Shown: positions 1 to 64,000 of the stretch, one piece after another
Layout of the letters: the number at the start of each line of letters is the position of its first letter
How positions within the stretch are numbered: the stretch's first letter is position 1
NCBI RefSeq assembly: GCF_026627255.1
Contig: NZ_JAPNLM010000025.1
Span: 62,001 to 126,000 of the forward strand
DNA length: 64,000 nt
Direction: 5' to 3'
From: Streptomyces antarcticus
GTDB lineage: Bacteria; Actinomycetota; Actinomycetes; Streptomycetales; Streptomycetaceae
Program-made: the position numbers and the translations under genes
The notes under the pieces: generated by a model
The model's input: only the letters and a program-made list of their open reading frames with translations
Told to the model about the DNA's origin: nothing
The model's database searches: none

Positions 1-824
1 TCACCGCGTCTGGCCGCGGCCGTGTGTCTGAGCTGAGCGGGCGCAGAGGGCGCCGGGTTTCGGTGTCGTGGAGCGGCTTGGCGAGGCGGCCGCGTGAGGG
101 TGATCTGGCGGACCAGCTGTTGGAAGCAGGCCAGCGCCGCGACGGCAGGGAGCGCGGACGCCGCCCCGGCGGCGATTGTTCTGGGTGCCTGGGCTACGCA
201 CAGGAGCGTAGCCAGGGTGGAGAACAGCAGGACGATGGACCAGGAATGGAGCGCGCGGCGCTGGTGCAGGGCGGATCTGAGGATGGACAGGGAGGCAACC
301 ATCCAAGGCCCGTAGATCAGTAGGGGCCACCAGATGACCACTTCACGGGCCGTGTGTGGTGCGGCGCTGTGGCGCAGGGCATCGCAGATGGCCAGCCCGC
401 TGAGGATGCTCACCACAGCTGCAATGGCGGCGACCAGCGCTGCGGTGAACAGGCTGCCCGTCTGGAGGAGGGTGGCTACCGGCGACTTCGACGGGTTGCG
501 GCGGTGTCCGCTGGAGGGTGGAGTGGGCGCACGCTCGGGAGGAGTGTGCTTCGATCCTGCGACGAAGCCGATGGTGCCGGCCGTGTCACCAGCGTTCTCG
601 AAGCCGCCCTGAGTGAAGGGCTGCGGCTGCCCGAGTGCAGCGCTCTCTTGAAGAAGGCTGGCGAGTTCCATCGCCGGGTCCCATGGCGGGTGTGCCTCGC
701 CGGGCCCGCCGAGAGGTTGCCCGGGGGAGGGGTGCTGTACGTACTCCGGCCGGCCCCAGAACGTGGAGGTCTCCGGCTGAGGGTAGAGGCCGTGGCTGTC
801 CGGGTACCCGTATGACTCATACAC
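1..824 (-). CDS. DUF2637-like membrane protein, C-terminus leaves window
   Basis: Reading leftwards from a GTG at 822-824, 274 codons stay open to the window edge, so the 3' end is not seen. The first ~110 residues are Pro/Gly/Ser/Tyr-rich and look disordered. About four hydrophobic segments follow, one with the phrase WWPLLIYGPWMVASLSILR, then HSWSIVLLFSTLATLLCV and a last segment ending ACFQQLV. This order resembles DUF2637/SpdB-like actinomycete membrane proteins, some of which are linked to plasmid spread; the family call is from memory of such sequences. The start overlaps the stop of the small upstream ORF (GTGTATGA), which suggests translational coupling. The frame is also open upstream to about 914, so a frameshifted longer gene is possible. 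Confidence 0.55.
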   Translation of the reverse strand, partial: MYESYGYPDSHGLYPQPETSTFWGRPEYVQHPSPGQPLGGPGEAHPPWDPAMELASLLQESAALGQPQPFTQGGFENAGDTAGTIGFVAGSKHTPPERAPTPPSSGHRRNPSKSPVATLLQTGSLFTAALVAAIAAVVSILSGLAICDALRHSAAPHTAREVVIWWPLLIYGPWMVASLSILRSALHQRRALHSWSIVLLFSTLATLLCVAQAPRTIAAGAASALPAVAALACFQQLVRQITLTRPPRQAAPRHRNPAPSAPAQLRHTAAARRG

Positions 825-1131
825 AGGAGCTGCTGCCCGAGCACTCGCCGACGGCTGTTGGGGAGGGTGCGGCCTTGAGCGACCGCCTGCCGAACTCGCC
901 CTGGAGCGTGCTCATCGTACGGAGAAAGTCCTCCAGGATCGAGGAGGAGTAGCTCAGATCGATCTTCAGGCTGTCGTGTCCCAAAGTTGCGTTCCGGGTT
1001 TCGCCACAGTCGGTTGAGCGTGGAGTGAAAGTCCACTTCCCGATCTGTGTGCCCCCGGCGTGAATGTTTCCCCCCGGCCCGTCTTCCTCTGCAGCGCTGC
1101 GGAAGGAGGCGGGTGGCTTTGCTGTTGTCAT
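817..1131 (-). CDS. small hypothetical protein
   Basis: A 104-residue frame from an ATG at 1129-1131. Its middle (IDLSYSSSILEDFLRTMSTL) looks like a soluble helical region and reads more like protein than the other frames. No family is recognised and there are no transmembrane segments. It lies directly upstream of, and overlaps by eight bases, the DUF2637-like gene on the same strand, so the two could be one operon or the halves of one frameshifted gene. The ribosome site (GGA a few bases before ATG) is weak. Confidence 0.35.
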   Translation of the reverse strand: MTTAKPPASFRSAAEEDGPGGNIHAGGTQIGKWTFTPRSTDCGETRNATLGHDSLKIDLSYSSSILEDFLRTMSTLQGEFGRRSLKAAPSPTAVGECSGSSSCV

Positions 1132-1928
1132 ATTCCATAAACGCTTCCGATCGCGCTTTAGGTGTGTGCCATTCGGGTGATGGTGGTCGATGAGCGCGTG
1201 TTAACGCTGTCTTTTCGGTTCTGTGAACCGCCCGGATTGCAGCAGTCGTGGTCTTTTGTGCAGTCGCGCTGCCTGAGCCGCTTCCGCTTGTCTTCCCTCC
1301 GATGCCTGCCCCCTGGTCGCCCGGCTGATGATCGGTCGATAGAACGAGATGCCAAGGCCGACAGCTTGCTGCGCATGGCTGCAATCGGAGGACAGGGCGC
1401 AACTCTGCATATGCCTCTGCGTTATGTCGAGCGATCGCCTGGGCTCCGGCCCCGTGCGCCCCCCTCAACGGCAACCTTCGAAAGGACCACCTGTGGGATG
1501 CATTCTCTTGTGGATCGTTCTCATTTCCGCTGCATTGGGCGCAGGTTTCGCTGCACTGACGTCATCGGGGACTGGTCGTCTCTGGGGCGTGGATGCCCTT
1601 GAGCTCAGGCGCCAGCAGCGGTTCAAGCGCGTTCTGTCCCTCCATGTGGACGCTGTCCGGCTGTCGCGTGCGTCAGTTGCGACGTCGGTACGATCATGGG
1701 AGGAATCTGTCGGCGTCCTTCCTTGTCTGGGTGCGGAGCCGCTCCGGATCGTCCATGAACCGTGTTGGCCGCCGCCCGCACCGGGGCGTTACGGCAGGGC
1801 GCCCCGTCAAAGGCCGGCGCCGCTGGCCGAACGACTGCAGCTCTGACGTCTGTCCAGACGCTGGCAGGGCTACGTTTGTGCACGCCGGCAGGGCCGCTGG
1901 AAAAGGCCGCTGATAGCGATGAAGAACG

Positions 1929-2022
1929 CGGGCGATTCGTACATCGTCGCGTGCGCGGAAACCCCGGCAATATGGACATTGGCTGAGGTCTGTAAAAACC
2001 CCGGCAATCCGTGCATTGTCGG
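1929..2022. repeat. three spaced imperfect palindromes
   Basis: Three related units have cores starting at 1931, 1966 and 2003, 35 and 37 bases apart. Each reads GGC(A/G)AT, six variable bases, then AT(C/T)G. Arms are near complements (CCGGCAAT against ATTGTCGG in the third unit). The second and third also share a preceding CCCC. They could bind a dimeric regulator or be remnants of an iterated element; function is unknown. Confidence 0.45.
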
Positions 2023-2127
2023 TTGCCGAATTACGCATCTGAAGTGGCAGCGCTCCGTCTCCGTCCATCTACTGCTCGACGCGTCTCTGGATAAGGCGTT
2101 GAGGGAGACGTCGAGACATCTCTCTAC

Positions 2128-2144
2128 CGAAATGATTATCATCT
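2128..2144. promoter_or_regulatory. candidate Zur/Fur-family operator
   Basis: The sequence AATGATTATCAT contains the perfect 11-base palindrome ATGATTATCAT; its complement carries TGATAATCATT, the centre of the classical Fur/Zur box. Such an A/T-rich site stands out in this GC-rich DNA. No clear target gene starts beside it, so regulation of the cold-shock gene or of a lost gene is only a possibility. Confidence 0.3.
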
Positions 2145-2591
2145 GCCCGCCTCCCTGGGGTGTACCCGGGGGCAGGCCCCTGTCGAGCTGGATCGTTTCG
2201 AACACTCGGGCCGGTCCATGAGAAGGGTTGCGTGAAGATGGCCTCCTGTGACGAGTTAGCCGCTCGTGGCCCATGGTCAGCGGCAACACGGCTGGCGCGA
2301 ACGGTGCGGGCAGCGCTGGCACCGTTCACACGCCGCCTGGCTGAAGCGGGCACCGCTGGCGAAACGTGCCCGCCCGGTATGAAAATGAGCGCGATAGCGG
2401 CACTTCAGGATGAGTATCGGGCCGGTTTCTCCCTGCCCCTGCCCCTGCCGACGAGCACCGTGAACGACAGTGGCGAGTGTCCGTGGTGTCGATCCCTTCG
2501 AAATCCCGAAACTGGCAGCAGGCCCCCGGCCGGCTCTGCCGGGCCCGCGGAGGGCCATCGGTCATGAGCGAAGGGTCCTGCCCATCCAGCA

Positions 2592-2924
2592 CTATGACCG
2601 CCCTGGCTTCGTCTCCGGTGAGCAGCTTGAGCCGGGTCTCGGTCGCGGCGCCCAGCAGTACGTTTCAGGCGGACGCCGATACCCCGTGTGCCGCTCTGGA
2701 TCGCCGTAGTCCTGGGCTCTCTCCGGTCGGTGGATGTTGTCGGCCCGTGGTCCCGCACTGTCCAGGGTGATGTTGAAGAGGACCTTATCGCCCTGGCGCA
2801 GAGGGTGGGCCTTGCCGTGAACTGCTGAGGCTTCTGCCCGAACGTCAGGTCCGGCGCCCTCCTGGCTGATGAGACCGACACCCCGGTCAGGGTCGAACCA
2901 CTTCACGACACCACAGGGCGACAC
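2592..2924 (-). CDS. divergent cold-shock domain protein
   Basis: The GTG at 2922-2924 has a textbook ribosome site, AGGAGG eight bases upstream, giving 110 residues. Residues 5-68 align with the CspA fold: GVVKWFDPDRGVGLISQEG, then GPDV, then GDKVLFNITLDSAGPRADNIHRP. It should bind single-stranded RNA or DNA, but it is odd. RNP1, normally KGFGFI, reads RGVGLI, and RNP2, normally VFVHF, reads VRAEA, so most of the aromatic nucleic-acid contacts are gone. A basic, Pro-rich tail of about 42 residues follows, whereas typical Streptomyces Csp proteins stop near 67 residues. Frames upstream in the same phase continue to 3179 but have no protein character. Confidence 0.65.
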   Translation of the reverse strand: MSPCGVVKWFDPDRGVGLISQEGAGPDVRAEASAVHGKAHPLRQGDKVLFNITLDSAGPRADNIHRPERAQDYGDPERHTGYRRPPETYCWAPRPRPGSSCSPETKPGRS

Positions 2925-3241
2925 GCTTCCCGCCTCCTGCCCTCCGCTCCGGTGAAATCCGGAAGCCGACACTGTCCGCCCGCTCCACACCGGTGAGGAA
3001 GGCGTGAGCAGGGGTGTGCAGCAGCGGATCCCAGCGCGACTGCATCCGGCAGGCGCCTCTCGGGAACAACGCGCCCAGGCGGCGCGCGCCCTCCGGATGA
3101 GGTTCCTCGCGAGCCGTAGGTCTTCGGCAAGGTGAAGCGCCCAGAACATCGACACTTCCGGGTGTCGAGAATGTGGCACCGGCTCCGTCCCACGGGTACC
3201 AGTAGCCCAGAACGGACTGCGCGACGAAGAAGGGGCACCCG
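2925..3241. other. no gene recognised
   Basis: About 300 bases between the divergent starts of the cold-shock gene and the VOC remnant. Both promoters would have to lie here, but no clear -35/-10 pair or repeat was seen. Confidence 0.4.
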
Positions 3242-3646
3242 GTGACGCTTCAGCGGATGGACAACGTAGGCATCGTCGTCGACGACCTGGAGGCTGCCAT
3301 CGCCTTCTTCACCGAGCTCGGCATGGAGCTGGAAGGCGAAGCGCAGATCGAGGGGATCTGGGCAGAGCAGACGGTCGGCCTCGACGGGGTGCGCAGCGCC
3401 ATCGCGATGATGCGCACCCCGGACGGCCACATCAAGCTGGAGCTGACGAAGTTCCACACCCCCGCGGCTATCACCACCGGACCGCTCGACCCGCCACCCA
3501 ACACTCTGGGCCTGCACCGTGTCATGTTCGCCGTCGACGACATCGACGACACGGTCACCCGCCTGCGCCGCCATGGCGCTATCCGGCCTCCCAGCCACGT
3601 TCAACCGACTGGCGGCATCGGGCGGGGTCGTCTCCTGCACTGGTGA
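3242..3646 (+). pseudogene. VOC/glyoxalase-family protein, 3' end lost
   Basis: The first ~112 codons (GTG at 3242; ATG at 3257 also possible) encode a typical vicinal-oxygen-chelate protein. It has NVGIVVDDLEAAIAFFTELG, then a KLELTKF strand, then a second half-module ending FAVDDIDDTVTRLRRHGA. Family members continue for about 30 more residues, including the last metal-ligand strand with Glu. Here homology stops near 3583 and the frame runs into the antisense of a TetR-type gene until a stop at 3644-3646. The product would therefore lack its final strand and one metal ligand. The truncation point coincides with the 3' end of the TetR fragment, marking a deletion junction. Confidence 0.65.
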
Positions 3647-3926
3647 ACAGCGCGTTCAGCATGGGCACGCCGTGAGCGAGTGCCTGGTGCGGCAGGGGGC
3701 CCGTGGCGACAAGTGAGGCGAGTCCGTGTCCGATGATCCAGCTCTGTGTTGCCAGTTCAAGCGGGTCGATCTCGTTGCGGAAGCGTCCGTTCGCCTTGGC
3801 CCGGTCGATGGCGCGGACGAGGCGGTGCAGGGTTTCGTCCGCGGCACCGGTGTCTTCGAGGTCGAAGCCCGCGTCGAACATCACGCGGTAGAGATCGGGG
3901 TTCTCCATGTCCATAACGCTGGTCAA
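3579..3926 (-). pseudogene. TetR-family regulator, C-terminal fragment
   Basis: This frame begins with a few non-homologous codons. From about residue 8 (NPDLYRVMFDAGFDLEDTG) to WIIGHGLASLVATG it matches the ligand-binding C-terminal domain of TetR proteins of the WHG-type group. The N-terminal helix-turn-helix that would precede YRVMFDA is absent; near 3903 the sequence passes directly into the start of the RidA gene on the other strand. Both ends of this fragment are therefore rearrangement junctions, and it cannot bind DNA. Confidence 0.6.
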
Positions 3927-4314
3927 TCCTGAGGGGTTGCCGAAGCCCGAGGTCTACCGGCAGCTGTCGGTCGCCACCGGATCGAAGCTGGTGTTCCTGG
4001 CGGGGCAGGTCGCCCGCGATGTCGACGGTCTGCCCGTGGGCGAGGGAGACTTCGCCGCTCAGGTCGAGCAGTGCTATCTCAATATCGGCACCGCTCTGGC
4101 CGGGATCGGCGGCTCATTCGATGACGTGGCGAAGCTGACCATCTATGTCGTCGACTGGAGTTCCGAGAAGATGCCGCTGCTGGGTGAGGGCGTGGCCCGG
4201 GCGGCAGCGAAGCTGGGCATTGACCCCGTCAAGCCGATCACCCTTCTGGGCGTTGCGGCGCTGGGGGAACCGGACCTCCTGGTCGAAGTCGAAGCCACCG
4301 CGGTCATCGAATAG
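3907..4314 (+). CDS. RidA/YjgF-family enamine/imine deaminase
   Basis: A full-length 135-residue RidA protein (usual length 125-135). Family features include VYRQLSVATGSKLVFLAGQVARD near the N-terminus, YLNIGTALAGIGGSFDDVAKLTIYVVDW in the middle and the strand LGVAALGEPDLLVEVEATAVI at the end. These proteins form trimers that hydrolyse reactive enamines and imines, for example 2-aminoacrylate. The classical catalytic Arg before the last strand is replaced in this subgroup (LGEPDLLVE), so deaminase activity is uncertain. The upstream DNA is the broken TetR fragment, so its native promoter may be lost; the ribosome site is only GGGG six bases before ATG. An IS5-type remnant follows. Confidence 0.8.
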   Translation: MSITLVNPEGLPKPEVYRQLSVATGSKLVFLAGQVARDVDGLPVGEGDFAAQVEQCYLNIGTALAGIGGSFDDVAKLTIYVVDWSSEKMPLLGEGVARAAAKLGIDPVKPITLLGVAALGEPDLLVEVEATAVIE

Positions 4315-4337
4315 CCGTCGCTACGAGCAGGGAGACC

Positions 4338-5020
4338 GTGGGGCTAGCCATGTTGAGTCGGGGGGACTTGACGGACGGCGAGTGGGTGGTGCTGGAGCCG
4401 TTGCTGCCGGTGAGTAACAACCGGTGCGGCCGGTGGCGCGATCACCGGCAGGTGATCAACGGGATCATCCACCGGATGGGCACCGGGGTGCAGTGGCGGG
4501 AGCTGCCCGACCGCTTCGGCCCGTGGAAGAGGCCCTCGGCCGGTCCCGCGGCGGACTGACCACCAAGATTCACGTTGCCGCGGAGGGCCGCTGCCGTCCG
4601 CTGTCTTTGCTGATCACGCCAGGACAACGGGCGGACTGCACGCAGTTCGAGCCGGTCATGGACAAGATCCATGTCCCACGCGCGGGACGCGGCCGTCCCC
4701 GCCGCACGCCGGACAGCGTGAGCGCCGACAAGGCGTACAGCAATCGCAAGATCCGCGCCTACCTTCGCGGACGCGGTATCAGGCACGTGATTCCGGAGAA
4801 GAAGGACCACAAGGCCGCCCGCCTGCACCGGGGTTCGCGCGGCGGAAGGCCCCCGGGATTCGACAAAGGCCGGTACAAAGATCGCAACACAGTGGAGCGG
4901 GCCATCGGCAAGCTCAAGCCATTCAGAGCTGTGGCCACTCGATATGACAAGCGCGGATACGTCTACCTCGGCACCGTCACCGCCGCCGCACTACTCATCT
5001 GGCTCCGATCATGATCGGAG
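4338..5020 (+). mobile_element. IS5-family insertion sequence remnant
   Basis: Codons from 4350 (MLSRGDLTDGEWVVLEPLLP) to about 4530 (ELPDRFGPWK) encode the DUF4096 N-terminus of an IS5-group transposase. After an internal deletion of roughly 250 bases the reading frame shifts. It resumes with GRSRGGLTTKIHVAAEGR and SADKAYSNRKIR, and ends with the DDE-region helix DRNTVERAIGKLKPFRAVATRYDKR before the stop at 5012-5014. The first catalytic Asp region (usually DSTIVRAH) is missing, so no active transposase can be made. The stop lies in an 18-base perfect palindrome (5003-5020) that probably belongs to the right end of the element. A left terminal repeat was not found. Confidence 0.75.
5003..5020. 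repeat. perfect 18-base palindrome at IS right end
   Basis: CTCCGATCATGATCGGAG is fully self-complementary and holds the transposase stop codon. It may be part of the IS terminal structure; it could also stop transcription between the convergent transposase and LysR genes. Confidence 0.5.
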
Positions 5021-5029
5021 AGACAGGCC

Positions 5030-5938
5030 CTAGGCGCTGACCGGGGCTGTGAGGCGGGTGGTGAGTTCCTCGACGAAGGCGTCCAGGTGGGGCGGGCGCG
5101 GGCCGGTGCGGGTGGCGCAGAACCAGGTGCGGGTCAGCGGCCGCGCGCCGATGCGGACCAGGGCGAGGCCGTGCGAGGCCGCGTACGGGGCGGCCACCCA
5201 GTTGGGCAGCACGGTCACGCCCTGGCCGCCCGCCACCATCTCGATCACCAGGTCGGTCACCACCGGCATGGTGGTGATCCTGGCGGGCCGGGCGCCGGCG
5301 GGGATCGGCAGCGGCATCGACGGGATGCGCTTCTGGTCGTAGAAGTCGTAGAGGACCAGCCGGGCGCCGTCGAAGTCGCGGGCGGTCAGGTGCGCGCGGG
5401 CGGCCCACGGGTGACCGGCGGGCGCCACGGCCACCATCTCGTCCTCGAACAGCCTGGTCAGCGAGACCCGTTCCATCTGCAGGTCCGGCTTGGTGACCAG
5501 CGCGACGTCGACCAGGTCGGCGAGGAGCGCAGGAATCGGCGCGTCGTCGGCGACGGTCTCGATGCGCACGTCGATGTCCGGCTCGCGCTCGCGGAAGGCG
5601 CGGAGCACGGGCGGCAGCCACGGGAAGGTGGTGCTGCACTGGGCGGTGAAGCGGACCCGCCGGTCGCGGCCGTCGCGGAGCTCGCCCAAGTCGCGCGTGG
5701 CCGAATTCAGTTCGCCGAGGACGTAGCGGGCCGCGACCAGCAGCCGGCTGCCCGCCGCGTTGGGCACCAGGCGGCGGCCCCTGCGGTCGAAGAGGGGCAT
5801 GCCGAGGCGGGCCTCCAGCCGGGTCAGCCGCTGGCTGAGGGCCGGCTGGCTGACGTACAGCCGCTCGGCGGCGGCGGTCAGCGAGCCGGCCTCGGCGGTG
5901 GCTTCCAGAAGCTCCAGGTCCCGCAGATCCACATCCAT
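5030..5938 (-). CDS. LysR-family transcriptional regulator (MetR-like)
   Basis: A complete 302-residue LysR regulator. Residues 5-65 are the winged helix-turn-helix (LRDLELLEATAEAGSLTAAAERLYVSQPALSQRLTRLEARLG). Residues ~95-290 are the effector-binding domain, with VRFTAQCSTTFPWLPPVLRAF and the hinge region intact. The Thr-rich, CSTTFPWLPP-containing binding fold recalls the MetR subgroup, but the ligand here is unknown. It is divergently transcribed from the SDR-tautomerase pair with 109 bases between them, the usual arrangement for a LysR regulator controlling its neighbours. Only 15 bases separate its stop from the IS5 remnant. Confidence 0.88.
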   Translation of the reverse strand: MDVDLRDLELLEATAEAGSLTAAAERLYVSQPALSQRLTRLEARLGMPLFDRRGRRLVPNAAGSRLLVAARYVLGELNSATRDLGELRDGRDRRVRFTAQCSTTFPWLPPVLRAFREREPDIDVRIETVADDAPIPALLADLVDVALVTKPDLQMERVSLTRLFEDEMVAVAPAGHPWAARAHLTARDFDGARLVLYDFYDQKRIPSMPLPIPAGARPARITTMPVVTDLVIEMVAGGQGVTVLPNWVAAPYAASHGLALVRIGARPLTRTWFCATRTGPRPPHLDAFVEELTTRLTAPVSA

Positions 5939-6047
5939 AACTTGGGATTATCACATGCTTCAATTTTGGTCGTGGTGTTATGAGTGGGGAGTTCGTACGT
6001 TTCTGGTGTCACCGGACGAACCCACCGCCGCGAAAGGCATCAGCACC
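5939..6047. promoter_or_regulatory. divergent LysR/SDR control region
   Basis: The spacer is locally A/T-rich. It contains CATAAC directly at the LysR start and its inverse GTTATG about 36 bases further, plus GGATTATCACATGC between them. Inverted half-sites of this kind would suit a LysR tetramer; the assignment is inference. Confidence 0.35.
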
Positions 6048-6794
6048 ATGAGCGACACCGCCACCCGCACGACCGCCCTGATCACCGGCTCCTCCAGCGG
6101 CATCGGGCTGGATATCGCCCGCGCCTTCCTGGCCAGCGGCGCCAACGTCGTCCTGAACGGCCGGGACCCGGAGCGCCTCGCGAAGGCCGCCGCCGGCCTC
6201 GGCCGCCCCGAGCGCACCGCCTGGGTCGCCGGCAGCATCGCCGAGGCTCGGACCGGCGAAGACCTCGTCCACACCGCCCTCGACCGCTTCGACAGCCTCG
6301 ACGTCCTGGTCAACAACGCCGGCACCTTCTCCTCCAGCCCCTTCACCGAGGTCACCGAGGCCGAGCTCGACGGCTTCCTGACCGGCAATCTGAAGGGCAC
6401 CTACCTCACCACCCAGGCCTTCGTACGGGCGCTGCGCGCACAGGGCCGGGGCGGCAGCGTCGTCAACATCGGCACCGTCCTGGTGGACCACGCGGTGGCG
6501 GGTTTCCCGGCCTCCGCGCCCGTGGTCAGCAAGGCCGGTGTGCACGCGCTGACGACGGCCCTGTCCGCCGAGCTCGCGGCCGACGGCATCCGCGTCAACC
6601 TGGTGGCGCCCGGCATCGTCCGCACCCCGCTGCACTCGGGCTCCGACGTGGACTCCTTCGGCGGGATCGCCCTGCTCGGCCGGGTCGCGGAGGTGTCGGA
6701 GATCTCCGAGGCGGTGCTCTACCTCGCGGGCGCCGAGTTCGTCACCGGCCACGCCCTGCGCGTGGACGGCGGCTACGTCACCGGCCGTTCCTGA
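6048..6794 (+). CDS. SDR-family protein with altered catalytic residues
   Basis: A 248-residue short-chain dehydrogenase fold starting at ATG 6048. The cofactor motif is TGSSSGIG (residues 14-21), the NNAG motif is present (VNNAG), and the C-terminal GHALRVDGGY is typical. The active site is unusual: where YxxxK is expected the sequence reads PVVSK, so the catalytic Tyr is replaced by Pro, and the preceding Ser position reads NIGT. I recall a small SDR subgroup with the same ASAPVxSK arrangement, so this is probably conserved rather than a random mutation. The gene is followed after 52 bases by a tautomerase and is divergent from a LysR gene, suggesting one regulated unit. Confidence 0.85.
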   Translation: MSDTATRTTALITGSSSGIGLDIARAFLASGANVVLNGRDPERLAKAAAGLGRPERTAWVAGSIAEARTGEDLVHTALDRFDSLDVLVNNAGTFSSSPFTEVTEAELDGFLTGNLKGTYLTTQAFVRALRAQGRGGSVVNIGTVLVDHAVAGFPASAPVVSKAGVHALTTALSAELAADGIRVNLVAPGIVRTPLHSGSDVDSFGGIALLGRVAEVSEISEAVLYLAGAEFVTGHALRVDGGYVTGRS

Positions 6795-6846
6795 CCACAC
6801 TGCCCGCCACCGCCCGCTCCCCGACACCCCGGAAGGACCTGCCGCC

Positions 6847-7053
6847 ATGCCGTACGTCAATGTCAAGATCACCCGTGAGGGCGCCACGGCCGCACAGAAG
6901 GCCGAGATCATCGCCGGTGTCACCGAGCTGCTGGTCCGGGTCCTCGACAAGGACCCGGCCACCACGTTCGTCCTCATCGACGAGGTCGCCCTGGAAGACT
7001 GGGGCGTCGGCGGCCTCCCGACCGAGGAGTACCGCCGACGCGCCCGCGGCTAG
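6847..7053 (+). CDS. 4-oxalocrotonate tautomerase-like protein
   Basis: A 68-residue protein of the tautomerase superfamily (4-OT members are 60-70 residues). The mature N-terminus is Pro (MPYVNVKITREGAT), the catalytic general base of the family. The FVLIDEVALEDWGVGG segment resembles the second half with its conserved Trp. A ribosome site (GGAAGGA) lies just before the ATG. It follows the SDR gene and is probably co-transcribed. 4-OT proteins isomerise unsaturated oxo-acids from aromatic ring cleavage, which fits the neighbouring aromatic catabolic genes, but the substrate is unknown. Confidence 0.85.
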   Translation: MPYVNVKITREGATAAQKAEIIAGVTELLVRVLDKDPATTFVLIDEVALEDWGVGGLPTEEYRRRARG

Positions 7054-7102
7054 GCCGTCTCTTTCGGATCTTGGCGGGCCCGGCCGATCGGCAAGACGCC
7101 CT

Positions 7103-7501
7103 CTACGGAAGGACCGCGACCCCGTCGAGTTCGACCAGCGCCTCTTCGTCCCAGAGGCGGACCACGCCGACGAGGGCCATCGCCGGATAGTCGCGGCCCG
7201 CCAACCGGCGCCAGACCCGGCCCAGTTCGGCCGCGTGGGTGCGGTACGCCGCCACGTCCGTCGCGTACACCGTCACCCGGGCCAGGTCCGCCGGGGCGCC
7301 GCCGGCCGCGGCGAGGGCGGCGAGGAGGTTGGCCAGGGCGCACTCGAACTGCTCCGGCAGGCTCTCGCCCACGACCTTGCCGGAGGTGTCGAGCGCGGTC
7401 TGGCCGGCCAGGAACACCAGCCGGGAGCCGGTCGCCGCCACCGCGTGCGAGAAGCCCGTCGGCGGCGACAGCTCGGCCGGGTTGATCCGCTCCAGGCTCA
7501 T
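7103..7501 (-). CDS. RidA-family protein of aromatic-CoA cluster
   Basis: 132 residues with the RidA layout: FSHAVAATGSRLVFLAGQTALDTSGKVVG, FECALANLLAALAAAGGAPADLARVTVYATDV, and the C-terminal ALVGVVRLWDEEALVELDGVAVLP. Its start overlaps the acyl-CoA dehydrogenase stop by four bases (ATGA), so the two are translationally coupled. RidA proteins hydrolyse enamines and imines. Here the neighbouring flavoprotein is of the kind that turns 2-aminobenzoyl-CoA into a non-aromatic enamine-type CoA ester. A role in removing the amino group is an attractive inference. As in several RidA subgroups, the classical active-site Arg is not obvious. Confidence 0.82.
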   Translation of the reverse strand: MSLERINPAELSPPTGFSHAVAATGSRLVFLAGQTALDTSGKVVGESLPEQFECALANLLAALAAAGGAPADLARVTVYATDVAAYRTHAAELGRVWRRLAGRDYPAMALVGVVRLWDEEALVELDGVAVLP

Positions 7502-8718
7502 CGTGCGACCGCCGCCCCGAACGGGCCGCCCGACGGGTCCCGCGCCGGGTCCTCGGACGGGCTGCCGGACGGGGCGGCGGGCTCGGCGCCCCGCGGCGCC
7601 GCCGGGAGGTTCCGGTACAGCTCCTTCGCGATGATCGTGCGCTGCACCTCGCTGGCCCCCTCGTAGATCCGCGGCGCCCGCACCTCCCGGTAGAGGTGTT
7701 CCAGCAGGTGGCCCCGGCGCAGGGCGACCGCCCCGTGCAGCTGCACGGCGTGGTCGACCACGTACTGGGCCGTCTCGGTGGCCAGCAGTTTCGCCATCGC
7801 GGCCCGGCGCGGCACGTCCGGGGAGCCCCGGTCGTGGGCGGCGGCCGCCGCGTACACCAGCAGCCGGGCCGCCTCCGTGCGGGTGGCCATCTCCGCCACC
7901 CGGTGCGCCACCGCCTGGAGGTCGCCCAGCACCCCGCCGAAGGCGGTCCGGGCCGCCGTGTGCGCGAGCGTCGCGTCGAGGGCGGCCCGGGCCATGCCCA
8001 CCGCGAACGCCCCGACGCTCGGCCGGAACAGGTTGAGGGTGTCCATCGCGACCCGGAACCCCTGCCCCGGCAGGCCGAGCAGATCCTCGGGTCCGACCGG
8101 GACACCGTCGAAGGCGAGGGAACCGATGGGGTGCGGGGACAGCATGTCCAGGGCTTCGCCGCCGAGGCCGGGGCGGTCCGCCGGGACCAGGAACGCCGAC
8201 ACCCCCTTCGCGCCCGGCGCCTCACCCGTCCGGGCGAACACGGTGTAGAAATCCGCCTCCGGGGCGTTCGAGATCCAGCACTTCTCGCCGCGCAGCCGCC
8301 AGCCCACCCCGTCGGGCACCGCCGCCAGCGCCAGCGCCGCCGCGTCCGAGCCGGCCCCGGGCTCGCTCAGCGCGAAGGCGGCCACCGCCCGGCCGGCCCG
8401 CACCTCCGGCAGCCAGCGGTCCCGCTGCGCGTCGCTGCCGGCCCGCAGTACCGGGTGAGCGCCGAGCCCCTGCAGGGCCAGCGCCGTCTCGGCCTCCGTG
8501 CAGCCGTAGGCGAGGGATTCGCGCAGCAGGCACAGGTCCAGCGCGCCCGAGGTGAACACCCGCTCCAGCAGGCCCAGCTCCCCCAGCGCCGCCAGCAGCG
8601 GGCGGTTGACCCGTCCCGGCTCCCCCTTCCCGGCGAGCGGCCCGAGCCGCTCGGCCGCCAGGGTGCGCAACCGCGCGCACCACTCCTCCTGCTCCACCCC
8701 GAGCGCGAATCCGGTCAT
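7498..8718 (-). CDS. acyl-CoA dehydrogenase
   Basis: A 406-residue FAD-dependent acyl-CoA dehydrogenase. Visible features are AFALSEPGAGSDAAA (flavin contact), CWISNAP, the RTAFGGVLGDLQAVAHRVAEMA helix and the C-terminal IYEGASEVQRTIIAKEL with the catalytic Glu of the isovaleryl/short-chain group. A disordered Ala/Pro/Ser tail of about 35 residues is added at the C-terminus. It would desaturate a CoA ester formed after ring reduction or ring cleavage. It is divergent from the CoA ligase and coupled to the RidA gene, with 145 bases of shared control region. Confidence 0.88.
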   Translation of the reverse strand: MTGFALGVEQEEWCARLRTLAAERLGPLAGKGEPGRVNRPLLAALGELGLLERVFTSGALDLCLLRESLAYGCTEAETALALQGLGAHPVLRAGSDAQRDRWLPEVRAGRAVAAFALSEPGAGSDAAALALAAVPDGVGWRLRGEKCWISNAPEADFYTVFARTGEAPGAKGVSAFLVPADRPGLGGEALDMLSPHPIGSLAFDGVPVGPEDLLGLPGQGFRVAMDTLNLFRPSVGAFAVGMARAALDATLAHTAARTAFGGVLGDLQAVAHRVAEMATRTEAARLLVYAAAAAHDRGSPDVPRRAAMAKLLATETAQYVVDHAVQLHGAVALRRGHLLEHLYREVRAPRIYEGASEVQRTIIAKELYRNLPAAPRGAEPAAPSGSPSEDPARDPSGGPFGAAVAR

Positions 8719-8747
8719 TCGAACATCCCCGCATCTATCGCGTCCTG

Positions 8748-8775
8748 TTGACTGTCGTCACCATCACGATACGCT
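8748..8775 (+). promoter_or_regulatory. candidate vegetative promoter of the CoA ligase
   Basis: TTGACT at 8748-8753 and TACGCT at 8770-8775 are separated by 16 bases, close to the principal sigma-factor consensus in streptomycetes. About 90 bases of leader would precede the proposed TTG start. The region also serves the divergent dehydrogenase gene and may carry the PaaX-family operator. Confidence 0.35.
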
Positions 8776-8863
8776 CCTGGAGCACCTTCCAGCAGTGGCC
8801 GGGAGGGCGATCGCACGGCCGGCTCCACCTCACCCCGGACCGTCGCAAGGGGGCGAACCCGCC

Positions 8864-10486
8864 TTGGACCTCAACCCATCCGCGCACGCCGACACCTTCG
8901 CCCGTGACCACCTGCCACCCGCGGGCAGCTGGCCGCACCTCGTCTTCGAGCTGCCCGAACTGGCCTATCCGGACCGCCTGAACTGCGCGGCCGAGCTGCT
9001 GGACACCACCATCGCCCGGTTCGGCCCCGACCGCCCGGCCTTCCGCAGCGGCTCCGGGGAGGTGTGGACGTACGGCGGGCTGCGTGAGCGCGTGGACCGG
9101 CTCGCCCACGTGCTCACGGCCGACCTCGGGGTCGTCCCCGGCAACCGGGTGCTCCTGCGCGGCCCCACCGGCCCCTGGCTCGCCGCCTGCTGGCTCGCGG
9201 TGGTCAAGGCGGGCGCGGTGGCGGTCACCGTGCTGCCCCAGCAGCGGGCGCAGGAGCTGGCCACGGTCTGCGCGCTGGCCCGGGTGGGGCACGCCCTGTG
9301 CCACGCCGACGTCACGGAGGACCTGGCCAGGGCCGAGGTGCCGGGGCTGCGCATCACCCCGTACGGGGGCGGGGCCCCGGACGACCTGCTGCGCCTCGCC
9401 GAGCGGTACGGGGGGACGCCCTTCGCCGCCGTGGAGACCTCCGCCGACGACGTGGCCCTGATCGCGTTCACCTCCGGCACCACCGGGCGCCCCAAGGGCT
9501 GCATGCACTTCCACCGCGACGTGCTGTCGGTGGCCGACACCTTCTCCCGCAGCGTGCTGCGACCCCGGCCGGACGACGTGTTCGCGGGCAGTCCGCCGCT
9601 CGGGTTCACCTTCGGCCTCGGCGGGCTGGTCGTCTTCCCGCTGCGCGCGGGGGCGTGCGCGCTGCTGCTGGAGGAGGCGGGTCCGCGGCACCTTCTGCCC
9701 GCGCTCGCCGAGCACCGGGTGACGGTCCTGTTCACCGCGCCGACCGCGTACCGGGCGATGCTGGACGCGCTGGGCCCGTACGACGTGGGCGCGTACGACC
9801 TGTCGGCGCTGCGCCGCTGCGTGTCGGCCGGGGAGAACCTGCCCGCGGCGACCTGGCAAGCGTGGCTGGAGCGGACCGGGCTGCGGATCATCAACGGCAT
9901 CGGGGCGACCGAGCTGCTGCACATCTTCATCTCGGCCGCCGACGAGGACATCCGCCCCGGTACGACCGGCCGGGTGGTACCGGGCTGGCAGGCCCGGGTG
10001 GTGGACCGCTCCGGGCGGCCGGTCGCCGACAACGAGCCCGGGCTGCTGGCCGTACGGGGCCCGGTGGGCTGCCGCTACCTCGCCGATCCGCGGCAGGCGG
10101 ACTACGTGCAGGGGGGCTGGAACCTGACCGGTGACACCTACGTGCGCGACCCGGAGGGCTACTTCCGGTACGTCGCCCGCGCCGACGACATGATCATCTC
10201 GTCGGGTTACAACATCGCCGGACCGGAGGTCGAGGAGGCCCTGCTGCGTCACCCGGACGTGGTGGAGGCGGCGGTGGTCGGCCGCCCCGACGAGCGGCGC
10301 GGCCAGATCGTGGTGGCGTACGCCGTCGCCCGCCCGGGCGCGGCGCTGTCCGAGGAGGCGCTGCGGACCTTCATGCGGGCCGAGCTGGCCCCGCACAAGT
10401 GCCCGCGGGTCTTCGTCTTCATGCCCGCGCTGCCCCGGACGGCGACGGGCAAGCTGCAACGCTTCCGGCTGCGCGATCTAGAGTGA
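8864..10486 (+). CDS. 2-aminobenzoate/benzoate-type CoA ligase
   Basis: 540 residues of the AMP-forming acyl-CoA synthetase superfamily, N-terminally like benzoate- and 2-aminobenzoate-CoA ligases (LNPSAHADTFARDHLPPAGSWP, then LNCAAELLD). The P-loop is FTSGTTGRPKGCMHFHRD, followed by the A5 motif NGIGATELLHIFISA, A7 YVRDPEGYFRYVARADDMI and the A10 lysine region RTATGKLQRFRLRDLE. The TTG at 8864 is chosen because homology begins there and AAGGGGG lies upstream; earlier in-frame codons look non-coding. It activates an aromatic acid to its CoA thioester, the entry step of the pathway. A PaaX-type regulator begins four bases after the stop. Confidence 0.85.
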   Translation: MDLNPSAHADTFARDHLPPAGSWPHLVFELPELAYPDRLNCAAELLDTTIARFGPDRPAFRSGSGEVWTYGGLRERVDRLAHVLTADLGVVPGNRVLLRGPTGPWLAACWLAVVKAGAVAVTVLPQQRAQELATVCALARVGHALCHADVTEDLARAEVPGLRITPYGGGAPDDLLRLAERYGGTPFAAVETSADDVALIAFTSGTTGRPKGCMHFHRDVLSVADTFSRSVLRPRPDDVFAGSPPLGFTFGLGGLVVFPLRAGACALLLEEAGPRHLLPALAEHRVTVLFTAPTAYRAMLDALGPYDVGAYDLSALRRCVSAGENLPAATWQAWLERTGLRIINGIGATELLHIFISAADEDIRPGTTGRVVPGWQARVVDRSGRPVADNEPGLLAVRGPVGCRYLADPRQADYVQGGWNLTGDTYVRDPEGYFRYVARADDMIISSGYNIAGPEVEEALLRHPDVVEAAVVGRPDERRGQIVVAYAVARPGAALSEEALRTFMRAELAPHKCPRVFVFMPALPRTATGKLQRFRLRDLE

Positions 10487-10490
10487 ACCC

Positions 10491-11291
10491 GTGGTCGAGC
10501 TGCACACCCCGCGATCCCTGATCGTCACGTTCTACGGTGCCTACGGGCGGGCCTTCGAGGGCCCGGTCCCGGTGTCCGCGCTGATCCGCCTGCTGGGCGC
10601 GGCCGGCGTGGACGCCCCGTCGGTCCGCTCGTCGGTGTCCCGGCTGAAGCGGCGGGGCCTCCTGCTGCCCGCGCGCGCGGCGGACGGCTCGGCGGCGTAC
10701 GAGCTGTCCGCGGAGGCGCGGCAGCTCCTGGACGACGGCGACCGGCGGATCTACGGCAGCCCGCCGCCCTGCGACGAGTGGCTGGTGGCGGTCTTCTCCG
10801 TGCCGGAACAGGAGCGGCACAAGCGGCACCTGCTCCGCTCGCGGCTGGCCCGGCTCGGCTTCGGGACGGTGGCGCCGGGGGTGTGGATCGCCCCCGCCGG
10901 GCTCGCGGTGGAGACGGGTCACACCCTGGACCGGCTGGGCCTGACCCCGTACGTGGAGCTGTTCCGCGGCGCGCACCTCGGCTTCGCGCCGACCGCCGAG
11001 GCGGTGGCCCGCTGGTGGGACCTGGCGGGCCTGGCCAAACAGCACGAGGAGTTCCTCGACCTGCACGAGCCGGCCCTCCGGGCCCTCCAGTCGGGCCCGG
11101 AGCCGACCCCGGAGGAGGCCTACCGCGGCTACCTCCTGGCCCTGGACACCTGGCGCCACCTTCCGTACGCCGACCCCGGGCTCCCCCGCGCGCTGCTCCC
11201 GGCGGACTGGCCGGGCGACCGGGCGGCGGCCGTTTTCGCGGAGCTGCACGCGCGGCTGCGGGACTCCGGCGGGCGGTTCGCCGGACCGTGA
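10491..11291 (+). CDS. PaaX-family transcriptional regulator
   Basis: 266 residues with PaaX architecture. The N-terminal winged helix is PRSLIVTFYGAYGRAF through VRSSVSRLKRRGLL. The central domain has WLVAVFSVPEQERHKRHLLRSRLARLGFGTVAPGVWIAP. The C-terminal PaaX domain ends near AYRGYLLALDTWRHLPYADPGLPRALLPADWPG. Such repressors sense aryl-CoA esters (phenylacetyl-CoA in the prototype). The GTG start (10491) is four bases after the CoA ligase stop, so ligase and sensor are made together. The likely inducer is the ligase's product. Confidence 0.88.
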   Translation: MVELHTPRSLIVTFYGAYGRAFEGPVPVSALIRLLGAAGVDAPSVRSSVSRLKRRGLLLPARAADGSAAYELSAEARQLLDDGDRRIYGSPPPCDEWLVAVFSVPEQERHKRHLLRSRLARLGFGTVAPGVWIAPAGLAVETGHTLDRLGLTPYVELFRGAHLGFAPTAEAVARWWDLAGLAKQHEEFLDLHEPALRALQSGPEPTPEEAYRGYLLALDTWRHLPYADPGLPRALLPADWPGDRAAAVFAELHARLRDSGGRFAGP

Positions 11292-11393
11292 GGGGCGGGC
11301 CCGGCGGCGAAGACAGCGGGAACGGCGGGGACAGCGGGGACAGCGGCGGAAAACTCCGGTGCGCTCACCGTGCCGATCGGGTGACGATGGTTC

Positions 11394-12233
11394 ATGACCT
11401 GGACCTTCACCTCTGACCTGACGGCCTATCTGACCGCGGCGGGCCCCGCCCTGACCGCGCGTCCCGTGCCGAACTCCCTGCTGCTGACGACCGCCGACGC
11501 GCTGGAGCGGCGCGGGCCGCACGCCTACGGCCGCGCCGACCCGCTCTTCGGCTGGTGGACCGGCGCCGACGGAACGGTCGCCGCGGGCCTGCTGTGCACC
11601 CCGCCGTACCCGCTGCTGCTCGGGGCGCTGCCGGCCGAGGCGGTGCGGGCGCTGGCGGAGGCCCTCGCCACCGAGCCGCTGCTCGCGGGGATCAGCGGGT
11701 TCAACGCCCGCCGGCCCGACGCGGACGCGCTCGCCGACGCCTGGGGGCGGGCCGCCCGCGTCGCCGAGGAGAACCGCCTGTACCGGCTGGCCGGGCTGGT
11801 CGCCCCCGATCCCGCCCCGACCGGACGGGCCCGGACCGCCGAGGAGGCCGATCTGCAGCTGCTGCTGGAGTGGACCGCCGCGTTCGACCGGGAGGTGGGG
11901 TCCCCAGGCACCACGTCCGAGGCCGGCCTGCGCGACCGGATCGCGTACGGCGGCATCCTGCTCTGGGAGCGCGCGGGAGCCCCGGTCGCGCTGGCCTCGT
12001 TCTCCCGCCCGATCGGCGGGAGCTCGCGGGTCGGGCCGGTCTACACGCTGCCGGAGGCCCGCGGCCGGGGCTACGCGGCCGGGGTCACCCACGCGGCGAG
12101 CGAGGCGGCGTACGCGGCCGGCGCCTCGGAGGTCCTGCTCTTCACCGACCTGGCCAACCCCACCAGCAACGGCGTGTACCTGCGGCTGGGCTACGCCCCG
12201 GTCGAGGACCGCGCGGTGGTCGTGGCGGTGTGA
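11394..12233 (+). CDS. GNAT-family N-acetyltransferase
   Basis: 279 residues. The C-terminal half is a GNAT domain: VGPVYTLPEARGRGYAAGVTHAASEAAYAAGASEVLLF contains the RGxGYA acetyl-CoA loop, then DLANPTSNGVYLRLGYAPVED. The N-terminal ~140 residues form the degenerate second module seen in related actinomycete proteins. The substrate is unknown. It is on the plus strand after the PaaX gene with ~100 bases between, holding a short (GGGGACAGC) repeat at about 11300-11350, and is convergent with the flavoprotein gene. Confidence 0.85.
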   Translation: MTWTFTSDLTAYLTAAGPALTARPVPNSLLLTTADALERRGPHAYGRADPLFGWWTGADGTVAAGLLCTPPYPLLLGALPAEAVRALAEALATEPLLAGISGFNARRPDADALADAWGRAARVAEENRLYRLAGLVAPDPAPTGRARTAEEADLQLLLEWTAAFDREVGSPGTTSEAGLRDRIAYGGILLWERAGAPVALASFSRPIGGSSRVGPVYTLPEARGRGYAAGVTHAASEAAYAAGASEVLLFTDLANPTSNGVYLRLGYAPVEDRAVVVAV

Positions 12234-12276
12234 CGGGCCCGCCCGTCCCACCGCGGCCCGCGCCGCCCGCACCGGG

Positions 12277-14631
12277 TCAGCCGCGCCCCGTGGGCGGGGG
12301 CCGGCTGCCCGCGCGGTAGGGGGCGGCCCAGGGGGCGGCCGGGCCGTCGTAGCCCTGCTCGGCGGCGGCGTGCAGGGTCCAGTGCGGGTCGTACAGGTGG
12401 GGGCGGCCCAGCGCGCAGAGGTCGGCCCGGCCGGCCAGCAGCAGGGAGTTCACGTCGTCCCAGGAGGAGATGGCGCCGACGGCGATGACGGGGACGCCGA
12501 GCGCGTTGCGGATCCGGTCGGCGTACGGGGTCTGGTACGAGCGCCCGTACTCGGGGCTCTCGTCCGCGACCACCTGGCCGGTGGACACGTCGACGGCGTC
12601 CGCGCCGTGCGCCGCGAAGGCGGCCGCGATCCGCACCGCGTCCTCGTCGGTGGTGCCGCCCGGGGCCCAGTCGGTGGCCGAGAGGCGGACCGTCATCGGG
12701 CGGTCCGCGGGCCAGACGGCGCGGACCGCGTCGAAGACCTCCAAGGGGAAGCGCAGCCGGTTCTCCAGGGGGCCGCCGTAGGCGTCCGTGCGGTGGTTGG
12801 TCAGCGGCGAGAGGAACCCGGAGAGCAGGTAGCCGTGGGCGCAGTGCAGTTCCAGCAGGTCGAAGCCGCAGTCCGCGGCGCGGACGGCCGCGGCCTCGAA
12901 CTCGTCGCGGATCGTGCCGAGTTCGGTGGCGCTCAGGGCGCGGGGTACGGCCGATACCCCCGGCCGGTAGGGCAGTGCGGAGGCGGCGGCGAGGGGCCAG
13001 TTGCCCTCCGGGAGGGGGTCGTCCATGCCCTCCCACATCACCCGGGTCGAGCCTTTGCGCCCGGAGTGGCCGAGCTGGACGCCGAGCGCGGTGCCGGGAG
13101 CGGAGGCGTGGACGAAGCCGGCGATCCGCTGCCAGGCGTCGGCCTGTTCGCGCGTGTACAGCCCGGCGCAGCCGGGGGTGATCCGCCCTTCGGCGCTGAC
13201 GCAGACCATCTCGGTCATCACCAGTCCGGCGCCGCCGAGCGCCCGCGCGCCCAGGTGGACGAGGTGGAAGTCGCCGGGCACGCCGTCCGTGGAGGCGTAC
13301 ACGTCCATCGGGGAGACGACGACCCGGTTGCGCAGGGTCAGACCGCGCAGGGCGAACGGGGTGAACATCGGCGGTGTCCGGCGGTGCCCGGCCTCTTCGT
13401 CGGGGCAGCCGAAGTCGCGTTCCACGGAGCGGGTGAAGCGCTCGTCGCGCAGCCGCAGGTTGTCGTGGGTGACCCGGCGGCTGCGGGTGAGGAGGTTGAA
13501 GGCGAACTGGCGGGCGGGCTGGCCGGTGTACCCGGCGACTTCCTCGAACCAGCGCGAGCTGGCGGCCGCGGCGCGCTGGGTGCTGGCCACCGCCGGCCGC
13601 CGGGCCGCCTCGTACGCCGCGAGCGCGGCGGGTACGTCCACCACGGCGCCGTCGTCGTCCCCGGCGGCGGCGACCGCTTCGGCGACGGCTCCGGCGAGGG
13701 CGACGGCGTCCTCCACCGCGAGCTTGGTGCCGGAGCCGATGGAGAAGTGCGCGGTGTGCGCCGCGTCGCCGAGCAGGGCCGTGTTGCCGTACGACCAGCG
13801 GGCGTTGACGACCGTACGGAACCGGGTCCAGGCCGACCGGTTGCCGTACAGCGGCCGTCCCCGCAGGGCCTCGCTGAAGATCTTGGCGCAGCGGGCGACC
13901 GACTCGTCCTCGTCGCACAGGTCGAAGCCCGCCGCGCGCCACACCTCCTCGCGCATCTCGACGATCACGGTGGAGGCGCCGAGCGGGCCCTGCGGCCCGG
14001 CGGGCCGGGCCGGGGCACCGTCGTCGTCGGCCGACGGGCGGGCGTACGGGTAGGCGTGCAGCTGCATGACGCCGTGTTCGGTCTCCGCGATCTCGAAGCG
14101 GAAGGCGTCGAGGGCGAAGTCGGCGGCGAGCCAGATGTACCGGCAGCGCCCGGCGGTCACGGTCGGCCCGAAGTGCGCGGCCCCGTGCTCGCGGATCGCG
14201 CTGTGCACCCCGTCCGCCGCGACCACCAGGTCGTACGCGGCGGACAGCGCCGTCGGGTCCGGGGCCCGCGTGCGGAAGCGGAGCCGGACGCCGAGACTGG
14301 CGCAGCGCTCGTGCAGGATCTCCAGGAGCCTGCGGCGTCCGAGGGCGGCGAAGCCGTGGCCGCCGGAGGTCAGGATCCGCCCCCGGTGCACGACGTCCAC
14401 GTCGTCCCAGCGCACGAACTCGGCGCTCAGGGCCGCGTAGACCACCGTGTCGGCCTGCTCGATGCCGCCGAGGGTCTCGTCGGAGAGCACCACGCCGAAG
14501 CCGAAGGCGTCCTCGGGCGCTCCCCGTTCCCAGACCTCCACGGTGTGGCCCTGCCGGGCCAGCAGCGCGGCGGCGTAGAGCCCTCCCGGTCCCCCGCCGA
14601 CGACGGCCACCCGCAGGGCGTGCGCGGACAT
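12277..14631 (-). CDS. two-domain flavoprotein, 2-aminobenzoyl-CoA monooxygenase/reductase-like
   Basis: 784 residues from ATG 14629-14631. Residues 1-~390 are a class A FAD monooxygenase: RVAVVGGGPGGLYAAALLARQG, then the DG motif YDLVVAADGVHS, then ALLGDAAHTAHFSIGSGTKLAVEDA. Residues ~410-780 are an Old Yellow Enzyme-type reductase: FTPFALRGLTLRNRVVVSPM, GVQLGHSGRKGS, FDLLELHCAHGYLLSGFLSPLTNHR. The same fusion is known as 2-aminobenzoyl-CoA monooxygenase/reductase and is also annotated as salicylyl-CoA 5-hydroxylase/oxidoreductase. The former hydroxylates and then reduces the ring. The start is four bases after the enoyl-CoA hydratase stop. The neighbouring ligase and RidA favour the amino substrate, by inference. 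Confidence 0.87.
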   Translation of the reverse strand: MSAHALRVAVVGGGPGGLYAAALLARQGHTVEVWERGAPEDAFGFGVVLSDETLGGIEQADTVVYAALSAEFVRWDDVDVVHRGRILTSGGHGFAALGRRRLLEILHERCASLGVRLRFRTRAPDPTALSAAYDLVVAADGVHSAIREHGAAHFGPTVTAGRCRYIWLAADFALDAFRFEIAETEHGVMQLHAYPYARPSADDDGAPARPAGPQGPLGASTVIVEMREEVWRAAGFDLCDEDESVARCAKIFSEALRGRPLYGNRSAWTRFRTVVNARWSYGNTALLGDAAHTAHFSIGSGTKLAVEDAVALAGAVAEAVAAAGDDDGAVVDVPAALAAYEAARRPAVASTQRAAAASSRWFEEVAGYTGQPARQFAFNLLTRSRRVTHDNLRLRDERFTRSVERDFGCPDEEAGHRRTPPMFTPFALRGLTLRNRVVVSPMDVYASTDGVPGDFHLVHLGARALGGAGLVMTEMVCVSAEGRITPGCAGLYTREQADAWQRIAGFVHASAPGTALGVQLGHSGRKGSTRVMWEGMDDPLPEGNWPLAAASALPYRPGVSAVPRALSATELGTIRDEFEAAAVRAADCGFDLLELHCAHGYLLSGFLSPLTNHRTDAYGGPLENRLRFPLEVFDAVRAVWPADRPMTVRLSATDWAPGGTTDEDAVRIAAAFAAHGADAVDVSTGQVVADESPEYGRSYQTPYADRIRNALGVPVIAVGAISSWDDVNSLLLAGRADLCALGRPHLYDPHWTLHAAAEQGYDGPAAPWAAPYRAGSRPPPTGRG

Positions 14632-14635
14632 CCGG

Positions 14636-15463
14636 CTACCTGCCCTTCCAGTGCGGCGGCCGCTTCCCGGTGAAGGCCGCATGGAACTCCGCGTAGTCCT
14701 GTCCGTGCATGAGCAGGGCCTGGGTGTTGGCGTCCAGTTCCACGGACGCGGCGAGCGGCATGTCGAGTTCGGCGGTGAGCAGCGCCTTGGTCTGCGCGTA
14801 GGCGAGGGCGGGTCCGGCGGCCAGGTGGGCGGCCAGTTCGGCGGCCCGTACGTGGGCCTTCCCCTCCTCGGTGAGCTCGCTCAGCAGGCCGATCCGCTCG
14901 GCCTCGGCAGCGCGTACGGGCTCTCCGAGCATCAGCAGCCGGGTGGCGTGGCCAAGGCCGACGACGCGGGGGAGCAGGTAGGCGGCGCCCATGTCGCCGC
15001 CGGAGAGGCCGACGCGGGTGAAGAGGAACGCGAAGCGGGCGGTGGGGTCGGCGACGCGGAAGTCGGCGGCGAGCGCGAGGACGGCTCCGGCCCCGGCGGC
15101 GACGCCGTGGACGGCGGCGATCACCGGGAAGGGGCATTCGCGGATGGCGCGGACCACCTGGCCGGTCATCCGGTTGAAGTCGAGGAGCTGGGCGGTGTCC
15201 ATGGCGAGGGTGGCGCCGATGATCTCGTCCACGTCCCCGCCGGAGCAGAATCCGCGGCCCTCGCCGCCGAGCACCAGCGCGCGGACGGAGCGCTCGCGGG
15301 AGAGTTCGGCGAGCAGGTCGCGGAGGTCGGCGTAGGCGCCGAAGGTGAGGGCGTTGAGCTTTTCGGGGCGGTCGAAGGTGACGGTGGCCACGCCGTCCTG
15401 CCGGGTCACCCGGAGGTGGCGCCACCGTTCGGTCGCTGTCGTGGAACCGGTGAAGGGGCTCAC
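14636..15463 (-). CDS. enoyl-CoA hydratase/isomerase family protein
   Basis: 275 residues of the crotonase fold. RPEKLNALTFGAYADL, the oxyanion-hole strand GRGFCSGGDVDEI, FPVIAAVHGVAAGAGAVLALAADFRVAD and FTRVGLSGGDMGAAYLLPRVVG are all present. At the usual second catalytic Glu position there is GGDMG, so the reaction may differ from simple hydration (the family includes ring hydrolases and dehalogenases). The C-terminal AEFHAAFTGKRPPHWKGR is typical. It is the first gene of a two-gene unit with the flavoprotein and would act on a CoA ester downstream of ring reduction. Confidence 0.87.
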   Translation of the reverse strand: MSPFTGSTTATERWRHLRVTRQDGVATVTFDRPEKLNALTFGAYADLRDLLAELSRERSVRALVLGGEGRGFCSGGDVDEIIGATLAMDTAQLLDFNRMTGQVVRAIRECPFPVIAAVHGVAAGAGAVLALAADFRVADPTARFAFLFTRVGLSGGDMGAAYLLPRVVGLGHATRLLMLGEPVRAAEAERIGLLSELTEEGKAHVRAAELAAHLAAGPALAYAQTKALLTAELDMPLAASVELDANTQALLMHGQDYAEFHAAFTGKRPPHWKGR

Positions 15464-15685
15464 ACGGCCGACGGTATCACTGGATCGTGACCGCCGTCAC
15501 GGAAGCGCGATATGGGGGGCGGCGCGGGAGCGGGCGCCCGCCGCGCGCCGCACGCCGCGCGCCGCCGGAAGTCCCGTCCGGCGTGACCGTGGTCCCCGGC
15601 TGTTCGGACGGGGTGCCCTACGCTCCGTCGTTTCGACTTCGTATGGTTGAAAGCGGGCCCATCTCTTCGCGGGGAGCGGGCCCCC

Positions 15686-15727
15686 TCCCCCACCTGCCCC
15701 GCCCCCACCTGCCCCCACCTGCCCCCC
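15686..15727. repeat. short CCCCCACCTG tandem repeat
   Basis: Three to four copies of about ten bases lie just upstream of the anti-sigma-type ATPase start. Nothing else was seen in the ~280-base gap. Confidence 0.6.
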
Positions 15728-15747
15728 AACGGAACGGACGGACCCCC

Positions 15748-16170
15748 GTGCCCGACCCCTCCGCCTGGCGGATCGCCCTGCCGCACACGGCGGCCGCCGT
15801 CCCCCTGGCCCGCGCCCTCGTCCGCACCGCGCTGGCGGACATCGAGGCGCCCTCCGCCGACAGCGAGACGGCGGAGCTGCTGACCGCGGAGCTGGTCGCC
15901 AACGCAGTCGAGCACACCGCGGCCGGGGCCCCGATCGAGCTGGTCGTGGAGCTGCTGGCGAGCGGCTGCCAGGTCGAGGTCCACGACGGCGATCCGCGGT
16001 CGCCCGGCGACCTGGCGGCCCGTGCGGACGACGTCCACCCCGACCCCTGGCAGGAGCATGGCCGCGGCCTGCTGCTGATCCGGACCCTGAGCTCGGCCTG
16101 CGGCCACCGCCGCACCGAGCACGGCAAGGCCGTGTGGTTCACCCTGGCGGCCCGCCCCGCCCCGGTATGA
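15748..16170 (+). CDS. anti-sigma-factor-like ATP-binding protein
   Basis: 140 residues of the HATPase_c_2 / RsbW-type family abundant in streptomycetes. The N-box is LLTAELVANAVEHTAAG and the G1/G2 region is VEVHDGDPRSP and EHGRGLLLIRTLSSACGHR. Such proteins bind sigma factors or anti-anti-sigma proteins and regulate them by phosphorylation, though many are orphans. The GTG at 15748 is chosen because the conserved domain begins about ten codons later; an in-frame ATG at 15643 would add a Pro-rich leader encoded by the repeat. No partner gene is adjacent. Confidence 0.82.
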   Translation: MPDPSAWRIALPHTAAAVPLARALVRTALADIEAPSADSETAELLTAELVANAVEHTAAGAPIELVVELLASGCQVEVHDGDPRSPGDLAARADDVHPDPWQEHGRGLLLIRTLSSACGHRRTEHGKAVWFTLAARPAPV

Positions 16171-16251
16171 CCCGGAGGTGGCGGGCCGGGCGCGGACGCG
16201 GCCCCGCCGGCCCCGCCGGCGCGGGGCCGGCCACGACCGGTCCGGGTATGA

Positions 16252-17304
16252 CTATGCGGGCCCTGCGGAGGGTGCGGCGGAGGGCCCTGCCGAAGCCGTG
16301 ACGGGCTTGGCGAGCGTGGCGACGAGCACGGCCTTGATCGTGTGCAGCCGGTTCTCCGCCTCGTCGAAGACGACGGAGTGCACCGACTCGAACACCTCGT
16401 CCGTGACCTCCAGGGAGTCGCGCCCGTGCCGCTCCAGGACGCCCCGGCCGACCTCGGTGCCCAGGTCGTGGAAGGCGGGCAGGCAGTGCAGGAACCTCAC
16501 GTCCGGGTTCCCGGTGGCGCGCAGCACGTCCATGGTGACGGCGTACGGGGAGAGGTCGGCGATCCGCTCGTCCCAGACCTCCTTGGGCTCCCCCATGGAG
16601 ACCCACACGTCGGTGGCGACGAAGTCGGCCTGGGCGACCCCCTCGGCGACGTCCTCGGTCAGGGCGATCCGCGCCCCGCTGGCGGCGGCGAGCTCCCGCG
16701 CGCGGGCGACCACGGACGCGGCGGGCCAGTAGGCCTCGGGGGCGACGATGCGGACGTCCATGCCGAGCAGGGCGCCGGTGACGAGGTAGGAGTTGCCCAT
16801 GTTGAAGCGGGCGTCGCCGAGGTAGGCGAAGGCGATGCGCTCCAGCGGCTTGCCGCTGTGCTCGGTCATGGTCAGGACGTCGGCCAGCATCTGGGTGGGG
16901 TGCCAGTCGTCGGTGAGGCCGTTGAACACGGGCACGCCGGAGTGGGCGGCCAGCTCCTCGACGGCCTGCTGGCTGTCGCCCCGGTACTCGATCCCGTCGA
17001 ACATCCGGCCCAGCACGCGGGCCGTGTCCTTGACCGACTCCTTGTGTCCCATCTGGGAGCCGGAGGGATCCAGGTAGGTGGTGTGGGCACCCTGGTCGGC
17101 CGCGGCGACCTCGAAGGCGCAGCGGGTGCGCGTGGAGGTCTTCTCGAAGATCAGGGCGATGTTCCTGCCCTGGAGCAGGCGCTCCTCACGGCCGGCCCTC
17201 TTCGCCGCCTTCAGTGCGGCGGCGAGCTCGATCAGGCCGCGGAACTCGGCGGCGGTGAAGTCGAGCTCCTTGAGGAAACTGCGGCCGACGAGGTCGGTGG
17301 CCAT
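16252..17304 (-). CDS. arcB: ornithine carbamoyltransferase (catabolic type by context)
   Basis: 350 residues. The carbamoyl-phosphate motif STRTRC is at residues 56-61 and HPTQMLAD at ~137-144. DVWVSMGE and the C-terminal HCLPAFHD (ornithine site) are present, so all catalytic motifs are intact. The enzyme interconverts citrulline plus phosphate with ornithine plus carbamoyl phosphate. It lies 80 bases after arginine deiminase on the same strand, so it probably works in arginine breakdown; argF is the alternative name if biosynthetic. The 80-base gap is A/T-rich and carries TATAC and GTATT/ATATA inverted elements around 17345-17366, a possible ArgR/ARC-type site. The C-terminus has an Ala/Pro/Ser repeat. 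Confidence 0.88.
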
Positions 17305-17384
17305 GGGGTCGCTCCAGCGTCACGGTGACAGGAATGTTGGAAGTCTATACGATCCTCCGTATTGATATACAGCCCTGGGGTGAC

Positions 17385-18620
17385 TCAGACCGCGTCCCGC
17401 TCGACCGGACAGCTCATGCAGCGCGGACCGCCCCGGCCCCGCCCCAGCTCGCTGCCCGGGATCTCGATCACCTCGATGCCCTGCTTGCGCAGATGGGTGT
17501 TGGTGGTCACGTTCCGCTCGTACGCGACCACCACCCCCGGCTCCACGGCCAGCACGTTGCACCCGTCGTCCCACTGCTCCCGCTGCGCGGAGTGCACGTC
17601 CTGCGTGGCGGTCAGCACCCGGATGGAGTCCAGGCCGAGCGCCGCCGCGATGGCCCGGTGCATGTGCTCCGGCGGGTGGTCGGTCACCTTCAGCTCGTGC
17701 GCCTCCGCGCCCGGCTCGATCGTGTAGGAGCGCAGCATGCCCAGCCCGCCGTACTGAGTGAACGTATCTCCGTCGACCATGGTCATCACCGTGTCCAGGT
17801 GCATGAAGGCCCGCCGCTTGGGCATGTCGAGGGCCACGATGGTGGTCGCCGAGCCCGCGGCGAACAGGCCGCGCGCCAGCATCTCCACGGCCTGCGGGGT
17901 GGTCCGCTCGCTCATCCCGATCAGCACCGCGCCGTTGCCGATGACGAGCACGTCCCCGCCCTCGATGGTCGAGGGGTAGTCGGTCTGCCCCTGCGACCAG
18001 TAGTGGAAGGCCCCGGAGGAGGTGAAGAGGGGGTGGTGCCGGTAGATCGCCTCGAAGTGCACCGTCTCGCGCTGCCGGGCCGGCCAGCGCATCGCGTTGA
18101 TCGACACCCCGTCGTAGATCCAGGCCGAGGTGTCACGGGTGAAGAGGTGGTTGGGCAACGGCCCCAGCAGGAAGTCGTCCGGCTCCATGGCGTGGAAGCG
18201 CACCGACACCGGCTCGGCGTGCCGCTCCAGGAACTCCCGCTTGGTCATCCCGCCGACGAGTGCCTCCGTCAGCTCGGTCGAGCCCAGCCCGTCGAAGGCG
18301 GCGCGCAGGTGGCCGGTGGCGAGCGGCCCGTACTCCTTCTCGTCGAAGACCCGGTCGAGGACGAGGTGCCTCGCCTCCGGGATCTCCAGCGCCTCCGCCA
18401 GCAGGTCGCCGAAGAGGTGCACCTCGACGCCCCGGTCGCGCAGCACGTCGGCGAACCCGTCGTGCTCCTGGCGGGCCCGGCGCACCCACAGCACGTCGTC
18501 GAAGAGGAGCGCGTCCTTGTTGCCCGGCGTGAGCCGCTTCAGCTCCAGGTCCGGCCGGTGGAGGATGACGCGGCGCAGCCGCCCGGTCTCGGAGTCGACA
18601 TGGAATCCCATGCGGTACAC
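17385..18620 (-). CDS. arcA: arginine deiminase
   Basis: 411 residues. The N-terminus [18 protein letters not shown] is typical. Core motifs are [57 protein letters not shown] and the terminal [15 protein letters not shown] with the catalytic Cys. It converts arginine to citrulline and ammonia and feeds the ornithine carbamoyltransferase next door. No arginine/ornithine antiporter or carbamate kinase is visible here, so the ADI pathway is incomplete in this window. Downstream on the same strand is arcB; upstream is an unrelated secreted protein. Confidence 0.93.
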
Positions 18621-18666
18621 GTTCCCAGACCGGGCGGCGTTCTCACGTGGCGTCGGCCACGGCGTC

Positions 18667-19170
18667 TCAGCGCAGGCCGAGAAGCGCGGCCGGTGCGCCG
18701 GTCAACTCCGGCGAGACGATGCCCAGTTCGGGGGTCGTCAGGTTCGGCAGCCCGAAGTTGGACCCGTCCGGCATCGTCAGCGGGGAGCCGACGACCGCGC
18801 CCGGGGTACGGGCGCGCAGGGTGGTGGCCGCCGCGCCGACGGATCCCTCGCCGTCCGTCTCCGGCTTGCCCAGCAGGTTCGGCAGCGGCGAGGCGACGAG
18901 GGTGTCGCCCAGCTCGGCGCCGATCGGGACGGTCGGGAGCAGTGGGGTCGGGAGCATGTCCCCCGTGTGGTGGCGGGGGACGTCGGGCGCTCCGACGACC
19001 GGGACCGGAACCCCGGTCGCCACGCGCGGGGCGTCCACGCCGAGGGACGTCTCGACTGCTTCCAACGGGACACCGACCGGGACCGAGTCGGCCACGGCCG
19101 GGGTGGCCGCGCCGGCCGCGGCCAGACAGGTCATGAGCGCCGCAATGCTTCCGCGCGCGGTCATTTTCAT
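18667..19170 (-). CDS. small secreted protein
   Basis: 167 residues starting [27 protein letters not shown], a clear Sec signal peptide with likely cleavage after Ala-x-Ala near residue 27. The mature part is rich in Pro, Gly, Val, Leu and Thr, with no Cys and no recognised domain. Similar low-complexity exported proteins occur in streptomycetes. It lies 46 bases upstream of arcA on the same strand. About 190 bases separate its start from the pnkp stop, with no feature seen there. Confidence 0.7.
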
Positions 19171-19362
19171 AAGTGACGTTCCGTCCTTCCAGGTTCGCGG
19201 ACATTCCGCTGCCCTGGATGAACGATCCCGCCGGTGGCATTCCCGGAGTTCTCCGCGAAAGTTCCCCCATACGACCTAATTCGCGGCCGTACGGGGGTCC
19301 TTGCTTTACGGCACGTGCCTCACGGCGCGGCGCCCCCTCGGCGGTGGTCCCGGGCGGAGCCG

Positions 19363-21939
19363 TCAGAGCCGGGGGTCGACCGGCTCCGACTCCAGCGCGA
19401 GCACCGCGAAGACCGCCTCGTGGACCCGCCACAGCGGCTCCTGCGCGGCCAGCCGATCCAGCGCCTCCAGCCCCAGCGCGTACTCCCGCAGGGCGAGCGA
19501 GCGCTTGTGGCCGAGGGACCGGTCGCGCAGCCGCTCCAGGTGGTCGGGGCGGGTGTACTCCGGGCCGTAGATGATCCGCAGGTACTCGCGGCCGCGCACC
19601 TTGACGCCGGGCTGCACCAGCCGGCCCCGGCCGTCCCGGGCGTACGCCTGGAGCGGCTTGACCACCATGCCCTCGCCGCCGGCGGCCGTCAGCTCCAGCC
19701 ACCAGTCGGTGCCGGCCCGTACCGAGTCCTCGTCGCCGGTGTCCACCAGGATGCGGGCGGTGCGGCGCAGCAGCCCGGTGCCGGCCGCCTCGTCCGCGGC
19801 GACGAGCCGGTCCAGCCAGAACAGCTGCTCGTCGTGGGGCACGGCCGCCAGCGACCGCCCGGCGGCCGCCAGCAGCTGGAACGGCGCGAACCGTACGCCG
19901 TCCAGCCCGTCGGTGGGCCAGCAGTAGCGGCGGTAGGCCTCGGTGAAGGCGGCCGCGTCGGCCGCCCGGTCCCGCTGGCGCTCCAGCAGCGCCCCGGTGT
20001 CGACGCCCCGGGCGGCCGCGGCCTCCAGTGCGCCGATCGCTCCCGGGAAGACCGAGCGCGAGGCCGCGCCCACGGCGGCGTACTGGTGGCGCAGCAGGCC
20101 GGCGGACTTCAGGGACCAGGGCAGGAGCTCCCCGTCGAGGAGCAGCCAGTCGGTGGCCAGTTCCTCCCAGAGGCCCGCGTCGGTGACCGCCGAGCGGAGC
20201 CGGCCGAGGACCTCCTCGGTGACCTCGGGGTCGTTGAAGAAGGCCCGCCCGGTACGGGTGTAGACGGATCCGGTCGGCCCGTCCACGCCGAAGCGCTGGC
20301 GGGCCGCGGCGGCGTCCCGGCAGAGGAGGACGGTGGCCCGGGAGCCCATGTGCTTCTCCTCGCACACCACCTGGACGATGCCGTCCTTGCGGTACTGCGC
20401 GAAGGCCTCGGCGGGGTGCTCCAGGTGGCCGTCCTCGCGGGAGGTCGCCGTCGGCGCCATGGTCGGCGGCAGGTACGGCACCAGCCGGGGGTCCACCGCG
20501 AAGCGGCTCATGACCTCCAGCGCGGCGGCCGCGTTCTCCTCGCGGACGTTGACGTTGCCCAGGTGCCGGGTCTCCACGATCCGGCGCCCGTGGACGTCGG
20601 CCAGGTCCAGCGGCCGCCCGTCGTGCCCGCCCGGAGTCTCGGCGGCCAGAGGCCTGACCGGCGCGTACCAGACCTTCTCGGCCGGTACGTCGACCAGTTC
20701 GCGCTCGGGCCAGCGCAGGGCGGTCATCCGCCCGCCGAACACGGCGCCGGTGTCGAGGCAGATGGTGTTGTTGATCCAGGTGGTGTCCGGGACCGGGGTG
20801 TGGCCGTAGACGACGGCGGCCTTGCCGCGGTAGTCCTCGGCCCACGGGTAGCGCACGGGCAGGCCGAACTCGTCGGTCTCCCCGGTGGTCTCCCCGTACA
20901 GGGCGTGCGAGCGGACCCGGCCGGAGGTGCGGCCGTGGTACTTCTCGGGCAGGCCGGCGTGGCAGACGACCAGCCTGCCGCCGTCGAGCACGTAGTGGCT
21001 GACGAGGCCGCGGATGAACTCCCGCACCTGCGCGACGAACTCCTCGGACTCGCCTTCCAGCTGCTCGATCGTCTCGGCCAGTCCGTGGGTCCGCTGGACC
21101 TTGGACCCCTTGAGGTATCGGCCGAGCTTGTTCTCGTGGTTCCCCGGCACGCACAGGGCGTTGCCGGACGCGACCATGCCCATGACGCGGCGCAGGACGC
21201 CCGGGCTGTCGGGTCCGCGGTCGACGAGGTCGCCGACGAAGACGGCCGTGCGGCCCCCGGGGTGGACTCCGTCTTCGTAGCCGAGCTTGGCGAGCAGGGT
21301 CTCCAGCTCGGAGGAGCAGCCGTGGATGTCGCCGACGATGTCAAAGGGGCCGCTGAGGTGGGTGAGGTCGTTGAACCGCTTCTCCAGGACGACCTCGGCG
21401 CTCTCGGCCTCCTCGACGGTGCGCAGCACGTGCACCTTGCGGAAGCCCTCGCGCTCCAGGCCGCGCAGCGAGCGGCGCAGGTCGCGGCGGTGGCGCTGGA
21501 TGACGGCGCGGGGCAGGCCGGCCCGGTCGGGGCGGGCCGCGTTGCGCTCGGCGCAGACCTGCTCGGGCAGGTCGAGGACGATGGCGATGGGCAGCACGTC
21601 GTGCTCGCGAGCGAGCTGGACCAGCTGTCGGCGGGCATCGGCCTGGACACTGGTGGCGTCCACGACGGTGAGGCGGCCGGCGGCGAGGCGCTTGCCGGCG
21701 ATGTAGTGCAGGACCTCGAAGGCGTCCTTGCTGGCGCTCTGGTCGTTCTCGTCGTCCGCGACGAGGCCCCGGCAATAGTCGGAGGAGATGACCTCGGTGG
21801 CCTTGAAGTGCTCGCGGGCGAAGGTGGACTTGCCCGATCCGGTTGCCCCGATCAGGACGACGAGGGACAGGTCGGTGACGGGGAGCACGCGGCGGCGGCC
21901 GGTGTCCGCGGCGGCCGGGGTGGGGGTGGGGGTGGTCAT
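19363..21939 (-). CDS. pnkp: polynucleotide kinase-phosphatase (RNA repair)
   Basis: 858 residues with the three-domain bacterial Pnkp layout. The kinase has P-loop GATGSGKS at 31-38. The metallophosphatase has GDIHGC (203-208), GDLVDRG (236-242), GNHEN (266-270) and YGHTPVPD (~378-385). The adenylyltransferase/ligase has its nucleotidyl Lys in EEKHMGSR (K529). It heals and seals broken tRNA-like ends: 5'-kinase, 2',3'-phosphatase and ligase activities, the last needing Hen1. The ATG (21937-21939) overlaps the hen1 stop by four bases, so production is coupled. All catalytic motifs are intact and the length matches the family (~850). Confidence 0.95.
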   Translation of the reverse strand: MTTPTPTPAAADTGRRRVLPVTDLSLVVLIGATGSGKSTFAREHFKATEVISSDYCRGLVADDENDQSASKDAFEVLHYIAGKRLAAGRLTVVDATSVQADARRQLVQLAREHDVLPIAIVLDLPEQVCAERNAARPDRAGLPRAVIQRHRRDLRRSLRGLEREGFRKVHVLRTVEEAESAEVVLEKRFNDLTHLSGPFDIVGDIHGCSSELETLLAKLGYEDGVHPGGRTAVFVGDLVDRGPDSPGVLRRVMGMVASGNALCVPGNHENKLGRYLKGSKVQRTHGLAETIEQLEGESEEFVAQVREFIRGLVSHYVLDGGRLVVCHAGLPEKYHGRTSGRVRSHALYGETTGETDEFGLPVRYPWAEDYRGKAAVVYGHTPVPDTTWINNTICLDTGAVFGGRMTALRWPERELVDVPAEKVWYAPVRPLAAETPGGHDGRPLDLADVHGRRIVETRHLGNVNVREENAAAALEVMSRFAVDPRLVPYLPPTMAPTATSREDGHLEHPAEAFAQYRKDGIVQVVCEEKHMGSRATVLLCRDAAAARQRFGVDGPTGSVYTRTGRAFFNDPEVTEEVLGRLRSAVTDAGLWEELATDWLLLDGELLPWSLKSAGLLRHQYAAVGAASRSVFPGAIGALEAAAARGVDTGALLERQRDRAADAAAFTEAYRRYCWPTDGLDGVRFAPFQLLAAAGRSLAAVPHDEQLFWLDRLVAADEAAGTGLLRRTARILVDTGDEDSVRAGTDWWLELTAAGGEGMVVKPLQAYARDGRGRLVQPGVKVRGREYLRIIYGPEYTRPDHLERLRDRSLGHKRSLALREYALGLEALDRLAAQEPLWRVHEAVFAVLALESEPVDPRL

Positions 21940-23486
21940 GCTGCCTCGCCCTCCTTCGGGGTGTCGGCGCGGGTGGCGGTGGTGTCGGCACCGGCAGTGG
22001 TCTTCTCGGTGGCGGCGGTGTCGGTGGCGGCGGTGTCGGTGTCGGCCCGGGTGAAGACGCCCATCTGGGTCGGCGGCCCCACCTCGGGGTCGTCGTCCCC
22101 CACGGGGACGAACTCGACCCCGTACCCGTGCCGGGCCGCGACGTCGTGCGCCCAGGCCCGGAACTCCTCCCGGGTCCACTCGAAGCGGTGGTCGCCGTGC
22201 CGGACGTGCCCGGCGGGCAGGGTCTCCCAGCGGACGTTGTACTCGACGTTCGGGGTGGTCACCAGGACCGTGCGCGGGCGGGCCGAGCCGAAGACGGCGT
22301 ACTCCAGGGCGGGCAGCCGGGGCAGGTCCAGGTGCTCGATGACCTCGCTGAGCACGGCCGCGTCGTAGCCGGCCAGCCGCTTGTCGGTGTACGCGAGCGA
22401 GCCCTGGACCAGCCGGACCCGGGAGCTCTGCCGCTCCCCCATCCGCTCCAGCCGCAGCCGCTTGGCGGCGAGGTGCAGCGCCCGCATGGACACGTCGACG
22501 CCGACGATCTCGGTGTACGCCGGTTCCTTGAGCAGGGCCTGGACCAGCTGCCCCTGCCCGCAGCCGAGGTCCAGCACCCGCCGGGCGCCGGCACCGCGCA
22601 GCGCGGCGAGGATCGCCTCGCGCCGCAGCACGGCAAGCGGTACGGGCCGCTCCTCGGTGTCCCGGTCCTCGTCGACGGCATTGTCGAGCTCCTCGACCTC
22701 GCTGCCGTCGGACTCGGCGAGCCGGACCAGCTCCAGGCGGTCGAGGGCGTCACGGGTCAGGCCCTTGTGGCGGGCCAGGTAGCGCGAACTGATCAGGCCG
22801 TTCTCGGGGTGGGCCGCGAGCCAGCCCTCCCCGGCGCGCAGCAGCTTGTCGACCTCGTCCGGGGAGATCCAGTAGTGCTTGGAGTCGTCCAGTACGGGCA
22901 GCAGGACGTAGAGCTGCCGCAGGGCGTCCGCGAGCTTCATCTCTCCCTCCAGCACGAGCCGTACGTACCGGGAGTCCCCCCACTCGGGGAACCGCTCGTC
23001 GAGCGCAAGGGGCTCCGCCCGTACGAGGTCCCAGCCGAGCGGCCCGAACAGCCGGTGCACGAGCTCCGTTCCGCCGCGCGCGGGCAGCACCGGGATCTCG
23101 ACGCGCAGCGGCCGCGCCTGCTCCGGCAGCTCCGGGCGGGCGGTGCACTGGCCGGCCAGCGCGCTGCGGAACACCCCGCTGAGCGCGACGGCGAGCAGCG
23201 AGGACGCGGCGTACGGGCGGTCGTTGACGTACTGCGCCAGGGCGGCGTCGGGCGCCCCGCCCCGGCCCTTGCCCTGGCCCTGGCCGCGCCGCACGAGTGC
23301 GACGGGGTCCACCTCCAGCAGCAGGGCCGCCGTGCACCGATCGGCCGTGGCCTCGGGGTAGAACACGTGGGCGGTGCCGTGGGAGGTGGAGAACGACTGC
23401 GCCTTACCGGGATGCTTGTGCAGCAGGTAGCCCAGGTCAGTGGCGGGGCGTTCGGGGGAGCCGGTGGTGGAGATCGTCAGGAACAC
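21936..23486 (-). CDS. hen1: 3'-terminal RNA ribose 2'-O-methyltransferase Hen1
   Basis: 516 residues. The N-terminal half (1-~280) is the bacterial Hen1 region that activates Pnkp ligation. The C-terminal half is a SAM methyltransferase with DLGCGQG at 306-312. The Mg-binding set E381, E384, H385 (EVIEHL) and H433 (GDHRFEW) corresponds to the Hen1 active site. It methylates the 2'-OH at the break before Pnkp seals, protecting repaired RNA from recutting. The last ~50 residues are a Thr/Ala/Asp-rich tail with a 15-base tandem repeat (about 22006-22036) that also encodes the junction with pnkp; tail length is probably variable. Confidence 0.95.
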   Translation of the reverse strand: MFLTISTTGSPERPATDLGYLLHKHPGKAQSFSTSHGTAHVFYPEATADRCTAALLLEVDPVALVRRGQGQGKGRGGAPDAALAQYVNDRPYAASSLLAVALSGVFRSALAGQCTARPELPEQARPLRVEIPVLPARGGTELVHRLFGPLGWDLVRAEPLALDERFPEWGDSRYVRLVLEGEMKLADALRQLYVLLPVLDDSKHYWISPDEVDKLLRAGEGWLAAHPENGLISSRYLARHKGLTRDALDRLELVRLAESDGSEVEELDNAVDEDRDTEERPVPLAVLRREAILAALRGAGARRVLDLGCGQGQLVQALLKEPAYTEIVGVDVSMRALHLAAKRLRLERMGERQSSRVRLVQGSLAYTDKRLAGYDAAVLSEVIEHLDLPRLPALEYAVFGSARPRTVLVTTPNVEYNVRWETLPAGHVRHGDHRFEWTREEFRAWAHDVAARHGYGVEFVPVGDDDPEVGPPTQMGVFTRADTDTAATDTAATEKTTAGADTTATRADTPKEGEAA

Positions 23487-23580
23487 ACGACCGAGTATCG
23501 ACCGCCCCCCCGCCCGCTGACCAGGGATTTATCCGTCCTGCGCAACTCCCCACCGCCTCCGGCGACCCTCCGGTATCCCG

Positions 23581-24489
23581 TCAGGCGCCGCGCGGGCCGC
23601 GGGTCAGCTCCGTGATCCCGGCCGGGCCGACGCGGCAGCAGCCGCCGACGAGGCGGGCCCCCGCGCGGTACCAGGCGGCGGTGGGCCAGGGGGTGTGGGC
23701 GGCCGGCGGGTGCCAGGTGCCGGTGGCCGCGTCCCAGACGGAGCCGTCGTTGGGGTAGGCCAGCAGCGGCTTGGCGGTGGCGGCCGACGCCGTTTCGAGC
23801 GCGGGCAGGACGTCCGCCGGGTCGCAGCAGTTGACGCCGAGCGCGATGACCTGCGGCGCCGACACGGCGAGCGCGAAGGCCTCGGACAGGGGTGCGCCGG
23901 AGCGGGTGCGGCCGCCGGCGACCGTGTAGCTCAGCCAGGCCGGCGCCCGGGTCTCGGCGAGGACCGTGAGCAGGGCCTCGGCCTCGTCGGGGTCGGGCAC
24001 GGTCTCCAGGGCCAGGACGTCGGGGCCCGCGGCGAGCAGGGCCTCGACGCGGGGCCGGTGGAAGGCGGCGAGCTGCCGCACGGTCAGGCCGTACCGCCCG
24101 CGGTACTCGGAGCCGTCCGCGAGCACCGCCCCGTACGGCCCGACCGAGGCGGCCACCCACACCTCGTGGCCGGCGGCTTCGGCGGCGCGGGCGGCGAGGG
24201 CGACGCTGCGGTGCAGCAGCGCGGTGGTCGCCCGCCGGTCGTGGCCGCGGGCGGCGAAGGCCTCGTAGCCGACCTGGTAGCTCGCGGTGGTCAGCACCTG
24301 CGCGCCGGCCCGCGCGTACGCGGTGTGGGCGGCCGCGACCTGCTCCGGCCGCTCGGTGAGGACCCGGGCCGTCCACAGGCCGCCGGACAGGTCGCAGCCC
24401 TGGTCGGCGAGCTGGTTGCTCAGTCCGCCGTCCAGGACCACCGTCCCGCGGGCCAGTGCTCCGGCGAGCGAACCGGACGCGCGCGTCAT
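23581..24489 (-). CDS. mmuM: homocysteine S-methyltransferase
   Basis: 302 residues from ATG 24487-24489. The N-terminal VLDGGLSNQLADQGCDLSGGLWTARVL motif is typical. The zinc site is formed by NCCDP (first Cys) and the C-terminal VGGCCRVGP pair. It transfers a methyl group from S-methylmethionine to homocysteine. The same frame is open upstream into an IS630 fragment (FEDEAGFTRRPPRG). An ORF caller could therefore extend the gene to 24603, but homology begins at the chosen ATG. The native promoter may have been displaced by the insertion. Confidence 0.9.
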   Translation of the reverse strand: MTRASGSLAGALARGTVVLDGGLSNQLADQGCDLSGGLWTARVLTERPEQVAAAHTAYARAGAQVLTTASYQVGYEAFAARGHDRRATTALLHRSVALAARAAEAAGHEVWVAASVGPYGAVLADGSEYRGRYGLTVRQLAAFHRPRVEALLAAGPDVLALETVPDPDEAEALLTVLAETRAPAWLSYTVAGGRTRSGAPLSEAFALAVSAPQVIALGVNCCDPADVLPALETASAATAKPLLAYPNDGSVWDAATGTWHPPAAHTPWPTAAWYRAGARLVGGCCRVGPAGITELTRGPRGA

Positions 24490-25091
24490 CGGTGCGGACC
24501 CCCGGGGCGGCCTACGGGTGAACCCGGCTTCGTCTTCGAAGCAGATGTAGCCCCCGCAGGCCGCCCTCGCCCTTTCACCTCCGTCCAGGTCGCCTCCCGC
24601 CACATGCTCAGGGCCTGCTCGTCATGTTCGGCGACCCGCCGGGCGGGGACCTGGGGGCTGAAGCCGAACCGGTGCATCAACCGGGTGGCACCCGAGACGC
24701 TGTAGGAGACGTGGAACTTCCTGCCGATCGGCGTGGCCACCCTCGAGGCGGTCCACACCTGGTCCTCCACCCAGCCATGCGCCGCCGGACCCTGCTCCAG
24801 ATACGCGGCCAGCTTCTCCAGACACCGCGGGGACAGACGGCACCGTGACCCGCTCGGACCGCGGAAGGCCAGAGCCTGAACACCACCGTCCCGCCACAAC
24901 TGACGCCACTGATATGCCCACTTCAAACTCACCCGAAGCCGCCGCGCGACTTCCGACGGCTTGACCATCTGCTCGAACAGCTCAGCCGCCTGCATTCGAA
25001 CCGTCTCCCGGCGCCGACGTCCCGCAGGAGTCAGGCCGCCCCCATCCGCATATTTCACACACCACGGATACAGCCACCCACCCACACCCAT
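24490..25091 (-). mobile_element. IS630-family insertion sequence remnant
   Basis: From the GTG at 25056-25058 the sequence encodes MKYADGGGLTPAGRRRRETVR-type N-terminus. The helix-turn-helix VARRLRVSLKWAYQWRQLWRDGG and the winged segment GRKFHVSYSVSGATRLMHRFGFSPQVPARR follow, all typical of IS630 transposases. Near 24560 the frame shifts and only a few residues of the DDE domain remain (YICFEDEAGFTRRPPRG, containing the second catalytic Asp motif). The rest of the catalytic domain has been lost, and the element ends abruptly before mmuM. No terminal inverted repeat was found. Confidence 0.75.
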
Positions 25092-25251
25092 CAGGGACTT
25101 CGCAAAGATTCACCCCAAAGAGCTGAAGTCAGTAACGCGTCTAGAGAAAAATGAAAGTGGGGGTCAGATTTGACCAGCGGGACCGCTTCCCGGCGGCTTC
25201 ACGCCGGTGCGTCCACCGCCCCCTTCCGCCGCCAGGGCCGAGGAGGCCGCC

Positions 25252-25506
25252 ATGTCCCACGAGGCCGTGCCGGAGAACCCCCGACACACAGGACAGGCCG
25301 GACAGGCCGGACCGGCCGCGCACGACCAGGCGGGAGGCCAGGAGTACGCGGCACCCGCCCAGGGCGGGGCACCGAAGGGCCTGCTCCAGCAGATGGAAGA
25401 GCTGATGGCGGCGCTGAACGCCGATCTCACACGGCTCGACGCCGACCTCCAGTCCTCCGCGGACCGCGTCCCGGAAAGCCAGAGCACCTCCCACCGGTCG
25501 TACTGA
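25252..25506 (+). CDS. small hydrophilic protein of unknown function
   Basis: 84 residues from ATG 25252 with GAGGAGG a few bases upstream, a strong ribosome site. The N-terminal half is Gly/Gln/Ala/Pro-rich and probably disordered. Residues ~45-65 (PKGLLQQMEELMAALNADLTRLDADL) form an amphipathic helix or short coiled coil. The tail is Ser/Arg/Tyr-rich and has no Cys. I do not recognise the family. A disordered N-half, one helix and a short tail would also suit a peptide precursor or small adaptor, but no modifying enzyme is adjacent. It lies between the IS630 remnant and a tandem repeat. Confidence 0.55.
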   Translation: MSHEAVPENPRHTGQAGQAGPAAHDQAGGQEYAAPAQGGAPKGLLQQMEELMAALNADLTRLDADLQSSADRVPESQSTSHRSY

Positions 25507-25547
25507 CCATGCGGGTCCCGTCGCACGCGACGGGACCCGGCCCGTGA

Positions 25548-25618
25548 CACCGCCACTGACACCGCCACTGACACCGCCACCGCCACCGGCACCGGCACCG
25601 GCACCGGCACCGGCACAG
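25548..25618. repeat. CACCGCCACTGA / CACCGG tandem repeats
   Basis: A run of CCACTGACACCG-type 12-mers passes into CACCGG hexamers just downstream of the small ORF. It is non-coding between two convergent genes. No terminator hairpin was identified. Confidence 0.75.
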
Positions 25619-25675
25619 CCTGCGACAACGCCGCCAGCGCCTCCGGCAACGCCACCGTTCCGGCCGCCGGCGGCC

Positions 25676-26161
25676 TCAGACCACTCCGGAGGCGGAGCCC
25701 CGCTCCCGGACCGTCATCCGGCGCAGGATCGCCCGGACCCGGTCGCTCGACTCGTCGGCCGCGTCGATCGACTCGATGCACTGCCAGTACAGGGTTTCGT
25801 CGTCCGTCCCGCAGGCCACCCCGACCAGGGCTATGCCCACTTCACCCAGCAGCGCCTGGAGCCCCAGCAGCGCCTGCCGGACATCCGCCACCCCGGCCAG
25901 CTGCGCCGCCCGCGGCGGAGGCTCCGGAGCGCTGCCCTCACCGCGCAGGGCGGCCCGGTCGAGCACCCCGCAGCCTCTGCTTCCCGCCTCACCCAGTCCC
26001 CGTGCCTCCGCTCTCATCTCCGGCGGTCCGGTGACCGCCAGATAGCCTCCTATGCCCTGCGCGAGCGCCTGTGCCTGCCAGGCCTCGCCCACGATGTCCC
26101 ACGCAGCCCCGCTCTGTGCCAGCGCGTGCCGGCCGGCCGCGATGAGCCGTACCGCATCCAT
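25676..26161 (-). CDS. DUF6099-like protein
   Basis: 161 residues from ATG 26159-26161. MDAVRLIAAGRHALAQSGAAWDIVGEAWQAQALAQGIGG begins a mostly helical protein, with GEAGSRGCG and a conserved C-terminal half TDDETLYWQCIESIDAADESSDRVRAILRRM. This matches a Streptomyces-restricted family I know as DUF6099; no function is established. The gene is alone between the tandem repeat and the mazG-like gene. Confidence 0.75.
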   Translation of the reverse strand: MDAVRLIAAGRHALAQSGAAWDIVGEAWQAQALAQGIGGYLAVTGPPEMRAEARGLGEAGSRGCGVLDRAALRGEGSAPEPPPRAAQLAGVADVRQALLGLQALLGEVGIALVGVACGTDDETLYWQCIESIDAADESSDRVRAILRRMTVRERGSASGVV

Positions 26162-26284
26162 ATGCCGTCCCCCGTCCGCACGACATCCCGCCGTTCTCAT
26201 CACTACCCAGAGTGAGGGCAATGGGCCAGTAAAGCTAGGGGTATTCGGAAAATGTGGACACAACCGTGATTGTGAACGAGGCCA

Positions 26285-26668
26285 TCACTCCGAAGAGTGA
26301 CTATTTGGGGCCTGCGGACCCGTCACCGGGAAGCGGAGCTCGTTCCTCTCGATCTTCGCGGCGAGCGCATCGAGCACATCCACCCCGAGGACCTCACAGA
26401 ACTGCAGCAGGTACGCGAGGACGTCGGCCACCTCATCGGCCACCCGGTGCGCGCTCTCCGGCTTCTCCATGACCTTCTCCGACTGTTCCGGCGTCAGCCA
26501 CTGGAAGATCTCGACGAGTTCGGCCGCCTCCACGCTCAGCGCCACGGCCAGGTTCTTGGGCGTGTGGTAGGGAGTCCAGTCCCGGGCGTCCGCGAACGCG
26601 GCGAGCCGCCGCTGGAGCCGGTACAGCCGTTCGTCCCCGCGCGGCTCGGGCGCGTCCGTGTCGTTCAT
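26285..26668 (-). CDS. MazG-like nucleotide pyrophosphohydrolase
   Basis: 127 residues of the all-alpha NTP pyrophosphatase group (RS21-C6/dCTPase-like). The metal-binding helices are NLAVALSVEAAELVEIFQWL (ExxE) and HRVADEVADVLAYLLQFCEVLGVD (ExxD), preceded by RDWTPYHTPKN. It should hydrolyse a non-canonical or deoxy-NTP to the monophosphate. Its start overlaps the stop of the upstream SMC-like ATPase gene by four bases (26665-26668), so they are produced together. That pairing is unusual for a house-cleaning enzyme and hints at a joint task. Confidence 0.9.
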   Translation of the reverse strand: MNDTDAPEPRGDERLYRLQRRLAAFADARDWTPYHTPKNLAVALSVEAAELVEIFQWLTPEQSEKVMEKPESAHRVADEVADVLAYLLQFCEVLGVDVLDALAAKIERNELRFPVTGPQAPNSHSSE

Positions 26669-28191
26669 GCGGTCAGGTCTACCACCACGACGTCCGCGAG
26701 CCCACGGGCGGCGGCCGCGGTCCTCTCCCCCACCACTGCGGTCAGCCGGATGTGGCCACGGCCGCAGGACAGCAGGGCCAGGCGCAGCAGTTCGTCGCCC
26801 TGGCGCCGGTCCAAGCCGCGGTCGAGGCCGTCGGCCAGCACCGTCAGGACCTGCCGCGCGGCCGGCAGTTCGGCGGCGGGGTCCACCGCCAGCACTCCCG
26901 GTCCGGTCAGCAGGACGAGCGCCAGGGCCAGGAACCGGAGCTCGCCCGAGCCGAGCCGGGAGAGCTCGGTCGCGGGCCGGCCCGGACCTCGGTCGAGTAC
27001 GGCGGCGAGCAGGCCGTCCGCCCGGTCCCGTACGTCAAGGCCGGTGACGGGTCCCGCGCAGCCGGTGCGGGCCGCCGCCGTCAGCAGCGCGTGGCGGGTG
27101 CCGCACTCGTGGCGGGTCCGGCGCAGTACGTCGGCCAGGTTGGCGCAGTCCTCCGACAGCCGCCCCTCCCCCGGCGCGACGGGGGCGCGCATCCGGTCCG
27201 GCCGGGGGTCGCACCGGAACACCGAGCGCAGGGCCACCACCACCTGTTCGGCGGCGGCGAGCACCTGCCGCTGGCCGGCCGTGGCACCGGCGACGCGGAG
27301 GGGGAGCAGGGCGGTGCCGAGCCGGTCGTCGGGGAGCGGGGCCCGGGTGACGCCGATGGCGCCGCCGGTGAACCAGGCCGCCTGCACGGAGCGGCGGCCG
27401 GGGTCGCGCAGGGCGGTGCCGAGCAGGATCTGCCCGTTCTGCGAGAGCCGTTCACCGACGATCCGCAGCGCCGGCTCGGCCTGGACGGCGAGGTCGAGCC
27501 GGACCGGTCCGGCGGGGCCGTCCACCGTGCAGCCGATGCGGAACCCGCGGCGGCGCCCGGCGTCGGGGACGGCCCGGTCGGGGACGCGGGCGGCCGGGTC
27601 CGGGAAGGCCTCCTCCAGGGTGGCGCCGGAGCCCAGGGCAGCCAGGGCCGTGTAGGCCGCCAGGACCTGGGACTTGCCGCTGCCGCTCGGCCCGGCGAAG
27701 AGGGTGACCGGCCCGAGCGGGAAGGCGGCCGCCCGGTGCGAGCCGAAGGCGGAGAGCCGCAACTCGGTGAGCACGGGCCGGTGCCGGACGCCCGCGGCCC
27801 GCCCGGCGCCCCCCGCCCCGGCCTGGGCGGGTACGACCGGATCGGCGCCGGGGTCCCGCCCCGCGCGGGCTCGCCCGGCGGGCACGGCGGCCGGGGGCGG
27901 CGCAACGGGCCCGAGCGCCGGGGCAGATGCGGCAGGCGGGGCAGCCAGGGCGGACGGGGCAGGCGGGGCAGGCGCGTCGAGCACGGAAGCGGCGGAGGAA
28001 GAAGCAGCGGCAGCAGCGGAGGCGGCAGCGGCAGCGGCGGGCACGGAAGGCCCGGCGGCTGCCACGACAGCGGCACCCGCGGGCACGGCGGGCGCGTCGG
28101 CTAACGCGACGGCGAGCGCGGCGGCGACTGCGGCGGGGGCGAGGCCCGGTTCCCCGTACGGGGTGGCGGTGGCGGTGTCGGTGGCGTCCAT
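26665..28191 (-). CDS. SMC/RecF-like AAA ATPase with Ala-rich N-terminus
   Basis: 508 residues from ATG 28189-28191. Residues ~10-140 are Ala/Pro-rich low complexity. The ATPase starts near 140: VLTELRLSAFGSHRAAAFPLGPVTLFAGPSGSGKSQVLAAYTAL carries Walker A. Close to the end ELSRLGSGELRFLALALVLLTGPGVLAVDPAAELP carries the ABC-type signature and Walker B; the usual DEP reads DPA, so the catalytic Glu may be absent or shifted. The layout resembles AAA_15/AAA_21 predicted ATPases without a coiled-coil arm, related to OLD and RecF proteins. It is coupled to the MazG-like gene by an ATGA overlap. The function is unknown. Confidence 0.8.
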   Translation of the reverse strand: MDATDTATATPYGEPGLAPAAVAAALAVALADAPAVPAGAAVVAAAGPSVPAAAAAASAAAAASSSAASVLDAPAPPAPSALAAPPAASAPALGPVAPPPAAVPAGRARAGRDPGADPVVPAQAGAGGAGRAAGVRHRPVLTELRLSAFGSHRAAAFPLGPVTLFAGPSGSGKSQVLAAYTALAALGSGATLEEAFPDPAARVPDRAVPDAGRRRGFRIGCTVDGPAGPVRLDLAVQAEPALRIVGERLSQNGQILLGTALRDPGRRSVQAAWFTGGAIGVTRAPLPDDRLGTALLPLRVAGATAGQRQVLAAAEQVVVALRSVFRCDPRPDRMRAPVAPGEGRLSEDCANLADVLRRTRHECGTRHALLTAAARTGCAGPVTGLDVRDRADGLLAAVLDRGPGRPATELSRLGSGELRFLALALVLLTGPGVLAVDPAAELPAARQVLTVLADGLDRGLDRRQGDELLRLALLSCGRGHIRLTAVVGERTAAAARGLADVVVVDLTA

Positions 28192-28258
28192 GCGCCGGAC
28201 GGTACGGGCCGCCGGACCCCCCGAGGGCCCGGCGAACCGTTCCGTCGCGGCGGTCTTC

Positions 28259-28654
28259 CTACGATCGGGGGACGGCGGCGGCCGCGATCCCCTCGACCTC
28301 GGTCCCGACCGGAGCCAGCAGGAAGACGTTCCGGTCGACCCGGTGCATCCCGCTGCCCAGTCCGAAGACCACGCCACTGCTGAAGTCCAGGATCCGCTTG
28401 GCCACTTCGCTGTCGGCGCCGGTGAGGTCGAGCAGCACCGGGATCTGCGCGATCAGGTACTCGGCCACCTCGCGCGCGTCCGCGAAGATCTGGACCCGGA
28501 TCACCACGAAGCGGCGCTGCTCGGCCGCGGAGGCCCCGGGCGCCGTGGGGATCGTGCGGTGGTCCACCCGCGAGGGCCATTCGTTGCGACTGCGCAGGGG
28601 GACCACCTGCGCGAGCCCCTCCCACTGTTCGTCGGTGACGTCGTACCTGCTCAC
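28259..28654 (-). CDS. SepF-family cell-division protein
   Basis: 131 residues; the C-terminal ~85 form the SepF/DUF552 domain: VVIRVQIFADAREVAEYLIAQIPVLLDLTGADSEVAKRILDFSSGVVFGLGSGMHRVDRNVFLLAPVG. The glycine pair used for dimerisation and polymerisation is in the GLGSG loop. The N-terminus lacks the long acidic linker and the clear membrane-anchor helix of canonical SepF, resembling the additional SepF-like (Sfl) proteins of Streptomyces that modulate FtsZ ring assembly. It is not in a division gene cluster. Confidence 0.85.
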   Translation of the reverse strand: MSRYDVTDEQWEGLAQVVPLRSRNEWPSRVDHRTIPTAPGASAAEQRRFVVIRVQIFADAREVAEYLIAQIPVLLDLTGADSEVAKRILDFSSGVVFGLGSGMHRVDRNVFLLAPVGTEVEGIAAAAVPRS

Positions 28655-28767
28655 CGGACCGCCTCGGCCCTGCGCTTCATGTGCATCCCCCCATCCTCTC
28701 GCGTTTCACTCGTTCAGCCCAACAGCGACACGAACCGGGCGGGTACCCCACCCTCGCGCAGCGTAGG

Positions 28768-28786
28768 TTAGGTTAGGCATACCTAA
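28768..28786 (+). promoter_or_regulatory. iron box (IdeR/DmdR1 operator)
   Basis: TTAGGTTAGGCATACCTAA matches the actinobacterial iron-box consensus TTAGGTTAGSCTAACCTAA at 17 of 19 positions. It lies 14-30 bases upstream of the possible starts of the DUF2470 gene, where it would block transcription when iron is plentiful. Confidence 0.85.
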
Positions 28787-28814
28787 CCCGTTCGGGACGA
28801 TGGAGAAGATCCGC

Positions 28815-29561
28815 ATGCGCATGTCCGGTGCCCCTGCCAACCCGGCCGCCCAGCCCGCGCCCGCCGCCCGGCCCACCGACGCCGAGCGGGTCCGGTCGAT
28901 CCTGGCCGCCGCCCACTCCATGACCGTGGTCGCCGACGGCCTCCAGACCGAGGTCCGCCACCTCGACGGCACGGACGTCCTGGGCCGGCTGCACCTGCAC
29001 CCCGCGGCGCCCGCGGCGGGCAACCCGCCTGCCGTCCCGCACGACGAGCGGCCCTCGATCCGGCTGGAGTTCACCGACATCGCGCCCACCCCCGTACGCG
29101 ACCGGGTGCGCGCCCGGGTCACCGTCCTCGGCCGGCTGCTCACCCCGTACGCGCAGGCGAGCACCGGGGACAGCACCTGCATGGAGTACGGCCAGGCCAT
29201 CCTGGAGACCGCTGACGGCTTCTCCTACATCAACCTCGAAGAACTCGACGAGGCCTGCCCCGACCCCCTCGCCCCGTACGAGGCCGGCATGCTCACGCAC
29301 CTCCTCGACGACCACCCCGACCTCGTCACCCTGCTCCTGCGCCTGGTCGAGCCGCTGCCCACCGCCGCCGTCCTGCGCGCGCTGCCGGTGGCCATGGACC
29401 GGTACGGGATCACGCTGCGGCTGGAGGAGCGGCGCCGCCACCACGACGTACGGCTGGCCTTCCCCTCCCCGCTGGACCACGTCGAGCAGTCGGGCGCGCA
29501 GATCCAGGCCCTCTTCAGCGCGGCCCGGCGACGCTCGCACCGCAACACCCTGCCCGCCTGA
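28815..29561 (+). CDS. iron-regulated DUF2470-domain protein
   Basis: About 248 residues. The start at 28815 is preferred because GGAGAAG lies six bases upstream; ATG 28800 would add five residues. The N-terminal half carries RVRARVTVLGRLL and resembles the split-barrel of HugZ-like heme proteins. The C-terminal FSYINLEELDEACPDPLAPYEAGMLTHLLDDHPDLVTLL is the DUF2470 domain. Such proteins are associated with heme or siderophore iron use. Control by the iron box directly upstream supports a role in iron scarcity. It appears monocistronic. Confidence 0.85.
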   Translation: MRMSGAPANPAAQPAPAARPTDAERVRSILAAAHSMTVVADGLQTEVRHLDGTDVLGRLHLHPAAPAAGNPPAVPHDERPSIRLEFTDIAPTPVRDRVRARVTVLGRLLTPYAQASTGDSTCMEYGQAILETADGFSYINLEELDEACPDPLAPYEAGMLTHLLDDHPDLVTLLLRLVEPLPTAAVLRALPVAMDRYGITLRLEERRRHHDVRLAFPSPLDHVEQSGAQIQALFSAARRRSHRNTLPA

Positions 29562-29625
29562 ACCGCCGCGGGGCCTGAGCCCCGGCGGGGAATATCCCCC
29601 CGGCGGCGCCCTGTTGTCGGTGATC

Positions 29626-30546
29626 ATGAAGGCCATCGCGTACAGCTCATACGGAACTCCCGCTGAACTGGAGCTCGTTGAGGTAACCGAGCCCAAGGTC
29701 GGACCGGGCGAGGTCCTCGTCCGCGTCAAAGCCGCCGGGGTCAACCCGGTCGACTGGAAGCTCGCCGCCGGATACCTCGACCCCATCCTCGAAGTCCGCC
29801 ACCCCGTCATACCGGGCTGGGACGTCGCCGGGACCGTAGAGGCCGTCGGCGCCGACACCTTCGACTACGCGGTGGGCGACGAGGTCTACGGCTACGTCCG
29901 CAAGGAGTGGGTCGAACTCGGCACCTACGCCGAACTGGTCTCCGCCCCCGTCCGCACGCTCGCCCACAAGCCCCGCGAACTGAGCTTCGAGCAGGCCGCC
30001 GGCATCCCGCTGGCCGGGCTCACCGCCTACCAGTCACTGACCCGCGCGGGCCTCAAGGCCGGCGAGACCGTACTCATCCACTCCGCGGCCGGCGGCACCG
30101 GCTCCTTCGGCGTACAGATCGCCGTCGCCCTCGGCCTGCGCGTCATCGGCACGGCCGGCGCGCACAACCACGACTACCTGCGCTCGCTCGGCGCCGAGCC
30201 CGTCCTGTACGGGGAGGGCCTGGCCGATCGCGTCCGCGCGCTGGCCCCCGAGGGCGTCGACGCGGGCCTCGACTTCTACGGGGACGGCGTGATCGAGGTG
30301 CTCCAGTCGCTGGTCAAGGAGCGCCACCGGGTGGTGTCCATCGCCGACTACGAGGCCGCGGCCAAGGGCGCGCACCAGCTGTGGGTACGCCCGGACCACG
30401 CCGACCTCACCTTCCTCGCCGGGCTCGCCGACGCGGGCCGGCTCACGGTCAACGTCGAGCACGCCCTGCCGCTCGCGGAGGCGGCGCGGGCCTGGGAGCT
30501 GAGCGCCGCGGGCCGCACCCGCGGCAAGATCGTCCTCACGGTCTGA
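29626..30546 (+). CDS. zinc-independent MDR / quinone oxidoreductase-like enzyme
   Basis: 306 residues from ATG 29626. The GroES-like domain (1-~120) has VLVRVKAAGVNPVDWKLAAG and HPVIPGWDVAGTVEAVG. The NADPH-binding domain has VLIHSAAGGTGSFGVQIAVALGLRVIGTAG (AAGGxG motif). It lacks the structural-zinc Cys cluster and catalytic zinc ligands, so it belongs to the quinone oxidoreductase/enoyl reductase branch of the MDR superfamily. An in-frame TTG four codons earlier is an alternative start. The substrate is unknown. Confidence 0.87.
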   Translation: MKAIAYSSYGTPAELELVEVTEPKVGPGEVLVRVKAAGVNPVDWKLAAGYLDPILEVRHPVIPGWDVAGTVEAVGADTFDYAVGDEVYGYVRKEWVELGTYAELVSAPVRTLAHKPRELSFEQAAGIPLAGLTAYQSLTRAGLKAGETVLIHSAAGGTGSFGVQIAVALGLRVIGTAGAHNHDYLRSLGAEPVLYGEGLADRVRALAPEGVDAGLDFYGDGVIEVLQSLVKERHRVVSIADYEAAAKGAHQLWVRPDHADLTFLAGLADAGRLTVNVEHALPLAEAARAWELSAAGRTRGKIVLTV

Positions 30547-30607
30547 CCGGCCACCGTGGCGGGGCGGGACCGCACCCGCCCCGCCACGGCTCAGCGGGCC
30601 CGGTCCG

Positions 30608-31175
30608 TCAAGCGCCCGCCCGCGCGTGGCGGTTGGCCGGGCGCGGCAGACCGTAGTTCTCGCGCAGGGTGCGGCCGGTGTACTCGGCGCGGAAGAGCCC
30701 GCGGCGCTGGAGGATCGGCACGACCTGGTCGACGAAGTCGGTGAGACCGGTGGGCAGCACGGGGGCCATGATGTTGAAGCCGTCGGCGGCTCCCTGGGTG
30801 AACCACTGCTCCAGCTGGTCGGCGATCTGCTCGGGGGTACCGGCGAAGACGCGGTGGCCGCGGCCCGCGCCGAGGCGGGCGATCAGCTCGCGCAGGGTGA
30901 GGCCGTCGCGGCGGGCCAGTTCGGCGACCAGGGTGAAACGGCTCTTGTTGCCGTTGATGTCCCGCTCCTCGGGCAGCTCGGGCAGCGGGCCGTCGAGGGG
31001 GTGGCCCGACAGGTCGGTGCCGAGCATGCCGGAGAGCTGGGCGAGGCCGTACTCGGGCACCTGGAGCTCGGTGAGCTGCTGCTCGAGGGTCTTCGCCTCG
31101 GCCTCGGTGGACCCGATGACGGGGGCGATGCCGGGCAGGACGAGCAGGTCGCCCTCGGCACGGCCGCCGTACCGG
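30608..31175 (-). pseudogene. luciferase-like FMN monooxygenase, C-terminal part only
   Basis: About 185 residues match the C-terminal half of NtaA/SnaA/DszA-type flavin monooxygenases. The stretch runs from LLVLPGIAPVIGSTEAEA through GHRVFAGTPEQIADQLEQWFTQGAADGFNIMAPVLP to RTLRENYGLPRP. Intact proteins are ~440 residues; the flavin-binding N-terminal half is missing. Homology stops near 31175 at a GGCGA tandem repeat. Beyond it the antisense of another gene's 3' end begins, though the frame stays open to 31369. This is a deletion scar and the product should be inactive. Confidence 0.75.
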
Positions 31176-31189
31176 GCGAGGCGAGGCGA

Positions 31190-31378
31190 GGCGAGCTGTC
31201 GAGCGTGCTGCACGGCGGCTATCTCGACGAGATCCGCGAGGCGGCCGCTGCCCTCGCCCGCGCCCCCGGCGACCCCGGGCGGATCGTCCCGCCGCACGCC
31301 GGACCCGCCGTACTGCCGGGGGCGGCGGCGACCGTCCTGCTCGGTCCGCTCTTCCGTGACCCCTCCCACCTCACATGA
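31190..31378 (+). pseudogene. 3' fragment of an unidentified gene
   Basis: The plus-strand frame ending at 31378 has strong coding character only over its last ~62 codons (LHGGYLDEIREAAAALARAPGD ... LLGPLFRDPSHLT). It begins abruptly at the repeat where the monooxygenase fragment ends. It looks like the C-terminus of a soluble enzyme whose 5' part was deleted. I do not recognise the family. Confidence 0.45.
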
Positions 31379-31440
31379 GAGGGGGAGATCACATCGGGTG
31401 GTCCTGGTTGTTCCCTGGGCGCCCCCCTAGCATTCGAGCC

Positions 31441-33297
31441 ATGACGGTCCTGCCTGATGACGGGCTCTCCTTGGCCGCCGAATTCCCTGACGCGACGCAT
31501 GAGCAGTGGCAGCGCCTGGTAGAAGGCGTGCTGCGCAAGTCGGGCAAGGAAGTTTCCGGCGAGGCAGCGGAAGACGCGTTGTCCACCACGCTCCAGGACG
31601 GGCTCACCACCCGCCCGCTGTACACCGCGCCCGAAACGGCTCCCGACACCGGCTTCCCCGGCTTCGCCCCCTTCGTACGGGGAGGCAGGGCCGAGGGGAA
31701 TGCCGCGAACGGCTGGGACGTGCGCCAGCGGCACCAGGGCGCCGACCCCGTACGGGTGAACGAGGCGGTCCTCGCCGACCTGGAGAACGGGGTCACCTCC
31801 CTCTGGCTGACCCTCGGCGACGGCGGCCTCCCCGCCGAGGCGCTCCCCCGCGCCCTGGAGGGGGTCTACCTCGACCTCGCGCCCGTCTCCCTCGACGCCG
31901 GCGCCGACTACGCCCGGGCCGCCCGCGCGCTGCTGGACCTGTACGCCGAGCGCGGGGTGGCCCCGGAGGCCGCCCGTGCGAGCCTGGGCGCCGACCCGCT
32001 GGGCCACGAGGCCCGTACGGGTGAGGCCTTGGACCTCGCCGGCGCCGTCGAGCTGGCCCGGGAGGCCGCCGCCCACCCCGACGTGCGCGCCCTGACCGTG
32101 GACGCGCTGCCGTACCACGAGGCCGGCGGCTCGGCCGCCGAGGAGCTGGGCCTGTCCCTGGCCACCGGGGTCGCGTACCTGCGCGCCCTCAGCGACGGCG
32201 GACTGGACACCGAAGCGGCCCTCGGCCAGCTCGAGTTCCGCTACGCGGCGACCGCGGACCAGTTCCTCACCATCGCGAAGCTGCGTGCCGCCCGCCGTCT
32301 GTGGGCCCGGGTCGCCGAGGCCTGCGGGGCTCCGGGGGCCGGCGCCCAGCGCCAGCACGCCGTGACCTCGCCGGTGATGATGACCCGCCGCGACCCCTGG
32401 GTGAACATGCTGCGCACCACCGTCGCCTGCATGGCGGCGGGTGTCGGCGGCGCGGACTCCGTCACCGTGCTCCCCTTCGACCACGAGCTGGGCCTGCCGG
32501 ACGCCTTCGCGCGCCGCATCGCCCGCAACACCTCCACGATCCTGCTGGAGGAGTCGCACCTGGCCCGCGTGATCGACCCGGCCGGCGGCTCCTACTACGT
32601 GGAGCGCCTCACCGACGAACTGGCCCACGCCGCCTGGGAGTTCTTCCAGACCGTGGAGAAGGCGGGCGGCCAGGCCGCCGCCCTGCGCTCCGGCCTGGTC
32701 GCCGACCGGATCGCCGCCACCTGGGCCGAGCGGTCCGAGAAGCTGGCCAAGCGCCGCGAGCCGATCACCGGCGTCAGCGAGTTCCCGCTGCTGTCGGAGA
32801 AGCCGGTCGTACGCGAGCCCGCACCCCCGGGACCCGCCGGCGGCCTGCCCCGGGTCCGCCGCGACGAGGCGTACGAGGTGCTGCGCGCCCGCAGCGACGC
32901 CCACCTGGCCGCGACCGGCGCCCGGCCGCGGATCTTCCTCGCCGCGCTCGGCCCGGCCGCCGCGCACACCGCGCGGGCCACCTTCGCCTCGAACCTGTTC
33001 CAGGCGGGCGGCATCGAGCCGGTGCACGACCCCGTGTCGGTGACGCCCGCAACGGCCGCCGCGGCGTACGCGGCGAGCGGCGCGGACGGCACCGCCGTGA
33101 TCTGCTCCAGCGACGTACTCTACGAAGAGCAGGCCGAGGCGGTGGCCGCCGCCCTGCGCGCGGCGGGCGCCACGACCGTGTTCCTCGCCGGGAAGCCCGG
33201 CACCGCCGCGGAAGCGGTGGACGCGTACGTCTTCGCCGGTTGCGACGCGGTCTCCGTACTGTCCTCCGTACTCGACCGGATGGGAGTCACGTCGTGA
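31441..33297 (+). CDS. mutA: methylmalonyl-CoA mutase small subunit
   Basis: 618 residues. It has the TIM-barrel homologue of the catalytic subunit ([65 protein letters not shown]) and a degenerate C-terminal B12-like domain. That domain lacks the DxHxxG motif, as expected for the non-catalytic partner. It pairs with MutB to interconvert succinyl-CoA and methylmalonyl-CoA, linking propionate metabolism and polyketide extender supply. Its stop overlaps the mutB start (GTGA). Confidence 0.95.
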
Positions 33298-35483
33298 GCG
33301 GCATCCCCGATTTCTCCGAGCTGGCGCTGGACGGCGCCGGCCCCTCCGCCGGCTCCGAGGACCAGTGGCGCGCCTCCGTGAAGGAGTCCACCGGGACCGC
33401 CCCCGGCGACCTGCTGTGGGAGACGCCCGAGGGCATCGGCGTACAGCCGCTGTACACCGGGCGCGACCTGGAGGGCCTGGACTTCCTGCGGACCTACCCG
33501 GGCGTGGCCCCGTACCTGCGCGGCCCGTACCCGACGATGTACGTGAACCAGCCCTGGACGATCCGGCAGTACGCCGGCTTCTCCACGGCCGAGGAGTCGA
33601 ACGCCTTCTACCGGCGCAACCTGGCCTCCGGCCAGAAGGGCCTGTCGGTCGCGTTCGACCTGCCGACGCACCGCGGCTACGACAGCGACCACCCGCGCGT
33701 GACCGGCGACGTCGGCATGGCGGGCGTGGCGATCGACTCGATCTACGACATGCGGCAGCTGTTCGACGGGATCCCGCTGGACAAGATGTCGGTGTCGATG
33801 ACGATGAACGGCGCGGTGCTGCCCGTCCTCGCGCTGTACATCGTGGCGGCGGAGGAGCAGGGCGTCTCCCCCGACAAGCTCGCCGGGACCATCCAGAACG
33901 ACATCCTCAAGGAGTTCATGGTCCGCAACACCTACATCTACCCGCCCAAGCCCTCGATGCGGATCATCTCCGACATCTTCGCGTTCACCTCGCAGAAGAT
34001 GCCCCGGTACAACTCGATCTCCATCTCCGGCTACCACATCCAGGAGGCCGGGGCCACGGCCGACCTGGAGCTGGCGTACACCCTCGCCGACGGCGTGGAG
34101 TACCTGCGGGCCGGGCAGGCGGTCGGGCTGGACGTGGACGCGTTCGCGCCGCGCCTGTCGTTCTTCTGGGCGATCGGCATGAACTTCTTCATGGAGGTCG
34201 CGAAGCTGCGCGCCGCCCGCCTGCTGTGGGCGCGCCTGGTCAAGCAGTTCGACCCGAAGAACGCCAAATCCCTCTCCCTGCGCACCCATTCGCAGACCTC
34301 GGGCTGGTCCCTCACTGCGCAGGACGTCTTCAACAACGTGACGCGCACCTGTATCGAGGCGATGGCCGCGACGCAGGGGCACACCCAGTCGCTGCACACC
34401 AACGCCCTCGACGAGGCGCTCGCGCTGCCGACGGACTTCTCGGCGCGCATCGCCCGCAACACGCAGCTGCTGCTCCAGCAGGAGTCGGGGACCTGCCGGT
34501 CCATCGACCCCTGGGGCGGCAGCGCGTACGTCGAGAAGCTGACGTACGACCTGGCGCGGCGGGCCTGGCAGCACATCCAGGAGGTCGAGGCCGCCGGCGG
34601 CATGGCGCAGGCCATCGACGCCGGCATCCCGAAGCTGCGCGTGGAGGAGGCCGCGGCCCGCACGCAGGCCCGGATCGACTCCGGCCGGCAGCCGGTGATC
34701 GGCGTCAACAAGTACCGGGTGGAGACCGACGAGCAGATCGATGTCCTCAAGGTCGACAACTCCTCCGTGCGCTCCCAGCAGATCGCCAAGCTGCGGCGGC
34801 TGCGCGAGGAGCGCGACGAGGCGGTCACCCAGGACACCCTGCGGGCGCTGACGAACGCGGCGGGCAGCGGCGAGGGCAACCTGCTGGCGCTCGCGGTGGA
34901 CGCGGCGCGCGCCAAGGCGACCGTGGGCGAGATCTCGGACGCCTTGGAGAAGGTGTACGGGCGCCACGCCGGCCAGATCCGTACGATCTCGGGTGTGTAC
35001 CGCATGGAAGCAGGCGAGTCCCCGGCCGTGGAGCGCACGCGCGCCCTCGTCGGCCGGTTCGAGGAGGCGGAGGGAAGGCGTCCGCGCATCCTGGTCGCCA
35101 AGATGGGCCAGGACGGCCACGACCGCGGCCAGAAGGTGATCGCCACGGCCTTCGCCGACCTGGGCTTCGACGTGGACGTCGGCCCGCTGTTCCAGACCCC
35201 GGGGGAGGTGGCCCGCCAGGCCGTCGAGGCGGACGTCCACGTGGTGGGCGTCTCGTCGCTGGCGGCCGGCCACCTGACCCTCGTACCGGCGCTGCGCGAG
35301 CAGCTGGCGGAGGAGGGCCGCGAGGACATCATGATCGTCGTCGGCGGGGTCATCCCGCCCGCGGACGTGCCCACCCTCCTGGAGATGGGCGCGACGGCGG
35401 TCTTCCCGCCCGGCACGGTCATCCCGGACGCGGCCCACGACCTGGTGACGCGGCTCGCCGCGGACCTCGGGCACGAGCTGTAG
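33294..35483 (+). CDS. mutB: methylmalonyl-CoA mutase large (catalytic) subunit
   Basis: 729 residues from GTG 33294. Substrate-domain signatures are [42 protein letters not shown] and [15 protein letters not shown]. The C-terminal cobalamin domain contains [11 protein letters not shown] (axial His) and [12 protein letters not shown] with [10 protein letters not shown]. It carries out the adenosylcobalamin radical rearrangement. The order mutA-mutB-meaB, with overlapping or ten-base junctions, is one operon. Confidence 0.97.
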
Positions 35484-35493
35484 GCGGGCGTCG

Positions 35494-36477
35494 ATGCCGA
35501 AGATCGACATCGAGGCCTACGCGAAGGGGGTCCTCGACGGGAAGCGTGCGTACGTGGCGCGCGCGATCACGCTCGTCGAGTCCACCCTGCCCGCCCACCG
35601 GGCGCCGGCGCAGAAGCTCCTGACGGAGCTGCTGCCGCACTCGGGGCGCGCCCGCCGGATCGGCATCAGCGGGGTGCCGGGGGTGGGCAAGTCCACGTTC
35701 ATCGACGCGTTCGGCACGATGCTCACGGCGCTGGGCCACCGGGTGGCGGTCCTGGCCGTGGACCCCTCCTCCACCCGTACGGGCGGCTCCATCCTCGGCG
35801 ACAAGACCCGGATGGAACGGCTCGCCGTGGACCCGGCCGCCTTCGTGCGGCCCTCCCCGTCCGCGGGGACGCTGGGCGGGGTCGCCAAGGCCACCCGTGA
35901 GTCGATGATCGTGATGGAGGCGGCGGGCTACGACGTGGTCCTCGTCGAGACGGTCGGCGTGGGCCAGTCGGAGACCACGGTCGCGGGCATGGTGGACTCC
36001 TTCCTCCTCCTCACCCTGGCCCGTACGGGGGACCAGCTCCAGGGCATCAAGAAGGGCGTCCTGGAACTCGCCGACGTCCTGGCCGTCAACAAGGCGGACG
36101 GCCCGCACGAACGCGAGGCCAAGACGGCGGCACGCGAACTGGCGGGCGCCCTGCGCCTGATGCACCCGTCCGACGCCGCGTGGACACCGCCGGTCCTGAC
36201 GTGCAGCGCCCGGGAGTCGGCGGGCCTGGACGAGGTGTGGAACCGCCTCGAACAGCACCGCACGCTGCTGGAGGCGGGGGGCCGGCTGGCGGCGAAGCGG
36301 GCGGCCCAGCAGGTGGAGTGGACCTGGTCGATGGTCCGCGACGAACTGCTGGCGCGGCTGCGCGCGGACCCGTCCGTCCGGGAACTGGCGCCGGCCCTGG
36401 AAGCGGCGGTCCGCGAGGGCACGGTAACGGCCACCTCGGCGGCGGACCGCATCCTCGCGGCCTTCACGGGCACCTGA
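35494..36477 (+). CDS. meaB: mutase-associated G-protein chaperone MeaB/ArgK
   Basis: 327 residues of the MeaB group of SIMIBI GTPases. Walker A is GVPGVGKST, followed by VDPSSTRTGGSILGDKTRM (switch), VETVGVGQSE and NKADG (guanine specificity). It guards methylmalonyl-CoA mutase by gating cobalamin delivery and release. Ten bases follow the mutB stop. Downstream is a repeat region and the convergent asparaginase gene. Confidence 0.95.
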   Translation: MPKIDIEAYAKGVLDGKRAYVARAITLVESTLPAHRAPAQKLLTELLPHSGRARRIGISGVPGVGKSTFIDAFGTMLTALGHRVAVLAVDPSSTRTGGSILGDKTRMERLAVDPAAFVRPSPSAGTLGGVAKATRESMIVMEAAGYDVVLVETVGVGQSETTVAGMVDSFLLLTLARTGDQLQGIKKGVLELADVLAVNKADGPHEREAKTAARELAGALRLMHPSDAAWTPPVLTCSARESAGLDEVWNRLEQHRTLLEAGGRLAAKRAAQQVEWTWSMVRDELLARLRADPSVRELAPALEAAVREGTVTATSAADRILAAFTGT

Positions 36478-36524
36478 CCCGCCCCGGCGGCGCCAAGCAG
36501 GGCGATCCGGCCGCACGGGGCACT

Positions 36525-36680
36525 TTCAGCCTCGCCGGCGTTTGAGGCGCGGGGTCCGGGGCCGCGGCATCACGCAAGGGGGCCACACCCAGCCCCGCCG
36601 GCGATTGAGGCGCGGGGCCCGGGGCGGAGCCCCGAAGGCCCGGCCCCGGCCCCGGCAAGGGCAAGGGCAAGGGCAAGGGC
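36525..36680. repeat. two GCCGGCG(T/A)TTGAGGCGCGGGG units and a GGCAAG run
   Basis: Unit A begins near 36529 and unit B near 36594; each has GCCGGCG(T/A)TTGAGG followed by CGCGGGG(T/C)CCGGGGC, and B continues into a GGGGC...GCCCC hairpin. This is a dispersed intergenic repeat I know from many Streptomyces genomes. It is followed by four GGCAAG hexamers that reach the asparaginase stop codon. As it lies between convergent genes, it may act as a terminator. Confidence 0.75.
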
Positions 36681-37681
36681 TACGCCCCGACCAGCACCGA
36701 CCCGGCGGAGCCCAGCGCCTGCCGCAGCAGCCCGGTCCGCTCCACGGGATCCTCACTGCCCAGCAGCGCGGCCAGCACCGCGATCCGCGCCTGCCCGGCC
36801 CGCAGCGTCCCGGTCGGTACGGCGCCCGCGGCGACCAGGTCCACGGCCCCGCCGTGCGTGTAGATCTCGGTGACCGGCCCGGCGGCGACCCGCGTGGTCA
36901 GCGCGACCAGCACCCCGCGCCCGATGGCGGCCTTCACCGCGTCCACGATCTCCGGCGTCGCGTTGCCCGCGCCGGTCCCGATCAGGACGATGCCCTGCGC
37001 CCCGGCGTCGACGGCCGCGTTCAGCAGCACCGGGTCGCCGTCGGCGTGGTGCATGACCATGTCGACCCGCGGCGGCACCTCCGGCATCGCGGGCAGCCGC
37101 AGCGGGGCGGACCGCTGCGGCGGGCGCAGCGTGGTGACCTTGCCGAAGCCGACCTTCCCGAACAGCTCGGCCGAGGGGTCGGCGAACGCGTCCAGGGCCA
37201 CGGCCTGCGTCTTCACCGTGCCGCGGGCCGCGTGCAGCCGGCCCGCGAAGGCGATCAGGACGCCGAGCCCGCGCGTGGTCGCGGCGGTCAGGAGCGCGTC
37301 GTACAGGTTCCCGGGGCCGTCCCCGTCGGCCGTGCCCATGGGACGCTGCGAGCCGGTGAACACCACGGACCGCTCGTCGTGGTGGTGGAGGTCGACGAGG
37401 AACGCCGACTCCTCCAGGGTGTCGGTGCCGTGCGTGACGACGATCCCGTCGACCCCGGGGTCGGCGAGCACCTCGTGGACGGTGCGCAGCAGGGTGAGCT
37501 GGTGGGCGGTGGTGAGCCGGGGACTGTTCACGCTGAACAGGTCCACGAGCTCGACGGTGACGCCCTCGGGGAGCGGCGCGGTGGCGACGACCTCGCTCCC
37601 GTCGGCGTCCGCGGCGAAACCGGAGCCCTGCCACCGGCTGGCTATCGTCCCGCCGGTGCTGATGACGACGATCCGTCCCAT
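36680..37681 (-). CDS. L-asparaginase (type I/II family)
   Basis: 333 residues from ATG 37679-37681. The first catalytic Thr motif is STGGTIAS near residue 8-15. The second is VVTHGTDTLEESAFLVDL, and VVFTGSQRP and GNATPEIVDAV are also conserved. It hydrolyses asparagine to aspartate and ammonia. No signal peptide is seen, so it is probably cytoplasmic. It is divergent from an Lrp/AsnC regulator, the likely controller. The GGCAAG repeat directly abuts the stop, so the C-terminus ends close to repetitive DNA. Confidence 0.92.
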   Translation of the reverse strand: MGRIVVISTGGTIASRWQGSGFAADADGSEVVATAPLPEGVTVELVDLFSVNSPRLTTAHQLTLLRTVHEVLADPGVDGIVVTHGTDTLEESAFLVDLHHHDERSVVFTGSQRPMGTADGDGPGNLYDALLTAATTRGLGVLIAFAGRLHAARGTVKTQAVALDAFADPSAELFGKVGFGKVTTLRPPQRSAPLRLPAMPEVPPRVDMVMHHADGDPVLLNAAVDAGAQGIVLIGTGAGNATPEIVDAVKAAIGRGVLVALTTRVAAGPVTEIYTHGGAVDLVAAGAVPTGTLRAGQARIAVLAALLGSEDPVERTGLLRQALGSAGSVLVGA

Positions 37682-37734
37682 GGCCGTGGCCGTCCTTCCC
37701 TCACGCGTGCATGGCTCGTACAGGTGTACTGCAA

Positions 37735-37818
37735 CCAGCAATGATAGAGAGATCTACGCGCAAGGCGATTGCTTCTTTGACCCCTCCCGTCACACTCGAT
37801 ACGGGATAATTGCGCAAT
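37735..37818. promoter_or_regulatory. divergent asparaginase/AsnC control region
   Basis: ATTGCGCAAT (37809-37818) is a perfect palindrome overlapping the regulator's start codon. Further GCAAT/ATTGC half-sites lie at about 37736 and 37768. Spaced TTGC/GCAA half-sites suit an Lrp/AsnC octamer and suggest autoregulation; this is inference. Confidence 0.45.
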
Positions 37819-38272
37819 GGACGCCATTGACCGAGATATCTTGCGCGAGCTCCAGGCCGACGGCCGCCTCAGCAACCAGGAACTCGCCCAACGGGTGGGC
37901 CTGACCCCCTCCCCCTGCATGCGCCGCGTACGCCAGCTCGAACAGGACGGCGTGATCCAGGGCTACCGCGCGGTGATCTCCCCCGAGGCGGTCGGGCGCG
38001 GCTTCGAGGTGCTCGTCTCGGTGGAGGTGCGCCGCGACCGCGAGGCGGTCGAGGCCTTCGAGGCCGCCCTCCAGCACATCCCGGACGTGATCGAGGCGTA
38101 CCGCCTGTTCGGCAGCCCCGGCTGCCTGCTGCGGATCGCGGTGGCGGACCTGCGCGCGTACGAACGCCTGTGGATCGAGCAGCTGACGGCCCTCTCGGGG
38201 GTCACCGAGGTCAACTCCCAGATCATCATGAAGCGCATCAAGGACCACACGGGCCTACCGGTGAACCTCTGA
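37817..38272 (+). CDS. Lrp/AsnC-family transcriptional regulator
   Basis: 151 residues. The N-terminal helix-turn-helix is DAIDRDILRELQADGRLSNQELAQRVGLTPSPCMRRVRQLEQDGVI. The C-terminal RAM ligand-binding domain has VEAFEAALQHIPDVIEAYRLFGSPGCLLRIAVADLRAYERL. The divergent asparaginase gene suggests it senses asparagine, aspartate or a related amino acid. After the stop, 276 bases hold no recognisable gene before the jetD fragment. Confidence 0.92.
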   Translation: MDAIDRDILRELQADGRLSNQELAQRVGLTPSPCMRRVRQLEQDGVIQGYRAVISPEAVGRGFEVLVSVEVRRDREAVEAFEAALQHIPDVIEAYRLFGSPGCLLRIAVADLRAYERLWIEQLTALSGVTEVNSQIIMKRIKDHTGLPVNL

Positions 38273-38548
38273 CGCCGCCCCGCGCCCCGCGCCCTCGCCG
38301 GCAGCCTGGCCTGGGTGCCGACCGGCACGCCGCCGCAGGACGGGCCCCACACCGGGGGCAGCACACCGGCCGTCGGCACCGAACCGCCGAGCGCCGGCAC
38401 CAGGGCGACCGTTGCCGCCATGACCGCACTGATCACGGGCAGGGTGGCCCGCGGGGAGCGGCCGGCCCCGGCGCCCGAGCCGGAGTTGCCGCTGACTCCT
38501 GCGGCCAAGAGCACAGGCATCGGTCGTGGCCGCAGGTCCGTATCGTCG

Positions 38549-38840
38549 TCACGCGAGGTCGGACAGCAGCACGTCGAGGACCGTCTCCTCCTCGACCCGG
38601 ACGGCGAGCTGCAAGAGGGCCTGCCGTAGATCCGGGTCCCACGGAGCCTCGGCCGGATGCCCTGCGAGCGCCGGGCCGTCAGGCCTTGCGAGCGCCGCGG
38701 CGCGGTAGTCGGCTGCCGTGTAGCGCCAGGGCCGCCAGGGGACGCAACGCAGCAGTACGGAAGCGATGCGGAGCCCGCCCCAGTCGAAGTCTCCGTGGTA
38801 AAGCAGTGTTGCCCCACCCTCGTGCAGGTGCCGCAGGGGA
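38549..38840 (-). pseudogene. jetD (TIGR02679/DUF2399) 3' fragment
   Basis: About 95 codons match the C-terminal end of the jetD gene at 57260-58528, from LHEGGATLLYHGDFDWGGLRIAS to VEEETVLDVLLSDLA, with the same stop position. Similarity continues about 15 bases past the stop (CGTCGTCACGCGAGGTCGG), so it is a DNA-level duplicate or a relic of a related operon. It keeps the DxD pair but lacks the catalytic Glu region and everything upstream. It is fused in a continuous open frame to the cut APC permease. Confidence 0.8.
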
Positions 38841-39861
38841 CGAGGGTGTTGGTGTCGCCTCCGGAGAAGGCGAGCAGAGCGGCGGAGATTAGGCCCAGCC
38901 AGACCACCCCGTGGCGGTGCACCTGGCGGTCCGCCTTGAGGGCGAAGACGTGCGGCAGGTAGTTGTCTCGGGCGAGCAGGCTCATGAGCACCGGGAGCCC
39001 GCCGAAGGAGGTGTTCGCGGCCAGCGCCAGCAGCACCATGGTCGCGAACTGGACCACGTAGAAGGCGGCGTTGTGCCCGAACGAGGCGTCCGCCAGCTGG
39101 GCGAGAACGGTCACGCCCTCGACCGGCTGGAGGTGGAAGCGGCCGATCAGCACCGACAGCCCGATCAGCATCACGCCGAGCAGGGCGCCGAGGGCGACCT
39201 CGGTGCGCTGGGCGCGCCGGGCGGCCGGGGCCCGGAAGGACGGCACCGTGTTGGCGACCGCCTCGACGCCCGTCAGGGCGGAGCAGCCGGCCGCGAAGGC
39301 CTTCAGCAGCAGGAGCGCGCCGACCGCGGTGGCCCCCTCCCCCAGGGCGGAGGCGTGCCCCGCGGCCGAGGCGGTGCTCACCGGACCGTCGCGGAAGAGG
39401 CCGACCGCGACCATGGTCAGGATCGCCCCGACGAACACGGCGGTCGGTACGAGGAAGGCCTTGGCGGAGTCGACGACCCCGCGCAGGTTCACCGCCGTGA
39501 CCAGGACCAGGACCCCGAGGCAGAGCCACACCCGCTCCCCGTAGAGCTCGGGGAACGCCGAGGTCAGCGCGGCGACGCCGGCGGTGACGGAGACGGCCAC
39601 GTTCAGCACGTAGTCGAGGATCAGCGAGGCCGCGGCCACCAGACTCGTACGCCGGCCCAGGTGCTTCTTGGCGACGGCGTACGAGCCGCCGCCGTCCGGG
39701 AACGCTGCGATCACCTGCCGGTACGAGGCCACCAGCACGGCGAGCAGGGCGGCGATCGCGAGGGTGACGGGGAGGGTGAACCCGAGGCCGTAGGCCCCGG
39801 CTGCCGCCAGGACCAGCACGATCGACTCGGGGCCGTAGACGACATACGCCCGCCGCCCCAC
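38841..39861 (-). pseudogene. APC-family permease, C-terminal half lost
   Basis: The GTG at 39859-39861 has AGGAG about ten bases upstream. About 340 codons encode an APC-superfamily amino-acid/cation transporter: VVYGPESIVLVLAAAGAYGLG, QVIAAFPDGGGSYAVAKKHLG and about nine transmembrane segments to WLGLISAALLAFSGGDTNTLV. Relatives are ~600-650 residues with 12 helices and a cytosolic tail. Near 38841 the sequence changes to the jetD fragment in another frame, so the chimeric product would end in unrelated residues and probably be non-functional. In streptomycetes such a permease often sits next to kdp. Confidence 0.75.
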
Positions 39862-40006
39862 TCTTCACGCGCTCCTGACGCCGGGGCCGGAATGTCGTAT
39901 GAGGTGCGTCAAGAGCCCGCCAGGGCGCGTGGCTGCCCCCGCGTCCGAGGGCACGCTGGATGTGGGCGACGCAGCCCGAGCGCACACATCGAAGGAGAAG
40001 CAGCGG

Positions 40007-40096
40007 ATGGACGCGGAAAACGTGGTCGGGCTCATCGTCGCCCTTGCCCTGCTCGGCTACCTCGTGGCCGCTTTGATCAGGCCCGAGAAGTTCTGA
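40007..40096 (+). CDS. kdpF: KdpF-like small membrane peptide, first copy
   Basis: 29 residues, one hydrophobic helix: start MDAENVVGLIVALALLGYL, end ALIRPEKF, the KdpF pattern. AAGGAG lies eleven bases upstream of the ATG. The second kdpF at 40708 is ~55% identical and directly precedes kdpA. This copy is isolated by 530 bases of repeat-rich DNA, so it is probably the start of another kdp operon whose remainder was lost, or a tandem duplicate. Confidence 0.75.
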   Translation: MDAENVVGLIVALALLGYLVAALIRPEKF

Positions 40097-40627
40097 TCCG
40101 AGGCGCCGCCGCCCTCCGGACAGCAGGCATTCCCTGTCCGGCTACCGACTCCACGACCCTGCCGCCCTGCTCGCGGGGCGCGGGGCCCCGTTCCTCGTGG
40201 CGCTCGCGCTAGCTCTCGCGCTCGTGCCGCGCCGTGCCGTGCCGCGCCGTGCCGTGCCGCGCCGTGCCGCGCCGTGCCGTGCCGTGCCGCGCCGTGCCGT
40301 GCCGTGCCGTGCCGTACGGAGTCTCCGTGGCCACTTCTACGGCAGCTTCCTCCTCGACCCGCTCCCCGGACACCCCTGCCGCCCGGAGGGGCCCGCATCG
40401 TGGCTGTCGCCCTGTCCGCGCGGCCGGGCCCGGCCCTGGACACGACAGGCCCCTCCCACCCGGGCTGAGCGGCGGTGCACGGCCTCGCGCGTAAGGACGC
40501 CATCAAGAGTTCCCCCGTGTCCGTATGGAGCCCGTCAAGGTGGCTTAACGCCGGGGTGAAGACACGGTTATGTCGTCATCAGCCAACTGGCTGATTCATT
40601 TCTTCCCACTTCACTCAGGAGCTCGCG
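40097..40627. other. 530-base gap with GCCGT-type low-complexity DNA
   Basis: No gene is seen. 40224-40316 is almost entirely alternating GCCGT and GCCGC pentamers and yields spurious ORFs on both strands. The remainder is unremarkable. The kdp promoter should lie close to 40560-40620, where the DNA becomes locally A/T-richer (TTATGTCGTCATCAGCCAAC), but no confident -35/-10 was assigned. Confidence 0.6.
40224..40316. repeat. GCCGT/GCCGC pentamer tandem repeat
   Basis: About eighteen copies of a five-base unit with a single variable position. A tract of this kind between two kdpF copies is a plausible recombination or replication-slippage site. Confidence 0.9.
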
Positions 40628-40711
40628 ATGGCCGATCTGGCCTTCGTCGTCACCACGGTCGCGGTGTTCGCGCTGGTGGCTGTCATCGCCCGGGGGGTGA
40701 CCAAGCTGTGA
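40628..40711 (+). CDS. 27-residue membrane peptide preceding kdpF
   Basis: [27 protein letters not shown] is encoded from ATG 40628 behind CAGGAG. It is one transmembrane helix with a basic end. Its stop overlaps the GTG of kdpF (GTGA), so it is coupled to the operon. Similar tiny peptides precede kdpF in streptomycetes as I recall. It may be an accessory subunit or a leader. Confidence 0.7.
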
Positions 40712-40797
40712 CTGTCGAGAACGTCGTCGGCCTCGTCGTAGCCGTCTCCCTCCTCGGTTACCTCATCCTCGCCCTCGTGTACCCGGAGAGGTTCTGA
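40708..40797 (+). CDS. kdpF: KdpF subunit
   Basis: 29 residues beginning at GTG 40708 ([19 protein letters not shown]), ending PERF, one membrane helix. It stabilises the KdpFABC complex. Eight bases separate it from kdpA, and its start overlaps the preceding peptide gene. Confidence 0.88.
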
Positions 40798-40805
40798 GAA
40801 CTGAT

Positions 40806-42470
40806 ATGAGCCCCGTAACCGCTGGTGTGCTCCAGCTGCTCGCGCTGATAGCCGCGCTCGCGCTCGCCTACCGCCCGCTGGGCGACTACATGGCCCGCGT
40901 CTACTCCTCCAAAAAGCACTACAAGCCAGAGAAGTGGATATACAAGGCCATCGGCGCCAACCCGGACGCCGAAATGCGCTGGCCCGCCTACCTGCGCGGC
41001 ATTCTCGCCTTCTCCGCCGTGAGCGTCCTCTTCCTCTACGGACTCCAGCGCGCGCAGGGTGTGCTGCCCGGCTCGCTCGGCTTCGTCGCGATCGACCCGG
41101 ACCAGGCCTTCAACACCGCCGCGTCGTTCGTGGCGAACACCAACTGGCAGTCGTACTACGGCGAACAGGCCATGGGCCACGTCGTACAGACCGGCGGCCT
41201 GGCGGTGCAGAACTTCCTCTCCGCCGCCGTCGGCATGGCCGTCGCGGTCGCCCTCGTACGGGGCTTCGCCCGCTCCCGCACCGGTGAGCTCGGCAACTTC
41301 TGGTCCGACCTGGTCCGCGGCACCGTCCGCATCCTGCTCCCGATCTCGGTGATCGGCGCGGTGGTCCTCGTCGCGTGCGGCGTCATCCAGAACTTCTCCG
41401 GCATCCACGAGGTCGGCCAGTTCACGGGCGGCTCGCAGCAGTGGAACGGCGGCGCCGTCGCCTCGCAGGAAGTCATCAAGGAACTCGGCACGAACGGCGG
41501 CGGCTACTTCAACGCCAACTCCGCCCACCCCTTCGAGAACCCGACGCCCTTCTCGAACCTCTTCGAGATCTTCCTGATCCTCCTCATCCCCTTCACCATG
41601 ACCCGCACCTTCGGCCGCATGGTCGGCAACCTGCGCCAGGGCTACGCGATCCTCGCCACCATGGGCATCATCTGGATCGCCTTCACAGGCCTGATGATGT
41701 GGACCGAGTTTGCCCACCACGGACCGGCACTCGACGCCGCCGGCGGCGCCATGGAGGGCAAGGAGACCCGCTTCGGCATCGCCGGATCGTCGGTCTTCGC
41801 CGTGGCCACCACCCTCACGTCCACGGGCGCGGTCAACTCCTTCCACTCCTCCTACACCGGCTTCGGCGGCGGCATCACCATGCTGGGCATGCAGCTCGGC
41901 GAGATCGCCCCCGGCGGTGTCGGCTCCGGCCTCTACGGCATGCTGATCATGGCCATCATCGCCGTGTTCATCGCCGGCCTGATGGTCGGCCGGACCCCCG
42001 AGTACCTCGGCAAGAAGATCGGCACCCGCGAGATCAAACTCGCCGCCTGCTACATCCTCATCACTCCCGCCCTCGTCCTGTGCTTCACCGCCGCCGCGAT
42101 GGCCCTGCCCACCCCGGGCAACTCGATGACCAACAGCGGCGCGCACGGCTTCTCCGAGATCCTCTACGCCTACACCTCGGGCGCCAACAACAACGGCTCC
42201 GCGTTCGCGGGTCTCAACGCCGACACCCAGTGGTTCAACAGCACCATCGGCATCGCCATGCTGCTGGGCCGCTTCCTGCCCATGGTGTTCGTCCTCGCGC
42301 TGGCCGGCTCGCTCGCCGAGCAGAAGCCCGTCCCCGAGACAGCGGGCACGCTCCGTACCGACAAGCCGCTCTACGCGGGCCTGCTCGTCGGCACGATCCT
42401 CATCATCACCGGCCTCACCTACTTCCCGGCCCTCGCGCTGGGTCCGCTCGCCGAAGGGCTCGCATCATGA
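40806..42470 (+). CDS. kdpA: potassium-transporting ATPase subunit KdpA
   Basis: 554 residues with ten predicted membrane helices. Selectivity-filter elements include [64 protein letters not shown] and [13 protein letters not shown], the four pore repeats of the SKT family. It forms the K+ entry channel of the Kdp pump. The kdpB start overlaps the stop (ATGA). No frame damage is seen. Confidence 0.97.
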
Positions 42471-44572
42471 GCACCGCCACGCCCACCCGGGCTCCGCACC
42501 AGGACGTGCCCACCGGCCACAAGCCGGACGGCGGACGCGTGGGCGGCGGCCTCTTCGACCCCAAGCAGCTGGTGAAGTCGTTCCCGGACGCGGTCCGCAA
42601 GCTCGACCCCCGGATCATGATCAAGTCGCCGGTCATGTTCGTCGTCCTGATCGGCTCGGTCGTCACGACCGTCCTCGCGGTCAAGGACCCGACCGACTGG
42701 TTCGGCTGGGCCATCACCGCCTGGCTGTGGCTGACCACGATCTTCGCCAACCTCGCCGAGGCCGTCGCCGAGGGCCGCGGCAAGGCCCAGGCCGAAACCC
42801 TGCGCAAGGCCAAGACCGACTCCGTCGCGCGCCGTCTGAGCCAGGACGGCCGGGGCGAGGAGCAGGTCCCGGGTGCGGAGCTGCGTATCGGTGACCTGGT
42901 GGTCTGCGAGGCCGGTGACGTCATCCCGGGTGACGGTGACGTCGTCGAGGGCGTCGCCTCGGTGGACGAATCCGCGATCACCGGCGAGTCGGCCCCGGTC
43001 ATCCGCGAGTCGGGTGGTGACCGCAGTGCGGTCACCGGCGGCACGAAGGTGCTCTCCGACCGGATCGTCATCAAGATCACGACGAAGCCCGGCGAGACCT
43101 TCATCGACCGCATGATCGCCCTCGTCGAAGGCGCGGCACGCCAGAAGACCCCCAACGAGATCGCGCTGAACATCCTCCTCGCGTCCCTCACCATCGTCTT
43201 CCTGCTCGCCGTCGTCACGCTGCAGCCGTTCGCCATCTACGCGGGCGCCGAGCAGTCCATGATCGTGCTGACCGCCCTGCTGGTCTGCCTGATCCCCACC
43301 ACCATCGGCGCGCTGCTCTCCGCGATCGGCATCGCGGGTATGGACCGGCTGGTCCAGCGCAACGTCCTCGCGATGAGCGGTCGTGCGGTGGAAGCCGCCG
43401 GTGACGTCTCCACGCTGCTGCTCGACAAGACGGGCACCATCACCCTCGGCAACCGCCAGGCCTCCGAGTTCGTGCCCGTCAAGGGCACCGCCGAGGCCGA
43501 ACTGGCCGACGCCGCCCAGCTGTCCTCCCTCGCGGACGAAACCCCCGAGGGCCGCTCGATCGTGGTCCTGGCGAAGGAGAAGTACGGGCTGCGCGAACGC
43601 CACCAGGGCGAGCTGTCGCAGGCCGAGTGGATCCCCTTCACCGCGCAGACCCGCATGTCGGGTGTCGACGTGGACGGCAAGCAGACCCGCAAGGGCGCCG
43701 CCGGTTCGGTCATCACCTGGGTCAAGGAGCAGGGCGGCCAGGTCTCCGACGACGCCGACACCCTCGCCAACAAGATCTCGGAAGCCGGCGGCACCCCGCT
43801 CCTCGTCGCCGTCAAGGACGACAAGGGCGCCCGTGTCCTCGGTGTCATCCACCTGAAGGACGTCGTCAAGGAAGGCATGCGCGAGCGGTTCGACGAACTG
43901 CGCCGCATGGGCATCAAGACGATCATGATCACGGGTGACAACCCGCTGACCGCGAAGGCCATCGCCCAAGAAGCCGGCGTCGACGACTTCCTCGCGGAGG
44001 CCACTCCCGAGGACAAGATGGCCCTCATCAAGCGGGAGCAGGCCGGCGGCAAGCTGGTCGCGATGACGGGCGACGGTACGAACGACGCCCCGGCACTCGC
44101 CCAGGCCGACGTGGGCGTGGCCATGAACACCGGAACCTCGGCCGCCAAGGAGGCCGGGAACATGGTGGACCTGGATTCCAACCCCACCAAGCTCATCGAG
44201 ATCGTGGAGATCGGCAAGCAGCTGCTGATCACGCGGGGCGCGCTGACCACGTTCTCCATCGCCAACGACGTAGCCAAGTATTTCGCGATCATCCCGGCCA
44301 TGTTCGCCGTGGTCTACCCCGGCCTGGACAAGCTCAACATCATGAGCCTGACCTCCCCCGAGTCGGCGATCCTCTCCGCCGTCATCTTCAACGCGCTGAT
44401 CATCATCGCGCTGGTTCCGCTCGCCCTCAAGGGCGTCCGGTACCGGCCCACCAGCGCCGACAAGATGCTCCGCCGCAACCTCGGCCTCTACGGCATAGGC
44501 GGCCTGATCGCCCCGTTCATCGGCATCAAGATCATCGACATGTCCATCTCCCTCATCCCCGGAATCGGCTGA
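42467..44572 (+). CDS. kdpB: potassium-transporting ATPase subunit KdpB
   Basis: 701 residues, a type IA P-type ATPase. The phosphorylated Asp is D320 in DKTGTIT, and the actuator TGES is at residues 172-175 (inhibitory Ser site). The hinge [21 protein letters not shown] and the membrane segments are intact. It hydrolyses ATP to drive K+ through KdpA. The N-terminus has a ~45-residue hydrophilic extension. It overlaps kdpA by four bases and is four bases before kdpC. Confidence 0.97.
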
Positions 44573-44576
44573 CCCC

Positions 44577-45293
44577 ATGAACAACTCTGTAGGCAACACA
44601 GCACGGTTGATCGGGGCGGGTCTGCGCGCCCTGCTGGTTCTCACGGTCGTCTGCGGGATCCTCTACCCCCTCGCCGTCACCGGCATCGCCCAGGCCCTCT
44701 TCAACGACAAGGCCAACGGCTCCGAGATCAAGGACACGAACGGCCAGGTCGTCGGCTCCTCCCTCATCGGGCAGACCTACCACCTGCCCAAGCAGAACCC
44801 CGACGACCCTGAAGAGGCCGCCAAGCCGGACCTCAAATGGTTCCAGCCCCGTCCCTCCAACGGCCTCGGCTCCAACAGCGTCAACACCCAGTACGCGCTG
44901 ATCCTCTCCGGCGCCACCAACCGGTCGGCCGACAACGGCGCCGTCAACGGGCTCTGCTTCAAGGACGCCGAGGAGGGCACCCTCTGCGCCCAGGTCATCA
45001 ACGCCAGGGAAACCGTCATCGCGGACAACTCCACGGCCTCCCACACGGTCTGGCCCGAGGACGTCCCCGCCGACGCCGTCACCTCCTCCGGCTCCGGCCT
45101 CGACCCGAACATCTCCCCCGAGTACGCGAAACTCCAGGTCCACCGGGTCGCCGAGCGGAACAAGCTCGACATCGAGCAGGTCGAAAAGCTCGTCGCCGAC
45201 CACAGCACCGGCCGCACCCTCGGCTTCATGGGCGAACCGCGCGTCAACGTCCTCGAGCTCAACATCGCTCTGAAGGCGCTCTCCAAGAGCTGA
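44577..45293 (+). CDS. kdpC: potassium-transporting ATPase subunit KdpC
   Basis: 238 residues. An N-terminal membrane helix (ALLVLTVVCGILYPLAVTGIAQALF) precedes a periplasmic domain. That domain has GSSLIGQTYH, WFQPRPS, SSGSGLDPNISPEYA and the C-terminal GFMGEPRVNVLELNIAL. It stabilises the ATP-bound pump. Compared with E. coli KdpC (~190) it carries a larger mid-domain insertion containing two Cys (LCFKDAEEGTLCAQ), common in actinomycetes and possibly a disulphide. Confidence 0.95.
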   Translation: MNNSVGNTARLIGAGLRALLVLTVVCGILYPLAVTGIAQALFNDKANGSEIKDTNGQVVGSSLIGQTYHLPKQNPDDPEEAAKPDLKWFQPRPSNGLGSNSVNTQYALILSGATNRSADNGAVNGLCFKDAEEGTLCAQVINARETVIADNSTASHTVWPEDVPADAVTSSGSGLDPNISPEYAKLQVHRVAERNKLDIEQVEKLVADHSTGRTLGFMGEPRVNVLELNIALKALSKS

Positions 45294-45414
45294 TGTTTCA
45301 CAACGCACGGCCCGGGAGCCGGCGGAGCGCGCCGCTCCCCAGCCACGGCGGGGGGAGCCAGTAGCGCCCCGCCGGCTCCCCCCGTGCCCGTACCGAAGGA
45401 AAGGCTGCACACCG

Positions 45415-46104
45415 ATGACCCGGGTGCTGGTGGTGGAGGATGACCCTCAGCTCGTCCGCGCGCTGAGGATCAATCTCCAGGCGCGCAAGTTCGAGGTCGA
45501 GGAGGCGGGCGACGGCGGCGCGGCCCTGCGGCTCGCGGCCGCGCGCAAGCCGGACGTCATAGTGCTGGACCTCGGCCTGCCCGACATGGACGGCATCGAA
45601 GTCATCAAGGGCGTCCGCGGTTGGAGCAGGGTTCCCATCCTGGTCCTCTCCGCACGCCACACCTCCGAGGACAAGATCCGTGCGCTGGACGCCGGCGCCG
45701 ACGACTACGTGACGAAACCGTTCAGCATGGACGAGCTCCTGGCCCGCCTGCGGGCAGCCACCCGCAGACAGGAAGCCCCGGCGGCCTCGCAGGCCACCGA
45801 GGTCTCCGTCGTCACGACCGACGAGTGCACCATCGACCTGGCCGCGAAGAAGGTACGGAGGGGCGAGCGCACCGTACGGCTCACCCCGACCGAATGGCAC
45901 CTGCTGGAGATCCTCATCACCCACCCCGGCCGGCTGATCACCCAGAGCAGGCTCCTGCTGGAGGTGTGGGGGCCGACGTACGGCGAGAACACCAACTACC
46001 TGCGCGTCTACATGGCCCAGCTCCGGCGCAAACTGGAAGCGGACCCCTCCCACCCCCGTTATCTGATCACCGAACCGGGCATGGGATACCGCTTCGAACC
46101 CTGA
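45415..46104 (+). CDS. kdpE: KdpE-type response regulator
   Basis: 229 residues, OmpR family. The receiver has acidic pair E8-D9-D10 and phospho-acceptor D52 (DVIVLDLGLPDMDG), with TKPF near 100. The winged-helix output domain has VRLTPTEWHLLEILITHPGRLIT and ENTNYLRVYMAQLRRKLEADPSHPRYLITEPGMGYRFEP. It should activate kdpFABC under K+ limitation. Placement before kdpD (order C-E-D) differs from the common C-D-E. Its usual kinase partner is broken here, so activation may be lost or come from elsewhere. Confidence 0.93.
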   Translation: MTRVLVVEDDPQLVRALRINLQARKFEVEEAGDGGAALRLAAARKPDVIVLDLGLPDMDGIEVIKGVRGWSRVPILVLSARHTSEDKIRALDAGADDYVTKPFSMDELLARLRAATRRQEAPAASQATEVSVVTTDECTIDLAAKKVRRGERTVRLTPTEWHLLEILITHPGRLITQSRLLLEVWGPTYGENTNYLRVYMAQLRRKLEADPSHPRYLITEPGMGYRFEP

Positions 46105-46143
46105 TCCCCACCCCACTCCCCAGCACAGACGAAGAGACGGAAC

Positions 46144-47843
46144 ATGGGACGCGGCAAGCTCCGCATTTACCTCGGCGCGGCGCCGGGCGTCGGCAAGACG
46201 TACGCCATGCTCTCCGAGGCACACCGCCGGGTCGAGCGGGGCACCGACTGCGTCGTCGGCTTCGTCGAGCACCACTCCAGGCCCCGCACCGAGGTGATGC
46301 TGCACGGCCTGGAAATGGCCGAACGGCGCGAGATCGAGTACCGGGGCTCCACTTTCACCGAGATGGACGTGGGCGCGATCCTGTCTCGGAGCCCCGCCGT
46401 GGCCCTGGTGGACGAGCTGGCGCACACCAACGTCCCCGGCTCCCGCAACGCCAAGCGGTGGCAGGACGTCGAGGAACTCCTCCAGGCCGGCATCGACGTC
46501 GTCTCCACCGTCAACATCCAGCACCTGGAGTCGCCGGGCGACGTGGTCGAGACGATCACCGGTGTCCGTCAGCGCGAGACCGTCCCGGACGAGGTGGCCC
46601 GGCGGGCCGACCAGATCGAGCTGGTCGACATGTCTCCGCAGGCCCTGCGTCGCCGCATGGCCCACGGCAACGTCTACAAGCCGGACAAGGTCGACGCGGC
46701 GCTCTCGAACTACTTCCGGCCCGGGAACCTGACCGCCCTGCGCGAGCTGGCGCTGCTGTGGGTCGCGGACCGGGTGGACGAGTACCTCCAGGAGTACCGG
46801 GGCGAGCACAACATCCGCTCGACCTGGCAGGCCCGCGAGCGCATCGTCGTCGGGCTGACCGGCGGACCTGAGGGCCGTACGCTCATCCGCCGTGCGGCCC
46901 GCCTCGCGGAGAAGGGCGCGGGCGGCGAGGTGCTCGCCGTCTACATCGCCGCCCGCGACGGCCTCACCTCCGCCTCCCCCAAGGAACTGGCCGTCCAGCG
47001 GACGCTGGTCGAGGACCTCGGCGGCACCTTCCACCACGTCATAGGCAACAGCGTCCCCGACGCGCTGCTGGAGTTCGCCCGCGGCTGCAACGCCACCCAG
47101 ATCGTGCTCGGCGTCAGCCGCCGACGGTCGTGGCAGTCCGTCTTCAGCCCCGGTGTCAGCGCCACGGTCGCCCGTGAATCCGGCCCGGACCTCGACGTCC
47201 ACATCGTCACCCACGACGAGGCCGCCAAGGGCCGCCGCAGCCTGCCCGTCGCACGGAGCGCGCGCCTCGGCCGGTCCCGCATCATCTGGGGCTGGCTCAC
47301 CGGCATCGCCGGACCGGCGCTGCTCGCCGTACTGCTCAACCTGGCCGTGCCGGACCTGGGCCTCGCCAACGACATGCTGCTCTTCCTGACCTTCACGGTG
47401 GCGGCGGCCCTGCTCGGCGGGCTGCTCCCCGCACTGGCCTCGGCCGCGTTCGGCTCCCTGTTGCTGAACTACTTCTTCACCCCACCGCTGCACGAGTTCA
47501 CCATCTCCGACCCCAAGAACATCGTCGCCATCGCGATCTTCGTCGGAGTCGCCGTGTCCGTCGCCTCGGTGGTCGACCTGGCCGCCCGGCGCACCCACCA
47601 GGCAGCACGGCTGCGCGCCGAGTCCGAGATCCTCTCCTTCCTCGCGGGCAGCGTCCTGCGCGGCGAGAACTCCCTCGACGCCCTCCTGGAGCGCCTGCGC
47701 GAGACCTTCGCCATGCAGTCCGTCGCCCTCCTGGAGCGCACCAGCGACGTCGACCCCTGGACCACGGCGGCATCCGTCGGCACCAGCCCGGTCGCACGGC
47801 CCGAGGACGCGGACGTGGACCTGCCCATAGGCGACGACATGGC
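46144..47843 (+). pseudogene. kdpD: KdpD sensor kinase, catalytic half lost
   Basis: About 567 codons of genuine KdpD: Walker A GAAPGVGKT (11-19), VDELAHTN, and DVVSTVNIQHLESPGDVVETITGVRQRETVP. A universal-stress-like domain (GLTGGPEGRTLIRRAARLAEKG) and the four-helix DUF4118 membrane part follow, then the first part of the GAF domain (LDALLERLRETFAMQSVALLER). Near 47843 homology ceases. The frame runs on to 48285 through the antisense of a response-regulator start and non-coding DNA. The HisKA and HATPase domains (~280 residues) are missing, so no phosphorelay is possible, though the K+-sensing N-terminal part could still be made. Confidence 0.88.
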
Positions 47844-47894
47844 CAGCAACCGAGCGAGCTGCGGTTCGTCATCGACCACCAGCACCCGGGTCAT
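47844..47894 (-). pseudogene. 5' end of a second response-regulator gene, inverted
   Basis: On the minus strand ATG 47892-47894, preceded by GGAAGG, encodes MTRVLVVDDEPQLARLL, nearly identical to the first residues of KdpE and its relatives. It then breaks into the complement of kdpD. It keeps its ribosome site, so the true 5' end of a regulator gene has been joined tail-inward to kdpD, the signature of an inversion or an inverted deletion. Confidence 0.7.
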
Positions 47895-48088
47895 CGGCGT
47901 GCCGCCTTCCTGTCGTGCGTCAACAGTGGTCCGCGCCATGACGACCGGCCACCCCGTACGGTGCGCCCGACCCCGCGCGCCGCTCACCCGACGGCGGCTG
48001 ACGCACCCTCCGCGCGCCCTGCGGGCTGCCCTTGCGAGGTGGAAGGGGTGCGTTATGGGCGCGGCGTGCGGAGTCGTGAGTGGTTGGA

Positions 48089-48451
48089 TCACTCCGGGAC
48101 CGATTGATCCGGGGGTGAGGGGCGCGGGGCCAGGCGGCGCAGCAGGGCATGGACCGTCGCGTCGTCCAGGACGGACGCCGCGCCGGGGACCAACTGGGCC
48201 AGCAGCGACGCGAAGCGGCTGTCCGGCTGCCGGAGCAAGGGCTCACCGCCCTCCCACAGCGCCGTTCAAAGCCTTTCCGCCGTGAGCTGCCCGTCTCCCG
48301 CCGTTGCGACGACGAGGTACCGGGCGAGGCTCCGGTCCAGATGGGTCGGCGTCCAACGGCCCGCGGTCAAGTCATCGTCCAGGTCCCGGGCCAGTCCACC
48401 GACTGAGGCTGCGGGCTCGGTGTAGGTGTTGCGGTCGGTGGGGGTGGTCAT
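48089..48451 (-). pseudogene. hypothetical protein with in-frame TGA
   Basis: One frame from ATG 48449-48451 to TGA 48089-48091 reads as protein throughout. It starts MTTPTDRNTYTEPAASVG, has GRWTPTHLDRSLARYLVVAT, and later LWEGGEPLLRQPDSRFASLLAQLVPG and DDATVHALLRRLAPRP. It is interrupted by TGA at 48266-48268. An unbroken product would be 120 residues and mostly helical; I do not recognise it. A nonsense mutation (for example CGA to TGA) is the simplest reading. No SECIS-like context was looked for beyond inspection. Confidence 0.5.
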
Positions 48452-48695
48452 GTGGCGGTGCCGTGGCCTTCCGTGAGCGCCGGGCCGCGACGCAGCACGG
48501 CTGGGTGGGGAGGGGCGGGAGTCCCCGCGCGGAACGCGAAGTAGGCACGTGCTCCGCCATCGCCGGCCGGAACACGCGCCCACGGCCCCGCCCTCAGCGT
48601 GGGGGCGCCACTGGGACCGCACTCCGGTGGGTCGGGAGGGGCCAGCTCGTCGGCGTGGTCCGAGGAGGGCATGACGTGAGGAGGTGCGCCCGCCG

Positions 48696-49649
48696 TTATC
48701 TGCTGCGTTCCGGTTCCGGAGCGGTTGGGCCGGGGAGTCGCGAGACGGTGGTACGGGGTGGAGCCGGGGGTTTCTCCCCGGGCTTCGGTCGGGGTGGGCG
48801 CGGCTGGCCGAGTACGACCGCCAGGAGGATGACGGCCATGCCGACGATCTGGAGGGCGGACAGCGTCTGGTCCTTGAGGAGGTAGCCCAGGAGGGTCGCG
48901 ACGACCGGGCTGCCCAGTGCGAGGAAGGAGACCGCCACGGCCGGGAGGCGTTCGATGCCCCGGAACCAGATGATGTAGCTGAGGACCGCGCCCAGGGTGA
49001 TGAGGTAGGCGAACCCGATGACGTTGGATCCGGTGAGACCGTCGGGAAGGTCTTCCAGCAGCAGCCAGAACGGCAGCAGGACCAGTCCGCCCGCCGCGAG
49101 TTGCCATCCGGTGAAGGTGAGCAGGCCCACGCCCTCCGGCCGGCCCCACCGCTTCGTCAGCGTGATGCCCGAGGCCATGCACAGCGCGCCGCCGACCGCG
49201 GCGAGGACTCCGACGCTGTCGAGCGACGCCGTCCCTCTGAAGACGAGCAGCACCACGCCCCCGGTGCCCAGGGCACAGGCCAGGGCGTGGACGGGTCTGA
49301 TCTTCTCGCTGAGGAGGAGCGCGGCCAGGATGACGACGAACATGGGCTGCGCCGACATGATCATGGCGGCGATGCCGCCCGGCAGCCGGTAGGCGGCGAC
49401 GAAGAGCAGGAAGTTGAAGGCGCCGATGTTCAGAACGCCCAGGACCAGCGCGCGCCACCACCAGATGCCGACGGGAAGCGTCCGGCCGAGGGCCAGCAGG
49501 ACCAGGCCGCCGGGCAGGGCCCGCATGGTGGTCGCCAGGAGCGGCCGGTCCGGGGGCAGCAGCTCGGTCGTCACGAGGTAGGTGCTGCCCCAGATCGCCG
49601 GAGCCAGGCCGGTCAGGGCCGCTGTGAGTACATTCTGTCTGTTCTTCAT
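48696..49649 (-). CDS. EamA/DMT-family transporter, copy 1
   Basis: 317 residues with ten predicted helices in two EamA repeats: LAPAIWGSTYLVTTELLPPDRPLLATTMRALPGG in the first and GFAYLITLGAVLSYIIWFRGIERLPAVAVSFLAL in the second. The C-terminal ~35 residues are Pro/Lys/Arg-rich. It probably exports a metabolite or drug. It follows the DsbA-type gene by 50 bases on the same strand. A paralogue ~65% identical by eye lies at 52491-53414, also downstream of a DsbA-type gene. Confidence 0.9.
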   Translation of the reverse strand: MKNRQNVLTAALTGLAPAIWGSTYLVTTELLPPDRPLLATTMRALPGGLVLLALGRTLPVGIWWWRALVLGVLNIGAFNFLLFVAAYRLPGGIAAMIMSAQPMFVVILAALLLSEKIRPVHALACALGTGGVVLLVFRGTASLDSVGVLAAVGGALCMASGITLTKRWGRPEGVGLLTFTGWQLAAGGLVLLPFWLLLEDLPDGLTGSNVIGFAYLITLGAVLSYIIWFRGIERLPAVAVSFLALGSPVVATLLGYLLKDQTLSALQIVGMAVILLAVVLGQPRPPRPKPGEKPPAPPRTTVSRLPGPTAPEPERSR

Positions 49650-49699
49650 CTCGCCTCAGATCCCCCGGGCATCACCGTGGCTCCCGACGTCCGGACGGC

Positions 49700-50341
49700 T
49701 CAGTCGAAGATCGGGTCGCGGTCGCGGCCGCGCTTCAGCTCGAAGAAGCCGTCCGTGCCGACGACGGCCAGCACGCCGTCCCAGAGCGTTCCGGCCGCCT
49801 CGGCGCGGGGGGCGGGGGTGAGTACGGGGCCGAAGAAGGCCAGCGGCTTCCCGTCCGGGCCGGGCACGTGGATCACGGGGGTGCCGACCTCGGAACCGAC
49901 CGGGTCCATCCCCTCGTGGTGCTCGGTCCGCAGCGGCTCGTCCCAGGACGTGTCGTCCGCGGCCTCGATGAGGTCGGCGGGCAGACCCGCCTCCTCCAGG
50001 GCGGCGCGGATCATGTCGTGGCCGAGCCCGGCCTTCTCGTGGTGGATCAGGCGGCCCATGGCGTTGTAGAGGGGGCGGAGCGCGTCGTTGCCGTGCCGCT
50101 GCTGCGCCGCGATACACACGCGGACGCAGGCCCAACCGTCGATCATGCCCTGGCGGTACTTCTCCGGGACCTCGCGGCCCTCGTTGAGGACCGACAGACT
50201 CATGATGTGGAACCGGGTCTCCAGCGGCCTGACCTGCTCGACCTCCAGCATCCAGCGTGAGGTGATCCACGCCCAGGGGCAGCGGGGGTCCACCCAGATG
50301 TCGGCGACGGTGGTCTCGGAACGGGGTGACGTGGTGCTCAT
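49700..50341 (-). CDS. DsbA-family mycothiol-dependent nitroreductase-like protein
   Basis: 213 residues from ATG 50339-50341. ADIWVDPRCPWAWITSRWMLEV carries the CPWAW active site of the Rv2466c-type DsbA-fold group, with only the first Cys retained. A helical insertion follows, then SEVGTPVIHV with the cis-Pro, and PDGKPLAFFGPVLTPAPR. Such proteins use mycothiol and can reduce nitro compounds or protect against oxidants. It is divergent from a LysR regulator and upstream of an EamA transporter, suggesting a small-molecule stress cassette. Confidence 0.88.
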   Translation of the reverse strand: MSTTSPRSETTVADIWVDPRCPWAWITSRWMLEVEQVRPLETRFHIMSLSVLNEGREVPEKYRQGMIDGWACVRVCIAAQQRHGNDALRPLYNAMGRLIHHEKAGLGHDMIRAALEEAGLPADLIEAADDTSWDEPLRTEHHEGMDPVGSEVGTPVIHVPGPDGKPLAFFGPVLTPAPRAEAAGTLWDGVLAVVGTDGFFELKRGRDRDPIFD

Positions 50342-50557
50342 GGAGGTCGCTCGTCCTTTCGGTGGAACGGGGCGCGAGGGCGCGCGGGCATGCCTCGGCG
50401 CGGTGCGCCCAGGTACCGGGGATGGGGGGAGAGAACAGCGGGGGGAGCGGCTTCCAGGCATGCCGGAGGGGCCCCGATCGAGGGGCCGCCGGGCGAAGTC
50501 GACCCGAGGACGTTCCTGCCGTGTGCGGTCGTCCCCAGTGTCGGGCCGGGGATACCA

Positions 50558-50581
50558 ATGAGTCCAACACATGCTTGTCAC
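50558..50581. promoter_or_regulatory. conserved divergent-promoter element, copy 1
   Basis: This 24-base stretch (ATGAGTCCAACACAT at its left end) lies between the DsbA-type gene and the LysR gene. It recurs in inverted orientation at 51990-52013 with 23 of 24 bases the same, beside the decayed second copies of both genes. Conservation in otherwise diverged DNA marks it as a probable LysR operator or promoter. Confidence 0.65.
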
Positions 50582-50609
50582 TTGATGGATCTCGTTTCAA
50601 GATGGATCC

Positions 50610-51485
50610 ATGGAGCTCCAGCAAATGCGGTACGTGGTCGCCGTGGCCGAGACGAACAGCTTCACGAGGGCTGCCCAACGCTGCCTGGTGGTGCAGTCCG
50701 CGCTGAGCCACCAGATCGCGCGCCTGGAGAAGGAACTGGGCGCGAGGCTCTTCGAACGCACCAGCCGCCGCGTCCGGCTGACCCCGGCGGGCGCGGCCTT
50801 CCTGCCCGCCGCCCGCCAGTGCCTGGACGCGGCGGAGCGGGCCGCCGCCGAAGTCGCGGCGGCCGTCGGGGAGGTGCGCGGACGCCTCGCGGTCGGGCTG
50901 ATCCCCACCGTCGCCGCCGTGGACATTCCCGCCGTCCTCAGGGAGTTCCACCGGCGCCACCCGAAGGCCCGGATCAGCCTCAGCGTGGGAGCCAGCGACG
51001 AGCTCGTCGAGCAGGTCAGGCAGGGCGAGATAGAGGTGGCCTTCCTCGGCATCCCGCTCACGGCCCGGCCCCGGGGGGTCATGGCCCGGGAGCTCGCCCG
51101 GGAGCGGCTGGTCGCCGTGGTCTCCCCCGACCACCCGCTCGCCGGGGAGACCTCGGTCGACCTCCGCAGGCTGTCCTCGGAGGTGTTCGTGGACCTCCCG
51201 GCGAAGACCGCCGGCCGGGCTCAGTCCGATCTGGCCTTCACCGCCGCCGGCCTCACCCGCGAGGTCGCCTTCGAGGTGTCCAACGCGGACTACCTGGCCC
51301 GTCTGGTCGGCGCGGGTCTGGGCGTGGCCCTGCTCCCGCCCTCGTACGTCGCGAGCCTGGCCGGGATGACCATCATCGAGGTCACGGACGCACCGGCCCG
51401 CGCCGAGTACCTGATCTGGAGTCGGGAGAGCCGCACCCCGGCGGCCGCGGCCTTCCTGGCGCTGCTGGGCACCGCGGAGGAGTGA
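50610..51485 (+). CDS. LysR-family regulator of the DsbA/EamA cassette
   Basis: 291 residues. The helix-turn-helix is LQQMRYVVAVAETNSFTRAAQRCLVVQSALSHQIARLEKELG with RRVRLTPAGAAFLPAARQCL after it. The effector domain has LAVGLIPTVAAVDIPAVLREFHRRHPKARI and GLGVALLPPSYVA. It is divergent from the DsbA-type gene across the conserved 24-base element and probably controls it. GGATC steps precede the start. A decayed inverted paralogue lies 300 bases downstream. Confidence 0.92.
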   Translation: MELQQMRYVVAVAETNSFTRAAQRCLVVQSALSHQIARLEKELGARLFERTSRRVRLTPAGAAFLPAARQCLDAAERAAAEVAAAVGEVRGRLAVGLIPTVAAVDIPAVLREFHRRHPKARISLSVGASDELVEQVRQGEIEVAFLGIPLTARPRGVMARELARERLVAVVSPDHPLAGETSVDLRRLSSEVFVDLPAKTAGRAQSDLAFTAAGLTREVAFEVSNADYLARLVGAGLGVALLPPSYVASLAGMTIIEVTDAPARAEYLIWSRESRTPAAAAFLALLGTAEE

Positions 51486-51509
51486 ACGCGGCCGCCGGGG
51501 TGCGATGGC

Positions 51510-51791
51510 TCAGGCCCGGGCCGCCAAGGCCCGCCCGCCCGGCACCTGTTCGCCCGACACCCGTGCGGCCGGGGCCCGTACGGGCAGGGCCCGTACGGGC
51601 AGGCCCGAGCCGAGCAGTGCGCGGTGGATCTCCGAGGTCGCCGTGGACCGGTCGAGCGTGATGCAGTACAGCCCGGGAATGCCCTCGGCGAGCAGCCGCT
51701 CGGCCATCGCCACCGCGAAGTCGACGCCGATCCGCAGGATCGGGACGTCGCACCCCGCCGCCACGACACGGTCCCGCAGCCGCGACGGACG
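51510..51791 (-). pseudogene. methylenetetrahydrofolate reductase C-terminal fragment
   Basis: About 93 codons at the end of a longer frame match the end of MetF: RIGVDFAVAMAERLLAEGIPGLYCITLDRSTATSEIHRALLGSGLPV. The first ~200 residues, with FAD and folate sites, are missing. Homology stops where the LysR remnant begins. The last ~35 codons (VRALPVRAPAARVSGEQVPGG) are low complexity. It is one more deletion junction. Confidence 0.65.
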
Positions 51792-51943
51792 TGGCCACAG
51801 AGGACGCATTCGAGGGGAGCCGGCGCGTCGGCAACCTCGGGCAGCGGGGAGGAACGCCGCACCGGCGGATGTCAGCCACACCCGGCGGCCCGATGAAGCT
51901 GTTCGTCTCGGCGAGCGGCGAAGCGCATCTGCTGGATCTCCAT
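51792..51943 (-). pseudogene. LysR regulator remnant, copy 2
   Basis: ATG 51941-51943 starts MEIQQMRFA as in the intact LysR gene (MELQQMRYV). A small deletion shifts the frame (ETNSF survives in another phase), the whole recognition helix is lost, and only RVWLTSAGAAFLPAARGC follows before the metF fragment. It is the inverted counterpart of the gene at 50610. Confidence 0.75.
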
Positions 51944-51977
51944 GGATCCATGGATCTCTATGGATCCATCGTGGATC
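51934..51977. repeat. five GGATC steps at about ten-base intervals
   Basis: GGATC begins at 51934, 51944, 51952, 51962 and 51973, mostly within ATGGATCCAT palindromes, overlapping the start of the LysR remnant. The intact copy has only two (50587 and 50604). Spacing near one helical turn would place them on one DNA face. Confidence 0.7.
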
Positions 51978-51989
51978 ACGATGCATGGG

Positions 51990-52013
51990 GTGACAAGGAT
52001 GTGTTGGACTCAT
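51990..52013. promoter_or_regulatory. conserved divergent-promoter element, copy 2
   Basis: Inverse of the element at 50558-50581 with one mismatch. It lies between the LysR remnant and the decayed DsbA-type gene. The transporter behind it is intact, so this may still be its promoter region. The following ~245 bases to 52258 hold no gene. Confidence 0.6.
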
Positions 52014-52258
52014 CGGTGGCTGCTGGATGAGACTGTCGAGGTGCCAAGTGCAGCAGCACAGAGGGATTCCGACGGAGCCGGCAGCGGTGTTCCCCGTGAG
52101 AATCGTTGACTGTTCGTCCCACTGCCGTTCATCACGGCCGGACACCTGCCAGGAGGCGTCGCCGCCTAACGGTGCCGCCCTCCAAGCGCTGGGGAATCCC
52201 GCCGAGAACGTGAACAGGCCGACGGCAACCAGAGCTCGATCCAGAGGACGAACCAACT

Positions 52259-52494
52259 GTGAACATCACGCCACCAGGGCAGCAGGCAGCCACCGACGCC
52301 GATGTGTGGTTCGATCCGCGCTCTCCGTGGGCGTGGGTCACTTCCTGTTGGTTGTTACTTCCCGGCCCGACGGCGAGCTGCTCGCGTTCTTCGGCCTCCG
52401 CATCGAGGAATGGCTGAACGTGAAAACGTATATGGCGCCTGGCATCGGCGACTTCGGTCACCCGCATTTCAGCATGGAAGGGGGCGCTAAATGA
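52259..52494 (+). pseudogene. DsbA-family protein, internally deleted copy 2
   Basis: GTG 52259 begins a frame with ATDADVWFDPRSPWAWVTSCW, the N-terminus of the DsbA-type protein at 49700, although the active-site Cys is Ser here (SPWAW). Soon after, in another phase, PDGELLAFFGL matches the C-terminal PDGKPLAFFGP. About 130 residues between are deleted. The second phase ends at a TGA (52492-52494) overlapping the EamA start. The gene is non-functional, but its translation signal may still lead into the transporter. Confidence 0.7.
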
Positions 52495-53414
52495 AGAGCG
52501 GCCAGCAATTCCTCACCTCAGGTGTGACGGCGCTGGCGCCGGTGATCTGGGGAAGCGTCTATCTGGTGACGGCCGAGTGGTTGCCGCCGGACCGTCCGCT
52601 ACTCGCCACCACCGTGCGGGCGCTGCCCGCGGGCCTTATTCTGCTGGCCTTCTCCCGCGCGCTGCCGTCCGGGATATGGCTGTGGCGCACCCTGGCGGTC
52701 GGAGCGCTCAACATCGGCGCGTTCAATTTCCTGATGTTCCTCGCTGCCTATCGCCTACCGGGTGGTGTAGCAGCGATGATCATGGCGGTACAACCGATGA
52801 TCGTATTGGTCTTGGGGGCGCTGCTCTTCGGGGACAAAATTCGGTTCGCTCACGTGCTGGCCTGCGTTCTCGGTGCGGTCGGTGTCGTGTTGGTTGCGTT
52901 CAAGGGGACGGCGGCACTGGATTTCGTCGGTGTGGTGGCGGCGCTGGGCGCAGCGGCCTGTCTGGCATTCGGTATCTCACTGACCAAACTGTGGGGACGC
53001 CCGGACGGAGTGGGGCTGCTTCCGTTCACCGGCTGGCAGCTCCTCGCGGGCGGACTCGTGTCGTTGCCCTTCACACTGGCCATCGAAGGGCTGCCGAGCT
53101 CCATCACCGGAACCAACGTCATCGGGTTTACCTATCTCATCTCCCTTGGTGCCGTCATCAGTTATGTGATCTGGTTCCGCGGCATCGAGAGGTTGCCGGT
53201 ACTGACCATCTCCTTCCTTGCCTTGTGCAGCCCGATCGTCGCAACCCTCCTCGGATATGCGTTTCGGGATGAGACGTTGTCGATTCTTCAGGTAGTCGGA
53301 ATCCTGGTGATTCTTGCTGCCGTTGTGCTCGTACAACCCCGACCGGTCAAGCCGGCAGGGGTCGCCCCCAACGATCCTCCTCACAGCGACCACATCAAGG
53401 AGAGAGCGCAATGA
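52491..53414 (+). CDS. EamA/DMT-family transporter, copy 2
   Basis: 307 residues and ten predicted helices, collinear with copy 1 (ALAPVIWGSVYLVTAEWLPPDRPLLATTVRALPAG; IGFTYLISLGAVISYVIWFRGIERLPVLTISFLAL). Codon use is slightly less GC-biased than in copy 1. It lacks copy 1's long basic tail. Its start overlaps the broken DsbA frame and its stop overlaps the methyltransferase start (ATGA), so transporter and methyltransferase are coupled. Confidence 0.9.
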   Translation: MKSGQQFLTSGVTALAPVIWGSVYLVTAEWLPPDRPLLATTVRALPAGLILLAFSRALPSGIWLWRTLAVGALNIGAFNFLMFLAAYRLPGGVAAMIMAVQPMIVLVLGALLFGDKIRFAHVLACVLGAVGVVLVAFKGTAALDFVGVVAALGAAACLAFGISLTKLWGRPDGVGLLPFTGWQLLAGGLVSLPFTLAIEGLPSSITGTNVIGFTYLISLGAVISYVIWFRGIERLPVLTISFLALCSPIVATLLGYAFRDETLSILQVVGILVILAAVVLVQPRPVKPAGVAPNDPPHSDHIKERAQ

Positions 53415-54184
53415 CAAGCAAGCAGAACGACCAGTACGCCAACATCGGCGACAAGTACTCGGACTTCAAAGACACCGCGCCGCTCGGAGGCCCGGAGACG
53501 AACACCGTCTTCAAGCTCCTGGGTGAACTGAAGGGCGCCAAGGTCCTCGACCTCGCCTGCGGACACGGGCACTACACCCGGCTGATAAAGCAGGCGGGTG
53601 CGCAGGAGGTGGTCGGTTCCGATCTGTCGCCCGTCATGATCGACCTGGCGAAGGAAGCGGAGGCCGAGCAGCCGCTGGGCATCACCTACCACGTGGGTGA
53701 CGCCTCGGACCTGCCGACGCTCGGCAGCTTCGACGTGGTAAGCGCGGTCTGGCTGCTCAATTACGCCACGACCAAGGACGAACTGACGGCGATGCTGCGC
53801 GGAGTCCACCGCAATCTCGCTCCCGGGGGCCGGTTCGTCACGGTCACCGTGTCGCCCGAATTCGATCCGCACGGGCCCGAGTTGGACGCGTACGGGATCC
53901 GGGTGGTGAAGGACACCCCGTACGAGGATCGCAGTGCCGTGACCATGGATCTCCTCGGCGCGAATCAGACCGCGACGATCACGACCTCGCGCTGGACCGC
54001 GGCGGCGTACGCGGAGTGCCTGGAGGCGGCCGGCTTCGCTTCGTACGACTGGCGTGCTCCCGAGATTCCCGAGGAGTACGTGCAGCGCTTCGGCGACGCC
54101 TTCTGGAACAACTACCGGAGCAACCCGAATACCGGTTTCCTCGTCGCGACCCGTACGGCGGACCTGGAGCCGGGTGCGGAATAG
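53411..54184 (+). CDS. class I SAM-dependent methyltransferase
   Basis: 257 residues. SAM motif I is KVLDLACGHGHYTRLIKQAGA (residues ~43-63), followed by VGSDLSPVMIDLAKEAE. The motif-IV-like segment is FDVVSAVWLLNYATTKDELTAMLRGVHRNLAPGGRFV. The N-terminal YANIGDKYSDFKDTAP is shared with small-molecule methyltransferases of the ubiE/toxin-methylating kind. The substrate is unknown. Coupling to a DMT exporter suggests modification and export of one compound, or resistance to it. Confidence 0.88.
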   Translation: MTSKQNDQYANIGDKYSDFKDTAPLGGPETNTVFKLLGELKGAKVLDLACGHGHYTRLIKQAGAQEVVGSDLSPVMIDLAKEAEAEQPLGITYHVGDASDLPTLGSFDVVSAVWLLNYATTKDELTAMLRGVHRNLAPGGRFVTVTVSPEFDPHGPELDAYGIRVVKDTPYEDRSAVTMDLLGANQTATITTSRWTAAAYAECLEAAGFASYDWRAPEIPEEYVQRFGDAFWNNYRSNPNTGFLVATRTADLEPGAE

Positions 54185-54419
54185 CCTCCCCCGGTGAAGC
54201 GGTTCGCCATGCGTTGACGGGAATGCGCGAGCCCTTCGTCTTGGATCACGGTGTGCGGCCACGGCGGTGGGCAACGGTTCGAGATGCGCAGTTGCCCACC
54301 CCGTCGCATGCGGAGCGGCGAACCGCTGCCGACCGGGACAGGACCGTGCACAGCGTTCCGCATCGCACCTCCTTCCAAGCCCTGGGGTACGCGACGTGCG
54401 AGCGCAGGTCAGACACCCC

Positions 54420-54630
54420 ATGTCGTTCGGTGTCAAGCGGGATGCGATTGCGCCGGTGCACTCGTCGGGCAAGACGGCCACCGAGGTCGCACGGGATATC
54501 GGAGTGGGCCCGGAGGGGCTGCAGAACTGGTTGAACAGGGGAAAAATCGACCCTGGTCTCGGGCAGCCGGGGCGCTCACCACGGCCGAGTGTGAGGAGCT
54601 GGTGCGGCTGCGCCGGCAGGTCCTCCACCG
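54420..54630 (+). mobile_element. IS3-type orfA remnant
   Basis: From ATG 54420, SFGVKRDAIAPVHSSGKTATEVARDIGVGPEGLQNWLNRGKID resembles the helix-turn-helix OrfA of IS3-family elements. A frameshift near 54560 then leads to GALTTAECEELVRLRRQV, the start of its leucine zipper. The zipper end and all of OrfB are missing, replaced by the ABC-ATPase fragment. The 235 bases before it hold nothing recognisable. Confidence 0.65.
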
Positions 54631-55062
54631 CTTGCCTGCGATGACGGTCGCACAGAACGTCGAACTCCCCGGTCGGCTGGCCGGGAAGCGCCCCGACCGG
54701 GGCAGGGTAATGGGCGCGCTCGCCCGGGCCGGACTGACCCGGCGTGAGCGGCACCGGCCCGGGCAGCTGTCCGGCGGGCAGCAGCGGGTGGTGATCGCCC
54801 GGGTCTGGTCTCGCAACCTCAGGTGTTTTTCGCCGACGAGCCGACCGGGGCGCTCGACCGGGCCACCGGGCACGAAATCCTCGCGCTGCGGCGCACCGGT
54901 GTGGACCGGGACGGCCAGACCTGCGTGATGGTGACCCACGATCCGGTCGACGCCGGGTACGCGGACCGGGTGCTGCTACTCGCCGACGGCCTGGTGGTGG
55001 ACGAGCTCGACCGACCATCCGCCACCCAGGTTGGCGAGCGCCTGAGCCTGCTGGGCGAGTGA
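54631..55062 (+). pseudogene. ABC exporter ATPase (MacB/LolD type), broken
   Basis: MTVAQNVELPGRLAGKRPDRGRVMGALARAGL and the signature LSGGQQRVVIARV are in one frame. After a one-base shift near 54820, FADEPTGALDRATGHEILALRRTG (Walker B) and MVTHDPVDAGYADRVLLLADG (H-loop) follow in another frame to the stop at 55060-55062. Walker A and the first ~80 residues are gone. Both the truncation and the frameshift inactivate it. Confidence 0.75.
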
Positions 55063-55128
55063 ACACGGTGACCTTGTTCGCCCTTGGACAGATGCGCCGA
55101 CATCCTGCCGCCTTCGTCGGTCTGGCAC
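55059..55128 (+). pseudogene. ABC exporter permease, first codons only
   Basis: A GTG overlapping the ATPase stop starts MNTVTLFALGQMRRHPAAFVGLAL, typical of FtsX/MacB-type permeases. After about 23 codons the sequence becomes the antisense of a Fic/Doc gene. Confidence 0.5.
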
Positions 55129-55382
55129 TCGACGAACGGGCCGGCGATGGTGACGGGCGGCGGGGCGGTACTGGCGCTGACGCCGTTGAGCCGCAGGAAC
55201 ACGCGCATGGCGAGCCAGGCTGTGCGCTCGTTGCCGTCGATCAGCGCGTGATTGCGGGCAACGGAGTACAGCAGTTCCGCCGCCTTCTCGTGCAGCGTGG
55301 GATACAGCTCGACTCCGTACACGTGGGGTGCGGGGCCGTTCGATTGGGTTCTCCCATCGCAGCCGCCATCTGATGGGCACAT
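55129..55382 (-). pseudogene. Fic/Doc-family toxin fragment
   Basis: The minus strand encodes VYGVELYPTLHEKAAELLYSVARNHALIDGNERTAWLAMRVFLRLNG, the core of Doc-type Fic proteins. The motif HxxxDGN(K/E)R is present (HALIDGNERT). The N-terminal ~40 residues are replaced, and after VTIAGPFVE the sequence meets the ABC permease fragment. No antitoxin is visible. Confidence 0.65.
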
Positions 55383-55466
55383 GCCTCAACCACCTCCCTC
55401 AGCCGTAGGTTCGGATTGAGTGGAGGGGAATCCCGACCATGCGTCCGCCTCGTCCGCTCTGAGCAT

Positions 55467-56025
55467 CTATCCGCGTGCCAACACGCCGTGAGGGATGTGC
55501 TTCAGGTGCCCCGGTTCTCTTTCCCCCGCGTAAACGAGGTGCAGATCATGACGCGCCCGAGTAGACATCACGTAGTACGCCATGCGCAGTTCCGCCGAGG
55601 TGGGATCCGTTCCTGCGTCGGTCTCCGTGTCAGGCACCACGACCGTGTCGAACTGGAGACCCTTGGTACTGGCCCGGTGGACGATGACGACGCCGGGGCG
55701 CGACGGGTCGAGAGTCCGGTAGCGGCCTGCCGTCGCTTGCGCCGTGTACATCTGCGGCCGGAGTCGCGGGGCTTTGCGTTCCAGCCGGGTGAGGATTTCG
55801 AACTGGGCCTGGGTGGAGTGCGCTACCACTCCGATGCTGCGGCCGGGTCGCGTCTCGGCGAATCCGATCAGCAGATCCGCCAGCGCTCCTTGATGCGAGA
55901 GCTAATGCAGCCGGGGCAAAGGGCCTTCCCGCTCCGGAAGTACCGGCAGTCGCGGTCCCGTGTGGAACCTGGCGCCGAGCACGGCTGTCTGCCGGGTGTT
56001 GCGGTGGTTGGCGTCGATCTCGTGG
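55467..56025 (-). pseudogene. UvrD/Rep-type helicase C-terminal remnant
   Basis: ALADLLIGFAETRPGRSIGVVAHSTQAQFEILTRLE, HRASTKGLQFDTVVVPD (motif V-like) and AELRMAYYVMSTRARHDLHLVYAG (motif VI-like, TRAR) show a superfamily 1 helicase C-terminus, ending at 55467. Upstream in the same frame, ANHRNTRQTAVLG also fits a helicase motif, but a TAG near 55903 interrupts it. The ATP-binding N-terminal part is missing. Confidence 0.6.
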
Positions 56026-56034
56026 GGTGAGCAT

Positions 56035-57135
56035 TTACCCAAGCGACGACTCGGCCTCCTCGACACCGCGTTCCGCCCAGCGCAGGGCCTCGTCCGGGCG
56101 GCCCGCGGTGTCCAGTTCGCGGGCGATGAGCAGATGGGTGCTGCCGTCCGGATCGAGGTCGGCCGCGTGGACGGCGACCACGGCGTCCACGTCGCCGCCC
56201 GCCTTGGCCAGGCGCTCCATCAGGTACTTCTCCGCCCAGCCCGTGCGGTTGCCGCGCCACGCCTCGGCCGCCAGTCGCCGTACGGTGGCCATCCCCTGTG
56301 CGCCGAGGACTTCCTCGTAGTCGAGGGGGTCGATGCCGGTGAGATCGTCCACGTCGCCGAGCAGGTGCTCGACCAGCCAGGGCGCCAGCTCCCCGGGGTC
56401 GGGCGGCGTCGCACGGCACGCGTCCAGGTGGGCCTCGGCCAGCTCGGCGCCGACCTCGCCGAGGCGCCCGTCGGAGTCGTCGATGCTCTCCTGTACGGCG
56501 TGCAGGAGGCGCATCGCCTCCCGCGCGAGGGAGAGCGCGTCGGCGGCCCGGCCGGCGGAGGTCAGCGCGGTGATCGCGGACACGGCCTGCGCTGCCTGGT
56601 CGCCGTAGGCGCGGGCGTCGGCGTACTCGACATATCCGTACTGGGCGAAGGGGCCGATGTCCAGGAGCTCGCGGACCCGGGCCCGGACCTCGTCGAGATC
56701 CCCGCGGGCACTGGCGGCGCGCAACTCCAGGCGGCGGCGCAACTGCGGGTCCTCGCCGAGCTGTTCCCTGACGAGCGCGAGCAGCTCCTCCCTGGACAGC
56801 GCCGCCAGCCACGCGTCCAGGCGCCGGGTGCGGGACCGGGCCCGGGTGCGCTGCCCCGGCAGGCTCTCCGCGCGGGACAGCGCGGTCAGCCCGACCGCGA
56901 CCAGGTGCTTGCAGAAGTTGCCCTCCAGGCCGTACGGGCAGTCGCACTCTCCCGAGGGCGCGTCGCCTCCGTCGAGGGACAGCTCCACCGCGTAGGGGTG
57001 CGTCCCGTGCACGGTGGCGGTGACCCAGCCGTCACCGACCTCGGTGACGGTGACGGCGTCCAGATACTCTTGGGCCCTCTCGAAGGAGCGCCGGCCGGCG
57101 ATCGCGCGCAGGCCCGTCTCGGTGAAACCGGTCAT
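56035..57135 (-). CDS. SWIM zinc-finger protein, possibly 3'-truncated
   Basis: 366 residues. The SWIM motif CxCx(n)CxH is ECDCPYGLEGNFCKHLVAVGL at residues ~63-83. The rest is helical TPR-like (ELRAASARGDLDEVRARVRELL, WAEKYLMERLAKAGGDVDAVVAVHAADLDPDG). Relatives in actinomycetes usually run on for several more helices; here the frame ends EEAESSLG right at the junction with the helicase remnant, so the last part may be lost. SWIM proteins bind DNA or protein. It directly precedes the Wadjet operon in position but is 124 bases downstream of its last gene. Confidence 0.75.
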   Translation of the reverse strand: MTGFTETGLRAIAGRRSFERAQEYLDAVTVTEVGDGWVTATVHGTHPYAVELSLDGGDAPSGECDCPYGLEGNFCKHLVAVGLTALSRAESLPGQRTRARSRTRRLDAWLAALSREELLALVREQLGEDPQLRRRLELRAASARGDLDEVRARVRELLDIGPFAQYGYVEYADARAYGDQAAQAVSAITALTSAGRAADALSLAREAMRLLHAVQESIDDSDGRLGEVGAELAEAHLDACRATPPDPGELAPWLVEHLLGDVDDLTGIDPLDYEEVLGAQGMATVRRLAAEAWRGNRTGWAEKYLMERLAKAGGDVDAVVAVHAADLDPDGSTHLLIARELDTAGRPDEALRWAERGVEEAESSLG

Positions 57136-57259
57136 CTTCCCATCCTCTCTCCTGCCTTCGGCCTCTCTGGACGGCTCGCGGTTCCCGATGCGCTCGGAGC
57201 GGCCATGTCCGCCGACGGGCTGACACCGCCGGGTCTTCGCCCCGGCACGCGGGTCGTCG

Positions 57260-58528
57260 TCACGCGAGGTCGGTCAGCAACGCGTCGAGGACCGTCTCCT
57301 CCTCGACGCGGACGCCCAGTTCCAGGAGAGCCTGCGGCAGGGCCGGGTCCCAGGGAGCCTCAGCCGGCCGGCCGGCGAGTGGCAGGCCCTCTGGACCCGC
57401 GAGCGCCACCGCCGCGCGGTAGTCAGCGGCCGTGTAGCGCCACGGCTGCCAGGGGACGCGGCGCCGCAGTGCGGAGGCGATGCGCAGGCCGCCCCAGTCG
57501 AAGTCTCCGTGGTAGAGAAGTGCCGCTCCGCCCTCGTGCAGACGGCGCAGGAGGGCAAGCGCTGCGGCCGACGGCTGGCCCTGAAGGCAGACCAGCGGCG
57601 CGGAGTGCGGCCCGTGCCGATCGGCTGCCGCCGCCAGCACCGCCGGGTTCTCGCAGATGCGGATGGTCGCGTCGGACACCTGGGGAGAGTGGCGTACGAG
57701 CTGCCGCAGCGTCAGAACGGAGGGCTCACCCGCCGCTGCCATCCAGTCCAGGGCAGGCGTGCCCCGCAGGTTCAGGGTGAGGACCGTCGAGGACAGCTCG
57801 TCGCGGAGCAAGCCCGCCGATGCCCAGGCCTCCCGGCGCCATTCGGCGCCGGTGCCGTCGGGGAAGCCGGTCAGCGCACGGATACCGGCCAGGGTGACGG
57901 TGGCCGGCGGAGTGCCGTCGTCCAGGGCGTGGGCGCTGCCGAGGACCCTGGCCGCAAAGGCAGGAAGCGAGACGGGAGGGTCCGCGGGGAGGGCGCGGAG
58001 GGCGGTGGCGGCCTGGCCGAGCAGGGCCTGAGCTGCGACAGGCGTGCCGGCGAGGCGTCGTACCAGGCCGTCGCCGCGGATCCTGGCGGCCCAGACGGCG
58101 AGGGCCGGGACCTCCTGCGCGAGGGCTTCGAGCGGGGCGTACGCGGCCTGCCACGCCCGGTCCTCGGCCTGACGGGCGGGGCCGAGCGGAACGACCGGCC
58201 CGGTGAGTACGGCCACGGCGGCGGTGAGTCCGTCGGGACTGATGCCCGAGCGGCGCAGGATCGCGTCCACCTCGTCGAGCCGGACGGTCACGGAGAGCCC
58301 GCTGCCGGGAGAACGGCCCAGCAGCCGCTCGGCCGCCACCCGTTGGGCCGCGGTGGGCGCGCCGAGGGAGACCGGGCCGGTGAGGGACTGCTCGCGCTCC
58401 AGGCGTCGGCGTGCCCGGTCAACCAGCCAGTGGAGTTCGGGGGTGCCCAGCAGACGACGCAGCCGGTCGGCGTCGACCGGGGCAGCGTCGACCGGGGCAG
58501 CGTCGACCGGGGCAGCGTCGGATGTCAC
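57260..58528 (-). CDS. jetD: Wadjet JetD: toprim-type nuclease subunit (TIGR02679)
   Basis: 422 residues from GTG 58526-58528, overlapping the jetC stop. The N-terminal ~270 residues correspond to DUF3323. The C-terminal DUF2399 is a topoisomerase VI/toprim-like fold with acidic residues E293 (ICENPA) and D342/D344 (YHGDFDWGG), plus a late acidic pair near 410. JetD is the subunit that cuts plasmid DNA extruded by the SMC complex. A 15-base triplicate repeat gives an APVDA run at residues 6-20. A 95-codon copy of its 3' end sits at 38549. Confidence 0.92.
   Translation of the reverse strand: MTSDAAPVDAAPVDAAPVDADRLRRLLGTPELHWLVDRARRRLEREQSLTGPVSLGAPTAAQRVAAERLLGRSPGSGLSVTVRLDEVDAILRRSGISPDGLTAAVAVLTGPVVPLGPARQAEDRAWQAAYAPLEALAQEVPALAVWAARIRGDGLVRRLAGTPVAAQALLGQAATALRALPADPPVSLPAFAARVLGSAHALDDGTPPATVTLAGIRALTGFPDGTGAEWRREAWASAGLLRDELSSTVLTLNLRGTPALDWMAAAGEPSVLTLRQLVRHSPQVSDATIRICENPAVLAAAADRHGPHSAPLVCLQGQPSAAALALLRRLHEGGAALLYHGDFDWGGLRIASALRRRVPWQPWRYTAADYRAAVALAGPEGLPLAGRPAEAPWDPALPQALLELGVRVEEETVLDALLTDLA
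58471..58515. repeat. three exact 15-base tandem repeats in jetD
   Basis: CGTCGACCGGGGCAG occurs three times in a row, encoding the Ala-Pro-Val-Asp-Ala run at the JetD N-terminus. The unit is a multiple of three, so copy number can vary without a frameshift. Confidence 0.9.
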
Positions 58529-61500
58529 GTCCACAGAGGCTCCGCTCCCACCGCTTCCTCCTGCGGGGCCGGCTCCGCGTTCCGCGACCGCACCGGGTCC
58601 TCTCGGCGCAGCCGCCGGTTGCCGTCCCATTCCCAGCGGGTGACGAGTACCGCCGCCACCTCGTCGATCCGCGAGAGCTGCGCGATGGCGACGCCGGGCA
58701 CCTGCGGATAGCAGGCCCACTCCCGTTCGCTCGTCATCACCACGTCCAGGTCGAACGCGTGCAGCAGGCCGAGGCACTTGGCACGCGAGTCGTCGTCCAC
58801 TCCCGCGAATGCCTCGTCGAGGGTGACCAGGCGGGGCGCGTACGGACTGCCGGCGCTCGCATAGTGCGAGGAAGCCGCAGCGAACAACGGTACGGACACG
58901 GCAAGGACCCGCTCGCCACCCGAGGCCGGGCCGGTGGCCGGGACCCAGCGGCCGTGCTGATGCCGTTCGACCCCGAATTCGTGCCAGGCCCGGTAGTCGA
59001 GCGCGGCGGTGAGGTGTTCGAGCCAGCTGCCGGAGGTGTCGTCCGTCTGCTGCCGGGCGATCTGTGTCTGGAGGAACTCACCCACCGCCGCCCGGTCCTC
59101 CGGGGTCCAGGCGTCGGCGGACTGGCGCAACCGCTCACGGGCGGCGGCGAGACCGGAGGGGGCCTTGCGGGAGGCCCGCCAGACCAGCCGCAGCTTCATC
59201 CCGGTGGAGGTGGGGCGGTCCTCCAGTTCACCGTTCATGTCGCGCACCTGCCGTTCGGCGGCCCCGATGAGTTCCTGGAGGGTGCCCGCGACCTCGGTGA
59301 TCAGATGGGTTTCGAGGATCTCCCGCTCATGGGCGGAGAGGATGCGGGTGAGTTCGCCGACTTCGGCGGTGAGTGCCTCGGCGAGCTCTGGTACGGCGCG
59401 CTCACGGCCCTGGTAGACGATGTCGACGACCATGCCGTCCTCCACCATCCGGGCGGAGGCGGTGTGCCCGTGCCGGGAGAGGGTGTCCTGCAGGGTTTTG
59501 TGTTCCTCGCTCAGTCGTCGCTGTACGCGTTCCCAGGCGCTGTCCGAGTCGTCGGTCGACGCCAGCCCGGACTCGATGGCCCGGGCGAGCGTGATCGCCG
59601 GGGTGGCCGCCCAGGGGGCGTCCCCCTCGGCCGGCATCGGAAGGTCGGGCAGGGCGACCGCGATCAAGCCGGTAGCGGTGAACCGCTGGAGCCCCGCGAT
59701 GGCTTCCGCACGTGTCCCCGCTGCTTCCGCGAGGTTCTTTTCCAGACGCTCGATATGGCCTTCGGCCTTGCTCGCCTCCCGGTCGGCCTCGCCGTGGCGC
59801 TGCCGGGTGATCCTCTGGTCCGCCTCGCAGGCCCGCAGGGCTTCGGCGGTCTCGGTGAGCCGGCGTTCGAGTTCGGCGACGGCCGCGCCGACGGTGGAGC
59901 GCAGCGTGGTGTGGCGCTCGTCGGCAGCCACCGCCTCCCGCCCGGCCTCATCGGCGCGCAGGGTGAGTTCGGCGGTCCGCTCCCCGGCCTGCGCGGCCTC
60001 GGCGCGTTCCTCCTCGGCCTGGAGGACCGCCTCACCGCGTTCGCGCAGGGTCGGCCACAAGGCGGCCAGGGCCACGGCGAGGGAACCAAGGGCCCGGCGC
60101 ACCTCGGCCAGGGCGGCCCGGTCGGCGGGCAGACCGAGTTCGGCCGTGGTCCCCGCGAGTTCGGTGGCGGCCGCTTCGGCCCGCCCGGCCGCCTCCGCCA
60201 GGTCGGCGACACGCCCCTCACGGCGCATGCGAGTCCGACGCACCGACTCGACGGCAGCGGCCACCTGGGCGTGCGCCCGGGTGAGAGGGCTGTCGTCGGG
60301 TACACCGGCCAGCTCGGCATCGAGGGTGCGGCGGCGTGCGGCCACAGCTGCGGACTGCGCCGTGACCGTGTCCGACTCATGCTGGAGCAGGTCGAGTTCA
60401 GCATGCAGAGTGGCGATGCGAGCCCGCCGCGCCGCCTCCCGCGCCCCCTCCCCGACGTACTCGGCGACGGGCTTGGCCCAGCGGCCGGTCAGCGCGCCGA
60501 CCCGGAAGCGCCCGTCCGACCCCACCCAGGTGCCCGCTCCGCCGTCCTCTCCCGCGCCGATGGCGGCGAGCAGCCGTGCCACCGTGTCCTCGCCCACCGC
60601 CGCGGCCTGCGCATCGCCACTGTCCACGGCCGGGCGCAGCAGCCCCCCGAGCGAGGGCCCGGCCACTGGCCCGGTCATGGGAGCGAGGAGTACGTCGTGC
60701 CCGTCTGCGGCGAGGGCGGAGCCGTCGGGAAGCACCCAGGCGTCGAGCAGTCCAGCGGCTTGCAATGCCGCCTCCAGTCCCGCGCGTTCCGGTTCGGAGA
60801 GGCCGTCGTGGAAGTCCACCAGGCGCCACAGTGGTGCGCCCGAGAGCCGCTCGCGCAGGCCGGGCGTGCGGCTGAGCGGCGGTCGGGGACCTCGTCGGCC
60901 GCCTGCCTCCAGCGTGGTGAGTTCCTCGCGGAGCCGGTCGACGCGTACTGCCAGCTCCGTCGTCCGGCGCGCTGCGTCGGCCGCCTCGTCTGCCAGTTGC
61001 GCCGAGGTCGCGCTGTGGGCTCGTACCGCGTGCACGCGGGCCGGGTAGGGCCCGTCGAGGTGTCGCGTCCAGTCCTGGAGTTCGTCGAGCAGGCCGACCG
61101 GGTCGGGGTAGGTCAGCTGTGTGCAGGCGCGCGCATGTTCTCGTACGTCGTCCAGCAGCGCCTGCCCCGCCCGTGCGGCTGCTTCCTCCGCCTGGCCCTG
61201 CTCCGCAGTGGTCTGGTCGAGGTCGGCATCCGCCTCGTCGAGGCGGACGGATGCCTGCCGCTGCCCCTGGGCCGCCCGCTCAGCCTTCTCTGCGAGATCC
61301 TCCGCGTGGGCGAGCGCACGATGCCCGCGGTCCATCGACTGCTCCGCCGCGCGCCGCAGTTCAGGCCACGGCAGCCCGTCATCCCCCGGCAGGTCGATCC
61401 GTGCGGCAGCGGCCGCGTCCCGTGCTGTGCGGAAGGTGTCCTCGGCCAGCCGGTGAGCGGCGCGCAGCCGGTTTTCGGCCGTGCCGAGCCGCCCGAGTGC

Positions 61501-62649
61501 CCGGGAGTGCAGGCCCGCCGCCTGGTCCAGGTCGTCCCTGGCCTGGTTTCGGGCGCGGTCGGTTCGCTCCGCCTCCTTGGCCGCTTGCTCCAGCTCCCGG
61601 GCACTGCGCATCTCGGGGCCCTCGCGCAGGGCCGCGTCCTGGGCCCGCAAGCGCGCCTGGGTCTCTTCCAGGGCGGCGATCCGTTCTTCTGCCGCCGCCC
61701 GTGCCTCCTGGGCACGGGTCTGCTGGGCCTGTGCCTCGGCGAGGTCCCGCTGGAGGTGTTCGTAGCGGGAGTGCTCCCCGCGTGGGATGCGGGCGCGTCG
61801 GCGGGTGACGATCCGGGCGTAGCGCCGGTAGTGGTCCAGGAAGGCTGTGGCCGCCCGCTCGGCGGCGGAGGCGGCCATCAGTTCCTCCTTCTCCTCGTCC
61901 AGGGAGCGGAAGGCTTCGGCCACATCGGCGATGACCGCCTGGTCCATGGGCGGCAGCGCCTCGGTGAGGGCTCGGGACAGGGCTGCCTCGTTGGGGCGTT
62001 TGGACAGTTGCGGCTGGCGGAGCTGGATGAGCAGGTCGACCAGAGCGCCGTACCGTTGCTCGCCGAGTCCGAAGAGTGCCTCGTCGACGGCCCTGCGGTA
62101 GGTCTTGGCCTGGTCGTACACCATGCCGTGCGCGGCGACTGCCTCGGCGAGCCGGTCCCTGGACAGGGCCGTGCCGGTGGCGTCGAGCAGGCTGAGGGAC
62201 GTCTCGGCGGTGGCCCCCGGTCCGTGGTCGACGCGCTGGCTGGTGAGCGCGAACCAGTGGCGTGCGATGCCCCGTCCGCTGACCGCCTTGAGTCCGCAGA
62301 GCAGCGTACGGAAGTGCTGCTCGCCGGTGGTCTCGTCGAGCCTGCCGAACTCGATCCAGGTGTAGCCGAGCCGCTCGGAGTGCGGATGCTCGCCGCCGAG
62401 CAGCAGGTTCCACTCCATCCGCTTGCCCGGGTCGCCGTCGGGCTCGACCCGGCGCGAGCTGAGGTCCCCGTCGAGCAGGAAGGGCAGGGTCAGGGCGAGC
62501 ACCTTGGACTTGCCGGTGCCGTTGTTCCCCCGCAGCAGCAGCCGCCCGTCCCTGAAGTGGAACTCCTCCACGTCGTAGTGGAAGAGGTCGACGAGTCCGA
62601 TGCGCAGGGGCTGCCAACGGGAACGCAGGGGATCGGGAAGGCGGGTCAC
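58525..62649 (-). CDS. jetC: Wadjet JetC: SMC/MukB-like ATPase (TIGR02680)
   Basis: 1374 residues. The N-terminal ATP-binding head has Walker A GNNGTGKSK at 41-49. Two long coiled-coil arms flank a central hinge at roughly 650-760 (GRRGPRPPLSRTPGLRERLSGAPLWRLVDFHDGL). The C-terminal head has the signature SGGER from 1243 and Walker B LVTLDEAFAGVD at ~1273-1284. It is the loop-extruding motor of the Wadjet complex, distinguishing small circular DNA from chromosome. Its start overlaps the jetB stop (ATGA), and its stop overlaps the jetD start (GTGA). Confidence 0.93.
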   Translation of the reverse strand: MTRLPDPLRSRWQPLRIGLVDLFHYDVEEFHFRDGRLLLRGNNGTGKSKVLALTLPFLLDGDLSSRRVEPDGDPGKRMEWNLLLGGEHPHSERLGYTWIEFGRLDETTGEQHFRTLLCGLKAVSGRGIARHWFALTSQRVDHGPGATAETSLSLLDATGTALSRDRLAEAVAAHGMVYDQAKTYRRAVDEALFGLGEQRYGALVDLLIQLRQPQLSKRPNEAALSRALTEALPPMDQAVIADVAEAFRSLDEEKEELMAASAAERAATAFLDHYRRYARIVTRRRARIPRGEHSRYEHLQRDLAEAQAQQTRAQEARAAAEERIAALEETQARLRAQDAALREGPEMRSARELEQAAKEAERTDRARNQARDDLDQAAGLHSRALGRLGTAENRLRAAHRLAEDTFRTARDAAAAARIDLPGDDGLPWPELRRAAEQSMDRGHRALAHAEDLAEKAERAAQGQRQASVRLDEADADLDQTTAEQGQAEEAAARAGQALLDDVREHARACTQLTYPDPVGLLDELQDWTRHLDGPYPARVHAVRAHSATSAQLADEAADAARRTTELAVRVDRLREELTTLEAGGRRGPRPPLSRTPGLRERLSGAPLWRLVDFHDGLSEPERAGLEAALQAAGLLDAWVLPDGSALAADGHDVLLAPMTGPVAGPSLGGLLRPAVDSGDAQAAAVGEDTVARLLAAIGAGEDGGAGTWVGSDGRFRVGALTGRWAKPVAEYVGEGAREAARRARIATLHAELDLLQHESDTVTAQSAAVAARRRTLDAELAGVPDDSPLTRAHAQVAAAVESVRRTRMRREGRVADLAEAAGRAEAAATELAGTTAELGLPADRAALAEVRRALGSLAVALAALWPTLRERGEAVLQAEEERAEAAQAGERTAELTLRADEAGREAVAADERHTTLRSTVGAAVAELERRLTETAEALRACEADQRITRQRHGEADREASKAEGHIERLEKNLAEAAGTRAEAIAGLQRFTATGLIAVALPDLPMPAEGDAPWAATPAITLARAIESGLASTDDSDSAWERVQRRLSEEHKTLQDTLSRHGHTASARMVEDGMVVDIVYQGRERAVPELAEALTAEVGELTRILSAHEREILETHLITEVAGTLQELIGAAERQVRDMNGELEDRPTSTGMKLRLVWRASRKAPSGLAAARERLRQSADAWTPEDRAAVGEFLQTQIARQQTDDTSGSWLEHLTAALDYRAWHEFGVERHQHGRWVPATGPASGGERVLAVSVPLFAAASSHYASAGSPYAPRLVTLDEAFAGVDDDSRAKCLGLLHAFDLDVVMTSEREWACYPQVPGVAIAQLSRIDEVAAVLVTRWEWDGNRRLRREDPVRSRNAEPAPQEEAVGAEPLWT

Positions 62650-63884
62650 GGCTTGCTGGCCTTTCGCTGCGCGGGCATACGTGCGGTGCCGGGTTCGAGT
62701 ACGACGGTCTCGCCGACCGCGTACCGGGCGAGGGCCGGGCGGGGCGCCACACCGTGGGCGGTACGGGAGACCAGCCCGAGCGCTGCGAGCCGGGCGACGG
62801 CCTGTTCCACGAGCTCGGCTTCCATGCCGGGCTCCCGCGCGGACTTGGCCCAGAATCCGCCGTGTTCGGCGGCGAGTTCCCGGACTCGGAACGCCAGCCG
62901 GTCGGTGGCGACGGGGCCTCCCGCCGCCGCCAGGTGCTCGGCGAGCAACAGCGTGATGTGACCGTGGGTTCCCTGCTCGGGCATCCGGACGTCGGTGAGG
63001 TCGTCGTCGGGGTCGACCATCGCGATGCCTTCGGCCCGCACCTCGGGGACCAGGCCGGTCAGCTCGGTGATGCGGGCGGTGAGGAAGCCCCGCTGCCGGG
63101 TGAGGTAGCCGAGCTCGGCGTCGGTCAGCTCGTCGTAGTACAGGACCGGCCCGTCAAGGAGCCTGCGGGTCAGCGAGCGCCGCATCGCGCGGAAGCGCAG
63201 TTCGTCGCTGTCCAGAGCGGTCTCGGCGATGAGTTCGGCGAGGCGCTCATCAAGAGTCCCGGCGTGCACGGTGGAGGGGCCGCGGCGCGCGGCGAGCAAC
63301 CCGGCCAGCACACGCCGTTCCACGTCGTACAGGACATCGCCGGCTCCGCTGACGTAGGCCTCCTCGTCGCCGGCCACGCGCCGCAGCACGCCGAGGCTGA
63401 GCAGGAGCCGTACGACGGCGGCGAGGTCGAGGCGCTCGTCGCGCCGGTCCAGAGTGAACTGGATGCCCGCCCGGGCGAGGTGAGGGTCGGCGGCGTCGAG
63501 AACGACCTGGTCGGCGAGGCGGCCGAGTGCGATCTGGGCCTCGCCGCGTTCGAGGGCGGCGAGGGCGAGACAGAGCAGGACGTAGCGGCGCCGTGTGAAG
63601 GGGGCGGCTGCACGGGTCGCCTCACGCGCGGGGTGCGTGGGGTCGCTGAGGACACCGGGTATCTTCCGCAGGCGAGCCGCCTCGGCATCCGTCTGGAGGG
63701 ACCACCCGGTGTTGCGGTCGAACCATTCGCGCAATTCGGAGGCGTGCCGGCGGACAAGGCGGAACTCGTCGGCATATCGGCCGTGGGCGAGCAGGAGAGG
63801 TTGCTTGAGCAGGGCGCGAGCCGCCTTGCGAACGTCGGCTGCGTGCTGGCCGTCGAGCACCTCGGCGAGCGGGGTGCTGTTCAT
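62646..63884 (-). CDS. jetB: Wadjet JetB: TIGR02678/DUF2398 kleisin-associated subunit
   Basis: 412 residues matching TIGR02678. The N-terminal helices include ADVRKAARALLKQPLLLAHGRYADEFRLVRRHASELREWFDRNTGW. The middle has TRRRYVLLCLALAALERGEAQIALGRLAD. The C-terminal winged helices have LTRRLLDGPVLYYDELTDAELGYLTRQRGFL and THGHITLLLAEHLAAAG. It corresponds to the MukE-like KITE subunit that helps bridge the kleisin and the SMC heads. It overlaps both neighbours by four bases. Confidence 0.9.
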   Translation of the reverse strand: MNSTPLAEVLDGQHAADVRKAARALLKQPLLLAHGRYADEFRLVRRHASELREWFDRNTGWSLQTDAEAARLRKIPGVLSDPTHPAREATRAAAPFTRRRYVLLCLALAALERGEAQIALGRLADQVVLDAADPHLARAGIQFTLDRRDERLDLAAVVRLLLSLGVLRRVAGDEEAYVSGAGDVLYDVERRVLAGLLAARRGPSTVHAGTLDERLAELIAETALDSDELRFRAMRRSLTRRLLDGPVLYYDELTDAELGYLTRQRGFLTARITELTGLVPEVRAEGIAMVDPDDDLTDVRMPEQGTHGHITLLLAEHLAAAGGPVATDRLAFRVRELAAEHGGFWAKSAREPGMEAELVEQAVARLAALGLVSRTAHGVAPRPALARYAVGETVVLEPGTARMPAQRKASKP

Positions 63885-64000
63885 CGGTCCTCGCCTCCGT
63901 CCGTCAGGTCGATGATCTCGATGAGGTGGTCGGGGCCGCGGAAAACGCCTCCAGCTGTCCGGATCTCTGCCGTGCCGCCGTCGGCGAGCGAGCTGAGCCG
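63881..64000 (-). CDS. jetA: Wadjet JetA (TIGR02677), C-terminal end only
   Basis: The last 39 codons (LSSLADGGTAEIRTAGGVFRGPDHLIEIIDL ...) and the TGA at 63881-63883 are in the window; the rest lies to the right. The stop overlaps the jetB ATG by four bases. Identification as the TIGR02677/DUF2397 kleisin-like subunit rests on its place in the conserved order, since too little sequence is visible for motif recognition. Confidence 0.75.
   Translation of the reverse strand, partial: RLSSLADGGTAEIRTAGGVFRGPDHLIEIIDLTDGGEDR

Follow-up and report, generated by a model that had tools for sequence, protein, structure and literature searches.

The window analysed here is a stretch of 64,000 nucleotides from Streptomyces antarcticus (G000:C17:62001-126000), taken from a draft assembly of 89 contigs in which contig C17 extends to position 128411. 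At positions 57260-64000 its minus strand carries jetD, jetC and jetB in full together with the last part of jetA, and two gene fragments were recognised to the left of them:

63881-64000, minus strand: jetA, last 39 codons in the window (TIGR02677, Pfam DUF2397, PADLOC JetA2 PDLC00536)
62646-63884, minus strand: jetB, 412 aa (TIGR02678, Pfam DUF2398, PADLOC JetB2 PDLC00543)
58525-62649, minus strand: jetC, SMC-type ATPase, 1374 aa (TIGR02680, Pfam SbcC_Walker_B, PADLOC JetC2 PDLC00553)
57260-58528, minus strand: jetD, toprim nuclease subunit, 422 aa (TIGR02679, Pfam DUF3323 and DUF2399, PADLOC JetD2 PDLC00557)
55467-55901: UvrD-like fragment (Pfam UvrD_C_2, slightly under cut-off)
38543-38837, minus strand: second jetD remnant, 3' end only (about residues 328-422), recognised by DNA identity to the live jetD

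The complete jetA was recovered from the same contig (C17:125881-127443), where it continues 1443 bases beyond the window end as a stop-free frame of 520 aa. The earlier note had named beforehand a missing or broken jetA past position 64000 as grounds for abandoning its reading; since the organism's own contig supplies the rest of the gene intact, that objection falls away, and the claimed freedom from frame damage holds for all four genes. For jetD, the longest open reading frame begins at 58777, and the start at 58528, giving 422 aa, is the one that overlaps jetC. Four-base overlaps, as previously described, were found at all three junctions (ATGA, GTGA and GTGA). Among the 72 named relatives matching all four jet genes, such overlaps were present at 66 A/B, 67 B/C and 42 C/D junctions; tight packing of this kind is usual in the jetABCD family and nothing special.

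The four families named from the DNA letters were recovered in a profile search against NCBIfam, in which all four Jet proteins, with jetA taken complete, exceeded the curated cut-offs: TIGR02677 matched jetA with 557 bits (cut-off 166), TIGR02678 matched jetB with 368 (cut-off 125), TIGR02680 matched jetC with 1215 (cut-off 463) and TIGR02679 matched jetD with 328 (cut-off 196). The best PADLOC profiles were JetA2 (E=6e-207, complete jetA), JetB2 (2e-149), JetC2 (E=0) and JetD2 (2e-141), so that the type II families of jetA, jetB, jetC and jetD are all present in one operon. Judged by these profile matches, the operon is an ordinary type II Wadjet, which confirms the type proposed earlier. 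It shares with type II systems the four families, the order A-B-C-D, the overlaps, and the ATPase and toprim motifs, and no protein feature was seen that sets it apart. The type II complex of N. vireti (nvJET) is described as cutting naked circular DNA (PMC12647877). PDB entry 9qe0, taken to be this complex, matched JetC with E=5e-70 and JetA with E=4e-24, and nvJET is a distant relative; both proteins also matched 9qe1, and in the same PDB sequence search JetB gave no match and JetD only an unrelated pilin (E=0.11). EptABCD of Mycobacterium smegmatis is also a type II system. By its description in a review, it is likewise an actinobacterial SMC operon that restricts plasmids (PMC10586767).

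The Walker motifs and toprim acidic residues had been read as intact, and they are. JetC carries Walker A GNNGTGKS, signature SGGE and Walker B VTLDEAF, and in the relatives Walker A and SGGE were found in 72/72 and DEAF in 71/72; JetD keeps the glutamate of ICENPAV and the aspartates of GDFDWGG, with ENP and GDxDW each found in 79 of 80 relatives. The four jet genes, compared with those of six relatives (L076-L079, L086 and L111), gave dN/dS values of 0.11-0.28, and jetABCD is under purifying selection, nuclease subunit included. For an AF2 model of JetD (pLDDT 83.9, pTM 0.64), the best Foldseek match was the C. glutamicum nuclease MksG (8b7f), and VIA-align gave Z scores of 12.4 to topo VI A and 8.3 to P. 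aeruginosa JetD (7til), the whole range across JetD, MksG, Spo11 and topo VI A being 8.3-12.4. According to this model, JetD is a protein with toprim residues and a predicted topo VI-A/Spo11-like fold.

An operon that is intact yet silent or inactive in this strain might be suspected from the gene fragments that adjoin it and from the second, fossil jetD. Nevertheless, four open genes whose dN/dS lies far under 1 make this improbable. The intact frames, the intact JetC and JetD motifs and the purifying selection support the earlier description of an apparently live system, and the operon is complete and apparently functional.

The final ~70 nt of an RNA methyltransferase gene of the rumA family recur as a displaced copy just outside the window, at 0.7 kb upstream of jetA; the full gene is on another contig (C15). 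The displaced piece is the single copy of this site seen beside the operon in this genome, where the right end was not found and the left-arm motif is absent beside the site; the copy looks like the left end of a unit that contains the operon. Displaced rumA-family 3' ends occur at 16 of the 80 named jet loci. Site copies lie on both sides of jetABCD in L084 and L110, and also in L098, where the downstream copy is weak. More generally, some relatives have a copy at one end of jetABCD or at each end, and the arm motifs keep a fixed distance from it. The site pattern was found in 134 of 150 genomes, with 0 for a reversed control. Besides jetABCD, a second Wadjet lineage is bordered by such sites, as are BREX, pPIWI-RE, type I R-M and TIR. 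The site was not found in 50,697 phage records, nor by exact pattern in viral contigs. Where operons of the window's clade share a contig with the methyltransferase gene (n=12), 3 lie at >600 kb from it and 2 on its other side, which speaks against docking there.

These short copies could be debris of random duplication or gene conversion, the clustering of jetABCD near them reflecting only an unstable chromosomal region; such an origin would fit the lack of a left arm beside the copy in this genome, the rearrangement of the surrounding region in relatives, and the 62 of 80 named jet loci at which no site was found within the locus DNA examined. Several regularities make it unlikely. The same ~70 nt account for 33 of 42 short methyltransferase matches, with 7 elsewhere in the gene, and the copies beside jet genes all share the jet orientation. 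Moreover, the left-arm motif at about -103 accompanies 28 of 41 short copies (13 are without it) and none of the 28 full genes, and a conserved tyrosine integrase with an excisionase-like gene is linked to the methyltransferase locus. The integrase family was found in 19 of the 150 genomes. In 15 of these genomes it shares a contig with the methyltransferase gene, and 14 of those 15 integrases lie within 176 kb downstream of that gene and on its strand.

The site-linked integrase was not found in the genome studied here, and 11 array integrases compared with the 80 named jet loci gave no match save one distant match in L133, away from the jet genes. The other open reading frames picked from the units of L084 and L110 encode helicases. 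Judged from sequence, the Wadjet units seem to carry no integrase and to be bounded by att sites. We lean towards a reading in which the 3' end of the rumA-family methyltransferase gene is a defence docking site used throughout Streptomyces, where a dedicated tyrosine integrase and its excisionase-like partner would recombine the ~70-nt core with its fixed-distance arms and integrase-less units would be stacked in tandem, also on linear plasmids, the Wadjet of the window being one such unit. On the same reading, the cargo would comprise two lineages of type II Wadjet along with BREX, pPIWI-RE, type I R-M, TIR and toxin-antitoxin pairs. No description of this docking site was recognised in a literature search.

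The DNA to the left of the operon had been described as full of broken genes, which was upheld at two places only, those that were checked: the UvrD-like fragment and the jetD remnant. This remnant matches the 3' end of the live jetD across 298 bp with 82.6% identical DNA; it is spliced into an amino-acid-permease frame (Pfam AA_permease_2) and runs in frame to its own stop; it keeps GDFDWGG and lacks the ENP glutamate. Deletion remnants of the jet locus were also found in several relatives, and together with the remnant in the window they show that Wadjet has been lost repeatedly. Another reading, in which an element had inserted in jetD and the fossil is its displaced 3' end, fits the orientation but is not supported: no PF00589 match was found between the fossil and the live jetD, nor any site or arm at the fossil, and the stretch between the two jetD copies carries kdp and other chromosomal-looking genes. 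A simple rearrangement is the more likely origin. As a separate matter, the DUF6880 open reading frame that adjoins jetD (56035-57135, SWIM-like by eye) was rejected as a conserved fifth gene because it rarely recurs: among 27 genus loci, DUF6880 lies beside jet in G078 (fossil locus) only, and a partial match in G096, 2 kb upstream of jetA, is cut by the locus end.

Wadjet is akin to MukBEF/MksBEF. The operon might thus encode a housekeeping, Muk/Mks-like chromosomal condensin with no part in defence, and an SMC-type ATPase that keeps all its motifs is compatible with that role. Such a function is very improbable in view of the patchy presence of the genes (both jetA and jetB in 47 of 150 genus genomes, about a third of the congeners sampled), their deletion in several relatives, the selection acting on the JetD nuclease subunit, and the fact that the same kind of sites border BREX, R-M and pPIWI-RE genes.

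Taken together, a type II Wadjet complex that owes its location to docking as a small integrase-less unit is very probably the best explanation of the locus. By analogy with studied Wadjets, JetC together with JetA and JetB would load on DNA and extrude loops; on small circular DNA the motors would exhaust the substrate, and the toprim nuclease JetD would cut it. Small circular plasmids would be lost, and linear or very large DNA would escape. The latter is the behaviour reported in a review, according to which Wadjet spares DNA that is linear or >100 kb and most work concerns type I (PMC10586767). From this analogy we infer the activity and the topology and size discrimination of the present operon. 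The unit itself would have arrived through site-specific recombination, docking at copies of the methyltransferase 3' end and forming a tandem array with further defence units. The dedicated tyrosine integrase that some neighbouring elements of relatives encode probably catalysed this reaction.

No depletion of RepSA-bearing integrative elements was seen in genomes with type II Wadjet, a slight enrichment being found instead: in raw, hand-entered counts from 150 genomes, uncorrected for kinship or genome size, the mean was 3.2 in the 20 window-clade genomes and 2.1 in the 130 others. Thus, no exclusion footprint is seen for this class of elements. On plasmids, relatives of the type II system were found in 24 of 72,556 records, all with <60% identity and the shortest record being 66 kb, a tally that says little about linear replicons.

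The proposed arrangement resembles the CIMEs and tandem accretion described in PMC5704250, with which it would share att-bounded, integrase-less units lined up one after another at a single gene's 3' end; the cargo identified here, in contrast, consists largely of defence genes, and the units are putatively mobile. A rumA-family target is also common to the streptococcal ICEs described in PMC4701971, whereas those use a serine integrase and insert within rumA, and here a tyrosine integrase is linked to the site and the full gene stays open. If real, the docking site would account in concrete terms for the repeated occurrence of unrelated defence systems at a single Streptomyces locus, would allow further systems to be found between site copies, and would supply a testable integrase/site pair. 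Wadjets are reported to be common in Streptomyces and placed towards the chromosome ends (PMC10482375), and the operon adds one more type II Wadjet to a genus already known for them. Deletion of jetABCD is reported to have eased conjugation in Clostridium cellulovorans (PMC12287153), and Wadjet removal could likewise help plasmid work in Streptomyces.

The operon on the minus strand at the window end encodes an intact and unremarkable type II Wadjet system. The point of interest is its address, an apparent docking site for defence units to which an integrase is linked; no earlier report of it was found in the literature searched. Handles beginning with G denote genomes of the 150-genome genus set (G000 being the own genome, an 8.5-Mb draft in 89 contigs that include C15 and C17, with the window at C17:62001-126000), and those beginning with L denote fetched loci.

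Features of the operon and of the linked integrase
57260-58528, minus strand, window: jetD
58525-62649, minus strand, window: jetC
62646-63884, minus strand, window: jetB
from 63881, minus strand: jetA, last 39 codons within the window, remainder on the same contig beyond it
L177:7012-8373 (G080): integrase and excisionase-like gene, linked to the site, with relatives in G092, G112, G007 and G033

The assignment in the earlier note to type II Wadjet and four named TIGRFAMs was upheld, the best PADLOC profiles being JetA2 (6e-207), JetB2 (2e-149), JetC2 (0) and JetD2 (2e-141), with TIGR02677, TIGR02678, TIGR02680 and TIGR02679 exceeding their curated NCBIfam cut-offs for jetA, jetB, jetC and jetD, respectively. 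Pfam matches were DUF2397 (jetA), DUF2398 (jetB), SbcC_Walker_B (jetC) and DUF3323 plus DUF2399 (jetD). JetC and JetA matched PDB 9qe0/9qe1; gene names and type suggest that these entries are the N. vireti type II complex of PMC12647877. The closest PDB structures to an AlphaFold2 model of JetD, built from 30 sequences (mean pLDDT 83.9, pTM 0.64), were C. glutamicum nuclease 8b7f (E 2e-4 in Foldseek), topoisomerase VI A (Z 12.4), Spo11 and P. aeruginosa JetD 7til (Z 8.3).

The remainder of the contig completes jetA as a 520-aa frame starting with ATG and free of internal stops, so the absent or broken jetA that the earlier note had set against its reading is excluded. Its claims of four-base overlaps at all three junctions and of intact Walker motifs (GNNGTGKS and VTLDEAF in JetC, which also has the signature SGGE) and toprim residues (ICENPAV and GDFDWGG in JetD) also held. 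Such overlaps are the family norm (A/B in 66, B/C in 67 and C/D in 42 of the 72 relatives matching all four genes). Among the 80 named relatives with jet loci, all Streptomyces or Actinacidiphila, each JetD motif was retained in 79, and among those long enough to contain the JetC motifs, GNNGTGKS and SGGE were retained in 72/72 and VTLDEAF in 71/72. Every frame was open in 70 of the 72 four-gene relatives; of the two flagged, L078 carries a single stop within jetD, and L106 was flagged only by an alignment overrunning the gene end. Compared with six relatives, the own operon gave Nei-Gojobori dN/dS values of 0.11-0.17 for jetA, 0.11-0.15 for jetB, 0.19-0.24 for jetC and 0.23-0.28 for jetD. A 15-nt unit repeated three times in the jetD N-terminus (58475-58519; AAPVD x3) is a possible slippage tract.

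Fragments included, jetD, jetA and jetB matched in 57, 52 and 51 of the 150 genus genomes. By a hand tally of the matches, both jetA and jetB were present in 47 (a weak case, G100, excluded), 20 of them in the window's clade, defined by jetB identity of at least 60% and counting the own genome. This prevalence fits the Wadjet enrichment in Actinobacteria (42% of genomes) given in PMC10482375. Two further sources describe DNA extrusion with cutting of small circles and sparing of linear or >100-kb DNA, mostly for type I (PMC10586767), and in vitro cutting of naked circular DNA by a type II complex (PMC12647877). By analogy, the window's Wadjet would probably extrude DNA and cut small circular DNA, sparing linear or >100-kb DNA.

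Remnants in several genomes indicate that Wadjet was lost more than once in the genus, jetD 3' ends persisting most often. A second jetD 3' end in the window (38543-38837; 82.6% DNA identity to the live jetD) is spliced into an amino-acid-permease frame, and no other part of that second operon turned up within the window. In G078, pieces of jetA (codons 1-206) run straight into jetD codons 340-422, after which comes the same downstream gene as in the window (89% identity). Only jetD pieces were found in G134, G026, G060 and G129, with a weak piece in G089, and G110 keeps the jetC end and jetD. The jetA search returned one high-identity window-clade remnant (G078), and the jetB search of the genus genomes none.

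Past the window, about 0.7 kb upstream of jetA, a displaced 72-nt stretch (C17:128144-128215; L002 10145-10216) corresponds to the 3' end of a methyltransferase gene of the rumA family. Between this copy and jetA, L002 9538-9777 has a weak AMP-binding (acyl-CoA ligase) likeness below the Pfam cut-off and is an apparent gene remnant. The full gene, tested in its G078 copy, scores above the cut-off for rumA and contains the domains TRAM and tRNA_U5-meth_tr; it has one match in each of the 150 genomes, the own copy lying at G000:C15:4277-5620. A short copy was found at 16 of the 80 named jet loci and the full gene at three (18 loci together). The short copies always had the orientation of jet, and the reversed site pattern had zero matches over the same 1.59 Mb. 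Copies on both flanks of L084 and L110, and weakly of L098, delimit units of about 10-11 kb. A search with the whole gene and its flank gave 42 short matches: 33 were 3'-end copies (some loci showing the same site twice), seven lay elsewhere in the gene and were chance-like, one was flank only, and one was a full gene truncated where its locus stops.

Arm motifs were scored at 69 sites from fetched loci picked partly for containing sites; identical sites were counted once and full genes assigned by upstream frame. A left-arm motif like TGACGCTCGTTTGACGCTC, at about -103 from the core, was present beside 28 of 41 short copies but none of 28 full genes (background, 19/2400 random 70-nt windows). 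Between +90 and +240, a right-arm motif accompanied both kinds of site (20/41 and 18/28; background, 48/2400 random 150-nt windows). This pattern is predicted by integration at the gene's 3' end. Right arms lie at +122 and +142 from the own site copy, which lacks the left arm.

Across the genus, a 40-nt core pattern (up to three mismatches) was found in 134/150 genomes, and its reversed control in 0/150. Among the matches listed, a hand count gave 31 extra copies on the same contig as the methyltransferase gene and within 200 kb of it, of which 30 lay downstream on its strand; further copies were more distant or on other contigs. Twelve of the 20 window-clade operons share a contig with the methyltransferase gene and eight lie on other contigs. 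Seven of the 12 lie up to 127 kb downstream on the gene's strand (1.1 kb in G149, 2.4 kb in G017, 9 kb in G139), two up to 121 kb away on its other side and three at >600 kb.

Five array-borne tyrosine integrases (G080, G092, G112, G007 and G033) share 84-98% identity, and close to each lies a homologue of a 68-aa HTH_17 protein, itself excisionase-like below cut-off. The family occurs in 19/150 genomes, four times on other contigs and 15 times on the methyltransferase's contig, always downstream on its strand (14 within 176 kb, one 1.06 Mb off). In G024 the integrase is followed by a site copy and then jetABCD, and in G001 it ends 0.5 kb ahead of a site copy. The family had no match in the own genome at E 1e-60 and was absent from all 80 named jet loci; the scan for catalytic motifs overlooked at least one genuine integrase, so jet units may contain other recombinases. 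Additional tyrosine recombinases (~224 and ~464 aa) lie close to the integrase pair in some genomes.

Cargo, from the few site-bordered stretches scanned and part of their ORFs, was not wholly defence, some ORFs appearing metabolic. G116 has a type I R-M system together with an AbiU-like protein, a kinase, a UvrD-like helicase and a PIN protein, and G098 also has a PIN protein. pPIWI-RE genes were seen in G029, and BrxC/PglY and BrxHI with AbiU in G134. G136 has a ribbon-helix-helix/Fic pair and a TIR protein, the latter recurring in G112. A second, divergent type II Wadjet lineage sits between site copies in G063 and G133. Stretches between site copies also occur on two linear Streptomyces plasmids (L156, L157), where a giant protein with a CHAT protein and a T7SS-secreted protein were seen; a third linear plasmid (L158) has a site copy with an integrase C-terminal remnant just before it. 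The site-bounded stretch L174:2857-11310 (G014), a candidate defence system of unknown type, encodes 764-aa and 2021-aa proteins without PADLOC match, the latter with a weak AAA match, and adjoins a Fic-like gene.
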